From a bacterium (GTDB lineage: Bacteria > Armatimonadota > Zipacnadia > Zipacnadales > Zipacnadaceae): DNA of 64,000 nt. The stretch is taken from assembly GCA_030603495.1 (NCBI GenBank), contig JAUVXR010000002.1, positions 1-64,000 of the forward strand, written 5' to 3'. The notes beneath the pieces are model-generated. The model saw nothing but the letters and a program-made list of their open reading frames with translations, searched no databases and was not told the origin of the DNA. Of this stretch, positions 1 through 64,000 are shown in pieces (the stretch's first letter is position 1; each line of letters begins with the position of its first letter). Both the position numbers and the translations under genes were made by a program.

Positions 1-68
1 TGTCTGACCTCAGCGCCTTTTGGACACGGATGAACAGTTAGCTAAGGTGTAACCTGGGGGACAGTGGT

Positions 69-130
69 GGAGCGGCCGGAGGCGGAGCAGGGCGTAGCCC
101 TGCGCAGACTACGGCCGGCGCTAAAGCTCC
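69..130. repeat. Nested inverted-repeat element
   Basis: Three nested inverted repeats are visible: outer GGAGC (69-73) with GCTCC (126-130), a middle CGGCCGG copy on each side (73-79 and 112-118), and a perfect inner hairpin GCAGGGC-GTA-GCCCTGC at 87-103. It lies just past the broken end of the secreted-protein remnant at 169-531. It could be a REP-like repeat, the edge of a mobile element or a small structured RNA; the sequence alone does not decide. No further copy was recognised in the window. Confidence 0.45.
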
Positions 131-168
131 CTTCCTCGATCGGCTTGACTCACTCCTGAAGCAGATTA

Positions 169-531
169 TCATATCGACAGGGAGGAGTCAACAATGGCTC
201 GTTTAGAAGCCAAACGCAAGCAACCGACACAGCCAGTCTGCACCCAAAACAGCTTTTGCTCCCACTCGCTACCGCCGAATGCCAGGTTCTGATATCCCGC
301 AGCCTTGCCGTCAGTTAGCTGCTCGTTGTCACCCGGGTCCGTACAGTAGTCATAGTTGGGTGATGGATCGAGCGTGTACGACTTGCCCAGAGCCAGATTC
401 GGGCCAGGGGGCGTGAAGCCTGCCGAGGTCTGTCCGCCGGCACCGTGGACAGCTAGCAGCGACAACATCACGATGACACCGATTACGACAAGCTTACCCT
501 GGGGTAGATTGGCGTACGGGAGGGTTCTCAT
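169..531 (-). pseudogene. Truncated secreted protein, N-terminal fragment (F5/8 type C-like)
   Basis: The fragment encodes 120 residues starting at an ATG (531). A signal peptide or anchor is followed by a segment reading PNLALGKSYTLDPSPNY and then LTDGKA. This resembles the opening of discoidin/F5-8-type sugar-binding domains in environmental-bacterial secreted proteins, which normally continue for hundreds of residues. Here the reading frame leaves the recognisable part after roughly residue 100 and stops at 169 with an unrelated tail. I read it as the surviving 5' end of a larger gene. A genuine short lipoprotein-like gene is possible but less likely. The nested repeat at 69-130 lies directly downstream of the break. 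Confidence 0.5.
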
Positions 532-647
532 TGCTACTATTCTTGCGCTGAGCAAATAACCTAGGATTGCCCATTTGAAATTGGGCAGCCGTCGCTCATT
601 CGATGGTCTCTCAGTGCTCATTGCCCGTGCCTAGTCAGCGTCTCCTC

Positions 648-1697
648 CTACTGTACGGCAAGCCGCTGTACCTTGCCGATAAACAGGTACGGCGACCGGA
701 TCTTGAAGAGGTGTTCACCACCCGCACCGTAGAGGACACTACCCTTGAGCGCAAAATAGATCTCAACGACCGCGAAAGGCATCGGCTGGAGGAATGCGTA
801 GGTGTCCTCCTGCGTATCGTAGCATATAACTGCCGCACTGTTGCCGTGGTCGGAGCCGTGAATCTTGCGGTCCTCCGCCGAGTTGATGTGCGGCCCGAAG
901 ATCAGGATATACCGGTCGTCATAGGCAAGAGCGGTCTGCGCCCTCCCTCGGATGGGGAGACGGCGGATCCGCGTCCACTTGTCTTGCGCAGCGTCATACT
1001 TGTAGGCATCGTCCACATTGTAGGGCGGCTCCCTGTTTGTACGGTAGCCACCAAACAGATACAGATTGCCCCCACAAGTGGTTGCGGCGTAACCGCTGGT
1101 GGGAGGCCCCGGCATTGGCGCCAGTGTTTTCCAGCCGGCGTCCGGGTCGCTGGTGTCCAAGCAGTACAGCGCGTTCGATATCTGCGTCCACGCCGAATTC
1201 CGCGCGCCGCCCACAGCATAGATGACGCTGTCCACCACTCCACCCACCACGCCGCACAGCGGTTCCGGCAGCGCCGGCCCTCTAGACCACTCAAATCCCG
1301 CCTCATCCTCCTCCGGATTGGCCACTGGTGTGAGGATGTAACCATCGGCGATCGGTACCTGGTCCTGCCCGTAGCCACCAAACAGATACATCTTCCCCCC
1401 CACGACGACAGTAAGCGTGTAGGCCACTTCGCGCGGCAAATCCGGGCCCATGCTCCAGGTGCCAGTGGCCAGGTCGTAGAGTTGCGTCCAGCTCACGAAG
1501 CGCTTGGCTTGCATCGTATGCCAGAAGGTCCCGCCAGCGACGATCAACTTCTCGCCAATAATCCCGGTCGCCCCACCGGCTTCAGCGGCTAGCATGTTCG
1601 GGCCCTTCGACCATTCAATAGCCAGGGGTGCTTGCGCCAGCGTCGCCACGGCAGTAACAACAACGAGCACGACTACGAACAGTGTGGATCGCATCAT
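648..1697 (-). CDS. Secreted kelch-repeat protein
   Basis: The 349-residue product begins with a clear signal peptide (about residues 1-22, MRSTLFVVVLVVVTAVA then LAQA). The mature part carries kelch motifs: repeated GG followed by aromatic/hydrophobic strands, for example YLFGGYG, YAVGGARN and YLFGGYRT, spaced about 50-60 residues apart. It should fold as a beta-propeller of the galactose-oxidase/N-acetylneuraminate epimerase type. No catalytic residues could be assigned, so substrate and activity are unknown; it is probably extracytoplasmic. Three consecutive ATGs occur at the start. The second (1697) lies 6 nt after a strong AGGAG and was chosen. An upstream extension to 1985 would overlap the next gene and has no coding character. 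Confidence 0.8.
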   Translation of the reverse strand: MMRSTLFVVVLVVVTAVATLAQAPLAIEWSKGPNMLAAEAGGATGIIGEKLIVAGGTFWHTMQAKRFVSWTQLYDLATGTWSMGPDLPREVAYTLTVVVGGKMYLFGGYGQDQVPIADGYILTPVANPEEDEAGFEWSRGPALPEPLCGVVGGVVDSVIYAVGGARNSAWTQISNALYCLDTSDPDAGWKTLAPMPGPPTSGYAATTCGGNLYLFGGYRTNREPPYNVDDAYKYDAAQDKWTRIRRLPIRGRAQTALAYDDRYILIFGPHINSAEDRKIHGSDHGNSAAVICYDTQEDTYAFLQPMPFAVVEIYFALKGSVLYGAGGEHLFKIRSPYLFIGKVQRLAVQ

Positions 1698-1890
1698 CAT
1701 CTTCTCCTCTCTGGATAAGCTGCTACACGGCGGTTCGTGAGGTCTCGGCGGCTTGATTGTCCGGACTTCGAACCGCAGCCCCAGGTCATTACACCATTCG
1801 TGACGCCGTTCTTGAAGGCACCGGGGCTGTATCTGCTGACTGTCAACCGAATTCTGCGAGAAACGGCCTGAGATCATCGTCAATCGAGAA

Positions 1891-2226
1891 CTAGGCCCGC
1901 AACGCATCAAGTGCGGCGCGAGCCTCTGGAGCGACTTGGAAAAACTCCTCAAGTTTCGCACAGGGATATTCGTCGCATCCGGCACAGTTGTCCACGCCGT
2001 TCCCTATGCCGCACTTTCGAAGTTCACACATACTGGCGCAGTAGAAGAACTTCCTCCCCTCGGCTCGGCATCCGTCACAGTTGACCTGTTCAGGCTTGAT
2101 ATCCGCGCTATAACGTACGGACCATTCCTTTGCAACCTTGGCCGGCTGGTCATCGTCGCCAGCCTGCGTTGCCAGATATCCTTCACACTTGGCGCAGTCC
2201 AGTCCACAGAATCCGATCAGAGTCAT
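1891..2226 (-). CDS. Cysteine-rich DUF3795-like protein
   Basis: The 111-residue protein opens with IGFCGLDCAKCEGY and continues with CDGCRAEG, CASMCELRKCG and CAGCDEYPC, about a dozen cysteines in CxxC-type pairs. This matches DUF3795, small proteins thought to bind zinc or iron-sulfur through these cysteines; the function is unknown. The ATG at 2226 follows a GAGGAGAAG ribosome-binding site. An apparent upstream extension reads through the tRNA gene and is an artefact. It is separated from the kelch gene by about 190 bp. Confidence 0.8.
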   Translation of the reverse strand: MTLIGFCGLDCAKCEGYLATQAGDDDQPAKVAKEWSVRYSADIKPEQVNCDGCRAEGRKFFYCASMCELRKCGIGNGVDNCAGCDEYPCAKLEEFFQVAPEARAALDALRA

Positions 2227-2286
2227 TGTTCTTCTCCTCACCGTAAGCCGCCTGGATTGCACAATAACCGGCCTGAATGACATGAT

Positions 2287-2313
2287 TGCCCGAGTCCGGT
2301 TGAAACTCGGGCA
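2287..2313 (-). terminator. Hairpin after tRNA-Pro
   Basis: A perfect 9-bp stem (TGCCCGAGT with ACTCGGGCA) and 9-nt loop begin 3 nt after the encoded CCA of the tRNA on the minus strand. The following bases (ATCATGTCATT) are only moderately T-rich, so termination may be partial. Confidence 0.6.
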
Positions 2314-2316
2314 GTC

Positions 2317-2394
2317 TGGTCGGGGCGGCCGGATTCGAACCGGCGACCTCTCGGCCCCGAACCGAGCGCTCTGACCAAACTGAGCCACGCCCCG
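2317..2394 (-). tRNA. proM-like: tRNA-Pro (anticodon CGG)
   Basis: The minus strand folds as a full cloverleaf. The acceptor is CGGGGCG/CGCCCCG, the D-stem GCTC/GAGC, the anticodon stem CTCGG/CCGAG with loop TTCGGGG, and the T-stem GCCGG/CCGGC with loop TTCGAAT. The discriminator is A and the CCA end is encoded. Anticodon CGG reads CCG (proline). C1-G72, A73 and G37 are all typical of bacterial tRNA-Pro. A promoter and a terminator hairpin flank it, so it is a single-gene unit. Confidence 0.95.
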
Positions 2395-2407
2395 ACCAAG
2401 TATTATG

Positions 2408-2436
2408 AGTATAGCCACGGCATCATCGTCTGTCAA
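2408..2436 (-). promoter_or_regulatory. Sigma70 promoter of tRNA-Pro
   Basis: On the minus strand TTGACA (2436-2431) is followed after exactly 17 nt by TATACT (2413-2408), placing the start of transcription just upstream of the tRNA 5' end at 2394. Confidence 0.8.
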
Positions 2437-2501
2437 GGCAAGCTGCTGAGCGGTGCCCCGTAGTGGGTTGCCGGATGGCGGTTGCCCGGGATGCGGTTCC
2501 T

Positions 2502-2530
2502 TTGACTTTTGGACGTGTCTAGTGTAGACT
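2502..2530 (+). promoter_or_regulatory. Likely promoter of efp operon
   Basis: TTGACT (2502-2507), a 17-nt spacer and TAGACT (2525-2530) give 5/6 and 4/6 matches to the sigma70 boxes. Transcription would start about 50 nt before efp and could drive the long plus-strand gene run. Confidence 0.55.
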
Positions 2531-2589
2531 TTCATCCGTAATGTTGACCGCTCTGCAGCAATTCTCTGGGTAGACGGGGGTCAGGTGAG

Positions 2590-3159
2590 TTGATATCTGC
2601 TGGTGATTTAAGGCCGGGCCGGACCATTGATTTGGAAGGGCGTGTGCTGGCGGTGGTTTCGGCGGATGGCTTCCAGCCGGTGGGCCGCGGCCGGGGCTTG
2701 GTGCGTACCAAGCTCAAGGATGTAGAAAACGGCAATGTGTTCGAAAAGGTTTTCCGGAGTGACCAGAAAATCGAGACCGCTCACGTTGATCGCCGTGAAC
2801 ACCAGTACCTCTACACCGATGGCGACAGCTACCACTTCATGGACACGGATTCTTTCGAGCAGATTCAGCTATCTGCTGAAGATCTGGGGGAACAGCGCCT
2901 CTGGCTCAAGGAAGGTGAAGCCGTAACCATTACCAGTTACGAAGGCAAGATTATCGGCATCGAGCCGCCCAAGGCAGTGGAGCGCCGCGTGATCAAGACT
3001 GACCCCGGCGTCAAGGGTGATACCGCCTCAGGCGGCGACAAACCGGCGATAATTGAGGGAGGCGCCAAGGTCACGGTCCCCCTGTTCGTTGGCGAGGGCG
3101 ACGTGGTCCGTGTGGATACCAGTTCTGGCGCATACGTCGAGAGGGTGAGCACCAAGTAA
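2590..3159 (+). CDS. efp: Translation elongation factor P
   Basis: EF-P (189 aa) binds stalled ribosomes between the P and E sites and promotes peptide-bond formation at proline-rich sequences. The N-terminal KOW-like domain (MISAGDLRPGRTI), the OB domains and the C-terminal VPLFVGEGDVVRVDTSSGAYVERV segment are all standard. The start is TTG, fixed by the family's usual MIS opening; an in-frame GTG is not available. The loop that carries the modified lysine in E. coli (PGKG) reads VGRGRG, so residue 33 is arginine, as in Thermus or EarP-type EF-Ps. No modification enzyme gene is nearby. Confidence 0.95.
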   Translation: MISAGDLRPGRTIDLEGRVLAVVSADGFQPVGRGRGLVRTKLKDVENGNVFEKVFRSDQKIETAHVDRREHQYLYTDGDSYHFMDTDSFEQIQLSAEDLGEQRLWLKEGEAVTITSYEGKIIGIEPPKAVERRVIKTDPGVKGDTASGGDKPAIIEGGAKVTVPLFVGEGDVVRVDTSSGAYVERVSTK

Positions 3160-3259
3160 GCAGCTTGTCGGCGCGACTGGTCGGGCCCAGTGCAGGCGGC
3201 AGCTTACCCACAGCGGGTCGGCTCGGGGCTAGACAGTGCGCAAGATAGGAGAGTCGCAG

Positions 3260-4045
3260 ATGTTGGTGAATCATTGTCATGTCAGACCCGCCGGGACTAT
3301 GGATGCGGCGAATCCGGCGCTTGGCACAATCGAAGTGTTGCGGGAAATAATTGATGAGCTGGGCATAGACCGGGCCGTAGCCTTCGCTCCCTCGCCAAGG
3401 GGTCTCGACGGTCCCCGCGAGGCCAACCAGTGGCTGTGGGAACAGATCCGCGACGATGACCGCCTCGAGGGGTTTATGACCCTGAATCCGACAGCTCCCG
3501 AGTCAGTGGCGATAATGCAGGAGTTCGCGGAGAAGGGACTGCGAGGGATTAAGACTCATCCGCCGATGCACCATTTCCGGATCGACGACGAGGCTGCGTA
3601 TCCCTTTTATGAGGAGGCTGCCCACCTCAATCTGCCTATCCTCTTCCACACTGGCGTGCACGGCTGGTTCCTGGAGGACTATACGCCGATACTTATTGAT
3701 CGCATCACCCACGAGTTTCCTCTGCTCAAGATAATTGTCGAGCACATGGGTGGCTGGGAATTCTTCGGTGAGGCACTGGCGGTAGTCCGCAACAACGAGA
3801 ACTGTTACGCCGGACTGACCTCCACCCTCGACAAAGACTGGGCGTGGTACATCCCTCAGGAGTTGCTCCAGCATATGATATCACTGATCGGCTCTGAGCG
3901 GGTTATCTTCGGCACTGATTACCCTTTTCGCCAACTCGACGACATTCGCCGGGACATCGAGGTAGCGCACTCCATATGCAACGGACCCGCCGAGGCCGAG
4001 AACGTCCTGGGGAAGAGCCTGGCGGCGCTGATTGGTTGTGACTGA
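3260..4045 (+). CDS. Amidohydrolase-2 family TIM-barrel hydrolase
   Basis: The 261-residue protein matches the amidohydrolase-2/ACMS-decarboxylase superfamily. It has an N-terminal HCHVRP strand in place of the usual HxH metal motif, GIKTHPP, the ILFHTG strand, VEHMGG, and the terminal VIFGTDYPFR with the catalytic aspartate. These enzymes hydrolyse or decarboxylate cyclic and aromatic compounds with one bound metal; the substrate here is unknown. The ATG at 3260 follows TAGGAG at good spacing; an earlier GTG at 3236 has none. It sits 3 bp before accB, so it is probably co-transcribed. Confidence 0.75.
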   Translation: MLVNHCHVRPAGTMDAANPALGTIEVLREIIDELGIDRAVAFAPSPRGLDGPREANQWLWEQIRDDDRLEGFMTLNPTAPESVAIMQEFAEKGLRGIKTHPPMHHFRIDDEAAYPFYEEAAHLNLPILFHTGVHGWFLEDYTPILIDRITHEFPLLKIIVEHMGGWEFFGEALAVVRNNENCYAGLTSTLDKDWAWYIPQELLQHMISLIGSERVIFGTDYPFRQLDDIRRDIEVAHSICNGPAEAENVLGKSLAALIGCD

Positions 4046-4048
4046 CAT

Positions 4049-4495
4049 ATGGACCGCCAGAGGATACAAGAGCTGGTAGAGATGCTGGAGGCGTCGTCGG
4101 CAGCGGAGATATCAGTCTGCGAAGGCGACAGCTTCGTGCGAATCCGGCGAACGATAAATGGGGTGGCAGTCGAGTCCGAAGATAGCTCGGCTTCCGCCAC
4201 CGGCGAACCGTCCACAGCTGCGCCTACGCCAACGGAGGCTGAACTAGTGGTGGTGCAGGCCAAGCTGGTGGGGACTTTCCACCTCAAGCACCAGGGCGAG
4301 GCCACACCGCTGGCCGAGCCGGGTACGTGCATCGCCGAAGGCCAGGTCGTCGGCGCGCTTGAGGCTTTGGGCAAATGGACTGACGTCATCAGTCCAGTGG
4401 CTGGTGAGGTGGTGGAGATAGTGGCGCCAGACGATTCCCCGGTGCACTACGGGGATGTCTTGATGCGCATCAAGGCCCAGGAGGAGAGTCAGTAA
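4049..4495 (+). CDS. accB: Biotin carboxyl carrier protein of acetyl-CoA carboxylase (atypical biotin site)
   Basis: The product (148 aa) has the BCCP layout: an N-terminal helix (1-35), a flexible Ala/Pro/Ser/Thr linker (45-66) and a C-terminal biotinyl/lipoyl barrel (70-143). The barrel ends in PVHYGDVLMRIK. BCCP carries CO2 on biotin between biotin carboxylase and carboxyltransferase in fatty-acid synthesis. The canonical EAMK(M/L) hairpin reads EALGKW: glycine (108) occupies the lysine position and lysine is one residue later (109). Either biotin attaches to the shifted lysine or this is a non-biotinylated paralogue. Its position just upstream of accC supports the AccB identity. Stop and next start are 1 nt apart. 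Confidence 0.8.
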   Translation: MDRQRIQELVEMLEASSAAEISVCEGDSFVRIRRTINGVAVESEDSSASATGEPSTAAPTPTEAELVVVQAKLVGTFHLKHQGEATPLAEPGTCIAEGQVVGALEALGKWTDVISPVAGEVVEIVAPDDSPVHYGDVLMRIKAQEESQ

Positions 4496-4496
4496 G

Positions 4497-4883
4497 ATGA
4501 GAGGGCCCACAAGATCGTTGCCAGGTAGCGGTCCGGGGTTTGTACTGATCGAGATTCTGGTAGTGTTGGTACTACTCGCGGCCCTAGCCGCAGTATATTT
4601 TGGGTTGCGGGACAAGGAGGAGAAAGCTGAGCCTCGCTTTGAGGGTGAGGCGCAGACTACTCTGGGTAAGGCAAGGCAGGCGGGCATAAGCGTGGAGTGC
4701 CGCAACAATCTCAGTCAGTTGCGCCAGATGATCCAGATGGAGTCAATAGATGGCCGCTTGCCACCCAAGCTCAGCAATAAATGGAGTGTCTCGCTGAAGT
4801 GTCCGGTGAGTGACTACGCCTACGAATATGATCCGCGCACGGGCAAGGTGCGCTGCAGAACGCCTGGACATGAGAACTACTAG
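4497..4883 (+). CDS. Type IV pseudopilin-like protein
   Basis: The 128-residue protein has a prepilin-peptidase site, PGF/VLIE, with glutamate at +5 of the mature chain. A roughly 20-residue hydrophobic helix (LVVLVLLAALAAVYFGL) follows. The rest is a small hydrophilic domain with four cysteines, including CRNNLSQLRQMIQM, an arrangement seen in type II secretion/pilus minor subunits of environmental bacteria. It should be cleaved by PilD and placed in a pilus or secretion pseudopilus. It begins 2 nt after the accB stop and sits between accB and accC, an unusual location. Confidence 0.75.
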   Translation: MRGPTRSLPGSGPGFVLIEILVVLVLLAALAAVYFGLRDKEEKAEPRFEGEAQTTLGKARQAGISVECRNNLSQLRQMIQMESIDGRLPPKLSNKWSVSLKCPVSDYAYEYDPRTGKVRCRTPGHENY

Positions 4884-4951
4884 GCACATTTCACGCCGCC
4901 GGCCGTTAGCTGGCTTGGGCCTGAAGGCGCCCAACTGGCCAAGGAGAGCGC

Positions 4952-6307
4952 ATGTTTGAGAGGGTTCTGATAGCCAACCGCGGCGAGATCGCCTGCCGGA
5001 TACTGCAGGCGTGCCGCGAGCTGAAGATAAAGACGGTGGCCATCTACTCGGAGGCCGACGCCAACTCGCTCCATGTGCAAATCGCCGACCAGGCGGTCTG
5101 CATCGGCCCGCCGCCCAACGCTGACAGCTACCTTAATAGTGCCAATATCATCAGTGCAGCGGTAATAACCGGTGCTGATGCGATTCATCCGGGCTACGGT
5201 AATCTATCGGAGGACCCTAACTTCGCCGAGGCCTGTGAGGCGTGCGGTATTGTCTTCATCGGCCCAGGGGCCGAGGTTATCGCCAGTATGGGTGATAAGG
5301 CGCAGGCCCGACGGACCATGCGTGATGCCGGGGTGCCGGTAGTGCCGGGCAGCGCTGATGGGGTACGTGATCTGGGTGAGGCTCGCGAGATTGCCGAGGA
5401 CCTGGGCTACCCGGTGATGATCAAGGCCGCACGCGGGGGAGGTGGTCGGGGCCTGCGCGTTATCCACAACCCCGAGCAACTAGGCGCGGCCCTGGACCAG
5501 GCGTCCAGCGAAGCGCGCAACGCCTTTGGCAACGGCGAGATGTACATCGAGCGATACCTGGAGAATGCTCGGCACGTTGAGGTGCAGGTGCTGGCCGACC
5601 GTGATGGCAGTGTTGTGCATCTGGGTGAGCGCGACTGCTCTATACAGTATCGCCACCAAAAGCTGCTGGAGGAATCACCTTCACCGGGGGTGTCGCGGAG
5701 TCTGCGCCGCAAGCTAGGCGAGGCCGCGATACGCGCGGCGGAGACAGTTGACTATTGCAATGCCGGTACGGTCGAATTCCTGCTGGACGGCAAGGGCCGA
5801 TTCTACTTCATCGAAATGAACACCCGCATCCAGGTCGAACATCCCGTCACCGAAATGCTTACGGGAGTGGACATCGTCGGGGAACAGATCCGGGTGGCTG
5901 CGGGTGAAAAGTTGATCTGTGAGCAGGGCCAGATCTGGTTTAACGGCCATGCTATCGAATGTAGGATTCTGGCTGCCGACGGCGACAGGGATTTTGCCCC
6001 TTCGCCAGGGTGCATCGAAGAATGGGAGGTCCCCAGCGGGCCCGGTGTGCGAGTGGATACTGGGGTAACCAGCGGCAGTGAGGTATCCTCGTACTACGAT
6101 CCGATGATAGCCAAGGTGATATGCTGGGGCCAGGATCGCCCCGCAGCCATCGCCCGAATGGAAGCCACTCTCCAAAGCGCTAAGACTGCCGGGATCAGAA
6201 CGACCATTCCGTACCACCTGCGCATCCTGGGCAATGCCTATTTCCGGCGTGGCGAGGTGGATATTCACTTTATTGAACGCCGAATGGGCTTAGACGAAGG
6301 AGGATAG
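4952..6307 (+). CDS. accC: Acetyl-CoA carboxylase, biotin carboxylase subunit
   Basis: Biotin carboxylase (451 aa) uses ATP and bicarbonate to carboxylate the biotin on BCCP. The N-terminal biotin-carboxylase domain (FERVLIANRGEIACRI), the ATP-grasp core with the glycine-rich loop KAARGGGGRGLRV (about 157-169), the EMNTRIQVEHPVTE active-site segment (about 290-303) and the C-terminal domain are all complete. The length is normal for AccC. The ATG follows AAGGAGAGC. It is separated from accB only by the pseudopilin gene. Confidence 0.97.
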   Translation: MFERVLIANRGEIACRILQACRELKIKTVAIYSEADANSLHVQIADQAVCIGPPPNADSYLNSANIISAAVITGADAIHPGYGNLSEDPNFAEACEACGIVFIGPGAEVIASMGDKAQARRTMRDAGVPVVPGSADGVRDLGEAREIAEDLGYPVMIKAARGGGGRGLRVIHNPEQLGAALDQASSEARNAFGNGEMYIERYLENARHVEVQVLADRDGSVVHLGERDCSIQYRHQKLLEESPSPGVSRSLRRKLGEAAIRAAETVDYCNAGTVEFLLDGKGRFYFIEMNTRIQVEHPVTEMLTGVDIVGEQIRVAAGEKLICEQGQIWFNGHAIECRILAADGDRDFAPSPGCIEEWEVPSGPGVRVDTGVTSGSEVSSYYDPMIAKVICWGQDRPAAIARMEATLQSAKTAGIRTTIPYHLRILGNAYFRRGEVDIHFIERRMGLDEGG

Positions 6308-6312
6308 TCATT

Positions 6313-6534
6313 ATGAAAGGGTCGGAAAAAGCGAACGGCTCACCAGAATGGATCAGCACGGTCATCACCATTGTCGCGACCGTAATCGGGGCTGCTTTTG
6401 CGCTGATCATTGGCGTGATCTTTGTCTCGACCGGGCTCTGGCAAGGGCTGTTTGTGCTGCTCCTGACCATCGTGGGAGCAATAATCGGCCGATTATACGT
6501 GGCCAGTGAACAGCCCTGGTGGGGTGGCGAGTAG
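6313..6534 (+). CDS. Small two-helix membrane protein (DUF2273-like)
   Basis: The 73-residue protein has two predicted membrane helices (about 16-38 and 42-62) separated by a short G-x-W-Q turn, with GAIIGRLYV at the end. It resembles DUF2273, which in Firmicutes and relatives is encoded between accC and nusB with an Asp23-family cell-envelope protein. Here the position (after accC, before nusB) is conserved but no Asp23 gene is present. The role is unknown, probably envelope-related. Confidence 0.6.
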   Translation: MKGSEKANGSPEWISTVITIVATVIGAAFALIIGVIFVSTGLWQGLFVLLLTIVGAIIGRLYVASEQPWWGGE

Positions 6535-6590
6535 CACCGCCACTGCGGCGGAATTGATAATCGAGTCCAAAGTAAGGCGATGGGTCCAGC

Positions 6591-7097
6591 GTGGCTGACA
6601 GCTCGCGAGCCAACCAAGTAGGTGCGCGGCGGCGCGCCCGGGAGTTCTGCCTGGCGTTAATCTTCGCGGCGGACGTCGGTCGCCAGACGCCGGGCCGCAT
6701 CTTTGAGCGCGCCGCGTGTACGCTGAAGACACTGATCGAGCAATGGGGATTGGCGGATCGGGAAGCTATCAAGCTCAGTATGGAGATCGAAGACTATGGG
6801 TGCCAGCTCGCCCAACGCTACTTCGCACATGCCCCAGCGATAGACGAGATAATCAGCAACTACTCCGAGGGATGGGCGCTGGCGCGGATGCCGGCAGTGG
6901 ACCGCAATATCCTGCGGATGGCGCTGGCGGAGATGCTCTATGAATCGCAGGTGCCGGTCGGCGTGAGCATTGACGAAGCCGTGGAGCTGGCCAAGGAATA
7001 TGGCACCGAGGATTCAGGCAAGTTTATCAATGGCATCCTGGGGGCCGTGGCCCGGGAACTTGCGGGGGCGAGCAGCAATAGCGTGATGCCAATTTGA
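6591..7097 (+). CDS. nusB: Transcription antitermination factor NusB
   Basis: NusB (168 aa) binds boxA RNA with NusE/S10 in rRNA antitermination. The all-helical fold is recognisable from RRRAREFCLALIFAADV at the N-terminus and the conserved C-terminal PVGVSIDEAVELAKEYGTEDSGKFINGILGAVAREL. The start is GTG; the nearby ATG in another frame hits a stop. The ribosome-binding site is weak. The accBC-DUF2273-nusB-xseAB-dxs order resembles the arrangement in many Firmicutes. Confidence 0.93.
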   Translation: MADSSRANQVGARRRAREFCLALIFAADVGRQTPGRIFERAACTLKTLIEQWGLADREAIKLSMEIEDYGCQLAQRYFAHAPAIDEIISNYSEGWALARMPAVDRNILRMALAEMLYESQVPVGVSIDEAVELAKEYGTEDSGKFINGILGAVARELAGASSNSVMPI

Positions 7098-7111
7098 CCA
7101 CTTAGGACCGA

Positions 7112-8368
7112 GTGCCGCCCGACACCGCCCGAGACATGAACATTATGCAGACGCCGATATTCACCGTCTCCGAATTGACTGGTTACATCAAAACCCTGTT
7201 GGACAGGGATGAAGTGCTCCAGCAGGTAACAGTGCGTGGCGAGGTGTCCAATTTCACCAGCCACCGCTCCGGGCACCTCTACTTCTCCTTGAAGGACCAA
7301 GCCGGCCAGCTCAGTTGCGTCTGTTTCCGCAACATTGCGCAGACGCTGGGCTTTGCTCCGGAAGAGGGTATACAGGTGGTGGCCGCGGGCAATGTCAGCG
7401 TATACGAGCGGGCGGGCCGCTACCAGTTAATTGTCCGCCATATGCGGCCAGATGGCGCCGGTGAGTTGGCTGCCCGTCTCGAGGCCCTCAAGACCAGGCT
7501 GGAGGCGGAGGGGCTGTTTGACCTGGCGCGCAAGCGCCCCCTGCCGCGGTTCCCTAGGGGCATTGGGATCTGCACATCGCCAACCGGCGCCGCCGTCCAG
7601 GATATGATCCGGATAATCGCCCGCCGCTATCCGCTGGCTAGGATTGTCTTGTTCCCGACCATCGTCCAGGGGGAGGGGGCGGCGCCCAGTATCGTCCAGT
7701 CGCTGCAGGCTGCCGCTCGCTGCGAAGGGCTGGCAGTGATCATCGTCGGCCGCGGCGGTGGGTCGCTGGAAGACCTGTGGGCGTTCAACGAGGAGAGCGT
7801 CGCCCGGGCGATCTTCGCCTCTCCCTTGCCGGTCATCAGTGCCGTCGGCCACGAGACAGATTTTACGATCAGCGACTATGTGGCCGACGCCCGTGCGGCC
7901 ACGCCTTCGGAGGCGGCGGAGTTGGTCGTCCCCGATCAGGCCGAGCTTCTGGCTGACCTGGCCGGCATGACTGGGCGTCTGCGCAGTGGCGTACTGAGCC
8001 GTATGGAGATGGCCCAGCAGAGACTGGCCTCGATCCTGCGGCGACCAGTGATACGTCGCCCGCGAGTTCTATTGGAGCCGAGGCAGCAGCGGCTCGACGA
8101 GGCCGCTTCCGGGCTGGGCGAAGAGCTGGCCCAGCTCCTGTCGGGGCTGAGCAACCGCGTGGCTACAGCCGCAGCAACTCTTACGGCGCTGAGCCCCGCC
8201 GGGGTGTTGGCTCGTGGTTACGCTATCTGTCGCCGGGAGCGCGACAGTGAGGTGGTGAAGTCGGTGGCGGCGGTAGACAGAGGTGAGCAAATCCGAGTGA
8301 TGGTAAGCGACGGCGACCTCCTCGCCGACGTGAGCGCGATTCAGCTTCAGGCAGACTGCCGGGGTTAG
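7112..8368 (+). CDS. xseA: Exodeoxyribonuclease VII large subunit
   Basis: XseA (418 aa) is the catalytic subunit of exonuclease VII, which degrades single-stranded DNA processively from both ends. The OB-fold DNA-binding domain comes first (about residues 10-110, VRGEVSNFTSHRSGHLYFSLKD). The catalytic core follows with GICTSPTGAAVQDM, the IIVGRGGGSLEDLWAFN loop and ISAVGHETDFT. A coiled-coil region and the C-terminal VLARGYAI segment complete it. The GTG start at 7112 has TTAGGA in front; in-frame ATGs at 7136 and 7145 are alternatives. XseB follows 3 nt after its stop. Confidence 0.95.
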   Translation: MPPDTARDMNIMQTPIFTVSELTGYIKTLLDRDEVLQQVTVRGEVSNFTSHRSGHLYFSLKDQAGQLSCVCFRNIAQTLGFAPEEGIQVVAAGNVSVYERAGRYQLIVRHMRPDGAGELAARLEALKTRLEAEGLFDLARKRPLPRFPRGIGICTSPTGAAVQDMIRIIARRYPLARIVLFPTIVQGEGAAPSIVQSLQAAARCEGLAVIIVGRGGGSLEDLWAFNEESVARAIFASPLPVISAVGHETDFTISDYVADARAATPSEAAELVVPDQAELLADLAGMTGRLRSGVLSRMEMAQQRLASILRRPVIRRPRVLLEPRQQRLDEAASGLGEELAQLLSGLSNRVATAAATLTALSPAGVLARGYAICRRERDSEVVKSVAAVDRGEQIRVMVSDGDLLADVSAIQLQADCRG

Positions 8369-8371
8369 ATT

Positions 8372-8614
8372 ATGGACGAAGCGCGGGAGAGTATAGAGCA
8401 TTTAGAATTCGAGGCAGCTCTCACCCGACTGGAAGAGATCGTCGCCGAGTTGGAGGTGGGCGAGCTTGCCCTGGAGGAAGCGCTGGCGAAGTTCAAGACG
8501 GGCATGGCTCTCAAGGAGCTTTGCGAGCGCAAGCTGACCGAGGCCGAGACCCAAATCGAAGAGTACGTCACGGAAGAAGAGCCCGGGCAGGAGGCAGAAC
8601 CGCTATTCGAGTAG
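8372..8614 (+). CDS. xseB: Exodeoxyribonuclease VII small subunit
   Basis: XseB (80 aa) wraps the coiled-coil of XseA and is required for exonuclease VII activity. FEAALTRLEEIVAELEVGELALEEALAKFKTGMAL is, in its conserved parts, a standard match to the family helical hairpin. The C-terminus is acidic. It follows xseA directly, as expected for subunits made in proportion. Confidence 0.93.
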   Translation: MDEARESIEHLEFEAALTRLEEIVAELEVGELALEEALAKFKTGMALKELCERKLTEAETQIEEYVTEEEPGQEAEPLFE

Positions 8615-8623
8615 CGTCTCGTT

Positions 8624-10555
8624 ATGTCTGAACTACTGGATAAGATAAGCTCACCCGCTGATCTCAAGTCACTGTCCCTAAGCGAGCTGCATCGGCTGGC
8701 TGCGGACATCCGTGAGTGCATCATTGAGACGACGGCGCGCACGGGCGGGCATCTGGCCCCCAATCTGGGCACGGTCGAACTGACCATAGCCCTCCACCGG
8801 CTATTTGACTCGCCCCAAGACAAGATAATCTGGGATGTGGGCCACCAGTGCTACGCCCACAAGCTGCTTACGGGCCGTCGCCAACAGTTTGCCTCGCTCC
8901 GCCAATATGGTGGCCTTTCGGGCTTTGTCACCCGCGAGGAAAGCCAGCACGACCCCTTCGGCACGGGTCACGGCAGCACTTCCATTTCGGCGGCGCTGGG
9001 CTTTGCTACTGCACGGGACCTGCGCGGCGGGGACGAGAAGATCGTGGCCATTATCGGCGACGGTGCTCTTACCGGTGGCTTGGCTCTGGAGGCACTCAAC
9101 CAGGCCGGAGAGCAGAAGCGGGATCTGCTGGTGGTGCTTAACGATAATGAGATGAGTATCAGTCGCAATGTCGGCGCGCTGTCCTCGTACCTGGCGCAAC
9201 TGCGGGCGACGCTGCACCCGGCTTCTCAGCGGGCGCGCCAGGATGCCATGCGTATCCTGCGCCGTATGCCTATGGGCGAAGAAATGCTCCATGCAATGGA
9301 CCGGGTCAAACAGGGCGTCAAGCAGCTTGTAGTGCCGGGGATGCTGTTTGAGGAGTTCGGTTTCACCTACCTCGGCCCGATTGACGGCCACGATATAGCT
9401 CACCTCACCGCCCTGCTGGGCCATGCTGCTCGGCTCAAAGGGCCAGTGCTGCTCCACGTGCTTACCCAGAAGGGCCGGGGCTATGAGCCGGCTGAGGACG
9501 ACCCTCGCCGCTTCCATGGCACTACTCCGTTTGTGCCAGAGAACGGGGAGAGAATCCCCTCGAGCGATCGGCTCACTTTCAGTGAGGTATTCGGCGAGAC
9601 GCTTTGTGAGCTAGCCGAGCAAGACGAGCGAATTGTGGCGATCTCGGCGGCGATGATTGACGGCACCGGCCTGCGCCGCTTCAGCCGGCTTTTCCCCATG
9701 CGTTGCTTCGATGTGGGCATGGCCGAGGAACATGCCGTTACCTATGCTGCCGGGCTGGCTGCCGCTGGCTTGCGACCGGTGGTGGCGATATACTCTACCT
9801 TCCTGCAGCGTAGTTACGACCAGATTATCCACGATGTCGCTCTGCAGAATCTGCCAGTAGTCTTCGGCATAGACCGGGCTGGCCTGGTAGGTGATGACGG
9901 GCCCACCCATCACGGTGTGTTCGACCTGAGCTACCTGCGCCAGATCCCCAATATGACGGTGATGGCCCCCTCAGACGAAGCGGAACTGCGCGGCATGCTG
10001 GCCACCGCCTTTGCCCTGGGGACTCCGACTGCCGTGCGCTACCCGCGCGGCTGCGGGCCGGGCGTGGACTGGCCAGCGTCGCTGGAGCCGCTGCCGGTGG
10101 GGAAGGCCAAGGTGCTTCGCGAGGGGAATGATATAGCAATAATAGCTGTAGGGAATTGCGTGGGGACGGCTCTGGAGGCCGCTGAGAGTCTCGAGACCCA
10201 GGGCTGGGCTGCCACTGTAGTAGATGCTCGCTTCGTCAAGCCGATGGACGAGGCTCTAATCATCAGTCTGGCCGGGCAGATCGGGCGGCTGATAACTATT
10301 GAGGAGAATATCCTCGCCGGTGGGTTCGGTGCGGCGGTGGCTGAGTTGCTCAGCGACCGGGGGCTCAACCACTCCCGCCTGGTGCGCCTGGGCATACCCG
10401 ACGGGTTTGTTGGCTTTGGCGATAGGGAGCGGCTATGTGCTGATTACGGCATTGATGCCGAGGCCGTCGTGCAGGCGGCAGCTATACTCTGCCGTGAAAC
10501 GGAAATCGTACGCGCCCCAGAACATGTGTTGCCGATGGCGGGCGACCAAACTTGA
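8624..10555 (+). CDS. dxs: 1-deoxy-D-xylulose-5-phosphate synthase
   Basis: DXS (643 aa) condenses pyruvate and glyceraldehyde-3-phosphate using thiamine diphosphate, the first step of the MEP isoprenoid pathway. The transketolase-like N-terminal domain carries DVGHQCYAHKLLTGR and the ThDP/Mg motif GDGALTGGLALEALN (about 141-155). The pyrimidine-binding domain has the conserved FDVGMAEEHAVTYAAGLA with the catalytic glutamate (about residue 369), and the C-terminal domain is complete. The length is normal. It starts 9 nt after xseB, a neighbour pairing common in many bacteria. Confidence 0.97.
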   Translation: MSELLDKISSPADLKSLSLSELHRLAADIRECIIETTARTGGHLAPNLGTVELTIALHRLFDSPQDKIIWDVGHQCYAHKLLTGRRQQFASLRQYGGLSGFVTREESQHDPFGTGHGSTSISAALGFATARDLRGGDEKIVAIIGDGALTGGLALEALNQAGEQKRDLLVVLNDNEMSISRNVGALSSYLAQLRATLHPASQRARQDAMRILRRMPMGEEMLHAMDRVKQGVKQLVVPGMLFEEFGFTYLGPIDGHDIAHLTALLGHAARLKGPVLLHVLTQKGRGYEPAEDDPRRFHGTTPFVPENGERIPSSDRLTFSEVFGETLCELAEQDERIVAISAAMIDGTGLRRFSRLFPMRCFDVGMAEEHAVTYAAGLAAAGLRPVVAIYSTFLQRSYDQIIHDVALQNLPVVFGIDRAGLVGDDGPTHHGVFDLSYLRQIPNMTVMAPSDEAELRGMLATAFALGTPTAVRYPRGCGPGVDWPASLEPLPVGKAKVLREGNDIAIIAVGNCVGTALEAAESLETQGWAATVVDARFVKPMDEALIISLAGQIGRLITIEENILAGGFGAAVAELLSDRGLNHSRLVRLGIPDGFVGFGDRERLCADYGIDAEAVVQAAAILCRETEIVRAPEHVLPMAGDQT

Positions 10556-10572
10556 TAGGGGGAGTGTTAGAG

Positions 10573-12015
10573 ATGAAACGCAGTCTTGGCGTGGTCCTGA
10601 TTGGACTGCTCGTGGGACTGGCAGTCGCCAGTGCTTGCGCCCAGACCGATAGCCTGGACGATTTCCAGAAAGGCCTCGAGCTTTATGAAGCTGGCGATCT
10701 CAGAGGTGCCCAAGCGGCCTTCGAGGCGGCCTTGGGACTGGTGCCCAACGATCCGGTTGTGCTGGCGTGGACCGGCACGGTGGCCTTGCAGGTGGGTGAT
10801 ACTCAGCGGGCCATCGAGTGTCTGGGGCAGGCAGTTGCTCACGACGACGAGTCGCAAGTCGCCCACAACAACTTGGGCAACGCCTATGCCCAGGCCGGGC
10901 AGATCGAGAAGGCGCAGGAGCACTATCGCCGGGCGCTGGCGATCAATCCGGAGTATTTTGACGCTCACTACAATCTCGCCAACCTGATGGCCCGCCAGGG
11001 CAATTATGTGGCGGCGTTCAATGAGTACAACCGGGCGCTGGCGATTAGTCCTAACGATGCCGAGGCGCACATCAATTTCGGGCATGCTCTCCAGCGCACG
11101 GGTGAAACGGCCAAGGCCATCCGTGAATACGAGGCAGCACGCACACTCCAGCCCCAGAACAGCGCCGTTGCGGCGACTCTGGGCTCGTTGTATCTGCAAA
11201 CTGGTAACCACCAGGCGGCGATAGCTGCCTATCAGGCAGCGCTGGCCAGTGACCCCGCTATGACCGATGCCCGCGTGGGCCTGGGTACGGCGCTGTATAA
11301 TGCCCGACGCTACGAGGAAGCCATCAATCACCTCCAGGCGGCGGCAGAGGATGCGCCCGATAGCTTCATTGCGCGGTACAACCTGGGCCTGGCTCTCGCT
11401 GCTCTCAGACAGTACGCCCCCGCCGAACTCGCCTACCAGCAAGCCCTGGCAATTGACTCCAAGAGTGTCAACTGCCTGATCAACCTCGGGTGGGTGCGAT
11501 TCCAGCAGAGCAAGTTTGGCGAGGCCGCTGAAGCTTTCAGTCAGGCTGTCAATCTTGAACCGCGCCGCGAGGTGGCGCACCTGAATCTGGCCTGGTCGTT
11601 GGCCAAGGTGGGCCAAGAGGATGCGGCCCTGGCCCAGTGGCAATCTGCTGTAAGAAAGTTTCCCGGCAGTGCGGCGGCCCATCTGGGCCTGGCCAACGCC
11701 TACTACGATCGGGACGAGAAGTCTCAGGCACTCCGCGAGTACCTCCAGGTGGCCAAGCGGGAGCCCGGCAATGCCGAGGCCCACAACAACATCGGCCTGA
11801 TCTTCCTGGATCGGGATGACGTGACCGAGGCTATTGTGCATTTCGAAGCGGCCCTGCAGACCGATCCTCGATACATCTATGCCATCAATAACCTGGGCGC
11901 AGCTTATCAGCACCAGGGCGAGCTGGCCAAGGCCAGGCAGCAGTACGAGCGGGCGCTGGCGATAGATCGAAATTACAAGCCTGCCCAGGAGAATCTGCAG
12001 CGCCTCCAGGAGTAG
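10573..12015 (+). CDS. Secreted or periplasmic TPR-repeat protein
   Basis: The 480-residue protein has a signal peptide (MKRSLGVVLIGLLVGLAVAS then ACAQ, possibly a lipobox-like site) and about 13 consecutive 34-residue tetratricopeptide repeats (for example AHNNLGNAYAQAGQIEKAQEHY and later ALAIDPxx-type ends). TPR arrays form a superhelix that binds partner peptides, suggesting an envelope-assembly or scaffold role. No partner is suggested by the neighbours. The ATG at 10573 was chosen over the upstream TTG (10552) because it begins the signal peptide and follows a purine-rich stretch. Confidence 0.85.
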   Translation: MKRSLGVVLIGLLVGLAVASACAQTDSLDDFQKGLELYEAGDLRGAQAAFEAALGLVPNDPVVLAWTGTVALQVGDTQRAIECLGQAVAHDDESQVAHNNLGNAYAQAGQIEKAQEHYRRALAINPEYFDAHYNLANLMARQGNYVAAFNEYNRALAISPNDAEAHINFGHALQRTGETAKAIREYEAARTLQPQNSAVAATLGSLYLQTGNHQAAIAAYQAALASDPAMTDARVGLGTALYNARRYEEAINHLQAAAEDAPDSFIARYNLGLALAALRQYAPAELAYQQALAIDSKSVNCLINLGWVRFQQSKFGEAAEAFSQAVNLEPRREVAHLNLAWSLAKVGQEDAALAQWQSAVRKFPGSAAAHLGLANAYYDRDEKSQALREYLQVAKREPGNAEAHNNIGLIFLDRDDVTEAIVHFEAALQTDPRYIYAINNLGAAYQHQGELAKARQQYERALAIDRNYKPAQENLQRLQE

Positions 12016-12035
12016 GGAGGGGAGCAACCGGGTTA

Positions 12036-12932
12036 ATGAGTTCTGCGCCAGGCGTCCCCAATATCAAGACCGTAGGCCTAGTTGCCGCCCCGAGCCGAGC
12101 GGGTACTCACGAGTTTGCGCATCCGCTGATAGACAAGCTCCGTGATGCGGGCATCGCGGTGCTGGTAGACGCCTATACCGACGAGGGCTGCCCGACCGGC
12201 TGTCCGCGACGCTCGCGCGAAGAGCTGGTCGCCGAGTCGGACATAGTCATCGTTATGGGCGGCGACGGACTGCTCCTGGGCCTAGCGCGGCTGGCCGGGC
12301 CCAGCGGTGTACCGGTACTGGGTGTTGATCTGGGCAGCTTTGGCTTCCTGGCGGCGGCGCGGCCCGCCGTGGTGCTAGAACAGCTCGACCGGCTCCTGGC
12401 CGGCGACTACCAGATTCGCGAGCGATTGATGCTTTCGGTGCAGGTGCGACGGGGTGAGCAGGTGACGGCGAGCTTTGTGGGCTTAAACGACGCCGTTATC
12501 TCGCGGATTTATCCCCGCCGCATGGTGCGCTTGGATACGCATGTGGATGGTGAGCGGGTTGCAGTCTACCCGGCCGATGGACTGATCGTCGCCACGCCCA
12601 CTGGCTCGACGGCGTATAACTTGTCTGCGGGCGGGCCGCTGGTGGACCCCGAGCTAGATTGTTTCATTCTCAACCCGATTTGTCCACATACGCTCTACCT
12701 GCGGCCCCTGCTCCTCAGCGCTGATTCGGTTATCGTCGTAGCAGTCCAGGAACATGACGGTGAGACCGAGACGGCCCGCCTGAGCGTGGACGGCCAGGAG
12801 GATGTTGACGTCACTTCGCAAGACGTTGTGGTTATCGAGCGAGCGCCGTTCCGGGCGCAACTGGTGAGGATTGACAGTGGATCGTTCTTCGCACGGCTCC
12901 ACGCGAAGCTGCGCTGGGGGTTGGAACGCTAG
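12036..12932 (+). CDS. nadK: NAD kinase
   Basis: NAD kinase (298 aa) phosphorylates NAD to NADP. The signature GGDG is at residues 75-78 (VIVMGGDGLLL), followed by LGVDLGSFGFLAA, the LND motif in the central strand and the conserved TPTGSTAYNLSAGGPLVDP that lines the nucleotide site. The family length is normal (about 290). Unlike most NadKs the N-terminal strand is preceded by about 10 extra residues. It lies 20 nt after the TPR gene and 63 nt before the Kor cluster. Confidence 0.95.
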   Translation: MSSAPGVPNIKTVGLVAAPSRAGTHEFAHPLIDKLRDAGIAVLVDAYTDEGCPTGCPRRSREELVAESDIVIVMGGDGLLLGLARLAGPSGVPVLGVDLGSFGFLAAARPAVVLEQLDRLLAGDYQIRERLMLSVQVRRGEQVTASFVGLNDAVISRIYPRRMVRLDTHVDGERVAVYPADGLIVATPTGSTAYNLSAGGPLVDPELDCFILNPICPHTLYLRPLLLSADSVIVVAVQEHDGETETARLSVDGQEDVDVTSQDVVVIERAPFRAQLVRIDSGSFFARLHAKLRWGLER

Positions 12933-12995
12933 CAGGTTATCTACTCCGCGCCGTCCGGGGCCTTACTAACTGATGTTGAGGAATGAAGTAGCTTC

Positions 12996-13226
12996 ATGTT
13001 CAAGATTGTCATAGACCAGCAGCGCTGCAAGTCATGCGGCCTGTGCATTGAATTCTGCCCCAAGAGCGTTATCGAGACGAATCCCGAGCTTAACGAGGCC
13101 GGCTTTCACGCCGCCCGTATCGTCTCTCAGGACGACTGCACCGGCTGCGGGAGCTGCGCGCTAATGTGTCCCGAAGCTTGCATCGAGATCTACCGGGTCG
13201 AGGTGGAGGCGCCGGCGAATGCCTGA
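12996..13226 (+). CDS. korD: 2-oxoacid:ferredoxin oxidoreductase, ferredoxin (delta) subunit
   Basis: The 76-residue protein is a two-cluster ferredoxin. The motif CKSCGLCIEFCPKSV supplies the first [4Fe-4S] set and CTGCGSCALMCPEACI the second. It is the delta subunit that passes electrons from the catalytic subunits to soluble ferredoxin. It overlaps korA by 8 nt, giving translational coupling. Confidence 0.92.
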   Translation: MFKIVIDQQRCKSCGLCIEFCPKSVIETNPELNEAGFHAARIVSQDDCTGCGSCALMCPEACIEIYRVEVEAPANA

Positions 13227-14271
13227 GCGCGAGCTTATAACTGGCAATGAAGCGGCCGCCGAGGGCGCTATTGCGGGTGGTTGTCGGAATTTCTTTGGCT
13301 ACCCCATAACGCCGCAGAACCGGATCCCTGAGTACATGTCCGAACACCTGCCCGAGATCGGCGGCGTCTACATCCAGGCGGAGAGCGAAGTCGCGGCAAT
13401 AAACATGGTCTATGGCGCAGCAGCCACGGGTGCTTGGGCAATGACCACGTCGTCTTCGCCGGGTATCTCGCTGATGCAGGAAGGCCTGTCGTATATGATC
13501 GGGTCGGAACTGCCCGGCGTGGTGGTTAATATGGTGCGGGGTGGGCCGGGACTGGGCAATATCGCGCCGGCCCAGTCTGACTACTGGCTGGCCACGCGCG
13601 GCGCTGGACACGGCGATGGTCGCTGTCTGACTTTCGCCCCGTTCAGCATCCAGGAGGTCTACGATCTGACCGGAGAGGCCTTTCCCATTTCGCAGAAGTA
13701 TCGCAACCCCGTCATGATCCTGGCCGACGCCGTCTTGGCAAGCATGCGTGAGCCGTGCCAGCTACACGAGCGCCGTGACCCGCCGAAGGAGAAGCCGCCC
13801 TGGGCGGTGGGAAGGGGCGCGGAGAGCCGCGAACGCAATATCGTTAACTCGTTGTGGATTGACCCACAGGTGTTGGAGGAGGTCAACTGGCGCATTGAGC
13901 ACCGCTACCAGCAAGCCGCCGAGGATGAGACGCGCTGGACCGAGCACGGCGCCGACGAACCGCAGATCCTGGTCTGTGCCTACGGCATTAGTGCGCGCAT
14001 CTGCCAGACGGCGGTCGAGCGCGCGACTGAGGCGGGAATATCAGCGCGTCTAATCCGCCCGATCAGTCTCTTCCCCTTCCCCTCACAGGTCATTCGCGAT
14101 TGGGCGGAGCGAACGAGAAAGGTCCTCGTGGTGGAGCTATCAATGGGGCAGTTCGTCGAAGACGTGCGCCTGGCCATCGAGGGGGCTTGCGCGGTGGAGT
14201 TCATGGGCCGCACCGGGGGCGCAGTGATGACACCCGCGGAAGTTGCCGAGCGCATCATCGCAATGGCGTGA
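13219..14271 (+). CDS. korA: 2-oxoacid:ferredoxin oxidoreductase, alpha subunit
   Basis: KorA/VorB-type subunit (350 aa) holds the pyrimidine and transketolase-C-like domains of a CoA-dependent ThDP 2-oxoacid oxidoreductase. Recognisable parts are ITGNEAAAEGAIAGGCRNFFGYPITP at the N-terminus, the QAESEVAAINMVYGAAATGA strand with the invariant glutamate, TTSSSPGISLMQEGLSY, and the C-terminal VVELSMGQFVEDV. The substrate (2-oxoglutarate or branched-chain 2-oxoacids) cannot be told from sequence. The start ATG lies inside the korD end. The stop is followed by 56 nt before korB. Confidence 0.9.
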   Translation: MPERELITGNEAAAEGAIAGGCRNFFGYPITPQNRIPEYMSEHLPEIGGVYIQAESEVAAINMVYGAAATGAWAMTTSSSPGISLMQEGLSYMIGSELPGVVVNMVRGGPGLGNIAPAQSDYWLATRGAGHGDGRCLTFAPFSIQEVYDLTGEAFPISQKYRNPVMILADAVLASMREPCQLHERRDPPKEKPPWAVGRGAESRERNIVNSLWIDPQVLEEVNWRIEHRYQQAAEDETRWTEHGADEPQILVCAYGISARICQTAVERATEAGISARLIRPISLFPFPSQVIRDWAERTRKVLVVELSMGQFVEDVRLAIEGACAVEFMGRTGGAVMTPAEVAERIIAMA

Positions 14272-14327
14272 AGAAGCAGCGCATCGCTGCTGGCGTCCAG
14301 AGCTTACTCACGGAGGAGGCAACGTGC

Positions 14328-15095
14328 TTGGCTACGACCGAGGCAAGGGAACCGATATATACGCGGCCGGACAGCCTGACCGATACCCCGATGCGGTTCT
14401 GCCCGGGCTGCACACACGGTATTGCCCACCGGCTGATTGCGGAGGTGCTCGATGAACTGGGTATCAAGCAGAGGACCGTCGCGATTGCCACGGTGGGCTG
14501 CTCGGTATTTGCGTACGAGTTTTTTGACACCGACGCGGTGCAGGCCGCGCACGGCCGGGGCCCGGCGGTAGCCACCGGTATCAAGCGCTGCGAACCCGAC
14601 ACGATAGTCTTCACCTACCAGGGCGACGGTGACCTGGCGGCAATCGGGCTGGCGGAGGTTATGCACGCCGCTGCCCGAGCAGAGAACTTCACAGTGATCT
14701 TCATAAACAACGCTGTCTTCGGCATGACCCAGGGGCAGATGGCGCCGACCACCCTGATGGGGCAAAAGACTACGACCACGCCCCGCGGTCGCAGCATCGA
14801 GCAGGGCGGTTTCCCGTTGAATGTCTGCGAGTTGCTTGCCCAGATACCTGGCGTGGCTTACCTGGAGCGGGGGACGATGACCAGTCCCAAATACGTCCGT
14901 CAGGCCAAGAGGAGCGTGAAGAAAGCCTTCCAGACACAGATGGACGGGCTGGGCTTTTCGCTGGTAGAGCTGGTGAGCAGTTGTCCCACCTGGTGGCACA
15001 TGAAGCCGCTGGAAGCGCTGAAGTGGATTGAAGAGGTCATGCTCGAGCAATATCCGCTGAAGGTGTTTGTGGACAAGCTCGAGGCGGGAGAATAG
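14328..15095 (+). CDS. korB: 2-oxoacid:ferredoxin oxidoreductase, beta subunit
   Basis: KorB (255 aa) binds ThDP. The N-terminal FCPGCTHGIAHRLIAEVLDELG provides the CxxCxH motif and YQGDGDLAAIGLAEV is the ThDP/Mg site. INNAVFGMTQGQMAPTT follows, then the C-terminal helical part. The start is TTG at 14328, 8 nt after a strong GGAGGAGG. A longer in-frame reading back to 14100 runs through the korA C-terminus and is not coding. It follows korA in the order D-A-B-C. Confidence 0.92.
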   Translation: MATTEAREPIYTRPDSLTDTPMRFCPGCTHGIAHRLIAEVLDELGIKQRTVAIATVGCSVFAYEFFDTDAVQAAHGRGPAVATGIKRCEPDTIVFTYQGDGDLAAIGLAEVMHAAARAENFTVIFINNAVFGMTQGQMAPTTLMGQKTTTTPRGRSIEQGGFPLNVCELLAQIPGVAYLERGTMTSPKYVRQAKRSVKKAFQTQMDGLGFSLVELVSSCPTWWHMKPLEALKWIEEVMLEQYPLKVFVDKLEAGE

Positions 15096-15123
15096 GCAGA
15101 TAGAACCACCTATCGGCATTCAT

Positions 15124-15195
15124 TGTGGGAGGGGCACCCTTGCCCCGACTTGTGACGAATGTCGGTGTCGTCGCGGCAAGGGTGCCGCTCCCACA
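15124..15195. repeat. REP-like palindromic hairpin between korB and korC
   Basis: Two 21-nt arms, beginning TGTGGGAG at 15124 and ending CTCCCACA at 15195, are inverted copies with one mismatch (TGTGGGAG-G/C-GGCACCCTTGCC). A smaller CCGAC/GTCGG inverted pair is inside. It forms a stable 72-nt hairpin in the operon mRNA between two subunit genes, which could protect upstream mRNA or reduce read-through. It could also be a REP-type mobile repeat. Only one copy was seen. Confidence 0.75.
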
Positions 15196-15224
15196 GAATC
15201 GGGCGGCGATAGAAGGCGATATTG

Positions 15225-15782
15225 ATGCGACAGGAAGTATTCATGGCGGGAATCGGGGGACAGGGAGTCCAGTTGGCTGGCCAGATTCTGGCTGAGGCAG
15301 CTCTGGAGGCCGGCTTGGAGCTGTCTTGGTTTCCCCTGTACAGCCCGGAGGTGCGCGGCGGTCCGACAACCTGCACGCTGGTTATCGCCGACGGTCCAGT
15401 TGGCAGCCCGGTAGTTGGTGGGGATGCTGACATGATCCTGATGGACCGCGCTGCGGTGGCAATGCACTTGCCCGGCCTGCGGCCCGGCGGGCTGGTGGTG
15501 ATCAATTCGTCCCTTGCTGGCACTGACTTCGAGCGCGATGACGTGAAGATTGTGGCTGTCCCCGCCAACGAAATCGCCGCTGAGTTGGGCAGTGAGCGGG
15601 CGGTCAATATGATCCTACTTGGCGCATTCGTCGGCGCTACCGGCGTGGTGGCCCGCCGATTCATTGAGCGGGCACTCCACAAGGTGCTCCCCGAGCGCTA
15701 TCACGAATATATTCCGTTGAATATGGCGGCGCTGCAGCGTGGTGCCGAACTTGTAGCAGAGCAACCCTTGCGAGGTGATTAG
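15225..15782 (+). CDS. korC: 2-oxoacid:ferredoxin oxidoreductase, gamma subunit
   Basis: KorC (185 aa) is the gamma subunit, a Rossmann-like domain contributing to CoA binding and complex assembly. FMAGIGGQGVQLAGQILAEAA is the family's glycine-rich opening, followed by SPEVRGGPTTCTLVIAD. The ATG at 15225 is 8 nt after AGAAGG; TTG at 15222 is an alternative. It completes the korDABC set, so a whole ferredoxin-dependent 2-oxoacid oxidoreductase is encoded. Its last codons overlap the ribosome-binding site of the next gene. Confidence 0.92.
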   Translation: MRQEVFMAGIGGQGVQLAGQILAEAALEAGLELSWFPLYSPEVRGGPTTCTLVIADGPVGSPVVGGDADMILMDRAAVAMHLPGLRPGGLVVINSSLAGTDFERDDVKIVAVPANEIAAELGSERAVNMILLGAFVGATGVVARRFIERALHKVLPERYHEYIPLNMAALQRGAELVAEQPLRGD

Positions 15783-15784
15783 CC

Positions 15785-16420
15785 ATTCTTAGTGGATTAA
15801 CAGAAATATGCCACCGAATCCGGGAGTCTTTTCAGCAGCAGGACGAGGCCCGCGAAGGGGCCTATAATCTCTCCCGCCGCGTCGTCCGCACAGCCTCGAG
15901 CTGTATCCGCAGTGTCCATCGCCAGGAAAAGGAGGAGACGCAGCGACTCTTGGCGGAGACGCGTGAGATCACTGCCCGGATGATCCAGGCGGTGGCAGAC
16001 CACCCCCGCCTGCGCCACGGCGGGTTCGTCGCCGATGCCGAAAAAGAATACGCGGAGGCGGCTATCACTTGCGCGGTCATAGCTGGTGACCCTCTACCCA
16101 CCCCCGAAGAACTCCAGATCGACTACGCGCCCTGGCTTAATGGCTTGGCCGAGGCCGGCGGTGAGTTCCGCCGTCACCTTCTCGACCTGATTCGCGAAGA
16201 CCGTGCGGAAGAGGCGGAGGATTATCTCGATGCGATGGACGAGATCTACCGCGTAGTCATGGGTTTCGATTATCCCAATGCTATCAGCTACGGCCTGCGG
16301 GGACGCTCTGATGCCCTGCGGGGCATGGTCGAGCGCACCCGGGGCGACCTGACCAATGCCCTGCGCCAGAGCCGCGTGGAGAAGCGCCTGGTGGAGTTCG
16401 AACGGAAGCTACCCCGGTAA
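15785..16420 (+). CDS. Translin-family protein (apparent ATT start)
   Basis: The 211-residue product is entirely helical and resembles archaeal and bacterial translins. Features are an N-terminal RIRESFQQQDEAREGAY helix, LSRRVVRTASSCIRSVHR, a central AEKEYAEAAITCAVIAG-like helix with PTPEELQ after it, GEFRRHLLDLIREDRAEEA, and the conserved end with FDYP followed by GLRGRSDALRGMVERTRGD. Translin/TRAX proteins bind single-stranded nucleic acid; in eukaryotes they form octamers and C3PO RNase. No ATG, GTG or TTG lies in frame between the korC stop and the TTG at 15950. The ATT at 15785 has GAGGTG 7 nt upstream, and homology extends to it. It starts 2 nt after korC. Role unknown. Confidence 0.72.
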   Translation: MLSGLTEICHRIRESFQQQDEAREGAYNLSRRVVRTASSCIRSVHRQEKEETQRLLAETREITARMIQAVADHPRLRHGGFVADAEKEYAEAAITCAVIAGDPLPTPEELQIDYAPWLNGLAEAGGEFRRHLLDLIREDRAEEAEDYLDAMDEIYRVVMGFDYPNAISYGLRGRSDALRGMVERTRGDLTNALRQSRVEKRLVEFERKLPR

Positions 16421-16459
16421 AGCAGTATACTAATAAGCAGCAGCCGGAAGGAGAAGGCA

Positions 16460-17284
16460 ATGAGCAATCTGAGTCCAGTAACGCGTCGGGCAGACGCCGG
16501 GCTTGTGGTGATCGGGCTGATTGTCGCCGTTTCAGTCGTTGTGATGGGACTGTTTGTAGTTCCGGCAGGGGCAGCCACCGATTGGGACGAGTTCTATCAG
16601 TTTCGGCACTCTTCGAGTCTGCCAGGTAACCTGTTTGGGGTTAGCCCGCAAGGCCAGGTCGGCTTCGCCGGTGCCCTCCAACAGAACGTCCCCGTCGCCT
16701 ACACGCCAACCAAAGGCAACTGGATAATAGGCGGCAACAGCGGCAGCAACACCGGCAGTGTGGAAGTGGGTTTCAGTGGCGATGACGTCAACGGTACGGC
16801 CTTTCTGGGAATGGGCTGGGGGAGGCCAGGCCGCGGTTTCTACAGCTCGTTTATGGCCACTGGCAGCAAAGTCGAGGAGGCCTATAACTTCCAGTACCAG
16901 TTAGTCCCCGGGGATAACGGCGGCTGGGCGTTCGCCGTCGGCGTACAGGACATACTCAATCAGCGCCAGAGGCGCCTTGGGGTTATGTACGGGGCGCGCT
17001 CGATATACGGTGTGGCCACCCGGCCGGTTCGAGATCTGTTTGATGGATACTTGACAGTAGGCTGGGGCGACGGACGGTTTGATAGCAGTCCCTTCGGCGG
17101 GGTGTCGGTGGTTCTTGATGAGACGATCACCGTCGTGGCGGAATACGACGGCTTCAACGCCAATGCTGGTTTGGCCATAAGCGGCCTTGATCCTGGCGGT
17201 GAGGAGGATTGGGTTGTCCTCGCATACTTCGGGTACTCGGACCTGGACCGCCCGGTCGTCGGGCTGTCTATTACCAAGCACTAG
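16460..17284 (+). CDS. Secreted predicted beta-barrel protein
   Basis: The 274-residue protein has an N-terminal signal segment (VVIGLIVAVSVVVMGLFVVPAGA, about residues 15-38). Alternating-hydrophobicity strands with many Gly and aromatic residues follow. The C-terminal third (TVGWGDGRF, PFGGVSVVLDETITVVAEYDGFN, ending LSITKH) resembles YjbH-like outer-membrane barrel repeats. No enzyme motif is evident. Function unknown; if correct it supports an outer membrane. It begins 39 nt after the translin stop. Confidence 0.6.
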   Translation: MSNLSPVTRRADAGLVVIGLIVAVSVVVMGLFVVPAGAATDWDEFYQFRHSSSLPGNLFGVSPQGQVGFAGALQQNVPVAYTPTKGNWIIGGNSGSNTGSVEVGFSGDDVNGTAFLGMGWGRPGRGFYSSFMATGSKVEEAYNFQYQLVPGDNGGWAFAVGVQDILNQRQRRLGVMYGARSIYGVATRPVRDLFDGYLTVGWGDGRFDSSPFGGVSVVLDETITVVAEYDGFNANAGLAISGLDPGGEEDWVVLAYFGYSDLDRPVVGLSITKH

Positions 17285-17365
17285 AGCGCGGGCTGCTGTT
17301 GGGCTGCTCATACGTGCTTCCGCCGAGTCATTGTATGACCAGCTATGCTGTTGGTGGGGAGAGAG

Positions 17366-19111
17366 ATGAGTGATTTCGGCGCAAGCTACCGTTCTGGGCA
17401 ATGGCAGGTTCCCCGGCAGATGAAGGCCTGGCAGATGTTCGGCGCGGGGATGGAGAATCTCGGCCGGGACGGCCAGCCGGTAGTAATACCGGTCCCGGAG
17501 CCTGGTCCGAATGAGCTGCTGGCCAGAGTGGATGCGGCGGGCCTCTGCTTCAGTGACGTGAAGATCCTCAAGCTCGGCCCGGCCCATCCCCGGCTTCACG
17601 GCCGGGACCTGGCCAATGATCCCATTGTGCCGGGACACGAGGCGGCGCTGACTATCGCAAAGGTCGGCGCCGATCTCACCGACGAGTTCACTAGCGGTGA
17701 CCGTTTTGTGGTCCAGGCTGATGTGTTCTACCAGGGGGTCAACCTCGCTTTCGGTTACATGCTCCCCGGCGCGCTGGAGCAGTATGTTCTGCTCGGCGAT
17801 GAGCTTCTCCGAGGCGACGAGGGCCTGTACGTGATTCCAGTACAGTCCCAGACCGGGTATGCAGAGACGGCGCTGTCCGAGCCGTGGGCCTGTGTGGTCC
17901 ACGCGTACCGCACTGACTTCCGCCGGCAGTTGGAGCCTGGTGGTGTCACCTGGATTATCGCTGACAACGAGGCGGGCGATTTCGCGCTGGGGGCACTGAC
18001 CGAAGCCGAGCGGGGGCCGGCCACGATTCTTGTTACCTCAGGACCCGGTCCGCTCCTCGAGGAGTTGCAGGCAGCGGCTGAGAAGTGGGGTGCCGCGCTT
18101 GAGGAGGTGAGCTTGGCCTCTGGTGCAGCGGTCGCTGAGATCAAGGGCAGGGAGGCGGCTGACGGGTTCAATGACATCATTCTGCTGGGGCGGCCGCAAG
18201 CTGAGCTGATCGAGGCGAGCGCGGCGGCTCTGGGCCGCAATGGGGCGCTGGTCCTGGTTGCTGAGGAGCCGCTTGCCGGGCCAGTTGAGATTGATCTGGG
18301 GCGGATTCATTACGACTATATCCGCTATCTGGGCTGTCGCGGGCCGGACATATCTGAAGCATACACCGCCAGCCGCAATCCCCAGCTCGCACCGGCAGGT
18401 AATGCCCTCATCGTCGGTGGTGCCGGACCGATGGGGCAGATGCACGTGCAGCTCGCTCTGGAGAGTACCGAGGGTCCCCAGGTCGTGGTTGCCACGGATA
18501 TCTCGCCAGAGCGCCTGGCGACGCTCCGCGAGCAGTTCGGGCCGGTAGCGGTGGACAAGGACAAGCAGCTCGTCTGCCTAAATCCCCAGGAGCTTGGCGA
18601 GGATGCCTTTGACCACCGCCTTCGTGAGATAGCGCCAGACGGGTTTGATGATGTGGTGGTGCTCGTGCCGGTGCCGGCGCTGGCCCTCCAGTCTGTCCAG
18701 TATATCGCGCCCGGGGGAGTCATTAACTTCTTTGCCGGAATGCCCCGGGGCACGATGGCGCAGGTAGACCTCAGTCCTATCGCGCTGGATAACGTTCGCT
18801 TCACCGGCACCAGTGGCTCGCGTATCCACGACTTGGAGGCGACGCTGCGTATGACCGAGGCGGGCGAGCTATCGCCCAATCGCTCCGTGGGGGCGATCGG
18901 TGGCATCGAGGCGGCTCATGAAGGGATGAAGGCAGTTCAGGAAGGCGCCGTGCCGGGCAAGATCATCATCTACCCGCAGATCGAGGGCCTGCCGCTGACC
19001 CGCCTGGACGAGCTACACGAAGCCCTCCCGCAAGTCGCTGCCAAGTTAGGGCCAGGCAGTATGTGGACCAATGAAGCAGAGCTGGCGCTCCTCGGAAGCT
19101 TCCTGGAATAG
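17366..19111 (+). CDS. Zinc alcohol dehydrogenase family protein, enlarged
   Basis: The 581-residue protein belongs to the medium-chain dehydrogenase family, normally about 350 aa. The GroES-like part carries GLCFSDVKI and VPGHEAALTI, which supply the catalytic zinc Cys and His-Glu. After ALSEPWACVVHAY two nucleotide-binding modules follow. The first (about 185-335) is degenerate with no glycine motif. The second (about 345-500) has VGGAGPMGQM, a proper dinucleotide site, and DIS for the ribose. It resembles sorbitol/sorbose-phosphate-type dehydrogenases. The ATG at 17366 follows GGGGAGAGAG. It ends convergently with the minus-strand genes after about 20 nt. Confidence 0.8.
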   Translation: MSDFGASYRSGQWQVPRQMKAWQMFGAGMENLGRDGQPVVIPVPEPGPNELLARVDAAGLCFSDVKILKLGPAHPRLHGRDLANDPIVPGHEAALTIAKVGADLTDEFTSGDRFVVQADVFYQGVNLAFGYMLPGALEQYVLLGDELLRGDEGLYVIPVQSQTGYAETALSEPWACVVHAYRTDFRRQLEPGGVTWIIADNEAGDFALGALTEAERGPATILVTSGPGPLLEELQAAAEKWGAALEEVSLASGAAVAEIKGREAADGFNDIILLGRPQAELIEASAAALGRNGALVLVAEEPLAGPVEIDLGRIHYDYIRYLGCRGPDISEAYTASRNPQLAPAGNALIVGGAGPMGQMHVQLALESTEGPQVVVATDISPERLATLREQFGPVAVDKDKQLVCLNPQELGEDAFDHRLREIAPDGFDDVVVLVPVPALALQSVQYIAPGGVINFFAGMPRGTMAQVDLSPIALDNVRFTGTSGSRIHDLEATLRMTEAGELSPNRSVGAIGGIEAAHEGMKAVQEGAVPGKIIIYPQIEGLPLTRLDELHEALPQVAAKLGPGSMWTNEAELALLGSFLE

Positions 19112-19133
19112 CTCCCGGATGGCTCCCATAAGG

Positions 19134-19771
19134 TTACTTGACCAGTCGTAGGCGGCCCCAGTAGCTGGGGTCGTATGGGTAAGGGGCTGGGTGTGGACAG
19201 CTCCAGAGCTGGCGGCCGGCGGCGGTATCATGAATCAAATAGTTGAAGCCGACCTCGGCGTTCGCTTGCGGCGACCAGTCCAGGCAGTCTCCTGTGGGCA
19301 GTCCTACCACCATCCGGTAGCTTCCCTCCAGGCGCTTGACCTCCACTCGTATTGAACTGGGCTCACCCAGTCGCGGGCGGCCTCGGGCCCGCCGGATATG
19401 CTGCTGCCAGGCGACCGGTCCGGCCCCGCCCGGGACCTGCGGTAAGATGACAAAGTGGTAACAGTGCGGAGTGGCCCGGTGGCGGCTGTCATCGGGCTGG
19501 GCATCAATCCATAGCTGCATACCATCCCCAGAGGCGGGGCGGCGCCGGTTCCCCACGATGGGCCCCAACTTAGGGACTTGCGCGGCCACATACAACCCGC
19601 TTCCGTTCCAGCAGACGTGCACCTGAGCAAACGCCTCTTCGCCGTCGAGTTCCCCTAGTGGCGGCAGCGCCGGGCCAGGCCAGTCCTCAGGTGAACTGCG
19701 CAGCGGCTGCTCGACGTGCGGGCAGTCAGCCGTGATCTTGAACAGCAGGCGCGAGGGGAACTGTGCCGCCA

Positions 19772-19775
<4 letters not shown>
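19134..19775 (-). CDS. CBM9/DOMON-like beta-sandwich protein
   Basis: The 213-residue protein has no signal peptide. It is mostly beta-strands with WNGSGLYVAAQVPK, GDGMQLWIDAQPDD and VGFNYLIHD, resembling the CBM9-like (DOMON) sugar-binding domain common in environmental bacteria. The role is unknown. Its ATG overlaps the uvrA stop (ATGATGG), so it is translated as part of the uvrA unit. Confidence 0.6.
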
Positions 19776-26035
<6,260 letters not shown>

Positions 26036-26187
26036 AAGTGGTCGGCCTCGGGATACAGATGAATAGTGGTTCAGGGAAAGAGTAACAGTTGCTGCTTAGT
26101 GTTGGCTTCCTGCCAGCTTACGACGCCCCGGCCCACGGGCAACGAATTCAGTGCCATGCCCCGTTCCTGAGCTGCATGCGCGGCAAG

Positions 26188-27144
26188 TCACAGTTCGTGG
26201 ATTTCCGCCCCCGCCACACCGCCATGTTCGACGAGGAAGGCTTCCACATCGTTCCGTCGGGCCAGGCTGGGCTGGGCACCGGGCACCGTTGTGGCCAAGG
26301 CACCAGCGGCGTTGGCGAAGACGGCCGCTTCGACGATTGGCATCTCCTCGGCTATGCCGATGGCAAGAGCAGCGGCAAAGGCGTCACCGGCGGCGGTAGT
26401 GTCCACTGACTCGACCCGGTAGCCGTCCACCAGGTGCGTTCCCCCGTTGCTGGCTACTAGACAGCCGGCTGGCCCCATGGTGACGACGGCGATCATTATG
26501 CCCATCTCGCGCAGGCGATGGACCGCCGCGACAGCGGAGACGACGTCAACCACCTCGCCGCCCGTCAGGTGACCGGCTTCCGTTTCGTTGGGTAGCAGGA
26601 TATGGGCACGGCGCCACAGTTGCGGCAGTTCGTCGCTGATGGGGCTGGGATCAAGCTGAATCGGCACCTCGCGGTCCACGGCGATCTGAATGGCGCGGTC
26701 CACTACTTCCGGCGGCACGCCCAGTTGCACCAGCAACAGATCACTGTGCTCAATCTCGCTGACGGCCGCTTCGACCTGCTCCACAGTGCAGCGAAGGTTC
26801 GCACCCAGCACGGCGATGATACAATTCTGCCCGTCCGGCAAGACCGTGATGAAGGCCGCGCCGGTAGTCGTCTCTTCGTCCCGCTCGATGAAGTCGGTGT
26901 TGATATTCTCCCGCCGGAAGTTCTCAACCAGCGCCGGCCCGAAAGCGTCTTCTCCTACACAGCCAATCAGAGTGACCTGAGCGCCCAGGCGAGCGGCTGC
27001 CACCGCTTGATTGGCTGCCTTGCCACCCGGGACGATCTTGAACTCGCCTGGGGCACGCAAGGTCTCGCCCGGCTGGGGCAATCGGTCGGCTGCCACCACG
27101 AAATCAATGTTGATGTTACCCAGAACGGTCAGGCGCACGCCCAT
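26188..27144 (-). CDS. PfkB-family sugar kinase (ribokinase-like)
   Basis: The 318-residue protein phosphorylates a sugar with ATP. The N-terminal signature GGKAANQAVAAARLG and the C-terminal DTTAAGDAFAAAL (catalytic Asp in AGD) are clear. MGxxGCLV and PNETEA, together with the family length, support a ribokinase type; the exact sugar is undetermined. A promoter is found upstream (27196-27224). It is encoded beside a sugar-phosphate-isomerase-like protein, suggesting a small sugar-utilisation group. Confidence 0.88.
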   Translation of the reverse strand: MGVRLTVLGNINIDFVVAADRLPQPGETLRAPGEFKIVPGGKAANQAVAAARLGAQVTLIGCVGEDAFGPALVENFRRENINTDFIERDEETTTGAAFITVLPDGQNCIIAVLGANLRCTVEQVEAAVSEIEHSDLLLVQLGVPPEVVDRAIQIAVDREVPIQLDPSPISDELPQLWRRAHILLPNETEAGHLTGGEVVDVVSAVAAVHRLREMGIMIAVVTMGPAGCLVASNGGTHLVDGYRVESVDTTAAGDAFAAALAIGIAEEMPIVEAAVFANAAGALATTVPGAQPSLARRNDVEAFLVEHGGVAGAEIHEL

Positions 27145-27195
27145 AGCAGGCCTTGTCTCGAGAATAGAACCAGTGGACTTGCCAGCTTCTATCTA

Positions 27196-27224
27196 ACTAT
27201 ACGAGATTTCCCCAGTTCAGGCAA
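27196..27224 (-). promoter_or_regulatory. Likely promoter of the PfkB kinase gene
   Basis: On the minus strand TTGCCT (27224-27219), a 17-nt spacer and TATAGT (27201-27196) sit about 50 nt before the kinase start. Confidence 0.6.
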
Positions 27225-27319
27225 CACCGAAGCGACGGAGTGCGATGTCGCTACACCATTCGCTGGTGTCATCCACCTGTATCTGTCGTTGCATGCCGTT
27301 ATCCGTTGTTACCTGCTGC

Positions 27320-28123
27320 TTATTTGATATTCGCCTGCATCCACTCCAGGCACTTGCCGTAGCCAACGCCCTCGGCGACCTCTGGCCCCTCGTACTCTGC
27401 GCACCAGACGCCATCATAGCCGACGGCCTGGAGTTGTGCCACTGCGTAATCGAGGTGAATTTCACCCTCGCCCAGTGCTGCGCCGACGTAGTTTTCCCGG
27501 GCGCCCGTGCCATCTTTCATGTGCGTGTGCATAACGTAGGGCGCTAGCTCGCGATAGAACTCGTCGCACTCTTCCACAGTCCAGCCATACCAGCGCAGGT
27601 TCATCGTGTCCAGGTTGCTGCCCACATGGGGCGAGTCAACCGTGCGGATAACCTCCAGGAGCAGCGGCGCATTATTACTGACGAGGCCATGGTTGTCAAT
27701 GGCCAGATTCATCCCCATCGGCTCAACGAATTCCAGCGCTCGCTGGCAGCAGCCGATGATAGCCTCAGCCTGTCTGTCTTCGGGCACTTCGTCCTTGGGG
27801 CTGCCCCCTTCAGTACGCAGGACGTCGGTGCCCACGATCTGGGCCAGCTCGCAGACCGTGCGTACCTGCTCCATCTGGTAGGCGACCTCGTCGGGGTCCA
27901 GGACGACGAAGTCATTGCCCACGGAGACGACCGAGGCCTTAATGCCTCGCTCTTGCATCATCGCCATGACCTTCTCCGCCTCCGCGTGCGGGTTGTCGCA
28001 GTCCTCCGGCCACAGGTCCAATTTCTGCAGCTCAACGCACTCAAAGCCAGTCTCGGCTGCCCAGTCGAGGAACTCTGCCACGGTATTCCCGGGCGCATTG
28101 TAGTGGATCACTCCAAATTTCAT
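27320..28123 (-). CDS. Sugar phosphate isomerase/epimerase (AP endonuclease-2 TIM barrel)
   Basis: The 267-residue protein has the xylose-isomerase-like TIM-barrel fold. Metal-site strands include FECVELQKLDLW, NLAIDNHG (Asp/His), DSPHVGSNLDTMN and HTHMKDGT, ending in EYEGPEVAEGV. Relatives isomerise or epimerise sugars and inositols in the cytoplasm; the substrate is not known. The ATG follows AGGAGAGG. It is oriented with the kinase gene and probably contributes to the same pathway. Confidence 0.8.
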   Translation of the reverse strand: MKFGVIHYNAPGNTVAEFLDWAAETGFECVELQKLDLWPEDCDNPHAEAEKVMAMMQERGIKASVVSVGNDFVVLDPDEVAYQMEQVRTVCELAQIVGTDVLRTEGGSPKDEVPEDRQAEAIIGCCQRALEFVEPMGMNLAIDNHGLVSNNAPLLLEVIRTVDSPHVGSNLDTMNLRWYGWTVEECDEFYRELAPYVMHTHMKDGTGARENYVGAALGEGEIHLDYAVAQLQAVGYDGVWCAEYEGPEVAEGVGYGKCLEWMQANIK

Positions 28124-28200
28124 GTTTACCTCTCCTATCTGAGGCTTGTGATGGGTACGGATATGGCTAAGCGGGCCGCCTTGGCGGCCGCGTTAGCTGC

Positions 28201-30012
28201 TCAGTCAAAGTGTTCCTCGGTTTGGGTATCCTCCAGGCGGGTATGCTGGCGCATCAGGGCCTGGTTGTAGGCGGCTATGACATTCTTACGGGTGAGCAGA
28301 CCGAGCAATCTGCTATGATCCTCGCGGGCTACTACCGGGATCCGCCCCACGTCGCGCAGTCCCAGCTTACGCATCCCATCGTTGATGCTTTCATCGGGGA
28401 AGGCAATGACCAGGTCGTGGGTGGCGACCTCGTGTACCTGCTTGTCCAGACCCGCTGGCCCGGCCTGTTGGACGTCACCAATAGTGATGCAGCCGTGCAG
28501 TTTACCCTCCTCATCAACGACCGGGAAGCCGTGGTGCTTGGTGGTCTCGCAGAGCTTGGCCACTTCGCGTACTGGCGTATGGGGCTTGACACTAATAATG
28601 TTGGTCGTCATTGCCTCGGCGATGGTGATCTCGTTGAGTAGGCGAGCGTCTTGTCCCAGCTCTACATGCACACCACGGCGGTGGAGCTTGAGATTGTACA
28701 TGGAGAAGCGATAGAGACCCTTGGCGACAACTATGGAAATCCCACAGGCTAGCATCAGCGGAAGAATCATCCGATAGTCCCGGGTCAGTTCAAACCCGAA
28801 CATTACTGCACATATTGGGGCGTGGCTGGTGGCGGCGAAGACCGCGGCCATGCCCACCATGGCGTAAGCGCCCTCTGAGCTGATCAGACCAGGGAACGCG
28901 CGCTGGAATACCAGGGCCATTGCTCCGCCCAGTGCGGCGCCCAGGAAGAGCGATGGTGAGAAGATCCCGCCGGAGCCCCCCGATCCGAGCGTGGCTGATG
29001 TGGCCAGAAGCTTCAGGCCCAGCAGGACCAACAGTATCGTGATGTTGCTCTGCACGCCTTGAAGTATGCTTTCGATCAGGCCGTAGCCGACTCCGTATAG
29101 CTCCCGATGGTAGAGGCCAATCACTCCAACAATCAGTCCGCCACTGATGGGCAGAAGGTACGGCGGGATAGGGATAGACTCGAAGCGGTCTTCGGCCCAG
29201 TAGACCAACACGATGAAGAGTATGCCCACCAGGGCAGCCATCAAGCCCAGTAGGGCGAACAAGGGCAGCTCGGCAAAAGTGGCCGTAGTGTTCTCAGGCA
29301 GCGCAAAGGAGGGCACGTCACCGAAGGCCAGTCGGCCCATAACGCTGGCGGCCACTGACGCCGCCACTACCGGCGCGAAGGCCTGCGCTGTCCACTGGGC
29401 CAGGATAATCTCCAGAGCAAAGAATGCTCCAGCGATGGGGACATTGAAAGTGGCAGCGATCCCTCCGGCTGTGCCACACGCGACGAGGGTGCGGATGCGG
29501 TTATCGGATAGTCGTAGATGCTGGCCGAGAGTCGAGCCAAGAGCGGCCCCAATTTGGGTGATGGGGCCTTCGCGTCCCACCGAACCGCCCGAGCCGATAC
29601 ATATGGAGGATGCCAAGGACTTCATCACGGCTACTCGTGGCCGGATACGCCCGCCATAGCGCACCACGGCGTCAATCGCCTCTGATACGCCGGGCCCCCT
29701 TACCTCCGGAGCTACAAAGTGGATGAGCGGGCCTATGATAGCGGCACCAATCGCCGGCAGGACGACCGTGTAGTAGCGACCCATGAAACCAAGCACATAA
29801 GCACCGTAGCCAAAGAATGTCTGGGTAGCCTGAGCGATCATCCAGCGGAACGCGACGGCGCCGCCGCCGGCCGCGAGCCCGACTAGTACCCCGAGCAGCA
29901 GTAACACCGACGGCTCAGAAATCCGTGAGCGTAGCCACAGGGCCTCGATGGCCGCAACGATGCGACCTGTCAGGCCGTTATGTAGCGATTTGGTGGCGCT
30001 TTCGTCGTTCAT
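28201..30012 (-). CDS. ClC-type chloride transporter with CBS domains
   Basis: The 603-residue membrane protein has about 10-12 helices followed by two cytoplasmic CBS domains (about 455-595). Selectivity motifs are recognisable: GSGGSVGREGP, with the gating glutamate, and GGSGGIFSPSLFLGAALGG. The GSGIP motif is altered to VRGPGVSEA. Retention of the gating Glu suggests proton/anion exchange, possibly for chloride or nitrate. CBS domains bind adenine nucleotides and usually regulate such proteins. Neighbours give no further hint. The upstream gap (30013-30190) holds no recognised riboswitch. Confidence 0.88.
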   Translation of the reverse strand: MNDESATKSLHNGLTGRIVAAIEALWLRSRISEPSVLLLLGVLVGLAAGGGAVAFRWMIAQATQTFFGYGAYVLGFMGRYYTVVLPAIGAAIIGPLIHFVAPEVRGPGVSEAIDAVVRYGGRIRPRVAVMKSLASSICIGSGGSVGREGPITQIGAALGSTLGQHLRLSDNRIRTLVACGTAGGIAATFNVPIAGAFFALEIILAQWTAQAFAPVVAASVAASVMGRLAFGDVPSFALPENTTATFAELPLFALLGLMAALVGILFIVLVYWAEDRFESIPIPPYLLPISGGLIVGVIGLYHRELYGVGYGLIESILQGVQSNITILLVLLGLKLLATSATLGSGGSGGIFSPSLFLGAALGGAMALVFQRAFPGLISSEGAYAMVGMAAVFAATSHAPICAVMFGFELTRDYRMILPLMLACGISIVVAKGLYRFSMYNLKLHRRGVHVELGQDARLLNEITIAEAMTTNIISVKPHTPVREVAKLCETTKHHGFPVVDEEGKLHGCITIGDVQQAGPAGLDKQVHEVATHDLVIAFPDESINDGMRKLGLRDVGRIPVVAREDHSRLLGLLTRKNVIAAYNQALMRQHTRLEDTQTEEHFD

Positions 30013-30190
30013 TTGACTTTACTGTTTACGTATGCCCATGGACTGGCCCCGCCTATTAGGCAGCGGACTGCACAAGAGAGCCCGGGCGGCTTGTATTGTT
30101 GGCTGCCACTAAGCTCGGAAGGCTATCGATGGACAAGAAGTGGTTAGGCCGAGTAGTTGTGTTTCCGCTTGACGAGGTCCGGCGGTCTGG

Positions 30191-30748
30191 TCAGCCAATT
30201 TCCGGCTCGATGAGCCCGTAGTCGCCGTCGTGGCGTCGGTAAACGACGCCAACTCGCTCGGTCTGTCCGTCGAAGAAGACAAAGAAGTCGTGGCCGACCA
30301 TCTCCATCTGCAAGACGGCCTCTTGCGGGGTCATCGGCTTGAGCACATGACTCTTGGTCCGGACTATTCTCACTTCATCCGGACTTCGTGGCGTTTCCGT
30401 CTCGTCGTTCTCGGATGAGGGCGGCTCAGATGCATCTCCCGCCGCCGCTCGCTCCTGCCGACCCCGGCTGTACAGCTTGGTCTTGTAGTCCCGCAGTTGC
30501 CGGACCACACGGTCCAGGGCCTTGTCGAAGCTGGATACAGTGTCGGGAGAGCGATCTTCGCCGCGGATGAGAGTTCCGTCAGCGTCAACCGTGATCTCTA
30601 CGGTGGCCAGATGCCGCTGCTGCGAAACGACGATCTTGACCTCAGCTATCCGCTCAAAATACTGGGTTAGTCCGTCAATACGGGGATCAGCATGCCTGCG
30701 AAAGGTATCAGTAATGTCGGTGTTACGTCCTTGATAGCTTACTAGCAT
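30191..30748 (-). CDS. hpf: Ribosome hibernation-promoting factor, long form
   Basis: The 185-residue protein has the N-terminal S30EA/HPF domain (about 1-100: DPRIDGLTQYFERIAEVKIVV and TVEITVDADGTLIRGEDRS). A charged linker and the C-terminal domain characteristic of the long form follow (PMTPQEAVLQMEMVGHDFFVF, then GVVYRRHDGDYGLIEPE). Long HPF dimerises 70S ribosomes into inactive 100S particles during starvation. The coding direction and 3' end beside the ClC gene are clear; GGAG lies about 13 nt before the ATG, longer than usual. Confidence 0.93.
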   Translation of the reverse strand: MLVSYQGRNTDITDTFRRHADPRIDGLTQYFERIAEVKIVVSQQRHLATVEITVDADGTLIRGEDRSPDTVSSFDKALDRVVRQLRDYKTKLYSRGRQERAAAGDASEPPSSENDETETPRSPDEVRIVRTKSHVLKPMTPQEAVLQMEMVGHDFFVFFDGQTERVGVVYRRHDGDYGLIEPEIG

Positions 30749-30888
30749 CTAAACACTAAGTCTCCTGTCGAAGGCTTCCCTGCCCCAGCATCCAGTTAGC
30801 CCATCAGCCAGTCGAAGTTGTCGGTTGACTCGGCGATCAGAATGTACTGGCTGGGTTGATGTCCTAGCCACCCAGCCCCTCGCTACCA

Positions 30889-31164
30889 CTACCAGTTGGA
30901 AGGCTCTTCCTCTGATTCTTCCGCCGCACTTGGCTCGGTGCCTTCGTCGGGCGCGCCACCCACACGTATTACCTTCTCGGCCTGCGGACCGCGTTCACTA
31001 TCGGCTATCTCGAACTCGACCAGATCGCCGTCGTTAAGGGTCTTGAACCCCTCCATGCTGATAGCCGAAAAGTGGACAAAAACGTCCTCTGCATCAGCTT
31101 GCTCGATGAACCCGTAGCCCTTCCGAGGATCGAACCACTTGACTGTCCCTTGCAGGCGCAACAC
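30889..31164 (-). CDS. Cold-shock domain protein
   Basis: The 91-residue protein holds a CspA-type OB fold (residues 4-70) with [15 protein letters not shown] (RNP1) and VFVHFSAI (RNP2), followed by an acidic tail ([11 protein letters not shown]). It binds single-stranded RNA or DNA as an RNA chaperone. The GTG at 31164 is preceded by GGGAGG at about 6 nt and starts exactly at the domain; a longer reading from 31197 lacks a site. An AT-rich promoter region precedes it. Downstream, an 8-bp hairpin (30849-30877) without a T tract could end transcription. Confidence 0.9.
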
Positions 31165-31209
31165 TCTCGCCTCCCTGAGGCTACTCGTAAGATGCACCGA
31201 ACCTACCTT

Positions 31210-31246
31210 ATTATAAATAGCCTATTATGTCAACCACCTATGTCAA
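31210..31246 (-). promoter_or_regulatory. AT-rich promoter region of the cold-shock gene
   Basis: Two TTGACA boxes (31246-31241 and 31233-31228) and a TATAAT (31215-31210) lie on the minus strand about 50-80 nt before the GTG start. No pair has an ideal 17-nt spacing, so the exact promoter is uncertain. Confidence 0.45.
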
Positions 31247-31273
31247 CTTCGGCGAGCTGATTGACTCCCCGGT

Positions 31274-31693
31274 TTACTCGACCAGGGCCGCAGCCTGGAC
31301 TGCGTTGGCGCGGCGGAAATAGTCGTCGCGACGTTCCAGCCCAAACTCGTCAATCACCTGCTCGATATCGAGCCCTTCCCGCTCACAGCCGATAGCATAT
31401 CGGGCCTCCGGGCAAACGTAATCGAAGGTCAGGTCGGGTCCGTACTTGGCGAGCATCTCATCCATCTTGCCATAGTTGTAGTCCAAGTGCAACAGGCGGC
31501 GGTTCAGGTTGATCTCGCGGGTTATCACCGGCTGGGCGAAATAGGACTCCACCAACTGCCGTCCGGTTAGGTCAACTATCTGGCCCAGGTCACTACCGAT
31601 TGCCGCGACGACATAGCAGCCTAGCTCGACAGCTATTGCCTCCTGGCTGATGCTCTGCTGGGCGGTGTGAGATTCCGTGAGTCCGCCCAGCAT
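31274..31693 (-). pseudogene. Carbon-nitrogen hydrolase (nitrilase family), C-terminal remnant
   Basis: The 139-residue reading matches only the C-terminal third of carbon-nitrogen hydrolases. AVELGCYVVAAIGSD is the strand after the catalytic cysteine region, IVDLTGRQLVES follows, then an NYGKMDEMLAKYGPDLTFDY tail and PEARYAIGCE. The N-terminal part with the catalytic Glu, Lys and Cys is missing. The cupin gene on the opposite strand occupies the place where it should be. I read it as a decayed gene, not an active enzyme. The reading frame stays open further upstream only as a shadow of the cupin gene. Confidence 0.65.
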
Positions 31694-31804
31694 TCCTTCA
31701 GCAGTCCGTTTGGTAATTGAGCGTTTGGTGGTAGTGGCGGAGGCCTGCTTGGCTTGATGGCGAATAGCAGGGAAGTCCGATTCCCTATCAGAGGAGAATA
31801 GGCA

Positions 31805-32182
31805 ATGGGCCAGAAGCCGATAGTACGGCATGAAATGGACGTGCCACTGCTCACCGAGGCGTGTGGTGGCAGCCGCCGTATCATCACTGCTCAGGACGGC
31901 ACTAAGAGCAGCCTGCACGTGGTAAGCATCGTGGATTCGAAGCTGCACTATCACGAGGAGACCGAGGAGATCTACTACGTGACGGCCGGCTGGGGCTATA
32001 TGAACATAGACGGCGAGGACTACGAGGTGCGTCCGGGGACGACCATTCATATTCCACCGGGTGCAGTGCACGGTGGCCGCGGCGGCTTCGTGACGATTGT
32101 ACTCTGCACGCCCGCCTTCATGGAGGACCAATTTGTCGTCGCCGAGTCGTCAATGACTGGCGAGGGTGTTGACAAGGACTGA
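31805..32182 (+). CDS. Cupin-fold protein
   Basis: The 125-residue protein is a single cupin barrel. Motif 1 reads LHYHEETEEIYYVTAGWGYMNIDG (HxH, Glu) and motif 2 PPGAVHGGRG. The two histidines, glutamate and final histidine can bind a metal. Members are dioxygenases, isomerases or sugar-binding proteins, so the activity is open. A GGAG lies 8 nt before the ATG. A GGTTGGTCT/AGACCAACC hairpin (32221-32249) lies after it. Confidence 0.85.
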   Translation: MGQKPIVRHEMDVPLLTEACGGSRRIITAQDGTKSSLHVVSIVDSKLHYHEETEEIYYVTAGWGYMNIDGEDYEVRPGTTIHIPPGAVHGGRGGFVTIVLCTPAFMEDQFVVAESSMTGEGVDKD

Positions 32183-32220
32183 CAATTGCACTAATGTCTC
32201 GGCGAGGTTGGCCCAGTACT

Positions 32221-32249
32221 GGTTGGTCTAAGAACGTCTCAGACCAACC
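32221..32249 (+). terminator. Hairpin after the cupin gene
   Basis: A 9-bp perfect stem (GGTTGGTCT with AGACCAACC) and 11-nt loop follow the cupin stop by about 40 nt. There is no T tract, so it may instead be an operator or mRNA-stabilising hairpin before the next gene. Confidence 0.4.
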
Positions 32250-32310
32250 TGAAACACGGACAGTCAAGTTGCCTTCCGGCTAGGCTGGAGGCACCAAGGA
32301 GGCTCTTCTA

Positions 32311-33357
32311 ATGCCGAGACCACTGCGCGTAGGACTGATTGGCGCCGGCAGCATTGCCCAGGCGCATATGGCGGGGTGGCAGCAGAACGCTCACGCCGAG
32401 GTAGTGGCGATCTGTGATATCAGCCGCCCGGTCCGCGAGGGCACCGCCGAGCGCTGGGGCGTAAGCAAGGATGCTTTGTTCGAAGACTACCGCAAGATGC
32501 TCAAACACGTTGAGCTTGATGCGGTGGATATTTGCACGCCCAATTCGTACCACAAGGCACAGACAATCGCAGCCTTCCGCGCGGGTTGTCACGTCATGGT
32601 AGAGAAGCCGGTGGCGACCTCGGCAAGCGATTGCCGCAGAATGATTACCGCCGGAAAGAAGGCGCAGCGGCTGCTGATGGTTGCCCAGGTTATGCGCTTC
32701 AGTGGAGAGGGGCAGACGCTGCGTGCGTGGGTGGACGCCGGCCTGGTAGGTGATGTTTACTGGGGCTACTGCACGTTGTTGCGTGCGCGCGGCGTGCCCC
32801 CGTGGGGCAAGTTCATAGATGGTCAGGCCTCCGGCGGCGGGCCGTGCTACGACCTGGGTGTCCACATCCTGGATATGGCTTTGTGGCTGATGGATTTCCC
32901 CGAGCCGGTAACTGTCAGTGCCGGCACCTATCTCCAGGTAGCTAACAAGGCCTCGCTAATGAAGCACAAACCGCGCAAATACACTGTGCCGGAAGATATG
33001 GCTGCGGGCTTCATCCGCTTCAAGAATGGTGCAACCCTCTCGCTTCAGACCAGTTGGGCGCTCAATGTCACCGAAGAGTTCAGTGCGAGGAACATCATCC
33101 TGTGCGGGACTAAGGGCGGCCTGCAGTACTCGCCGCCGACTCTGGTCCGTGAGCAGGACGGTATGCTCGTCAACTACACCCCGCAGATTGGAGCGCCTGT
33201 GGGTGAAAGTGGCTTTGTTGACGAGATAGACGCTTTTGTCGAAGCGATCCGCCACGGCCAGCCGTCACCGGTGCCCGGAGAGCAGGCGCTGATTACACAG
33301 CGCATCCTCGATGGCATCTACGCCTCCGGCGAGGCGGGCAAGGAAGTTAAGGTCTAG
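32311..33357 (+). CDS. Gfo/Idh/MocA-family oxidoreductase
   Basis: The 348-residue protein has an N-terminal Rossmann fold (GLIGAGSIAQAHMAGW) that binds NAD(P). VMVEKPVA provides the conserved EKP lysine, and PCYDLGVHILDMALWLM the catalytic DxxxH of the C-terminal domain. Such enzymes oxidise sugars, inositols or amino sugars in the cytosol. A strong AAGGAGG precedes the ATG. The substrate is not inferable; a Hyi-like isomerase gene lies next to it, convergent. Confidence 0.9.
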   Translation: MPRPLRVGLIGAGSIAQAHMAGWQQNAHAEVVAICDISRPVREGTAERWGVSKDALFEDYRKMLKHVELDAVDICTPNSYHKAQTIAAFRAGCHVMVEKPVATSASDCRRMITAGKKAQRLLMVAQVMRFSGEGQTLRAWVDAGLVGDVYWGYCTLLRARGVPPWGKFIDGQASGGGPCYDLGVHILDMALWLMDFPEPVTVSAGTYLQVANKASLMKHKPRKYTVPEDMAAGFIRFKNGATLSLQTSWALNVTEEFSARNIILCGTKGGLQYSPPTLVREQDGMLVNYTPQIGAPVGESGFVDEIDAFVEAIRHGQPSPVPGEQALITQRILDGIYASGEAGKEVKV

Positions 33358-33518
33358 ATGCCGGCAGACGAGGTGGCCCGTCGGTGTGATCCGGATCTAG
33401 GTGAGATAGACTGTGAGGAGTTGGGCGTCTGGGATGGTTTCAGCCTTCCGCATGGGCGATCACGTCAAGGAGCGCTTGGGGATACTGCGCTTTGGCGAAT
33501 GACAACCTGTGCTCCTGC

Positions 33519-34295
33519 CTAGCGGTTCAACTCATCCCGAATCCCCAGGACCTGCGCCAGCGTCTGCGGCGTTGGTCCCGTCGGCTTGTACTCCAGGCCA
33601 ATGTAGCCCTCGTAGCCCATCTCGGAGATCGCCGCCAGCACGTTGGGATAGTTGATCTCCCCAGTGCCCGGCTCGTGACGCCCAGGGACGTCAGCGGCGT
33701 GGAAATGCCCAATTAGCTCGGCGTGGCTGGTGATGTTGGCGATCAGGTTGCCCTCGGTAACCTGCTGATGGTAGATATCATAGAGCAGCTTCACCGCCGG
33801 GCTGCCCACCTGCTCGACGATCTCGAAACCCTCCCGGCTTGAGGTCAGGAAGTAGCCCGGGTGATCCACCAGTGCGTTCAGTGGCTCGAGCACTAGCGTC
33901 ACTCCGGCGACTGCGGCTACCGGAGCGGCGGTCTTGAGGCAGGCAACCACACCGGCATGAGCTTGGTTGCGGTAGGCGTAGTCCTCAATGTTGCCTGTGG
34001 TGCAGATCAGTGTCTGACAGTCCAGGAGCTCTGCGGCTGCTACCGCCTGCTCCACGGCTGCGGCAAACTTGTCGGCCAGGCTGAAATCCAGCATACCGTC
34101 CGGAGCTTCCACACACATCGCCGCTACCGGCAGCCCGGTTTCCTGGCTGGCAGCGGCGATCGCGTCGAGGTCCTTGCTGGAATAGTCCCAGAACTCGATT
34201 GCATCCAGGCCCGCCTCCGCTGATGCGGAGATGCGTCCGGCGAAGTCCTCGATCTCGGCAAACAGCATTTCAATACATCCGGACAGTTTAGTCAT
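33519..34295 (-). CDS. Hydroxypyruvate isomerase-like TIM barrel
   Basis: The 258-residue protein matches hydroxypyruvate isomerase/YgbM-type proteins. LVLEPLN and LLYDIYHQQVTEGNL supply metal-binding Glu and Asp-His, and HFHAADVPGRHEPGTGEINY, GLEYKPTGP the other ligands. Hyi converts hydroxypyruvate to tartronate semialdehyde, but many relatives act on other ketoses. The ATG at 34295 follows AAGGAAAGGA; an upstream start at 34319 is unlikely. It converges with the Gfo/Idh gene about 160 nt away. Confidence 0.8.
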   Translation of the reverse strand: MTKLSGCIEMLFAEIEDFAGRISASAEAGLDAIEFWDYSSKDLDAIAAASQETGLPVAAMCVEAPDGMLDFSLADKFAAAVEQAVAAAELLDCQTLICTTGNIEDYAYRNQAHAGVVACLKTAAPVAAVAGVTLVLEPLNALVDHPGYFLTSSREGFEIVEQVGSPAVKLLYDIYHQQVTEGNLIANITSHAELIGHFHAADVPGRHEPGTGEINYPNVLAAISEMGYEGYIGLEYKPTGPTPQTLAQVLGIRDELNR

Positions 34296-34569
34296 GGGTA
34301 TAGTTCCTTTCCTTACCACGGGAGCTGACTATTTATCGTACTTCCACAGGGGCCGGACATCGCCGACTGATTGACTGTTCGTACAGCTCACGGGAACGGC
34401 TCCTGTAAGATCTTCCAGTTAACCGCATGGTAGCGGAGGTAGCACGTACCTGGCAGGTAAGATTCAACACCAGTTGGCCAATACCTTCTGTCGGCAATGA
34501 ACCAGTGGCCAGCCTGGTCGTCTACACTACCGTAGCCCGATCCCAAGCAACTCAGGGGAGGACTGAAAA

Positions 34570-35424
34570 ATGACACGGTGGCCGATAGCAGTGGCGTCAG
34601 GCGCATTGCTGCTGTGCACAACGCTGGCCTCTGGGCTCCCGGCTTCTGCCGCCGCAGACTCTGCCGAGAGCTCCGGCCTCGGCCTGCGCCACGAGATTAA
34701 GCTCCTGCATCTGATCAATGGTTTGGAGCTGACCAATGAGCAGATGCGCTTCATTCTCGATCGGGCCTACCAGTTCCGCGATCTGCGCGAGCAGCTACTC
34801 GCCGAAGCGAAGTCCGTTGAGACACAGGCGGCGCTGGACGAGTATCGGGCCAGGCTAATGCAGCGGGAGCCGATCGAGCCCAACCTGACTAGGCACGTCG
34901 CTCAAATCCAGCATCAGCAACACAGACTAGTCGAGCGCATCGGCACCGAGACAACCCGCCTTGCCGAGGAGGTCGAAGGTCAACTGGACGGCTTCCAGCT
35001 CTTTGCGCTCAAGGACTATGTGGCCTGCGTCATTCCGCCCCCGGGTGAGTCCAAGATTGGCCAGGCTGCTGAGGCGGGGCCGGTCAAGGGCTTGGAGCGC
35101 GTCCGCAGCTTACCCGACCAGGGTTACCGTTTTCGACGGCAACAACTGGCGGAGCAGACCATGCGCCGACTGATGTACAAACTGCCCGTGGGCTTCGAAC
35201 TGCCGGGAGGTGAACAGCAGGAGCTGGCGCGCATTCTCGGGATTATGGATCAGGCCCGGGCGCTACCCGAAGTTGATTTCGCCGTTCAGAAAGAAGACCT
35301 TGCCCAACAGTTGGGCGCGCCCTACGACCTGAAGGCCCGCCCCAACAAGACGATCACAAAGATCACCCGGCACCTGCTCAATCCCGCCATCATCCCCCTG
35401 CTCGAGGCGAGGTTGGGTAGCTAA
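34570..35424 (+). CDS. Exported helical protein of unknown function
   Basis: The 284-residue protein has a signal peptide (LLLCTTLASGLPASAAA, cleavage around residue 28). The remainder is strongly helical, with LLHLINGLELTNEQMRFILDRA and similar stretches recalling Spy/CpxP or heavy-metal sensor (LTxxQ) chaperones. It has no catalytic motif I can see. AGGGGAGG lies before the ATG. It is followed by a plus-strand VIT/VWA gene and could work with it at the envelope, an inference from position only. Confidence 0.65.
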   Translation: MTRWPIAVASGALLLCTTLASGLPASAAADSAESSGLGLRHEIKLLHLINGLELTNEQMRFILDRAYQFRDLREQLLAEAKSVETQAALDEYRARLMQREPIEPNLTRHVAQIQHQQHRLVERIGTETTRLAEEVEGQLDGFQLFALKDYVACVIPPPGESKIGQAAEAGPVKGLERVRSLPDQGYRFRRQQLAEQTMRRLMYKLPVGFELPGGEQQELARILGIMDQARALPEVDFAVQKEDLAQQLGAPYDLKARPNKTITKITRHLLNPAIIPLLEARLGS

Positions 35425-35468
35425 GAATCGTCATTCCCCCCTTCGGGCTACGTCGCTGGCCTGATGAC

Positions 35469-35487
35469 CCTTCGAGCTTGCCGAAGG
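35469..35487. repeat. Short palindrome after the exported helical protein gene
   Basis: CCTTCG-AGCTTGC-CGAAGG forms a 6-bp hairpin about 45 nt after the stop. It resembles intergenic palindromes of the CCTTCGxxxxxGCxGAAGG kind seen in many genomes, but there is no T tract and no second copy here. Confidence 0.3.
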
Positions 35488-35552
35488 AACAATCCCCGCC
35501 GCCCCCGCGTCTAATAGGTAGATGCACGTAGACTCGAATAGAGGTGAGAGAA

Positions 35553-37841
35553 ATGCGCTGCTCCGTTCTCCTGACGGTAACGTTGATTCTTATAGCCGGT
35601 GCCACTGCTTTCGCTGACGGAATGCTGATCCCCGGCCCGCCTCACGCGATCATCGCCGACGAGCCGTACTTCACCGTCAAGTACCACCACGTCAAGAGCG
35701 AGATCCGCGACCAGGTCTGCACCACCTACGTTGACCAGGTCTTCGTCAACGAGGGCCGCCGCGAGATGGAGGCGACTTATCTCTTCCCGCTCCCGCCGGG
35801 CGCAGTGGTCAACAAGTTCACGCTCATCGCCGACGGCGAGGAAATCAAGGCCCGGCTGCTGGATAAGGACGAGGCCCAGCGCATCTACGAGGAGATCGTG
35901 CGCCGGCGCAAGGACCCGGCCCTACTCACCTACGCGGGCAACAACGCCTACCAGGCGAGAATCTATCCGATTCCGCCTAAAGGTGAGCGGCGCATCGAGT
36001 TACGCTACTCCGAGGTGCTCTCTTACGACAGCGGGCTGATCAGCTACCTCTACCCGCTCAGCCCGGAGAAGCTCTCGCACAAGCCGATTGAGTCGGTGGT
36101 GTTCACTGCTGACATCTATTCCCAGCAAGCCATCGGCAGCGTCTACTCACCCACGCACGATATTGAGGTCAACAAGCTCAGCGACAATCATGTCCGGGCC
36201 TCATACGAGGCCAATGACGTCCGGCCCGAGCGCGATATCCTGCTCTACTACAACGTGGCGACCGACCCGGTCGGCCTCAGTCTTATTACGTTCAAGGAGG
36301 CCGATGACGATGGCTTCTACCTGCTGCTGGCAGCGCCAACGATAGAAGAAGATGAGCGTGAAGTTGTGCCCAAGAACATCCTCTTCGTCCTGGATACCTC
36401 CGGCAGTATGAGCGGGGAGAAGATCGAGCAGGCCAAAGAAGCACTCACCTTCTGCGTTGACAGCCTGAATCGCCAAGACCAGTTCAATATCGTCGCCTTC
36501 AGTGACAGCATCAAGGACTTCGCTGGCGAGTTGGTTGCGGCAACGGAGGATCGGGTCAGGGAAGCGCGGGACTTCATCAAGGCGTTCGACGCGAACGGGG
36601 GGACGGACATTGACACCGCCCTGCGTACCGCCCTGGCCCAGCGCGAGCGCGGCGACGTCAACTACATCGTCTTCCTGACCGACGGCCAGCCGACTGTAGG
36701 TGTCACCGACGAAGCGCAGATTATCAAGAACGTCGCCGAGGAAGCAAATAAGATGAGCAGAACGCCGACCCGCCTCTTTATCTTCGGCGTCGGCTACGAC
36801 GTCAACACCAACTTTCTTGACAAGCTCTCCCAGGACAACGGCGGGCTGACGACTTATGTTCGGCCTACTGAAGACATTGAGGTCAAGGTCTCTAACTTCT
36901 TCGGCAAGATATCGCAGCCGATACTGACTGAACTCAGTCTGGACTACGGCAGCGTGGCGACCTACGACGAGTTCCCCCGCGAGCTGCCTGACCTCTTCCA
37001 CGGCTCGCAGCTCGAGGTCTTCGGGCGCTACGAGAAGGAGACCACCGAGGGCACCACCATCCGACTGACTGGGACGGCCGGCGATGACTCCAAGAGCTTC
37101 GAACTCAAATGCGAGCTCCCCGAAGTGAAGAAGGGCACTGACCACATCGCGGCGCTGTGGGCCGCCCGCAAGATCGGCTACTTGCTCGATCAGATCCGCC
37201 TGAGTGGCGAGGACAAGGAGCTGGTTGACGAGATCGTCAGGCTCAGCCTGGAGTACGGGATACTGACCGAGTACACCGCTTTCCTGGCCGAAGAGGACGA
37301 GGCAGTGCCTTTGGCAGAGGCCGAGGAGCGGGCCGGATTGACAATGGATGCCGCCTTCAAGGTGGGCTACGGTGCCGGGGCGACCTCCCGGGCGCAGAAC
37401 GCCCAGGTGATGCAGCAGCAGAAGGGCGTCTACGCCACTAACACATACCTGGATGCTGGGGGCAATCTCCAGCGCATCGCCAACATCCAGAACGTCGGCC
37501 AGCGCGGCTACGTGCAGCGCCAGGGCCGCTGGGAGGATACCCGCTACCAGCCGGATATGGAGATTGTACTCCAGGTCCAGGCCTACTCTGAGGCCTACTT
37601 CCAGCTCAGCCGCAACTTCCCGCAGCTCAACCAGCAGATGAGCGTGGGTGATAACGTCCTGGTGATATTGGGCGACCAAGTCATCGAGATCGGCGGGGAA
37701 GGCAAGGCCGTGCTGAGCGACGCTGAGCTGAGGGAGCTGGGCGCAAGCCAGCAGGTTCAGACCGGGGCGAACCCAGAGCCGGCAAGCAAGCCGGGAGTAC
37801 TCGCCGCACTATTCGGGTGGATAGTCGGCCTCTTTAGCTAA
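35553..37841 (+). CDS. VIT and VWA domain protein, exported
   Basis: The 762-residue protein has a signal peptide and then a VIT domain (about 25-160: VDQVFVNEGRREMEATYLFPLP). A von Willebrand factor A domain follows (about 265-440: ILFVLDTSGSMSG, the DxSxS metal site; later TDGQPTVG). A long C-terminal region comes after, containing a Gln-rich stretch and ending in a hydrophobic anchor (VLAALFGWIVGLF). Such proteins, like inter-alpha-inhibitor heavy chains, are probable metal-dependent adhesion factors at the cell surface. The ATG at 35553 follows AGAGGTGAG. Partners are unknown. Confidence 0.9.
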   Translation: MRCSVLLTVTLILIAGATAFADGMLIPGPPHAIIADEPYFTVKYHHVKSEIRDQVCTTYVDQVFVNEGRREMEATYLFPLPPGAVVNKFTLIADGEEIKARLLDKDEAQRIYEEIVRRRKDPALLTYAGNNAYQARIYPIPPKGERRIELRYSEVLSYDSGLISYLYPLSPEKLSHKPIESVVFTADIYSQQAIGSVYSPTHDIEVNKLSDNHVRASYEANDVRPERDILLYYNVATDPVGLSLITFKEADDDGFYLLLAAPTIEEDEREVVPKNILFVLDTSGSMSGEKIEQAKEALTFCVDSLNRQDQFNIVAFSDSIKDFAGELVAATEDRVREARDFIKAFDANGGTDIDTALRTALAQRERGDVNYIVFLTDGQPTVGVTDEAQIIKNVAEEANKMSRTPTRLFIFGVGYDVNTNFLDKLSQDNGGLTTYVRPTEDIEVKVSNFFGKISQPILTELSLDYGSVATYDEFPRELPDLFHGSQLEVFGRYEKETTEGTTIRLTGTAGDDSKSFELKCELPEVKKGTDHIAALWAARKIGYLLDQIRLSGEDKELVDEIVRLSLEYGILTEYTAFLAEEDEAVPLAEAEERAGLTMDAAFKVGYGAGATSRAQNAQVMQQQKGVYATNTYLDAGGNLQRIANIQNVGQRGYVQRQGRWEDTRYQPDMEIVLQVQAYSEAYFQLSRNFPQLNQQMSVGDNVLVILGDQVIEIGGEGKAVLSDAELRELGASQQVQTGANPEPASKPGVLAALFGWIVGLFS

Positions 37842-37886
37842 GCCACGCTCGCTCGAAACTTGATAGACACACAAGCGCTTGATGTC

Positions 37887-38183
37887 CTACTGTGGCGAAG
37901 CGTGGGCGAAGGTGGCTGCGATTCGGGACTGCTGTATCGGCGGGTCGTTGGTACGGTAGACGACTATGTAGTAGACCAGCGCCCCGATCCACTTGGTGAC
38001 CACGATCAGCACGCACCAGAGGGCCCGGGTATTGGGGTCGGGGAAGTCGCGCCGCGCACAGTCGAGCACCGCTAGGATCGTCACCACCCAACTCCCCAGG
38101 CTCACCAGCACCATTGTCCCGATGAACAGAAAATAGAATACGAAAAAGGCCAAGGCAAAGATTGCGCCGCCGGCGTCTTCCAC
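37887..38183 (-). CDS. Small membrane protein, PLDc_N-like
   Basis: The 98-residue protein has two membrane helices (about 8-33 and 55-77). Between and after them, the motif AVLDCARRDFPDPNTRALWCVLIVVTKWIGALVYYIV matches, in its spaced parts, the phospholipase-D nuclease N-terminal domain, a small helical membrane module often found alone. The GTG start has GGTAGGTGG before it. No function is known for the isolated form. Confidence 0.75.
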   Translation of the reverse strand: MEDAGGAIFALAFFVFYFLFIGTMVLVSLGSWVVTILAVLDCARRDFPDPNTRALWCVLIVVTKWIGALVYYIVVYRTNDPPIQQSRIAATFAHASPQ

Positions 38184-38491
38184 GCTAGGCCCACCTACCT
38201 TCCGGCAGTAGTGCTATTTCGTGCTTTCACTAGTTGATGTTCGCTCTCGGCGGGCCAGTTCCTCCCCGGGCGGCAGGGCCCCGGGGGGACAGCTTCGGCG
38301 GCACCGGCGAAGGTATCTCCCTCGCTGCGCCCTACCACTAACCATTCTGCGTCCACGTCCGCCCTGAGGGGTGGTTCTCGTTTTCCTTCCTATGGCCCGG
38401 GTGTTGTGTAGCGCCGCGGCAGCAGCGGCTTAGCTCGCCTGAAACTGTGCGAGTGACTGTTATCACCTCCTGACTCAAGTGCTGCGACCGC
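38184..38491. other. Intergenic region without a recognised gene
   Basis: About 308 bp between a divergent-looking small gene and the Gfo/Idh gene, both on the minus strand. It is GC-rich with runs such as GGGCCCCGGGGGG. I checked for RNase P RNA, tmRNA, SRP RNA and cobalamin riboswitch cores and saw none. A short open reading on the minus strand after an AGGAGGTGA has no convincing start. Confidence 0.5.
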
Positions 38492-39679
38492 TCAGCTTTG
38501 GAACGACTCCACCTCCTCCCAGCCGCCGGCATAAGCGGAGCCTTCGCACGCCTCCAGGACCGCTTGCGTCTTCACGGCATCAGCAAAGGTGGGTGCCGGG
38601 CTTTCGCCCTTCTGAATGCCCACCATCAGGTCAGCGACCGTGTTGATGAAGGTGTGCTCGTAGCCGATGATATGCCCCGGCGGCCAATAGCGCCCGCCAC
38701 CGTCAGGCAGTCCGAGGAAGGGGTGGACGTCCTCGGTGACCTGGATGGTGCGGAAGCCCTGCCGACCCACTGGGTCCTCGACATTGTAGTACTCCAACTC
38801 GTTCATCCGCTCGAACTTGAAGCGGATGCTGCCCTTGGAGCCATTGATCTCGAAGAAATTGTAGTTCCGGTGCCCCGGGGCAAAGCGGGTCGCCTCGAGC
38901 GTGCCCACCGCACCATTGGCGAACCGCGCCAGCGCCACGACGCAGTCATCCACATCTACCTTGAGCTTCTCCCCGGCACCAGCGCCTGCCCCCAGCATGG
39001 CATCTATGTCGCCCAGCGGCGGCCGCTCCTTGACGAAGGTCTCCATATCACAGCATACCCGCTCGATATCACCGACCAGCCAGAGCGCCAGGTCAGCGCT
39101 GTGGGCCAGCAGATCGCCCAGCGCCCCGGAGCCGGCGGTCGCCTTCTGCACTCGCCAGACCGCGGGCTTTTCCGGGTCAATCATCCAGTCCTGCAGATAC
39201 TGCGAGCGCCAGTGGTAGATCGTGCCGAGCAGGCCCTCCTCGAGCATCTGCTTGGCCAGCGCGACCGCCGGGGCCCGCCGGTAGTTGTGACAGACCATAT
39301 GCACGACCCCAGCTGCCTCGACCGCCGCCAGGGCCTGCTTGGCCTCGGCCAGGTTCATCGCCAGCGGCTTCTCGCAGAGGACGTGCTTGCCGGCCTGTGC
39401 GGCTTTGATGGCCATTTCCACGTGCACGTTATTCGGTGTAACGATGTCAATCAAGTCAATGTCATCCCGCGCGATCAACGCATCAAAGTCTGTCTCGGTG
39501 TCCTCCCACGCCATCACCGCAGCCGCTGCCTTAAGCGCCTCCTCACGGCGCTCGCAGAGCACCTTTAACACCGGCTTGCTCTCGAGCTCTGGAAAGTAGA
39601 AGGGGACCTGCCGGTAGGCGTTGCTGTGCGCCCGGCCCATAAAGCCGTAGCCGACCAGACCAACTCTGATTTCACCCAT
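38492..39679 (-). CDS. Gfo/Idh/MocA-family oxidoreductase
   Basis: The 395-residue protein has the Rossmann motif GLVGYGFMGRAHSNAY, VLCEKPLAMN with the EKP lysine, and ALGDLLAHSADLALWLVGD for the DxxxH site. The substrate-domain strand GSKGSIRFKFERMNELEYY follows. It is larger than the 348-residue paralogue, with a C-terminal extension after PPGHIIGYEHTFIN. The ATG at 39679 has AGGAGG at about 9 nt. It probably oxidises a sugar with NAD(P). It lies opposite to a broken URO-D gene. Confidence 0.9.
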   Translation of the reverse strand: MGEIRVGLVGYGFMGRAHSNAYRQVPFYFPELESKPVLKVLCERREEALKAAAAVMAWEDTETDFDALIARDDIDLIDIVTPNNVHVEMAIKAAQAGKHVLCEKPLAMNLAEAKQALAAVEAAGVVHMVCHNYRRAPAVALAKQMLEEGLLGTIYHWRSQYLQDWMIDPEKPAVWRVQKATAGSGALGDLLAHSADLALWLVGDIERVCCDMETFVKERPPLGDIDAMLGAGAGAGEKLKVDVDDCVVALARFANGAVGTLEATRFAPGHRNYNFFEINGSKGSIRFKFERMNELEYYNVEDPVGRQGFRTIQVTEDVHPFLGLPDGGGRYWPPGHIIGYEHTFINTVADLMVGIQKGESPAPTFADAVKTQAVLEACEGSAYAGGWEEVESFQS

Positions 39680-39856
39680 AGTCGTTGCCTCCTTTGTCAA
39701 TTGAGACCAGTTATGACTCCCTGCCTTTACTAAACAGCACGATCTCTGGTATATTAGCCGCTATCGTTAATAATCCTTTCTTCGCCCGCCGCGGAAGACC
39801 CGGAGTTGTCCCCCCGCCGCGAAGGGGACCATTGCCATACCGAGAGAGTGATCGTA

Positions 39857-40107
39857 TTGACCTCACGCGAACGCCTGCTGTGTGCAATGCACCTGGGGAC
39901 GCCGGACCGAGTACCAGTAGTGCACTTCCATAACCACGGGCCATGACCCACTGCTACGACCAGCTCCTGGAGATGGGGCGAGAACTGATTGAGAAGGCCG
40001 GCCCCCACGCCTACATTCTGGCGGGAACATCTTCCGGCACCTACACCGACCAAGCTGCCCGCAGCTTCATCGCCCTAGCCGAGCTATCCGAGCAGATGGC
40101 AGGGTAA
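39857..40107 (+). pseudogene. Uroporphyrinogen decarboxylase-like gene, internally deleted
   Basis: A TTG at 39857 starts a 29-codon reading (TSRERLLCAMHLGTPDRVPV) that is the standard N-terminus of URO-D-family proteins. It stops at 39944. A different frame from 39943 then gives 54 codons resembling the URO-D C-terminus, including RELIEKAGPHAYILAGTSS, ending at 40107. About 240-300 residues in between are missing, so this is a deletion remnant. Its stop abuts the glutamate dehydrogenase stop. A complete URO-D-like gene is at 57327. Confidence 0.7.
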
Positions 40108-41307
40108 CTAGAACCAGCCCCGGTCGGCCATCGCCTTGACCAGCTCATCTACTGCCAGTGCCCAAGCCGACGTACGTATACTCATGCGATCGTCAGCGAA
40201 GTCCCACACGCGCGCGGCAGTGTCAGCCATTGTCTCATCAATTACCTCGTACGTCTCCTGCTGATTGGTCATCGTGCCCGACTTACCCAATCGCCACTCG
40301 AGATACGAGGCCACCACCCCACCGCTGTTGGCCAGAATGTCCGGCACGATAGTGACACCGTTTTCCACCAGAATCGCGTCGGCTTCGCTGGTGGTAGGGT
40401 GATTGGCCGCCTCGATAATAAGCTTAGCCTGCACCGACTCGGCATTCTCTTCGGTCAAGACTTCGCCGCAGGCCGCCGGAATTAAGAAGGCCACGGGCAA
40501 CGCGAGCAGCTCGGCATTACTGACACCAGCCGGACCGAAGTCTACCAGCGGCTGGCCAGCGTTGACGTGCTCGGTCAGTCCCCCAATGTCTAGGCCCTTC
40601 TCATCGTAGATGCCGCCGTGGATGTCGGAGACGCCGACAATGCGCACACCCATATCAGCCAGGAATTGGCAGGTCCAGCTCCCGACATTGCCGAAGCCTT
40701 GCACGGCGCAGGTCGCGCCCTCTAGCGACTCGCCGCTGGCCCGCTCCCAGGCCAGAGCGGCGACCGCTGCCACTCCCCGTCCGGTTGCTTCCCGTCGGCC
40801 TGGCAGACCGCCATTACGCGGCGGCTTGCCGGTGACGCTCTCGGGGATGTGGGTCTCACCGTAGATGATGGCCATATCGCGCGGGTTAGTACCCATGTCC
40901 GGAGCAGGGACATAGTCGAGCGGATAGACGAATTCCTTGCGAATCATATGGACGAATTCCTTGATGAGACTATCCTTTTCCAACGGCGCCAGTTCGTACG
41001 GATCGGCCTTGATACCCGATTTGCCGCCCCCAAAAGGGATCTGGGTCAGGGCAGTTTTTAGCGCCATCAGCTCAGCGAGGTCCTGGGTCTCCTCGAGCGT
41101 GACGCTCGCGTCGAAGCGGATGCCGCCTTTCGCTACCCCTCGCGCGGTATTGTGGTATACCACATGTGCGTCAGCGCAGAAGAATTCGTCGCCCAGCGGC
41201 AAGCTCAGCGCGAAGCTGATCTGCTTCTCAGGACGGGACAACAGTTCCCGTGCCGGAGTCGGGATATCGATGACCTCGGTCAAAGCGTCGTAGTCAACCA
41301 CTGGCAT
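40108..41307 (-). CDS. gdhA-like: Glu/Leu/Phe/Val dehydrogenase
   Basis: The 399-residue enzyme interconverts an amino acid and its 2-oxoacid using NAD(P). GGGKSGIKADP holds the catalytic-site lysine, PAPDMGTNPRDMAI the substrate loop, and CAVQGFGNVGSWTCQFLAD the cofactor-binding Rossmann motif. EAANHPTTSEADAIL and VIPAAC follow. The length is slightly below bacterial glutamate dehydrogenase (about 415-450), close to clostridial/archaeal types. The ATG follows AAGGAGAG. Strict glutamate versus leucine use is not decided. Confidence 0.9.
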   Translation of the reverse strand: MPVVDYDALTEVIDIPTPARELLSRPEKQISFALSLPLGDEFFCADAHVVYHNTARGVAKGGIRFDASVTLEETQDLAELMALKTALTQIPFGGGKSGIKADPYELAPLEKDSLIKEFVHMIRKEFVYPLDYVPAPDMGTNPRDMAIIYGETHIPESVTGKPPRNGGLPGRREATGRGVAAVAALAWERASGESLEGATCAVQGFGNVGSWTCQFLADMGVRIVGVSDIHGGIYDEKGLDIGGLTEHVNAGQPLVDFGPAGVSNAELLALPVAFLIPAACGEVLTEENAESVQAKLIIEAANHPTTSEADAILVENGVTIVPDILANSGGVVASYLEWRLGKSGTMTNQQETYEVIDETMADTAARVWDFADDRMSIRTSAWALAVDELVKAMADRGWF

Positions 41308-41391
41308 TCAAATCTCTCCTTCATACGGACTCTCGTCAGCCGGTAGCAGGCATAAGCAGCAGTGATTGCTGAAGGATCGCTACGCCCTGTT

Positions 41392-42486
41392 CTACACCGC
41401 CATCACGAGTTGCGCGATCTCCCGTGCTGCTCCCGGCCGGCCCCAGGCCGCGCTGGCCTGAGCCATAGCGGTACGTTCCTCATGATCTCCATAAAGCGCC
41501 AGTATTCTCTCTGCAAGAGCCGGTCCGCACAGTTCGGCATCCGCGATCACAACTGCGCCGCCCGCTCCTGCTATCTCGGCGGCGTTGTAGCTCTGGTGGC
41601 CGGCGGCGTGAGGATACGGTATCAGGATCAGCGGCTTGCCCAACGCGGTGGCTTCCCCGATGCTGCTGGATCCCGCCCGGCTGACGATTAGATCAGCCGC
41701 TGCCATAGCTTCTCCCATCCGCTCCATAAAGGCAAGGCAACGGTACATAGGCGGCTGGGCTCCGAGACGGTGAGCCGCAACTTTGACTGCATCGTAGTCG
41801 CGCTCTCCCGCCAGGTGCACGATCTGGATCTCCGCCTCAGCGAGAAGCGCCGGGAGAGCCGCCAGCAGAGCCTGGTTGATGCTGTGCGCGCCCTGGCTAC
41901 CGCCAGTTACCAGAACAGTGAACCTATCCGGCGCCAATCCCAGCAACTTCCGCCCCTCTTCGCGGCTGGCAGTCAATATCTGCTGGCGCACGGGGGCACC
42001 GGTGTGGATAGTCTCTGCAGCAGGGAGGTATTCGGCCGCCGCAGCAAAGGCCAGCGTGACGAGCTTAGCACCCCTGCTTGCCAGCCGGCCCGTCCGGTCA
42101 GGGTAAGCATCACCAATATGAACTACCCGCGGCACCCTCAACAGCCGCCCCGCGCTCATTATTGGGGCACTCACGTAGCCGCCAGTGCCGAAGATGACCG
42201 TGGGCCGGAAGCGGCGCAGCAGCCGGATCGCTTGGGCTACGCCGCCCAGGAGGGCCAGACTGCTGGGCAGTAGGCGCCAGGAGAGGCGGTACGGAAAGGG
42301 CCGCGCTGCGATGAAGGCGCTGGGTAAGCCGCTGTGCTCGATGACAGAATTGCCGTGGTCAGACTGGGCGACGATGAGCAGGATTTCGATATCGTCATCA
42401 AGCTCCCGAAGCTGCTCTCCCACCGCCAACGCTGGGAAGAGATGCCCGGCCGTCCCGCCACCTGCCAGCACTATCCGCGCGCTCAT
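41392..42486 (-). CDS. murG: UDP-GlcNAc:lipid I N-acetylglucosaminyltransferase
   Basis: MurG (364 aa) adds GlcNAc to lipid I to make lipid II on the inner face of the membrane. The N-terminal GGGTAGHLFPALAVGEQL is the family signature, and VTGGSQGAHSINQALL and SRAGSSSIGEATALGKPLILIPYP (UDP-sugar binding) are in the C-terminal half. The ATG overlaps the ftsW stop (ATGA). It is the last gene of the dcw cluster here; murC, murB, ftsQ and ftsAZ are not downstream. Confidence 0.96.
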   Translation of the reverse strand: MSARIVLAGGGTAGHLFPALAVGEQLRELDDDIEILLIVAQSDHGNSVIEHSGLPSAFIAARPFPYRLSWRLLPSSLALLGGVAQAIRLLRRFRPTVIFGTGGYVSAPIMSAGRLLRVPRVVHIGDAYPDRTGRLASRGAKLVTLAFAAAAEYLPAAETIHTGAPVRQQILTASREEGRKLLGLAPDRFTVLVTGGSQGAHSINQALLAALPALLAEAEIQIVHLAGERDYDAVKVAAHRLGAQPPMYRCLAFMERMGEAMAAADLIVSRAGSSSIGEATALGKPLILIPYPHAAGHQSYNAAEIAGAGGAVVIADAELCGPALAERILALYGDHEERTAMAQASAAWGRPGAAREIAQLVMAV

Positions 42487-43637
42487 CCGCTACTGTTGCC
42501 CCCACGTCTGCCGTTGTGCCGGGCCACAGCCAACACGACACCCGCCGCCAGTAGCGAACTGATGAGACTGCTGCCGCCCGCACTGATGAAAGGAAGCGTC
42601 AGCCCGGTCGGAGGGATCAAGGCGGTAGCAACAGCGATATTGACCAAGGCCTGAAGTGTCAGGGCAACCCCCATGCCCACTGCCAGGTAGAAACCCAGCC
42701 GACTCCTGCTGCGCCATCCGATCTGAAAGGCCACTGCCGCCAACAGAACTATAATGAAGAGCACACCCAGCGCACCCCACAACCCGAGTTCTCCGGCTAT
42801 GACGCAGTATATCGAGTCAGTGTGGGGCACCGGTAAAGTCCGCCACTTGTCTGGGCTCATCCCCAGCCCACAGCCGAACACCCCCCCCCGCGCTGTCGCG
42901 ATAAGCATGCCGTAGATGTGATATCCCGCCTGGTGGATATAGTCTTCGGGCCGGAGCCAGGCCTTGATCCGCACCACAATATAAGGCTTGGTGAGCGCGT
43001 AGGACATAGCTAGACCCAACAGCGCCAGCGCGGTCGGGATGAGGTAGCGTGGACGCGCACCGCCAACGAACGCCAACGCCAGCGCCAGTAAGACCATCAA
43101 CATAGCCATGCCCTGGTCCGACTGCTGGAATAGCAGCCCCACCATCAATCCGGTAGCCACAACGATAGGCAGAACCACTGTATACAGATTCTTCCGGTCC
43201 ATCGGGCCACGGGCCAGGTACAAGGCCACAGTCGCTACATAGGCCACCTTGGCGAACTCGGAGGGCTGGAAGCCCCAGATCCAGCAGCGGGCATCACCGA
43301 CACGTCGCCCCCAGATGGCCGCGGCTGCCATCAGGATCAGACCGACCAGGAAGGCCGGGCGACTGAGTCGCTTGATGAGACCCAGTGGCAGCAGGCTCAC
43401 CAGCACCATCCCGACCAGCCCAATGCCCGCGTGCTGCAAGTGGCTCTTGAGGAAGAAGTAGGCATCGGCGTGGTAGGGAGTTGGCCGTCCCGCCCCTGGG
43501 AAACTAGAAGAGAACACAAAGACGATCCCCAGTATAACCAGCCCGTAGACAATCACCAGAAAGCGCCGGCCTATCGGTCCATACGCGCCCTCGTACGCAT
43601 CGCCCTCGACCACACCAGATCGGGCTACACTAGCCAC
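42483..43637 (-). CDS. ftsW: Peptidoglycan polymerase FtsW (SEDS family)
   Basis: The 384-residue protein has about 10 membrane helices. FQPSEFAKVAYVATVALYLA contains the conserved SEDS segment, and FVFSSS, DQGMAMLM and the GGSSLISSLLAAGVVL C-terminal part are typical. FtsW polymerises glycan with its partner PBP (FtsI) at the septum. The GTG start follows GGAGG within the murD end. Confidence 0.95.
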   Translation of the reverse strand: MASVARSGVVEGDAYEGAYGPIGRRFLVIVYGLVILGIVFVFSSSFPGAGRPTPYHADAYFFLKSHLQHAGIGLVGMVLVSLLPLGLIKRLSRPAFLVGLILMAAAAIWGRRVGDARCWIWGFQPSEFAKVAYVATVALYLARGPMDRKNLYTVVLPIVVATGLMVGLLFQQSDQGMAMLMVLLALALAFVGGARPRYLIPTALALLGLAMSYALTKPYIVVRIKAWLRPEDYIHQAGYHIYGMLIATARGGVFGCGLGMSPDKWRTLPVPHTDSIYCVIAGELGLWGALGVLFIIVLLAAVAFQIGWRSRSRLGFYLAVGMGVALTLQALVNIAVATALIPPTGLTLPFISAGGSSLISSLLAAGVVLAVARHNGRRGGNSSG

Positions 43638-43640
43638 CGG

Positions 43641-45047
43641 CTATGGCCTCCTTCTGGCTTCCCGGGCCGCGATCCGCCGCACCAGGCGCGTGAATACCTC
43701 ACCCCGGTGCGTCTGGTCCCGGAACATATCAAAGCTGGCGCAGCCCGGGAGCAGTACAATAGTATCTCCCCGCTCCGCGCGCCGGTAGCACTCCTCAACA
43801 GCCTGCTCCATACTGGCCGCTTGCCTGGTGTTGGTAGCGCCACCAATAGCTGCCTCGATCGCCGGTCCACTGTCCCCGATCAGGCAAACGAACTTACCCC
43901 GCTCGCCCAGCCGTCGCCCGAACTCGGCAAACTCGACTTCCTTGCCCTGTCCCCCGGCAATGACCAGCACCGGCCCGGCAAGAGTAGCCAGATCAGCTAT
44001 CGCCGCGGCCGTGTTGGTCGCCTTGGAGTCGTCAAGGAACTTAATGTCACGTACCTCGACGACTTCCTGGAGCAGATGATCTACCGGCCCGAATCGCTTG
44101 AGCCCCTCGGCCGTCTGCTCAGCCGTAGCTCCACAGAGCCCCGCTACCAGACCCGCCGCCAGGGCATTGGTGAGGTTGTGGCTACCCGGAACCGGCATAG
44201 CTGCGACCGGCAAGATGCGCTGTGGGCCTGCGCCGGCGTCCACGACTAGGAATCCATCCTCGACGCGCCCATTGGCTCCCGGGCAATTGGCTGAGACCGT
44301 CAGCGGCGTGCTGGGCACCTGCGCTTGCATTGCGGCCACAGTGGGATCATCAATGCACAGGACACTGTAGTCTTCCCTGGTCTGATTGCGAAACAGCCGC
44401 GCTTTGGCCGCGGCATACTCAGCCTGATTGGCGTGGCGGTCGAGGTGGTCAGGCGTGATGTTGAGCAGTACCGCTATCCAGGGCCGGAAATGCACTATCG
44501 TCTCCAACTGAAAACTGCTGACCTCCACTACCACAACCTCCACCTCGCTCGCCCGGTCAATCTGGCTGATTACCGGCAAGCCGATATTGCCGGCGACCAC
44601 ATTGGCAATGCCAGCAGCATCCAGCATATGGCCGGTCATCATCGTCGTCGTGCCCTTGCCGTTGGTGCCGGAGATCGCGATCATCGGCGCGGAGCACAAG
44701 CAGTACGCCAGTTCGATCTCGCCTATTACTTGAATGCCCGCGGCCCGCGCCTCGCTTAGGGCCGGATGGTCACAGGGAACTCCCGGACTAGCCACCACCA
44801 GGTCCACATCGCCTAGCTGGCACAGCCTACTGAACTCGACGACTACTTCCGCGCCCAGGCTGACGATCTCGTGACTCGCATCGGCCAACTCGTCAGCACC
44901 CTTGGCATCCGCAGCGACGACCCGCGCCCCGCGGTTGATCAAGTAGCGCACACAGGCCAGCCCGGTGCGTGCCAGGCCAATCACCCCGACGCGCTTGCCG
45001 CTCAGCTCAATATCCTGCCCGAAAACCGTATGCGCAGGGATCGCCAT
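43641..45047 (-). CDS. murD: UDP-MurNAc-L-Ala:D-Glu ligase
   Basis: MurD (468 aa) adds D-glutamate to UDP-MurNAc-L-alanine with ATP. KRVGVIGLARTGLACVRYL is the N-terminal Rossmann part, SGTNGKGTTTMM the ATP P-loop (about 115) and LNITPDHLDRH the central-domain signature. The C-terminal VIAGGQGKEVEF and VLLPGCASFDMF complete the fold. The ATG at 45047 sits 6 nt after AGGAG; a TTG 6 nt upstream is less favoured. Confidence 0.96.
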   Translation of the reverse strand: MAIPAHTVFGQDIELSGKRVGVIGLARTGLACVRYLINRGARVVAADAKGADELADASHEIVSLGAEVVVEFSRLCQLGDVDLVVASPGVPCDHPALSEARAAGIQVIGEIELAYCLCSAPMIAISGTNGKGTTTMMTGHMLDAAGIANVVAGNIGLPVISQIDRASEVEVVVVEVSSFQLETIVHFRPWIAVLLNITPDHLDRHANQAEYAAAKARLFRNQTREDYSVLCIDDPTVAAMQAQVPSTPLTVSANCPGANGRVEDGFLVVDAGAGPQRILPVAAMPVPGSHNLTNALAAGLVAGLCGATAEQTAEGLKRFGPVDHLLQEVVEVRDIKFLDDSKATNTAAAIADLATLAGPVLVIAGGQGKEVEFAEFGRRLGERGKFVCLIGDSGPAIEAAIGGATNTRQAASMEQAVEECYRRAERGDTIVLLPGCASFDMFRDQTHRGEVFTRLVRRIAAREARRRP

Positions 45048-45056
45048 CGCCAACTC

Positions 45057-46034
45057 CTAGAACATACCACTAGCGATAAGAATGCCTATCACCGCCGCCA
45101 CCACACCAACCAGCCAAAAGCGGACCACTATCTGTGGCTCCGCCCAGCCGCGCAGTTCAAAAGCATGGTGGATCGGCGTCATCGCGAACACCCGCCGGCC
45201 GGTCCAGCGGAACCAGAGCACCTGAATGATCACCGTCAGAGTCTCCACCACAAACACAATTGCCACTACCGCGAAGACCAGTTCGATGCCGGCGGCAACG
45301 GCAATGCCTCCCAGTAGGGCACCTAGGCCCACGCTCCCCACATCTCCCATGAAGATCTGGGCGGGATGGGCATTGAGCCACAAAAATCCAGCCGCAGCGC
45401 CAGCCACCAGAACGGAGAGCATGGCGAGCGACATTGCGCCAATTGTCCAGCAGATTATCGCGAGGCCCAGCGCACAGATGCTCACGAGCCCGGCAGCTAG
45501 ACCGTCGAGCCCGTCGGTGAGGTTGACCGCGTTGGCGCTGGCCACGATTACCAGCGCGCCCAGGATTATCCTCGCCGCCACCGGCCAGCCTGCGAAGCCC
45601 AGCAAGGTGTCACCGCCCGCCGGCACTACGCCGGCCATGAACCAGGCAAAGCCCACAGCGACCATCATCTCAGCGCCTATCCTGTACCGGGCCTTGATGC
45701 CTACCGTGGATTGCTGCTGGGACTTGAGGTAATCGTCACTAAAGCCCAGCACCGCAAATACCACCATCAACCACAATATGCCCAGTATCGGCCAGGACGC
45801 CATTTGGTCAAGGTTAAAGACAAGCAAGCCGGCGACGAGCACCACCGCCAGCATAGACAGGCCACCCAGTGAAGGCGTGCCCTGTTTACACTGGTGTCGG
45901 CTGGGGGCATCTTCCCGCACCGTCGTCCGCCAATTGAGCCAACGAGATAGGCAGACGTTGAGGCCAGTCAGGGCAGCCGCCGCCAACAGTGCACCGACAA
46001 ATAGGGCTATAGCTGGGGCTAGCTCAGTCATCAT
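45057..46034 (-). CDS. mraY: Phospho-MurNAc-pentapeptide transferase
   Basis: MraY (325 aa) makes lipid I at the membrane by transferring phospho-MurNAc-pentapeptide to undecaprenyl phosphate. It has about 10 helices. GTPSLGGLSML follows the first helix, FSDDYLK contains the catalytic aspartates, NAVNLTDGLDGLAAG and FMGDVGSVGLGALLG the further active-site loops, and TPIHHAFELRGWAE the last. Its start overlaps the murF end by 11 nt. Confidence 0.96.
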   Translation of the reverse strand: MMTELAPAIALFVGALLAAAALTGLNVCLSRWLNWRTTVREDAPSRHQCKQGTPSLGGLSMLAVVLVAGLLVFNLDQMASWPILGILWLMVVFAVLGFSDDYLKSQQQSTVGIKARYRIGAEMMVAVGFAWFMAGVVPAGGDTLLGFAGWPVAARIILGALVIVASANAVNLTDGLDGLAAGLVSICALGLAIICWTIGAMSLAMLSVLVAGAAAGFLWLNAHPAQIFMGDVGSVGLGALLGGIAVAAGIELVFAVVAIVFVVETLTVIIQVLWFRWTGRRVFAMTPIHHAFELRGWAEPQIVVRFWLVGVVAAVIGILIASGMF

Positions 46035-47391
46035 TCAACAATCCTTCTGCCACTCGCTCCAGGGCCATTGCACGCGAGGCCTTAACCAACACAACATCCG
46101 ACGACGTCAGCTCCGTCCGAAGCAGGCTCACCGCCTCATTAGGGCCTGTGACTATCTGGACCCGGACACCTGCACCCGCCGCCTCCTCGGCGGCCAGGCT
46201 TGCTCCCTGGCCCAGCGCGACCAACCAATCAATGCTTCTCTCAGCACAGAGTTGGCCGATGCGCCGGTGCGCATCCTCCGAGGCACCCCCAAGCTCGAGC
46301 ATGTCCCCGAAGACGAAGATCTTGCGGCCGGGCAGCTCCGCCAGCATGTCCAGGGCTGCAACCACAGAACGCGGCGCAGCATTGTACGCATCGTTAATTA
46401 ATGTAGCTCCCTCTGGCGTGGTACTCACTTCGCTCCGCATCTCCCCAGTAGGACAGCTATTCAAGCCCTCGGCAATATGCTGGGTGGAGCCAGTCACGAC
46501 CCAGGCAGCAGCAGCGGCGGCGGCGGCATTGACAAGGTTGTGCATGCCCGGCAGAGCAACGTTGACGGGCACAACTTCACCCCCGACGCTGAGGCTGAAG
46601 TCTGCCCCGGCTAGCCCTTGCAGCTCGACATCCCGGATGCGCACGTCAGCGCGCGGATTCAGGCCAAACGATACCGTCGGGCAGGGCGCCAGTTCCGCGA
46701 ACAGATTATAGTAGAAGTCGTCCGCATTGAGCACCGCCACGCCGTCCGCCGGCAGGGCATGCAGCAGCTCCGTCTTCGCCTCAGCAATGGCGTCGCGGCT
46801 GCCCAGCCGCCCCAGATGCGCCTCCCCAATGTTGGTAATGATCCCTACGGTGGGCTGCGCTACCTCCGCCAGATACGCTATTTCCCCACGCCCGCGCATC
46901 GCAAACTCCAATACACAGTACTCGTGCCCGGCAGTCAAAGACAGCAGCACGTTGGGCACACCGATCTCGTTGTTCTGATTGCCCGGGGAGACCAGCGCCG
47001 GCCCGTGCCTGCCCAGTATGGAGCCGACCATGTTCTTCGTGGTAGTTTTGCCGACGCTGCCGGTAACCGCAACTACGGACAGATCAAATCGCTGCCGATA
47101 CCAGCCAGCGAGCTTGCCGTACGCCGTCAAGGTGTCTTCCACCAATAGCAGCGGTCGCCCCTCCGGCAGGTCGCTTCGCCCTTGACCTACCACAGCCGCC
47201 CGGGCACCAGCTGTGAAGGCCGCCGCCAGGAAATCATGACCATCGAAGTTTTCGCCGGGCAGCGCCACAAACAGCTCGCCGGCCCGCAGCGTGCGGCTGT
47301 CAGTAGAGACGCCGCAAACTTCAATATCGCTGTCTGCCTGGTGCAGCTCGCCGCCGGTCGCCAAGGCTGCCTCTGCCAGAGTAATTTTCAT
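46024..47391 (-). CDS. murF: UDP-MurNAc-tripeptide:D-Ala-D-Ala ligase
   Basis: MurF (455 aa) joins D-Ala-D-Ala to the UDP-MurNAc tripeptide. The N-terminal GVSTDSRTLRAGELFVALPGE, the P-loop VTGSVGKTTTKNMVGS (about 107-120), ISNIGEAHLGRLGS and INDAYNAAPRSVVAAL are characteristic. The C-terminal domain has FGDMLELG. It begins 11 nt after murE and ends inside mraY. Confidence 0.96.
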   Translation of the reverse strand: MKITLAEAALATGGELHQADSDIEVCGVSTDSRTLRAGELFVALPGENFDGHDFLAAAFTAGARAAVVGQGRSDLPEGRPLLLVEDTLTAYGKLAGWYRQRFDLSVVAVTGSVGKTTTKNMVGSILGRHGPALVSPGNQNNEIGVPNVLLSLTAGHEYCVLEFAMRGRGEIAYLAEVAQPTVGIITNIGEAHLGRLGSRDAIAEAKTELLHALPADGVAVLNADDFYYNLFAELAPCPTVSFGLNPRADVRIRDVELQGLAGADFSLSVGGEVVPVNVALPGMHNLVNAAAAAAAAWVVTGSTQHIAEGLNSCPTGEMRSEVSTTPEGATLINDAYNAAPRSVVAALDMLAELPGRKIFVFGDMLELGGASEDAHRRIGQLCAERSIDWLVALGQGASLAAEEAAGAGVRVQIVTGPNEAVSLLRTELTSSDVVLVKASRAMALERVAEGLLNDD

Positions 47392-47402
47392 ATCAGTTCT
47401 GC

Positions 47403-48899
47403 CTACCGCTTGCTGTCAAGTCTGATCAGTGCTTCGCGCACTACTTCGCGATCATCAAAAGGAATCGTCTTATCGCCGATTATTTGGTAGGATTCGTGGC
47501 CCTTACCAGCAATCACGAGAATATCGCCTGGTCGGCACTGTTCGACGGCCGTAAAGATCGCCTGGCGCCGGTCCGCCTCGACGCTGTAAGTGTCACCCGT
47601 TGCTCCGGCAACGATTTCGTCTATGATAACGTAGGGGACTTCGGAGCGCGGGTTATCGGATGTGATTATGGTGAAGTCCGCCAGGGCAGTGGCAATTCGC
47701 CCCATCTCCGGGCGCTTGCCGCGGTCGCGGTCGCCACCACAGCCAAATACGCAGATCAAACGATCCGCCTGCAGGGCCCGCGCGCTCTCCAGGACGTTCT
47801 CCAGTGCGTCGGGCGTATGAGCGTAGTCCACTATCACAGTGAAATCCTGGCCTTTGTCAATTCGCTCGAAACGACCGGGGACCGCACTGAGCTGCTCCAG
47901 CCCCGCCACGATTTGCCCGGTCGCAATGCCCAACCCCCAACCGCACGCCGCCGCGGCTAGCGCATTGTGTAGATTAAACCCCCCGACGAGTCTGAGCCTG
48001 ACCGGCACCGGACTGGCTTCCGGTAGGACTAGCCGGAACTGGAGGCCAGTGGGCGTGACCTGGGAATCTGAAGCAGTGACCATTGCTGCTTCGCCCAGCC
48101 CGTACGTGACCAGGTCAGCCCGGGTTTGCTCACAGATCCTCACACCGGCAGGATCATCAATATTGACAACCGACCGCGTTGATTTGTGCGGCTTGCCAAG
48201 CTCGGGATAATCGGTGAACAGGCGTAGCTTGGCCGCGTAATACTCCTCGAGATTAGCATGAAAATCGAGATGATCCTGGCTGAGATTAGTGAATATGGCA
48301 GCGTCGAACTTGCACATCCAGGTCCGGTCCAGTGCCAGACCATGCGACGAGACTTCCAAGACCACATGGGTCACACCAGCAGCGCGCATCTCCGCCAGCA
48401 GGCCCTGCAGCTCCACGCTGTCGGGTGTGGTCCGGTCGGCTGTAAGCTGCGCGCCCGCGATGAACCGGGCCGGCGTGCTGAGCAGCCCGGTGGAGGCGCC
48501 GCTCGCCTGAAAGATGCTGTCCACCAGGAAGGCGGTCGTGGTCTTCCCATTGGTGCCGGTGACGCCGACCAGCGTCAGGTTATTAGAAGGGTCCCCCCAG
48601 AAGTCCGCTGCGATTTCGGCAGCAGCCCGCCGCGAGTCGAGCACACCGATAGCGCTAACATCATCGGGCACAGCTGAAGCATCGTGGTCATCCTGGTAAA
48701 CCACCGCCGTCGCGCCTCGCGCTATGGCCTCCGGGATGAAGTCGTGACCGTCGGCGCTGTAACCCTCAATGGCTACGAATAAATGACCCGGTTGTACTTG
48801 CCGCGAGTCCGTCGCCACCCCGGTAACTGGTCCGCAGGACACCAGGCGGCGACTCTGTCGCCAATCCCTGGTCAGATTGTCCAGACTTCTGTTCAGCAC
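47403..48899 (-). CDS. murE: UDP-MurNAc-L-Ala-D-Glu: diamino acid ligase
   Basis: MurE (498 aa) adds the third-position diamino acid to the peptidoglycan stem. The N-terminal VATDSRQVQPGHLFVAIEGY, the P-loop VTGTNGKTTTAFLVDS, TNLSQDHLDFH and the C-terminal DNPRSEVPYVIIDEIVAG are present. DNPR is the motif associated with meso-diaminopimelate selection, so this wall probably contains meso-DAP. A GTG start (48899) follows GGAGAGC. Confidence 0.95.
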   Translation of the reverse strand: MLNRSLDNLTRDWRQSRRLVSCGPVTGVATDSRQVQPGHLFVAIEGYSADGHDFIPEAIARGATAVVYQDDHDASAVPDDVSAIGVLDSRRAAAEIAADFWGDPSNNLTLVGVTGTNGKTTTAFLVDSIFQASGASTGLLSTPARFIAGAQLTADRTTPDSVELQGLLAEMRAAGVTHVVLEVSSHGLALDRTWMCKFDAAIFTNLSQDHLDFHANLEEYYAAKLRLFTDYPELGKPHKSTRSVVNIDDPAGVRICEQTRADLVTYGLGEAAMVTASDSQVTPTGLQFRLVLPEASPVPVRLRLVGGFNLHNALAAAACGWGLGIATGQIVAGLEQLSAVPGRFERIDKGQDFTVIVDYAHTPDALENVLESARALQADRLICVFGCGGDRDRGKRPEMGRIATALADFTIITSDNPRSEVPYVIIDEIVAGATGDTYSVEADRRQAIFTAVEQCRPGDILVIAGKGHESYQIIGDKTIPFDDREVVREALIRLDSKR

Positions 48900-48954
48900 C
48901 GCTCTCCATCGTTTCTGTCGTATGACGCAGTCAGGAATCGCCTGGGCTCGCCAG

Positions 48955-50748
48955 TCATTCGTGGGGGATGAGATCTCGGTTCTTCAGCATGTGAAGCGCA
49001 ATCTCTCGGGCCACAGGTGCGGCTACATCCGATCCATGCTGGCCTCTTTTCGGATTCCTAGCAGTCACCAGTATAACAAACTGCGGCTGGGTGTCTACTG
49101 GTGCCACCAGTACGAAGCTCATTATATGCTGCCCCACGAGCCATTTTCTCTGCTTGGCAGACCAGATCTGGGCCGTCCCTGTCTTGCCACCGATGGCAAC
49201 GCCCTCGATTCGCGCTCGGAAGCCGGTGCCATGATCAACTGCCCCCCGGATTAGACTGCGAACGATGCGGGAAGTCTCCTCCGAGCATACCCGCCTGATC
49301 GGCAGAGGATTGACCTGTCGGTAAACGCTACTGTCCGCATTGAGCACCTGGTCGACAACGTACGGCTGCATCAGCACGCCGCCGTTGGCCACCGCCGATA
49401 CCGCCGCCGCCAGTTGGACATCGGTCACCGCCACGCCCTGACCAAAGCCCATATTGGCCACGTCGCGCTCATACATCTTCTTGGGGTTCCCCAATCTTCC
49501 CGCTGCCTCTGCCAGGAAACCAGCCCTGGACGGTGCACCTATTCCACACCGCCGCAGGAATTCACAGTAGCGCGTCGCGCCGACTCTGACGGCAATGCGT
49601 GCTGCGCAGATGTTGCACGACTCAGCGAGCATCTCCGCCATGTTCAGCCAACCATGCCCCCCATTGGTGGCCCACCGACCCCAGCATTTCAACGGCTTGC
49701 CGCCCAGCTCCGTGGTCCCAGAGCAGTGGAATACGTCCGTGAGGCTGACTACTCCACTGTCTATCGCCGCCGCCGCCAGGAGCACCTTGAAGGTACTGCC
49801 CGGCTCGTACTCGCGGCTCCCCACCAGATTGATGAGATTCTTCTGGGGAATACCGACTCTCGCTACCCCCGCTCCTGCGGAGGCAATGCTGTTGGGGTCG
49901 TAGTTGGGGCGATTCGCCAGAGCGAGAATCGCCCCCGTGTTGGGGTCCATCACCAAAGCGGTAGCCTCGTCGGGACGCTCGTGCCGCCAGCATTGTTCCA
50001 GCTCATCCTCCACCACTTTTTGCAGGTCCCAGTCCACCGTGAGCACCAGGTCCTTTCCCGGCATAGCCGGCAGACTCGGCTGATTCTCCATACCCACTAT
50101 GGTCCGGCCCCAGGCATCCTGGTTGCGCAGCGGCGTACCCTCATGCCCTTGCAGCACAAACCGATACCGATACTCCAACCCTTCCAATGGCCGGTGGTCG
50201 CTGCTGTAACATCCCAATAGGTGACAGCCCACCTCCGCTTCGGGGTAGACTCGCTTGTACTCCAGGTCCCGGGATATGCCCGTCAGTCGCCGCGCCATGA
50301 TCTCGTCTGCAACTGCCAGAGGAAGCCGCCGCTGGAGATAGACATAATCCCGGTTGCTGTTGATCTTCTGCTCAAGCTGTTGGACCGGCAGGCCCAGAAC
50401 GTCGCTCAAGTACTGAGTCGCCTCAGCCACGCCCTCGTACCGCCGGAACAGTCGAGGATCAACCTTCAGGGAGGCAGTCACGACGCTGTCGGCCACCGTC
50501 CGCCCGCGCCGGTCGCGAATCGCCCCCGGCCGACCTTCGAGGGACTGGTTAAGGGGATCAATGCGCGCGGCGACCCGTAGGAAGTGATTGCGAGCAGGGA
50601 TCTGAATGTAGGCCACTCGGGCCGCCAGTACCAAAGCCACAGCAATGATGACAGCTAGCATCGTGCGTAGTACCCGCGGCTCGGGGAAGCTGTTGCCGTG
50701 GGCCGCCGATGCTCTACTTGTGGTGTGAGCAAGGCGGCTACTATTCAC
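48955..50748 (-). CDS. ftsI: Class B penicillin-binding protein, FtsI-like
   Basis: The 597-residue protein has an N-terminal helix (about 28-48), a PBP dimerisation domain and a transpeptidase domain. The catalytic motifs are S318TFK (EPGSTFK), S377CN and K522TG (GGKTGTA). It cross-links septal peptidoglycan with FtsW. The GTG start follows AGAGGGT. It lies between the FtsL-like gene and murE, as in typical dcw clusters. Confidence 0.95.
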   Translation of the reverse strand: MNSSRLAHTTSRASAAHGNSFPEPRVLRTMLAVIIAVALVLAARVAYIQIPARNHFLRVAARIDPLNQSLEGRPGAIRDRRGRTVADSVVTASLKVDPRLFRRYEGVAEATQYLSDVLGLPVQQLEQKINSNRDYVYLQRRLPLAVADEIMARRLTGISRDLEYKRVYPEAEVGCHLLGCYSSDHRPLEGLEYRYRFVLQGHEGTPLRNQDAWGRTIVGMENQPSLPAMPGKDLVLTVDWDLQKVVEDELEQCWRHERPDEATALVMDPNTGAILALANRPNYDPNSIASAGAGVARVGIPQKNLINLVGSREYEPGSTFKVLLAAAAIDSGVVSLTDVFHCSGTTELGGKPLKCWGRWATNGGHGWLNMAEMLAESCNICAARIAVRVGATRYCEFLRRCGIGAPSRAGFLAEAAGRLGNPKKMYERDVANMGFGQGVAVTDVQLAAAVSAVANGGVLMQPYVVDQVLNADSSVYRQVNPLPIRRVCSEETSRIVRSLIRGAVDHGTGFRARIEGVAIGGKTGTAQIWSAKQRKWLVGQHIMSFVLVAPVDTQPQFVILVTARNPKRGQHGSDVAAPVAREIALHMLKNRDLIPHE

Positions 50749-50842
50749 TGCTGAGACCCTCTGGTAGCAAGATATAACTCGACAACCGGTACCAAAGCGA
50801 CACCGGGCCCGCCGGCCATCACTGCCAATCGGCCCGACTCAG

Positions 50843-51304
50843 CTAGAAAGTGTCAGCGACACTAACCCGATGAGCAACACTGAGCGGCTCGGCGCGAGCC
50901 GGCTCCGGGCGGCTGACGAGGGTCTCAGGCTGCGGAGTTAGGGCCGAAATCGTCCACTGCTCCGCCGGCAGAGCGGGCAACTCGACGTAGTCCCTCACCT
51001 TGGGCGCCAAAACCATATCATCGCTGTCTGCAACGAACTCCCGTAGTCGCGTCCTGTCGCGCAGTTCAGCCACCCGCTGCCAGAGCTGTCGCTGAGCAGC
51101 CATCTGCTTATCAATCTGGCGGTGGAGGCTGCTCACCTGCAGTTCCAACTGCGACACCCGCGCACAAGAGACCAGAAAGAGAATGCTGGCCAGGCCTATG
51201 CAGGTGATAATTAGGCCCGGCCAGATGATTTCCGACCAGATTGTGCGCAGCTTACCTCGCCGCCGCGCCGGCAACTGGTTGGTGCGCCCCGAGTTGTTGC
51301 TCAC
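50843..51304 (-). CDS. ftsL: FtsL-like cell-division membrane protein
   Basis: The 153-residue protein has a positively charged N-terminus, a single membrane helix (about 27-46: IIWPGLIITCIGLASILFLV) and a heptad-rich region (LELQVSSLHRQIDKQMAAQRQLW) that could form a coiled coil, then a proline-rich tail. Sequence conservation of FtsL is low; topology and position between rsmH and ftsI are the main evidence. The GTG start has GGAGG 8 nt upstream. Confidence 0.7.
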   Translation of the reverse strand: MSNNSGRTNQLPARRRGKLRTIWSEIIWPGLIITCIGLASILFLVSCARVSQLELQVSSLHRQIDKQMAAQRQLWQRVAELRDRTRLREFVADSDDMVLAPKVRDYVELPALPAEQWTISALTPQPETLVSRPEPARAEPLSVAHRVSVADTF

Positions 51305-51367
51305 CGCGATGACCTCCGGTACTCGTCCCGTCCGGCCCGCCGATACCGCCTGTACTACAAGTACGTT

Positions 51368-51533
51368 GAGGGTGGGTGCCGAGCTTCAGCTTCTGCTCCG
51401 AAATGGCTTCCGCATCTGGTCTCGTTCGCTACTTGTTTCCCTGCACTGTTTGGTGCACAATACAGGGCACCCTCGGCCTGTGCCTGTTACTTCGTGTTTG
51501 GTGCCACTGGTGCTATTTCTGGCACCCACCCTC
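51368..51533. mobile_element. 166-bp inverted-repeat element (MITE-like)
   Basis: The element is bounded by perfect 13-bp inverted repeats, GAGGGTGGGTGCC (51368-51380) and GGCACCCACCCTC (51521-51533). GTT flanks both ends, consistent with a 3-bp target duplication. Inside are further palindromes (TGCACTGTTTGGTGCA region, CCCTG/CAGGG). It lies between rsmH and ftsL, a place normally only a few nucleotides wide. There is no coding capacity. It could be a non-autonomous transposable element or a structured RNA element in the operon mRNA. Confidence 0.6.
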
Positions 51534-51560
51534 GTTAGTTCTTGGGCTACTGCCACTCCG

Positions 51561-52544
51561 TTATCTAACCATCACGGGCCCGTTCCTCTGCCCTGTAGAC
51601 AGCCCCAGTACTCGCGCCGCATGCAGACGGCAAGAGCGCGCCGCCCGATTCCGGCTCACCTCTGATGCGTCCGGACTGAGCGGCTTCGGCAGCAGCACCT
51701 CCGCCAGTGGCTGCTTGCCGCAGATGCATGGGAGGGCGGGAAGACAAGTGCAAGGGTTCTGCAAGCGCCGTAGCTCGCGCCGAACCAGCCGATGCTCGTG
51801 GCTTGCCCAGGTGAGTACCACCAAGCGCCCTTGCGCTGGTTGGAGAGCCTTGATTGCCACTTGCAGTCCCCGGCAGAGCTCGCCTAGTTCATCATTTACT
51901 TCAGCTCGAATCGCCATCAGCCATCGGCTGGCTGGGTGACGTTTCTTTCCCCAGCGGCGGCGATTCACCGTTGCTGCGATCAGTTCTGCGAGCTGAGCTG
52001 GCGACTGAATCGGGCCGATCCCCTCCCTGAACGACACGATTCGTGCTGCCACTTTCCTTGCCTCCCGCCCCCTCCCGACTACCTTGAAGACGTCACAGAG
52101 TTGCTCGTACGCATAGGTGTTGACCACCTCATAGGCGGTCAACTTCTGCCGACGGTCCATTCGCATGTCCAGCCTATGCGGGCTCTGGAAGCTGAAGCCC
52201 CGTTCCAGGTCGAGCATCTGATCCATTGATATCCCCGTGTCGATCAGCACCCCATCCACTCGCTCCGACTGCGCTTCAGCCAGGACCCGGGGCAGCTCGG
52301 AGAAACGCTGGTGAAAGAGCTGCACCCGTTCCCCGAACCGAGTCAGATGCGCTCGCGCCATGGCAAGTGCTTCCTCATCGCGGTCGAGCGCAATCAGCCG
52401 CCCATCCGGAGCCGAGGCCGCCAGGATCAGTTGCGCATGGCCGGCACCGCCGACAGTCGCGTCTACGTAGGTCCCTGCGGGCCGGATGTCAAGGTGCGCT
52501 ATCACCTGCTCGGGCATGGCTGGCTGATGCTGCGGACGGCTCAA
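51561..52544 (-). CDS. rsmH: 16S rRNA (cytosine-1402 N4) methyltransferase
   Basis: RsmH (formerly MraW, 327 aa) methylates C1402 of 16S rRNA with SAM. YVDATVGGAGHAQLIL is the SAM-binding start, ALDRDEEAL follows, and the C-terminal NPCTCLPALPCICGKQPLAEVLLPKPLSPDASEVSRNRAARS is the family tail. The usual SFHSLEDR segment reads LTWASHEHR, an unusual divergence. The TTG start overlaps the mraZ stop (TTGA); ATG at 52517 is an alternative. Confidence 0.9.
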   Translation of the reverse strand: MSRPQHQPAMPEQVIAHLDIRPAGTYVDATVGGAGHAQLILAASAPDGRLIALDRDEEALAMARAHLTRFGERVQLFHQRFSELPRVLAEAQSERVDGVLIDTGISMDQMLDLERGFSFQSPHRLDMRMDRRQKLTAYEVVNTYAYEQLCDVFKVVGRGREARKVAARIVSFREGIGPIQSPAQLAELIAATVNRRRWGKKRHPASRWLMAIRAEVNDELGELCRGLQVAIKALQPAQGRLVVLTWASHEHRLVRRELRRLQNPCTCLPALPCICGKQPLAEVLLPKPLSPDASEVSRNRAARSCRLHAARVLGLSTGQRNGPVMVR

Positions 52545-53026
52545 CTGCTAGCTCCGCCGGCCCCCGCATCCTCGCCGGCGTCCCCCCGAAGTAGTCTGCG
52601 GGCGATTTGCTTCAGTTCCTTACCGCGCTCTGTCAGGAATTGGTTATACCGACCCACTTCCCATATCTCATACCGATCATCTAGACAGATAAGCTGAGCC
52701 TCGCGGTCTTCGCCATCCAGACCTGCCCAGCGCAATAGTGCATCGGGAAGCTTGACCCGGCCCTGATCGTCAATACTACACTCCTGCGCAGTGGCCAGCA
52801 GTAGCCGCTTCAGATCGTGCAGATCGGGGTCAAGACGGTCCCCACCAGCACGAGCAAAGTGCTGTTCGTACAGATTCCAGGATTGGGGCACGAACAGGTT
52901 AATGCAGTTATCAAAGCCACACGCCAGTACCACTGCCGACGGTAAGTTGGCACGCTGGTGTTCGCGCAGCTTGAGTCTGCCCGAAGAATCAAGCTTGTGA
53001 ATTGTCGCCCCCTGCGGCACGACCAT
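52541..53026 (-). CDS. mraZ: Transcriptional regulator MraZ
   Basis: MraZ (161 aa) has two AbrB-like DNA-binding motifs, HKLDSSGRLKLREHQR (about 10-25) and CSIDDQGRVKLPDALLRWAGL (about 82-102), the conserved DxxGR signatures. MraZ forms ring oligomers and represses the dcw cluster by binding repeats near its promoter. The C-terminus carries an acidic/Gly-rich tail. It heads the cluster, behind a strong promoter. Confidence 0.93.
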   Translation of the reverse strand: MVVPQGATIHKLDSSGRLKLREHQRANLPSAVVLACGFDNCINLFVPQSWNLYEQHFARAGGDRLDPDLHDLKRLLLATAQECSIDDQGRVKLPDALLRWAGLDGEDREAQLICLDDRYEIWEVGRYNQFLTERGKELKQIARRLLRGDAGEDAGAGGASS

Positions 53027-53074
53027 CTAGTTCCGCTCCACTCCAGTATTTACCGCTGCAGACCTATAGAGACC

Positions 53075-53103
53075 ATTATAGTCCAATGATGGGAGTATGT
53101 CAA
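53075..53103 (-). promoter_or_regulatory. Consensus sigma70 promoter of the dcw cluster
   Basis: On the minus strand TTGACA (53103-53098), exactly 17 nt, then TATAAT (53080-53075): both boxes match the consensus perfectly. Transcription would begin roughly 40 nt before the mraZ ATG. Confidence 0.9.
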
Positions 53104-53204
53104 GGGGTCAGAGTCGAAGACTGATCGGGGAACGGCAACGTGGCGAGTTCGTCAGGTCATCCGTGGCTCACGCAAGTCCAGAAGCACACGCCCTTGAATG
53201 CAAA

Positions 53205-53233
53205 AGGGGCGGGCGCTCAACGCGCCCGCCCCT
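53205..53233 (-). terminator. Intrinsic terminator of rpe
   Basis: A 12-bp perfect stem (AGGGGCGGGCGC with GCGCCCGCCCCT) and 5-nt loop lie 60 nt after the rpe stop and are followed on the minus strand by TTTTG. This separates rpe from the dcw promoter. Confidence 0.8.
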
Positions 53234-53292
53234 ACAACGTCACACTACACTGCCTCACCAGATTGCCCATTCATCCACGCTATGGGCGGTGC

Positions 53293-53964
53293 TCAGCCAA
53301 CTTCCCCCACGGCCCCCCGCAGTGACTGTACACCCACGGTCAAGCCCTCGGGATGGTCGAACAGGTACGAGCCGCAGATGAGTATCTCGGCACCGGAGGT
53401 GACCAGCTCCCGCGCGGTGTCCGGGTCCACGCCGCCGTCTACGACAATGCGCGCTTCGGGATTGAACTCGTCGAGCAGCTCCCGGGTCTGCCGAATCTTG
53501 GGCAGCACCGAAGGCATGAACTCCTGGCCCGCGGCCCCAGGCTCCACGGTCATCAGCAACACCAAGTCAACCTGGTCGGCGATTACCTCCAGCCCAGCGA
53601 TCGGCGTAGCGGGATTGAAGACTAGACCGGCAAGCAGGCCCAGACTGCGGATTTCGGCGAGAAGATGCGCTGGCTGGGTGACTACCTCCCGCTGGATAAA
53701 CAGCGAATCAGCGCCCGCTTGGGCAAAGCTCCCAATATGCCTGGCCGGGTTACCCACCATCAGGTGGGCATTGCAGTGCAACTTGGTCTCACCACGCAAG
53801 GCCTCGATGACAAGCGGACCAAAGGTGATATTGTCCACGAACCACCCATCCATTATGTCAAAATGCAGCCAGTCCGCCCCGGCCTCGGCAACTTCCCGCG
53901 CCTGCTCCCCAAGACGGCGAAAATCCGCACATAGCATTGAAGGGGCAATCGTGATCTCGGCCAT
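53293..53964 (-). CDS. rpe: Ribulose-phosphate 3-epimerase
   Basis: Rpe (223 aa) interconverts ribulose-5- and xylulose-5-phosphate in the pentose phosphate pathway. The TIM barrel opens with IAPSMLCADFRRLGEQ, and has HFDIMDGWFVDNITFGP (metal-site His and Asp), VDLVLLMTVEPGAAGQEF and VDGGVDPDTARELVTSGAEILICGS. The ATG at 53964 was chosen; an earlier GTG (53982) adds six residues without support. It is in the same orientation as, and 52 nt after, the membrane protein gene. Confidence 0.95.
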   Translation of the reverse strand: MAEITIAPSMLCADFRRLGEQAREVAEAGADWLHFDIMDGWFVDNITFGPLVIEALRGETKLHCNAHLMVGNPARHIGSFAQAGADSLFIQREVVTQPAHLLAEIRSLGLLAGLVFNPATPIAGLEVIADQVDLVLLMTVEPGAAGQEFMPSVLPKIRQTRELLDEFNPEARIVVDGGVDPDTARELVTSGAEILICGSYLFDHPEGLTVGVQSLRGAVGEVG

Positions 53965-54015
53965 ATTTAGAACGCCTCTCACTCTGTGCTGCCCACGCTC
54001 AGCAGCTACAAATAC

Positions 54016-55617
54016 TCATTGCATTGACTCTTCCCGAGCTGCATTCGGACTGGGACGGTACCGTGGGCCGTAGTCACGCAGCTTACCAGCAAGGTTCGTC
54101 AAAAGCAGCTTGATCCCGGCCACCTGAATGATGTCGCGACCAGTCGCGGCCAGCAGCGCTGGCTCGCCCTGCCAGCTTGCCATACCTACCCCCGCCACGC
54201 TCTCCCGCCCACCAACCAGCACCATGCTGGCTTCACCCAAATCCGCCACCTCGGCCACCTGGCAAGCCCCTTGCCACATCTGCAGCCCAGCGCTGGCCAG
54301 CCGAGTCCTGTCTCGCCCAATGGGCGCAGCCGTGAGGACCGTCTGGTCGCCCATCTCACCCAGCGTCATAGCCAGACACCACTGCTCCAGCAGTGGGTCG
54401 GCCAGCGGGTGTGAGACAGCCTCTTGTGGGCATACCATTGCGGCGACACATGGCAGGCCAGTGAAGCTGATCGGGCCAGCCAGTTCAATGTCGCCCAGAC
54501 TCACGAGCGCGCGGCGCACCGCCACAGCCGCCCTACCTGCATCAGTACCCGGCTGTGCAAGCCCCACCCACCGGTGCTCGCGATTGGGGTCAGGCGCAAA
54601 CCCCCAGCAGCCCTTAGCACCCTCGATCAGCAGGAGCTGCACAGCACCGGCAGCCGCAGCCTGTGCCAGAGCCTCCGCGCCAGCCAGCAGAGGAGCCACC
54701 GTGGCTGCCAGCTTGCTCTCGTCAAGGTCCTGCTGAGCCCCCCAGACCAGGACGCCGCCAGCAAACGCCGTGATGCCGGAAGCAGCCTGTCCCGGCAGGA
54801 TCTGCTGGCCGACCGGCTCAGGCTCGACTGTCGCTACGGTCTTGACTTCCTCAGGCTCCTCGGCGACAACCGGTATGCGTGAAGTGTCATCAGCGGACTC
54901 GGCTTCGGCAGCCACAATATCCGCAATGACCTCGGGCGGCTCAATCTCGGCTCCATCGAGGGGCAAAGTCAAAGATTCGGATGAATCTATATCCTCGTAG
55001 AATCCCGCACTGGCGCGCGCCGCGCGCAACTCCCCCGCCAACTCGGGCTCGACTGCTGCTGGCTCGGTTCCTTCCTCAGCACTGGGCTCCCTGAGTGCCG
55101 CCAGGAGTTCGCGCTGTCGTTCAAACTGGTCCTCCCACGCTTCGCCGGCCGCCTCGGTCTGATCAGGTGCGTACCAGCCACCGCCCGCGCTTGCCCCCCA
55201 CGTATCCCGCAGAACCCATAGGAATATAGCGACCGCACATATCTGGACAATACCGCCGGGCCAATACGACAAGTAGAAGTAGCTAAACCGCCCCAAGAAG
55301 CCAGCGGGGCTGGCCTGGGCCGGAGCGGCTACCTGGGTAGTGATTACGCATATGCCCGCGCGGACCATAAGTCCGAGGAGGGTGCCCGCGAAGGCCCGAC
55401 TGGCCCCTGTGTCGCTGGGCGCCGCCACAGTCAACACAACCAGATAACAGATGACCTCAGCAATAAGGAGAGCCAGTGACCAGTGGGCGGCGGCGACGGG
55501 GCCGCCGACTTGCGAGCCTTCCAACAACATAGTCCCCGCAACCGCTACCACAGCGCTGAAGATCAGCCACAAACCGACGGAGAGTCGTGACATTCTCGCC
55601 GGAGCCTGCTGCGACAA
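54016..55617 (-). CDS. Membrane protein with cytoplasmic Roadblock-like domain, unknown function
   Basis: The 533-residue protein has four predicted membrane helices (about 12-30, 40-65, 75-95, 115-140). A long acidic, Glu/Ala-rich linker (about 150-280) follows. Then come one or two mixed alpha/beta modules (about 285-380 and 430-520), for example GVLVWGAQQDLDESKLAATVAPLLAGAEAL, which look like Roadblock/LC7 folds used by small GTPase regulators. No GTPase gene is nearby. The TTG start (55617) has GGGGGGAG before it. The function is unknown; the domain assignment is weak. Confidence 0.55.
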   Translation of the reverse strand: MSQQAPARMSRLSVGLWLIFSAVVAVAGTMLLEGSQVGGPVAAAHWSLALLIAEVICYLVVLTVAAPSDTGASRAFAGTLLGLMVRAGICVITTQVAAPAQASPAGFLGRFSYFYLSYWPGGIVQICAVAIFLWVLRDTWGASAGGGWYAPDQTEAAGEAWEDQFERQRELLAALREPSAEEGTEPAAVEPELAGELRAARASAGFYEDIDSSESLTLPLDGAEIEPPEVIADIVAAEAESADDTSRIPVVAEEPEEVKTVATVEPEPVGQQILPGQAASGITAFAGGVLVWGAQQDLDESKLAATVAPLLAGAEALAQAAAAGAVQLLLIEGAKGCWGFAPDPNREHRWVGLAQPGTDAGRAAVAVRRALVSLGDIELAGPISFTGLPCVAAMVCPQEAVSHPLADPLLEQWCLAMTLGEMGDQTVLTAAPIGRDRTRLASAGLQMWQGACQVAEVADLGEASMVLVGGRESVAGVGMASWQGEPALLAATGRDIIQVAGIKLLLTNLAGKLRDYGPRYRPSPNAAREESMQ

Positions 55618-55672
55618 ACTGGCTCCCCCCTTGGGTGCTCTGCTCGCTGCTGCCTAGTGAGAACTGCTATCC

Positions 55673-55701
55673 TTGCTGCCTCTTTTCGCCTGTAGTATAA
55701 T
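55673..55701 (+). promoter_or_regulatory. Promoter of the methyltransferase gene
   Basis: TTGCTG (55673-55678), 17 nt, TATAAT (55696-55701), about 55 nt before the GTG start. It overlaps the opposite promoter at 55694-55722. Confidence 0.7.
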
Positions 55702-55722
55702 ACACTAGGAGTTTTTGGGCAA
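55694..55722 (-). promoter_or_regulatory. Promoter of the Roadblock-like membrane protein gene
   Basis: On the minus strand TTGCCC (55722-55717), 17 nt, TATACT (55699-55694). Its -10 box shares bases with the -10 of the opposite promoter, so the two genes may compete for polymerase. Confidence 0.6.
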
Positions 55723-55758
55723 CTGCAAGATTCTGACTCTACGCGCGCCAGGCACACT

Positions 55759-56595
55759 GTGGAGAGAGCCACTGACGAGCGCAATCGCCTCAACGACCTA
55801 ACCAACAAGGAATGGCTGCGGGAAACCAAGAGCTTCTGGATGAGCAAGGCTCCGCCGCGCGACGCCTTGAAGCTCCAGCACCCTGCCACCTTCTCCGAGT
55901 GTGATATTGAGCGGCTCATCCGGCTCTTCACCAAGTCCGGGCAGACCGTTCTGGATCCCTTTGTCGGGGTAGGCTCCACGCTCATTGCCTGCCTACGGGC
56001 GGGCAGACGCGGGATCGGCATCGAGCTATCATCCCAATGGTACGAGACCGCGCAGCAGCGCCTATCCGGTGAAACCGGCAAGGGCATTCCTGAGGAAACT
56101 ACCCTCATTCTGGGCGATGCGGGCACCGAGCTGGCGCAGATGGCGCCAGCGAGTGTAGATTTCATCGTCACCAGTCCACCCTACTGGCGCATCTTGAACA
56201 AAGACGGCCAGAAAGTCAGCACCGAGCGTACCAGCCATGACCTCCCCACCAACTATGGCAACGACGAGCAGAACCTGGGCAATGTCGGAGACTACGGGGA
56301 GTTCCTGACGAAGCTTGGCACAATATTCGGCCAGTGCGCCCGGGTACTGCGTGCTCGCCAGTATATGGCGGTGATCGCCTCAGACTTCCGCCACGGGCCT
56401 CGCTACCACCTGTTCCACGCCGACCTGGCCGGCAAGCTCGAGGAACATGGCTTTGTACTCAAGGGCACTATCATGCTGCTTCAGGACAGCAAGAACCTTT
56501 ACGCCTACGGCATTCCCTACGCCTTCGTCCCCAATATCCACCATCAGCAGATTCTGATTCTCCAGAAGCCCCAGGCTGACCCAACGGGTAGGTGA
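55759..56595 (+). CDS. DNA methyltransferase, N4/N6 type, orphan
   Basis: The 278-residue enzyme transfers a methyl group from SAM to an adenine N6 or cytosine N4. The SAM motif DPFVGVGST (66-74) comes before the catalytic TSPPYW (138-143), and an HPATF start segment precedes both. SPPY rather than DPPY suggests cytosine-N4. The motif order (SAM site first) is circularly permuted relative to beta-class enzymes. No restriction gene is adjacent, so it is an orphan. The start is GTG; the next gene overlaps its stop. Confidence 0.85.
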   Translation: MERATDERNRLNDLTNKEWLRETKSFWMSKAPPRDALKLQHPATFSECDIERLIRLFTKSGQTVLDPFVGVGSTLIACLRAGRRGIGIELSSQWYETAQQRLSGETGKGIPEETTLILGDAGTELAQMAPASVDFIVTSPPYWRILNKDGQKVSTERTSHDLPTNYGNDEQNLGNVGDYGEFLTKLGTIFGQCARVLRARQYMAVIASDFRHGPRYHLFHADLAGKLEEHGFVLKGTIMLLQDSKNLYAYGIPYAFVPNIHHQQILILQKPQADPTGR

Positions 56596-56600
56596 TGACG

Positions 56601-57155
56601 ATGCTGAGCGACGACCAGAAGCGCAGGCTGATTGAAGTGGCGCGCCAGTCGCTGCACGCCGCAGTGGCGGGCGGGCCCCCGCCAGACCTGGGAACCGATG
56701 ACGCCGAACTGCTTGAGCTGCGGGGGGCTTTCGTCACCCTGAAGAAAGCCGGAGAGTTGCGCGGCTGCATCGGTTACATCGAGCCGCGGGTGCCGCTGAT
56801 CCAGGCGGTGGCGGACAATGCCGAGTCGGCCGCGCTACACGATCCCCGCTTCACACCAGTAACGCCGGACGAGCTACCCGCCATTGAGTTCGAGATTTCG
56901 GCCCTGACGCCGCTGGTCCCGGTGCATGATAGCGAGGAGATCGAGGTTGGCCGACACGGGCTGGTTATCTCCCAGGGACCCAATCGCGGCCTGCTCCTGC
57001 CGCAGGTGCCGGTCGAGTGGGGCTGGGACCGCGAGGAGTTCCTCGAGCACACCTGCCTCAAGGCCGGCCTGTCTCCGGAAGCCTGGCGGCGAGAAGACGT
57101 CGAACTACTCTGCTTCGAGGCAGAGGTGTTCTCCGAGGTGGAATTACAGTCCTAA
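56601..57155 (+). CDS. amrA: AMMECR1-domain protein (AmmeMemoRadiSam system A-like)
   Basis: The 184-residue protein is almost entirely an AMMECR1 domain: GAFVTLKKAGELRGCIGYIEPRVPLIQAVADNAESAA contains the conserved LRGCIG core, and later FEISALTP, GLLLPQVPVEWGWDREEFLEHTC. Related genes often stand next to Memo and a radical-SAM protein (the AmmeMemoRadiSam system), which are absent here. The ATG at 56601 follows AGGTGA at 5 nt; GTG 56592 and ATG 56595 overlapping the methyltransferase stop are alternatives. Confidence 0.9.
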   Translation: MLSDDQKRRLIEVARQSLHAAVAGGPPPDLGTDDAELLELRGAFVTLKKAGELRGCIGYIEPRVPLIQAVADNAESAALHDPRFTPVTPDELPAIEFEISALTPLVPVHDSEEIEVGRHGLVISQGPNRGLLLPQVPVEWGWDREEFLEHTCLKAGLSPEAWRREDVELLCFEAEVFSEVELQS

Positions 57156-57210
57156 CGAAGCGACTATGGCCAAATCTTCGCAGCGGATAGGCCGGCAGCA
57201 AATCACTTAG

Positions 57211-57233
57211 CTTATGGTGTTCATAAGACCATA
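57211..57233. promoter_or_regulatory. Palindromic operator-like site
   Basis: CTTATG (57211-57216) pairs with CATAAG (57222-57227), and TATGGT with ACCATA overlapping it. It lies about 100 nt before the URO-D-like gene and might bind a regulator. Confidence 0.3.
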
Positions 57234-57326
57234 TAACCTCAGATCAAATCGCGAGACTGTCCGAAAATGCCTAGCCGATACATACACGGCGGATCGGGAC
57301 AAACGCATCAAGGAGAGCCCGCCCTC

Positions 57327-58325
57327 ATGACGTCACGGGAACGAGTTAAAAAAGCGATCCACTTCCAAAACCCGGATCATATCCCCCACCATCTGCCGGA
57401 TGGCAAGGAGAACGATATTCTGTGGCTATGGCTAAAACGCCCTCCGGATATCCAGCCCTGGGAGGAGATAAATGGCCGCCAGCGTCGCATTGATCCGTGG
57501 GGCGCGATCTGGGAGACGATGGGTGGTGGTAGTTTCGGCGAGGTAACGGAGTGGCCGATTAAGGATATTACCCGTCAGGCCGAATGTGTCTTTCCCGACC
57601 TGAACAATCCGCGTTACCTCGTAGATGTGAAAGCGGCGATCCAGGCCAATGCCGCCTCTGACAACCCCAAGTATTGTCTAGCAGTGATGCCCTTTAGCTC
57701 TATACACGAGAAGACGCATGGACTCATAGGGTTGGAGAATATGTTCGTTGCCTACTACGAACATCCCGACGATCTCAAGGCGTTAATCGGCCGACTGGCC
57801 GAGAAGCAGCGTGAGTCGATACGCATTCTTGGGGAATACGGCTGCGACGGCGTTATGGGGTACGATGACTGGGGAGTGCAAGACGGGCTTATGATTAGCC
57901 GGGCGATGATCGAGGAGTTCTTTATGCCCCACTACCGCGGGAATTGGGGGGTAGCCCATGATCTGGATATGGATGTGTGGTTACACTCCTGTGGATATAT
58001 CGTGGAGGTACTACCCCAATTCATTGCGGCAGGACTGAACGCAATCCAGATGGACCAGCAGGAGAATATGGGGCTGGACACGCTTAACCGGCATTTCGGC
58101 GGCAAGCTGGCTTTCTGGTGCCCTGTGGACATCCAGAACACGATGGTCAACGGAGCCATCGAGGATATAAGAGACTACGTCAGGCAGATGGTAGAAACTA
58201 TCGGCTCGCACAACGGCGGCCTGATAAGCATGGCCTACAGCACCCCAGAAGCAGTCGGTCACACCCCCGAGAAGATTGCCGCTATGTGCGCTGCGTTTCG
58301 TGAGTTCGGCAAATATCGCAAGTAA
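57327..58325 (+). CDS. Uroporphyrinogen decarboxylase-family protein
   Basis: The 332-residue protein belongs to the URO-D superfamily, which includes cobalamin-dependent methyltransferases (MtaA, CmuA types) as well as heme enzymes. It starts MTSRERVKKAIHFQNPDHIP; VWLHSCGYIVEVLPQFI supplies the HxC zinc motif, with a later FWCPVDIQ cysteine. This pattern favours a zinc/cobalamin methyltransferase over heme synthesis. The ATG at 57327 follows AAGGAG. It may be the intact homologue of the broken copy at 39857. Confidence 0.85.
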   Translation: MTSRERVKKAIHFQNPDHIPHHLPDGKENDILWLWLKRPPDIQPWEEINGRQRRIDPWGAIWETMGGGSFGEVTEWPIKDITRQAECVFPDLNNPRYLVDVKAAIQANAASDNPKYCLAVMPFSSIHEKTHGLIGLENMFVAYYEHPDDLKALIGRLAEKQRESIRILGEYGCDGVMGYDDWGVQDGLMISRAMIEEFFMPHYRGNWGVAHDLDMDVWLHSCGYIVEVLPQFIAAGLNAIQMDQQENMGLDTLNRHFGGKLAFWCPVDIQNTMVNGAIEDIRDYVRQMVETIGSHNGGLISMAYSTPEAVGHTPEKIAAMCAAFREFGKYRK

Positions 58326-58495
58326 CACGCCGAAACTGAAGGCCATCCCTAGCTTCACATCCCAATCTATGCACAGGCGGCCAAACGCTACAGGAGGCCC
58401 AAGGGAGCGGAAGCCCTAGCCTAACCACCATTTAGCGAAGGCTACTGTCGGGGCGCTACCCGGGCTGCGGGCACATCTACGTATGAGCATCCGTG

Positions 58496-59203
58496 CTAAG
58501 CAGGCCCGTGCCAGATGACGAACTGGTCCAGCAGCGTTGCAGCGGCCCAGTGCAGCAGCCACGCGCCGAGGAACGACTTGCCGTGGTAGCACATAACCCC
58601 CAGCGCTAGGCCCGCGACGATCGCCGCGAACGCCTCTACCTCCGGCTTGGGGAAGTGCATCATCACAAACGGGACCATCTGGATGACGATGGCAAAAGCG
58701 CCGTAGCGCAATGAGAGCAGATTGAGCAGAAAGCCCCGGAAGAAGAACTCCCAGGCGAAAAAGTAGACTCCCCAGCCCAAGATGGACAACAGCCCAGCCC
58801 CCAGGCCGAACCTCGCCCAATCATAGCTGGGGTAATACTGACGAATCGAGGGCACGTAGCTGGCGACGACCAGTACCGGCAGGATGACCAGACCGAAGAA
58901 GAGCACATACTTGCCCCAGATGTGGGCCCGGCCCCACTGGAGGCCGTAGCTGCTCAGACTCTCGCGCCACGCCAGCTTTATTATAAGTGCCGGGCCGCCG
59001 AAAAGCAGCACAAAGTTAATCGCGAACCACCCAAACAACTGGATGCGCGGCGACAGCGAAACGATGCGCCCGTGATAGTAGACGACGGCCAGCAGGGCAA
59101 GCGCCAGGATCAACCCGGCGGACTCGCGCACCGGTGGCGGCATCCGCCGCCGTTCCGACGAGAAGTCCTCAGCGTAATCATGTTCGGGTGTCGAGTTGTC
59201 CAT
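58496..59203 (-). CDS. CPBP-family intramembrane protease-like protein
   Basis: The 235-residue protein has about seven helices and the CPBP/CAAX protease motifs: FFAWEFFFRGFLLN (motif 1, normally EExxxR, here with Trp instead of the first Glu), FVMMHFPKPEVEAFAAIVAGLALG (motif 2) and LLHWAAATLLDQ (motif 3 His). The changed first residue may reduce or alter activity. It is transcribed separately from uvrC, which lies 104 nt away. Confidence 0.8.
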   Translation of the reverse strand: MDNSTPEHDYAEDFSSERRRMPPPVRESAGLILALALLAVVYYHGRIVSLSPRIQLFGWFAINFVLLFGGPALIIKLAWRESLSSYGLQWGRAHIWGKYVLFFGLVILPVLVVASYVPSIRQYYPSYDWARFGLGAGLLSILGWGVYFFAWEFFFRGFLLNLLSLRYGAFAIVIQMVPFVMMHFPKPEVEAFAAIVAGLALGVMCYHGKSFLGAWLLHWAAATLLDQFVIWHGPA

Positions 59204-59307
59204 GGCTTCTAAGGGCTCCCCGGAATCTTCGCCCGGACAGCGCTTCAGCCGGGCATTCCGTTCCAGCTTTCGCCATCGCCGTTGCCAACTCCTGCCGGCG
59301 GTTGCGA

Positions 59308-61206
59308 CTACCGGGCCAGTTCGGTCAGATGCCGCAGCAGGGCCTCCGCGGCGGGGCGGTTCATACCGGGCACTGCGGCGAGTTCTTGGACGGTCGCCTG
59401 GCTCATCGCCACCACCGACGGAAAAGCCCTGAGCAGCGCCTGACGCCGGCGCGGGCCGATGCCCGGGATATCGTCCAGGGCAGATTTGGTCATGGCCTTG
59501 CCCCGCAGAGCGCGATGATGAGCAAGGGCAAACCGGTGCGCCTCGTCACGGATGCGCTGGAGCAGGAGCTGCGCGCGCGGATACTGTTCGCTCCCGACCG
59601 GCTCGGGCTGCTCAGGGATGAAGACATCCTCCTCCTGTTTGGCCAGGGCGACGACGGAAATATCCATCTCAACTTCCTCGAGCGCTCTGACCGCCACACC
59701 GAGCTGCCCCTTGCCGCCGTCCACCAGGATCAAGTCGGGCAGCGGCAGGAACTTCTCATCGCCGCTCTGTGCCCGCCGCAGGCGACGTTGGAGTATCTCC
59801 CCCATCATCGCATAGTCGTCGGGCTTGTCAGCGGTCTGACGCATACGGAACCGCCGATAGCTCTCTTTGTCGGACAGACCCCCAATGAAGACGACCATCG
59901 AGCCCGTGGCGTGCTGCCCCTGGATATTGGAGATATCGTAGCACTCGATGCGCTGAGGCGGCTGGGGCAGCTCCAGCATCTCGGCGAGGTCAGAAAGAGC
60001 CGCTAGGGCCGCCTGCCGCCGCTCACCTCGCGTCTCGGTCATACGCATCAGTTGGACCTGCGCGTTGCGCTGCGCTAGTTCTACCAGCCGGCGTTTGTTG
60101 CCCCGTTGGGGCCGGCGCACCTCGACATTCGACCCGCGTAATTCGCTGAGCATCGCCGACCAGTCTTCATCATCTTCCAAGTCACAGGAGACCAATACTT
60201 GTTTCGGTGCCCAGCCTGCGCGCGTGTAATGGTGCGTCAGGAAGGCCTCGATAATCTCCGCTTCGCTGCGGCCAGCGGTGTGCAGAAGGGCAAACGGCTG
60301 CTGGTTAATGAGCTTACCCGCCCGCACTGCCATCAGTACCACCAGCGCCCGGTCCTGCTCGGCGGCCACGGCGATAAAGTCCTCATCCCGGGCCTCGACC
60401 GAGACCATCACCTGGTCCTCGAGTACCCGCCGCAGCCCGCTTATCTTGTCGCGCAGGATCGCGGCCTGCTCGAACTGGTGGCTCGCCGCCGCTTGCCCCA
60501 TCCGCTTCTCGAGCTGCTTGACTATCTCGTCAGACTTGCCCTGCAAGAACAGTTCGACCTGCCGGATCAGTTCGGCGTAGTCCTCTGTGCTGACCTCGCC
60601 GGTACACGGCCCCACACAGCGCTTGATATGGTAATTGAGGCAGGGCCGGCCCACCGGTTCTCCGGTCAGTTCCTTGCGGCAGGAACGAATCCCAAACAGT
60701 TGGCTGGCCAGGCGCATCGTCCGCCGCATCGCCTTGGCGTCGGGATACGGCCCGAAGATCCTGCCGCTACGCGCCGTGTGCACTTCCTTGCGCTTGGGGT
60801 CGTGAAAGCCGCGGCGGATGGCCCGGCCCGCCGCAGGCCGTGCATCTTTGGGCAGGTCCCGCACCAGCATCAGCCGTGGGTACCTCTCATCGGTGATCTT
60901 GATGTACGGATAGCTCTTATCATCAGCCAGGCGCACGTTGAAGCGCGGCTCGTGCTCCTTGATAAGGTTAGCTTCGAGAATGAGCGCCTCCAGGTCTGAC
61001 CGGGCAATGATGAAGTCGAAGTCGGCAGCGCGGCTGATCATCGCCTGCTGCCACGGGCCGCCCCGGCCATCCTCGCGAAAATGCTGGCGGAGCCGCTGGC
61101 GCAGGACGCGCGCCTTACCGACGTACAGCACGTTCCCCTCGGCATCCTTAATCAGGTACGCCCCGGGCTGACTTGGAACAGATTTCAGCTTGGCTTCAAG
61201 GTCCAT
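59308..61206 (-). CDS. uvrC: Excinuclease ABC subunit C
   Basis: UvrC (632 aa) makes both incisions in nucleotide excision repair. The GIY-YIG domain (PGAYLIKDAEGNVLYVGKA, about residues 12-30) performs the 3' cut. A central UVR motif contacts UvrB, the RNase H-like domain (DGGKGQLGVA, about 470) makes the 5' cut, and two helix-hairpin-helix motifs end the protein. The ATG at 61206 begins at the domain; a longer start at 61269 would run through the neighbour. It follows the small membrane gene by 10 nt. Confidence 0.96.
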   Translation of the reverse strand: MDLEAKLKSVPSQPGAYLIKDAEGNVLYVGKARVLRQRLRQHFREDGRGGPWQQAMISRAADFDFIIARSDLEALILEANLIKEHEPRFNVRLADDKSYPYIKITDERYPRLMLVRDLPKDARPAAGRAIRRGFHDPKRKEVHTARSGRIFGPYPDAKAMRRTMRLASQLFGIRSCRKELTGEPVGRPCLNYHIKRCVGPCTGEVSTEDYAELIRQVELFLQGKSDEIVKQLEKRMGQAAASHQFEQAAILRDKISGLRRVLEDQVMVSVEARDEDFIAVAAEQDRALVVLMAVRAGKLINQQPFALLHTAGRSEAEIIEAFLTHHYTRAGWAPKQVLVSCDLEDDEDWSAMLSELRGSNVEVRRPQRGNKRRLVELAQRNAQVQLMRMTETRGERRQAALAALSDLAEMLELPQPPQRIECYDISNIQGQHATGSMVVFIGGLSDKESYRRFRMRQTADKPDDYAMMGEILQRRLRRAQSGDEKFLPLPDLILVDGGKGQLGVAVRALEEVEMDISVVALAKQEEDVFIPEQPEPVGSEQYPRAQLLLQRIRDEAHRFALAHHRALRGKAMTKSALDDIPGIGPRRRQALLRAFPSVVAMSQATVQELAAVPGMNRPAAEALLRHLTELAR

Positions 61207-61216
61207 AAAAGAATCA

Positions 61217-61573
61217 CTACAGATCGTCCACCGTATAGCCCTGGGACCTGGCCCATTCGGTAGAAACATGAAGCTTCTTCATCTTCCGCCGGAAGCAAAA
61301 TGCCACTGGAATGAAAATCGCCACACCCACCAGCCAGACACCCAGCGCTGTTGGCCAATCAATAAGCCAGGTAACACCACCGACAGAGAATGTTCCCGGC
61401 TGCCCCCGTAACGCCTTCGTGAGAAGACTACTTGGGTAACAGAGTGTAAGGCCCATCCACCCGCCCAGGAGCCCATAATACATACGAACTTTGGCCTTTT
61501 CGCCTCTGGTCATACGCTTGTATGTCTCTACACGCTCCTTGGGTCGCAGTAACAACTTTTTTCGCCAATCCAT
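61217..61573 (-). CDS. Small membrane protein between uvrB and uvrC
   Basis: The 118-residue protein has two membrane helices (about 33-55 and 70-95) and charged ends (KKLLLRPKERVETYKRM; FRRKMKKLHVSTEWARS). No family was recognised. AAGGAGG is 6 nt before the ATG. It is packed between uvrB and uvrC, so it is co-transcribed with repair genes. Confidence 0.6.
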   Translation of the reverse strand: MDWRKKLLLRPKERVETYKRMTRGEKAKVRMYYGLLGGWMGLTLCYPSSLLTKALRGQPGTFSVGGVTWLIDWPTALGVWLVGVAIFIPVAFCFRRKMKKLHVSTEWARSQGYTVDDL

Positions 61574-61608
61574 CTCGTCGCCTCCTTATCAATACATACT
61601 ATTTGCAC

Positions 61609-63591
61609 CTATGTTCTTTGCAGCGCCTTCAGTTCTTCGATCTCGTCGCGGATCTGGGCGGCGCGTTCGAACTCCAGGGCGTCGGCGGCCTGCTTCATCT
61701 CCACCTTCAGCGCGGCAATGATGTCGGCAAGCTCGTCCGCCTCCAACTCCTCGGGAGCCTCCGGCATAATCTCCTTGACGGCCCGGTCACGCGCCTGCTG
61801 GGCGGACCGGATCGTGTCGCGCACCGCTTTGGTCACCGTCTGCGGGGTAATCCCGTGTTCTTCATTGTAGGCAATCTGCTTAGCACGACGCCGCCCGGAT
61901 TCATTGATCGCCGCCTTCATCGCGGCGGTGACCCGATCGGCGTACATAATCACTTGCCCCTCGACATGCCGGGACGCCCGCCCCATTGTCTGGATCAGCG
62001 AGGTCTCCGAGCGCAGGAAGCCTTCGCGGTCAGCGTCCAGGATAGCCACCAGCGAGACTTCGGGCAAGTCCAGCCCCTCGCGCAGCAGGTTTATGCCGAC
62101 AAGCACGTCATACTCGCCCAGCCGCAGGCTGCGCAACAGCTCGGAGCGCTCCAGCGTCTGGATGTCGGAGTGCATATAGTGCACGCGAATGCCCAGCTCG
62201 GCCAGGTATTCGGACAGGTCCTCCGCCATCCGTTTGGTCAGGGTCGTCACCAGCACGCGCTGCTCATTGTCAACGCGCTTTCTGATCTCGGCGACCAGGT
62301 CGTCAATCTGCCCCTTGGTAGGCCGCACCTCCACCGGCGGATCAACCAGGCCGGTCGGGCGCACGATGAGTTCGACGACCTGTCCGGCGCGCTCCAGTTC
62401 ATACTGCCCGGGCGTTGCCGACGCACAGACAACTTGGTTTGCACGCTGCTCGAACTCCTCGAACCTCAGCGGCCGGTTGTCGTAGGCCGAGGGCAGCCGG
62501 AATCCATGGTCCACCAAGCTCTGCTTGCGCGAGCGATCGCCCTCATGCATGGCGTGGAGCTGCGAAATGGTCTGGTGCGACTCGTCAATGATGAGCAGGT
62601 AGTCGTCGGGGAAATAGCCCATCAGCGTATGCGGCGGCTCGCCTGGCTGGCGTCCGTCAATGTGTCGTGAGTAGTTCTCAATGCCCTGGCAGTAGCCGAC
62701 CTCGCGGATCATTTCCATATCGTAGCGGGTGCGCTGTTCGAGGCGCTGCGCTTCCAAAATACGACCTCGCTCTTCGAACCATCTAAGCCGCTCTTTCAGC
62801 TCTTGCTCGATTGAGCTGAGGGCTTGCTCGAGCCGCTCCTGGGAAGCGACGAAATGCGTCGCCGGGAAGACAATCGCCCGCGACTGCTCCTCGATGATCT
62901 CGCCGCTCAGCTCATCCAGCGTCATAATCCGCTCCGCTTGTTCACCGAGTAGCTCAATACGGGTTATCACATCCTCATCCACCGGGTGAATCTCAATGAC
63001 ATCCCCACGAACCCGGAATTGCCCACGGCCGGGGGCCAGATCGTTGCGGTTAAACTGCATGCGGACGAGTTGGCGCAGGATTTCCTCGCGGTCAACCGGC
63101 TGCCCGCAGGCGATGTCGAGGATGATCTCCTGGTACATCTCAGGCGATCCCAGCCCATAGATGCACGACACCGAGGCCACAACCACCACATCGCGACGCT
63201 GCGCCACCGCCTGAGTAGCGGAGTGACGGAGCCGCTCGATTTCGTCGTTAATGGAGGCGTCCTTCTCGATATAGGTGTCGGTCTGCGGGAGGTAAGCCTC
63301 GGGCTGGTAATAGTCGTAATAGCTCACGAAATACTCAACTGCGTTGTCCGGAAAGAAGTCGCGGAATTCTGCGCAGAGCTGGGCAGCCAGGGTCTTATTG
63401 TGGGCAATCACCAAAGTGGGCTTCTGCACCTGCTCGATGACCTTGGCCATCGTATAGGTCTTGCCCGAACCGGTGATGCCCAGCAGCACCTGGTGCTCCA
63501 GGCCGCTGTTCACCCCATGGGCCAGCCGCTTGATAGCCGCGGGCTGATCGCCGCGAGGCTCATATTCAGATATGACCTCAAACTCAGGCAC
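61609..63591 (-). CDS. uvrB: Excinuclease ABC subunit B
   Basis: UvrB (660 aa) is the helicase-like damage verifier. [13 protein letters not shown] and the Walker [13 protein letters not shown] (about 37-48), the damage-binding hairpin ([21 protein letters not shown]), DESHQT, and the C-terminal UVR motif are all present. The GTG at 63591 gives the family-typical start; a TTG at 63633 would add 14 residues. A TATAAT box lies about 50 nt upstream. Confidence 0.95.
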
Positions 63592-63639
63592 TAACCAATC
63601 ACCACTGTCGCACAGAGCAGATATGCTTCGCAACTATTC

Positions 63640-63645
63640 ATTATA
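63640..63645 (-). promoter_or_regulatory. -10 box upstream of uvrB
   Basis: TATAAT on the minus strand, 49 nt before the uvrB start. The expected -35 position (TGATTT) lies in the loop of the terminator of the gene upstream and is poor. No SOS (LexA) box was identified. Confidence 0.4.
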
Positions 63646-63650
63646 ACACG

Positions 63651-63677
63651 AAAGCCCGGACGAAATCACGTCCGGGC
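63651..63677 (-). terminator. Terminator after the barrel-protein gene
   Basis: A 9-bp perfect stem (GCCCGGACG with CGTCCGGGC) with a 6-nt loop, followed by TTT, 33 nt after the stop of the partial gene. Confidence 0.65.
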
Positions 63678-63709
63678 CGACCGGGCAAGGTCCCCGCAGC
63701 GGCAAGCAT

Positions 63710-64000
63710 CTAGTATATAGAACTCAGGCCACCCAGTTCCAGGGTTACCCCACCGAGATCGCGCGACCAGCGCAGACCAATCTCACGACCTTGCCACACT
63801 CGCCAGGCCAGGCCTAGCTCGATGTCGTCAAAGCTGGTATCATCGTACTTGTAGTACGTCCCCAGCGCCGCCAGACGCCAGCGATCATTGAGGCAATAGA
63901 TCAGATCCAGGGAGGCCAGAGTGCCGTCGTTGGTCAGATCCCAGCTTCCTCGCAGGTACGATTCCCAACGGCCTAGAACAGCCCAGCTATTGAGGTCCAG
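63710..64000 (-). CDS. Outer-membrane beta-barrel C-terminus (LptD-like?), partial
   Basis: The window ends inside this gene; 96 residues and the TAG stop (63710-63712) are visible. The sequence alternates hydrophobic and polar strands with aromatic girdle residues (RWESYLRGSWDL, LAALGTYYKY, ELGLAWRVWQGREIGLRWSRDLG) and ends with a C-terminal Tyr (LSSIY), as expected for an outer-membrane barrel. LptD or another barrel cannot be distinguished. Confidence 0.55.
   Translation of the reverse strand: MDLNSWAVLGRWESYLRGSWDLTNDGTLASLDLIYCLNDRWRLAALGTYYKYDDTSFDDIELGLAWRVWQGREIGLRWSRDLGGVTLELGGLSSIY

Follow-up and report, generated by a model that had tools for sequence, protein, structure and literature searches.

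An apparent AUU start codon, conserved in kind across Candidatus Zipacnadia, for an archaeal-type translin/TRAX gene whose expression is likely weak and linked to IF3

The stretch of bacterial DNA analysed here (the window; 64,000 nucleotides) carries a gene whose product is a full-length archaeal-type translin/TRAX (C3PO) protein, and comparison with related sequences makes it near certain that translation begins at the AUU codon at 15785. The reading that we favour, at a probability of roughly 0.6, is that this AUU-started gene is discriminated against by IF3 and yields little protein. Weak, IF3-linked expression is likely by analogy with better-studied genes, from which low output, IF3 dependence and any physiological reason for them would be carried over, and the start-codon-dependent control envisaged in an earlier note on this DNA is plausible. 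The positions that the note had reported, an ATT at 15785 lying 7 nt after GAGGTG (15772-15777), with codon 56 as the first in-frame ATG, GTG or TTG, are all correct, and the frame comprises 211 codons plus a stop (Table 1). The gene lies downstream of a kor cluster, with the korC stop 3 nt before the ATT, and korC-translin synteny is kept in most loci of the order Ca. Zipacnadia. Below, G000 denotes the genome that carries the window, and L-numbers denote homologue loci. Two further features of the window may be recorded here: a GC-rich inverted repeat (TGTGGGAGGGGCACCCTTGCC ... GGCAAGGGTGCCGCTCCCACA, 15120-15197) between korB and korC, and a 2087-residue open reading frame on the minus strand (19772-26035) that looks like a tandem UvrA fusion with a C-terminal extension.

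Table 1. Features of the translin locus and its neighbours, in window coordinates.
Feature	Position	Strand	Remarks
Translin/TRAX (C3PO) family CDS, archaeal-type	15785..16420	+	211 aa, apparent ATT start, stop 16418-16420
Apparent AUU start codon	15785..15787	+	homologous position is ATT/ATA/CTG/ATG in relatives
Extended Shine-Dalgarno element, GAGGTGAT	15772..15779	+	overlaps korC 3' end
In-frame TGA	15776..15778	+	closes translin frame, 9 nt before ATT
First in-frame canonical codon, TTG, codon 56	15950..15952	+	rejected as start
korC, 2-oxoacid:ferredoxin oxidoreductase gamma subunit, PF01558	15222..15782	+	upstream neighbour; TAG stop 15780-15782
korB, TPP_enzyme_C, PF02775	14319..15095	+	5' end approximate
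korA, POR_N, PF01855	13219..14271	+	
korD, 4Fe-4S ferredoxin subunit	12996..13226	+	

The earlier note had placed the protein in the translin family, to be checked against the Pfam model PF01997. The window protein itself does not match PF01997 even at E=1, an outcome of the kind that the note had listed as refuting, whereas 36 of its 48 orthologues do (best E 1.4e-6). The assignment itself stands on profile and fold: a family profile built from the alignment of 48 homologues matched AfTRAX (3zc1) at E=2.7e-40, Nanoarchaeum NEQ131 at E=1.3e-16 and human TRAX at E=8.6e-8, and the AlphaFold model of the window protein (mean pLDDT 95.9; helix 1 beginning at residue 5) has the C3PO fold. Foldseek searches with this model returned AfC3PO/NeC3PO first, followed by human, fly, mouse and fungal translin/TRAX, the top 50 hits being C3PO, translin or TRAX without exception. 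Residues E88 and E91 are invariant in the 48 sequences, the position of E123 is E or D in the rows shown, and the three align with E83, E86 and D117 of AfTRAX (chain numbering); in 3zc0, Ala replaces D117. We infer that the protein is a C3PO ribonuclease subunit with RNase activity. Among NCBIfam models it falls with those of PRK14562, below trusted cut-offs; that entry is named 'haloacid dehalogenase superfamily protein', apparently in error. The gene was found in 58 of 61 related genomes; named relatives that carry it are Candidatus Zipacnadia, WS1 or Armatimonadota assemblies, and remoter translin homologues occur in Chloroflexota, Actinomycetota and Methanosarcinales.

Support for the AUU start, which the earlier note had proposed and for which it had looked to the upstream codons of relatives, comes from alignment across the order. 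At the homologous position, 13 genomes have ATT, seven ATA, one CTG and most others ATG; in most order members, GAGGTG, GGAGG or a comparable element lies 6-7 nt ahead of this codon. Eleven genomes (loci L001, L003, L004, L005, L006, L008, L012, L014, L015, L016 and L039) contain no ATG, GTG or TTG from the upstream in-frame stop to at least codon +15. Of the readable homologues from outside the order, nearly every one offers a canonical start no more than a few codons away. A few starts are open to other readings: L010, one of the ATT/ATA loci, is ambiguous, with a rival TTG at -6, and L009 and L020-L024 have an in-frame GTG inside the GAGGTG element itself, an unlikely start because it would lack a Shine-Dalgarno (SD) sequence of its own. 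A translin homologue on the reverse strand of L038, around base 1239, has an apparent CTG start after GGAGGTGATTGCG. Codon choice points the same way as position. ATC, which accounts for 142 of 243 isoleucine codons (58%) in seven window genes, is found at none of the 20 ATT/ATA starts, and this argues against an ordinary isoleucine codon there, the sequences being non-independent. Across codons 2-56, pS (0.25-0.86) is well above pN (0.02-0.24) in each of eight pairs, so that this segment is evidently coding and under purifying selection. Sister species carry ATG at the position homologous to the ATT, and as several of them do so the weak start is not indispensable; on the protein tree, which was built by a quick method and has several weak branches, the state changes between canonical and non-canonical at least six times, from which it follows that the weak codon persists or recurs.

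These comparisons also bear on the simpler ways of doing without an AUU start. A standard gene finder would accept TTG 15950 as its first permissible codon, leaving the upstream part untranslated, and the earlier note had allowed for a start near this point. Beginning there would discard helix 1 and the invariant residues R23, R31, I41 and H45 from a segment that is under purifying selection, and the first downstream canonical codon is not constant among relatives (codon offset 4 to 55); we rejected this codon, and consider a start there or at another downstream codon barely credible. Loss of a genuine ATG through sequencing or assembly error, also raised in the earlier note, might be suspected, given that the genome is a multi-contig draft and that its named relatives were assembled from metagenomes. 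Conservation of a non-canonical start removes this objection, as ATT or ATA occupies the same position in about 20 genomes and the readable copies from named genomes stem from several separate projects, which leaves error with a negligible probability. Finally, the korC and translin frames overlap by a few bases in the window, as might be expected if ribosomal frameshifting joined the two products and dispensed with a start codon. Frameshifting is, however, very improbable: in-frame stops leave a shift window of one codon that contains no slippery heptamer, the korC and translin matches lie anywhere between 5 and 148 nt apart in relatives, and no korC lies upstream of translin in L012 (ATT) or L023 (ATA).

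If AUU 15785 is the start, its SD element is exceptional. Against a generic 16S tail (GATCACCTCCTTA), the duplex energy of GAGGTGAT is -14.1 kcal/mol, a value reached by none of the 110 shared ATG starts sampled from G000 (median -8.1, strongest -13.9 kcal/mol), and compares with -11.2 kcal/mol for infC and -8.5 kcal/mol for ftsW/rodA, two further genes with non-canonical starts that are considered below. IF3 discriminates against AUU, AUC and AUA (PMC4611024), and weak third-position pairs are disfavoured by IF3 in vitro (PMC10158994). We propose that the 30S subunit would be held at the AUU by the unusually long SD duplex, while the mismatched third position of the AUU:CAU pairing would weaken the site and expose it to discrimination by IF3; because of this weakness, little RNase would be made and its output would track IF3 activity. 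A discriminated start rescued by an extended SD may thus keep the RNase scarce and tied to IF3. Re-initiation after korC may contribute, given that korC ends so close to the AUU in the window, although the variable distance of korC among relatives indicates that such coupling is not essential. Re-initiation in E. coli is lowered by excess IF3, and less so with an SD present (PMC2268962).

Self-repression offers a different account of the weak codon. Translin/C3PO proteins bind single-stranded nucleic acid, and the earlier note had thought an autoregulated RNA-binding protein conceivable. Bound at the start of its message, translin might repress its own synthesis, and an AUU would make such repression effective. 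The fold around the start is weak (-9.5 kcal/mol over 61 nt), which speaks against this account, and we regard it as improbable.

The translin AUU is not an isolated oddity, since infC and ftsW/rodA use AUA, AUU or AUC in the same lineage. A scan for AUU, AUA and AUC (AUH) starts, which compared 773 kb of the 2.67 Mb G000 genome with 1.44 Mb from relatives and yielded 263 homologous ORF pairs, gave clear cases only in infC (ATA), translin (ATT) and ftsW/rodA. Control codon classes at equal stringency produced a similar number of background matches; these were dispersed, and most of them were internal or lay next to an ATG. The automatic scan therefore has little power by itself; the three calls rest on multi-species reading and not on scan counts. 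The infC gene (G000:C24:118145-118645) starts with ATA, and almost throughout the order its counterparts (L131-L160) begin with ATA or ATC, at the codon through which IF3 classically controls its own synthesis. The ftsW/rodA gene, which lies outside the window (L281, G000:C7:108018-109304; PF01098, E=1.6e-64), shares with its relatives (L283-L310) an ATA, ATT or ATC at the same position across the order, and in five of these loci (L287, L290, L303, L309 and L310) a stop closes the frame just upstream, with no canonical codon close by. Two other candidates were set aside. For a uvrD/pcrA-like gene, an AUU start was dropped in favour of an aligned TTG (G000) or CTG (G006) two triplets earlier with better SD spacing, and a recJ-like gene (G000:C24 13814-15605) has an ordinary, shared ATG. 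The uvrD/pcrA-like gene itself (G000:C24:5300-7687, minus strand) begins with TTG, and its counterpart near 174519 of G006:C12 apparently with CTG. As regards an altered initiator tRNA, the sampled stretches contained no tRNA-Met or tRNA-Ile genes.

The same lineage carries an unusual IF3. The motif FRGPELRH was present in all 31 order sequences read. The corresponding residues are FRGREMAH in E. coli, FRGREVAH in Thermus and FKGRAITH in Geobacillus, so that the order-wide change places Pro at the position of E. coli R133 in the C-terminal domain (encoded at G000:C24:118502-118525). Of the 41 order genomes, 39 carry a match to a degenerate DNA pattern for FRGPELRH at the infC locus, and the remaining two are those without an infC match; the pattern occurs in none of 210 other Armatimonadota; G043 and G044, from a family (f9) of another order in the same class, have FRGREMAH within IF3. 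The E. coli IF3 fidelity mutant R131P, a neighbouring change, is mentioned as background and does not enter the argument. The range of the substitution coincides with that of translin AUH starts. Altered at a position that E. coli, Thermus and Geobacillus keep unchanged, this IF3 may discriminate less, so that AUU may not be weak in its own host. Initiation in the lineage might then be relaxed, AUU, AUA and AUC serving as ordinary starts and the translin AUU being near-neutral and devoid of regulatory meaning. The confinement of the IF3 change to the order, the conserved ATA/ATT/ATC starts of ftsW/rodA, and the repeated gain and loss of AUH starts on the translin tree would all suit such a view. 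AUH codons are nevertheless far from exchanging freely with AUG, to judge from three clear genes in 263 pairs; the strength of the translin SD stands out, as though it made up for a weak codon; and the IF3 change and AUH starts meet at a single node, amounting to one evolutionary event, and any causal link between them is conjectural. We judge relaxed initiation the less likely account, though one deserving of attention, and retain the reading of a weak, IF3-discriminated translin start; initiation may nonetheless be relaxed or remodelled across the lineage.

More broadly, Zipacnadia may combine a remodelled IF3 with AUU, AUA and AUC as a functional class of start codons that includes infC, the translin RNase, ftsW/rodA and others yet to be found, such that start stringency would be a trait of the lineage as well as an axis of regulation, and standard gene finders would mis-start these genes. 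We advance this proposal tentatively, and rate it somewhat below even odds. Were the link to IF3 true, the lineage would amount to a natural experiment in the control of start-codon stringency by IF3. In lineages of this kind, callers restricted to ATG, GTG and TTG truncate real genes at the N-terminus.

To our knowledge, very few conserved AUU or AUA starts are known outside infC. The present case concerns a putative RNase gene from a bacterial class without cultured members. Across a whole order its AUU/AUA start has been retained or regained, and the gene is accompanied by a second one other than infC, ftsW/rodA, and by a lineage-unique IF3 substitution. With AfC3PO/AfTRAX of Archaeoglobus fulgidus (3zc0/3zc1), the window protein shares an all-helical fold (sequence identity of approximately 28% across 186 residues; TM-score, scaled to query length, of 0.75-0.80) and the acidic residues, and differs in being bacterial, in belonging to a kor operon in most of the order, and in its AUU/AUA start. 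E. coli infC and pcnB, although they encode other proteins, also start at AUU, and pcnB is an enzyme of RNA metabolism kept scarce by its AUU, according to work cited in PMC13009471; for translin, the corresponding IF3 dependence is surmised. The conserved AUH starts of Staphylococcus cvfC1 (AUU), ccpN (AUA) and infC (AUA) similarly adjoin an extended SD and reach about 10% of the output from AUG, with a dependence on the medium in one case (PMC13009471). These belong to other genes and another phylum, and their starts were mapped by Ribo-Ret and their weakness measured. Streptomyces sigR uses GTC rather than an ATH codon, and its repression by IF3 was shown experimentally; like translin, it unites a lineage-conserved non-canonical start with a strong SD (AGGAGGTG), and another non-canonical codon substitutes for it in some species (PMC5472188).
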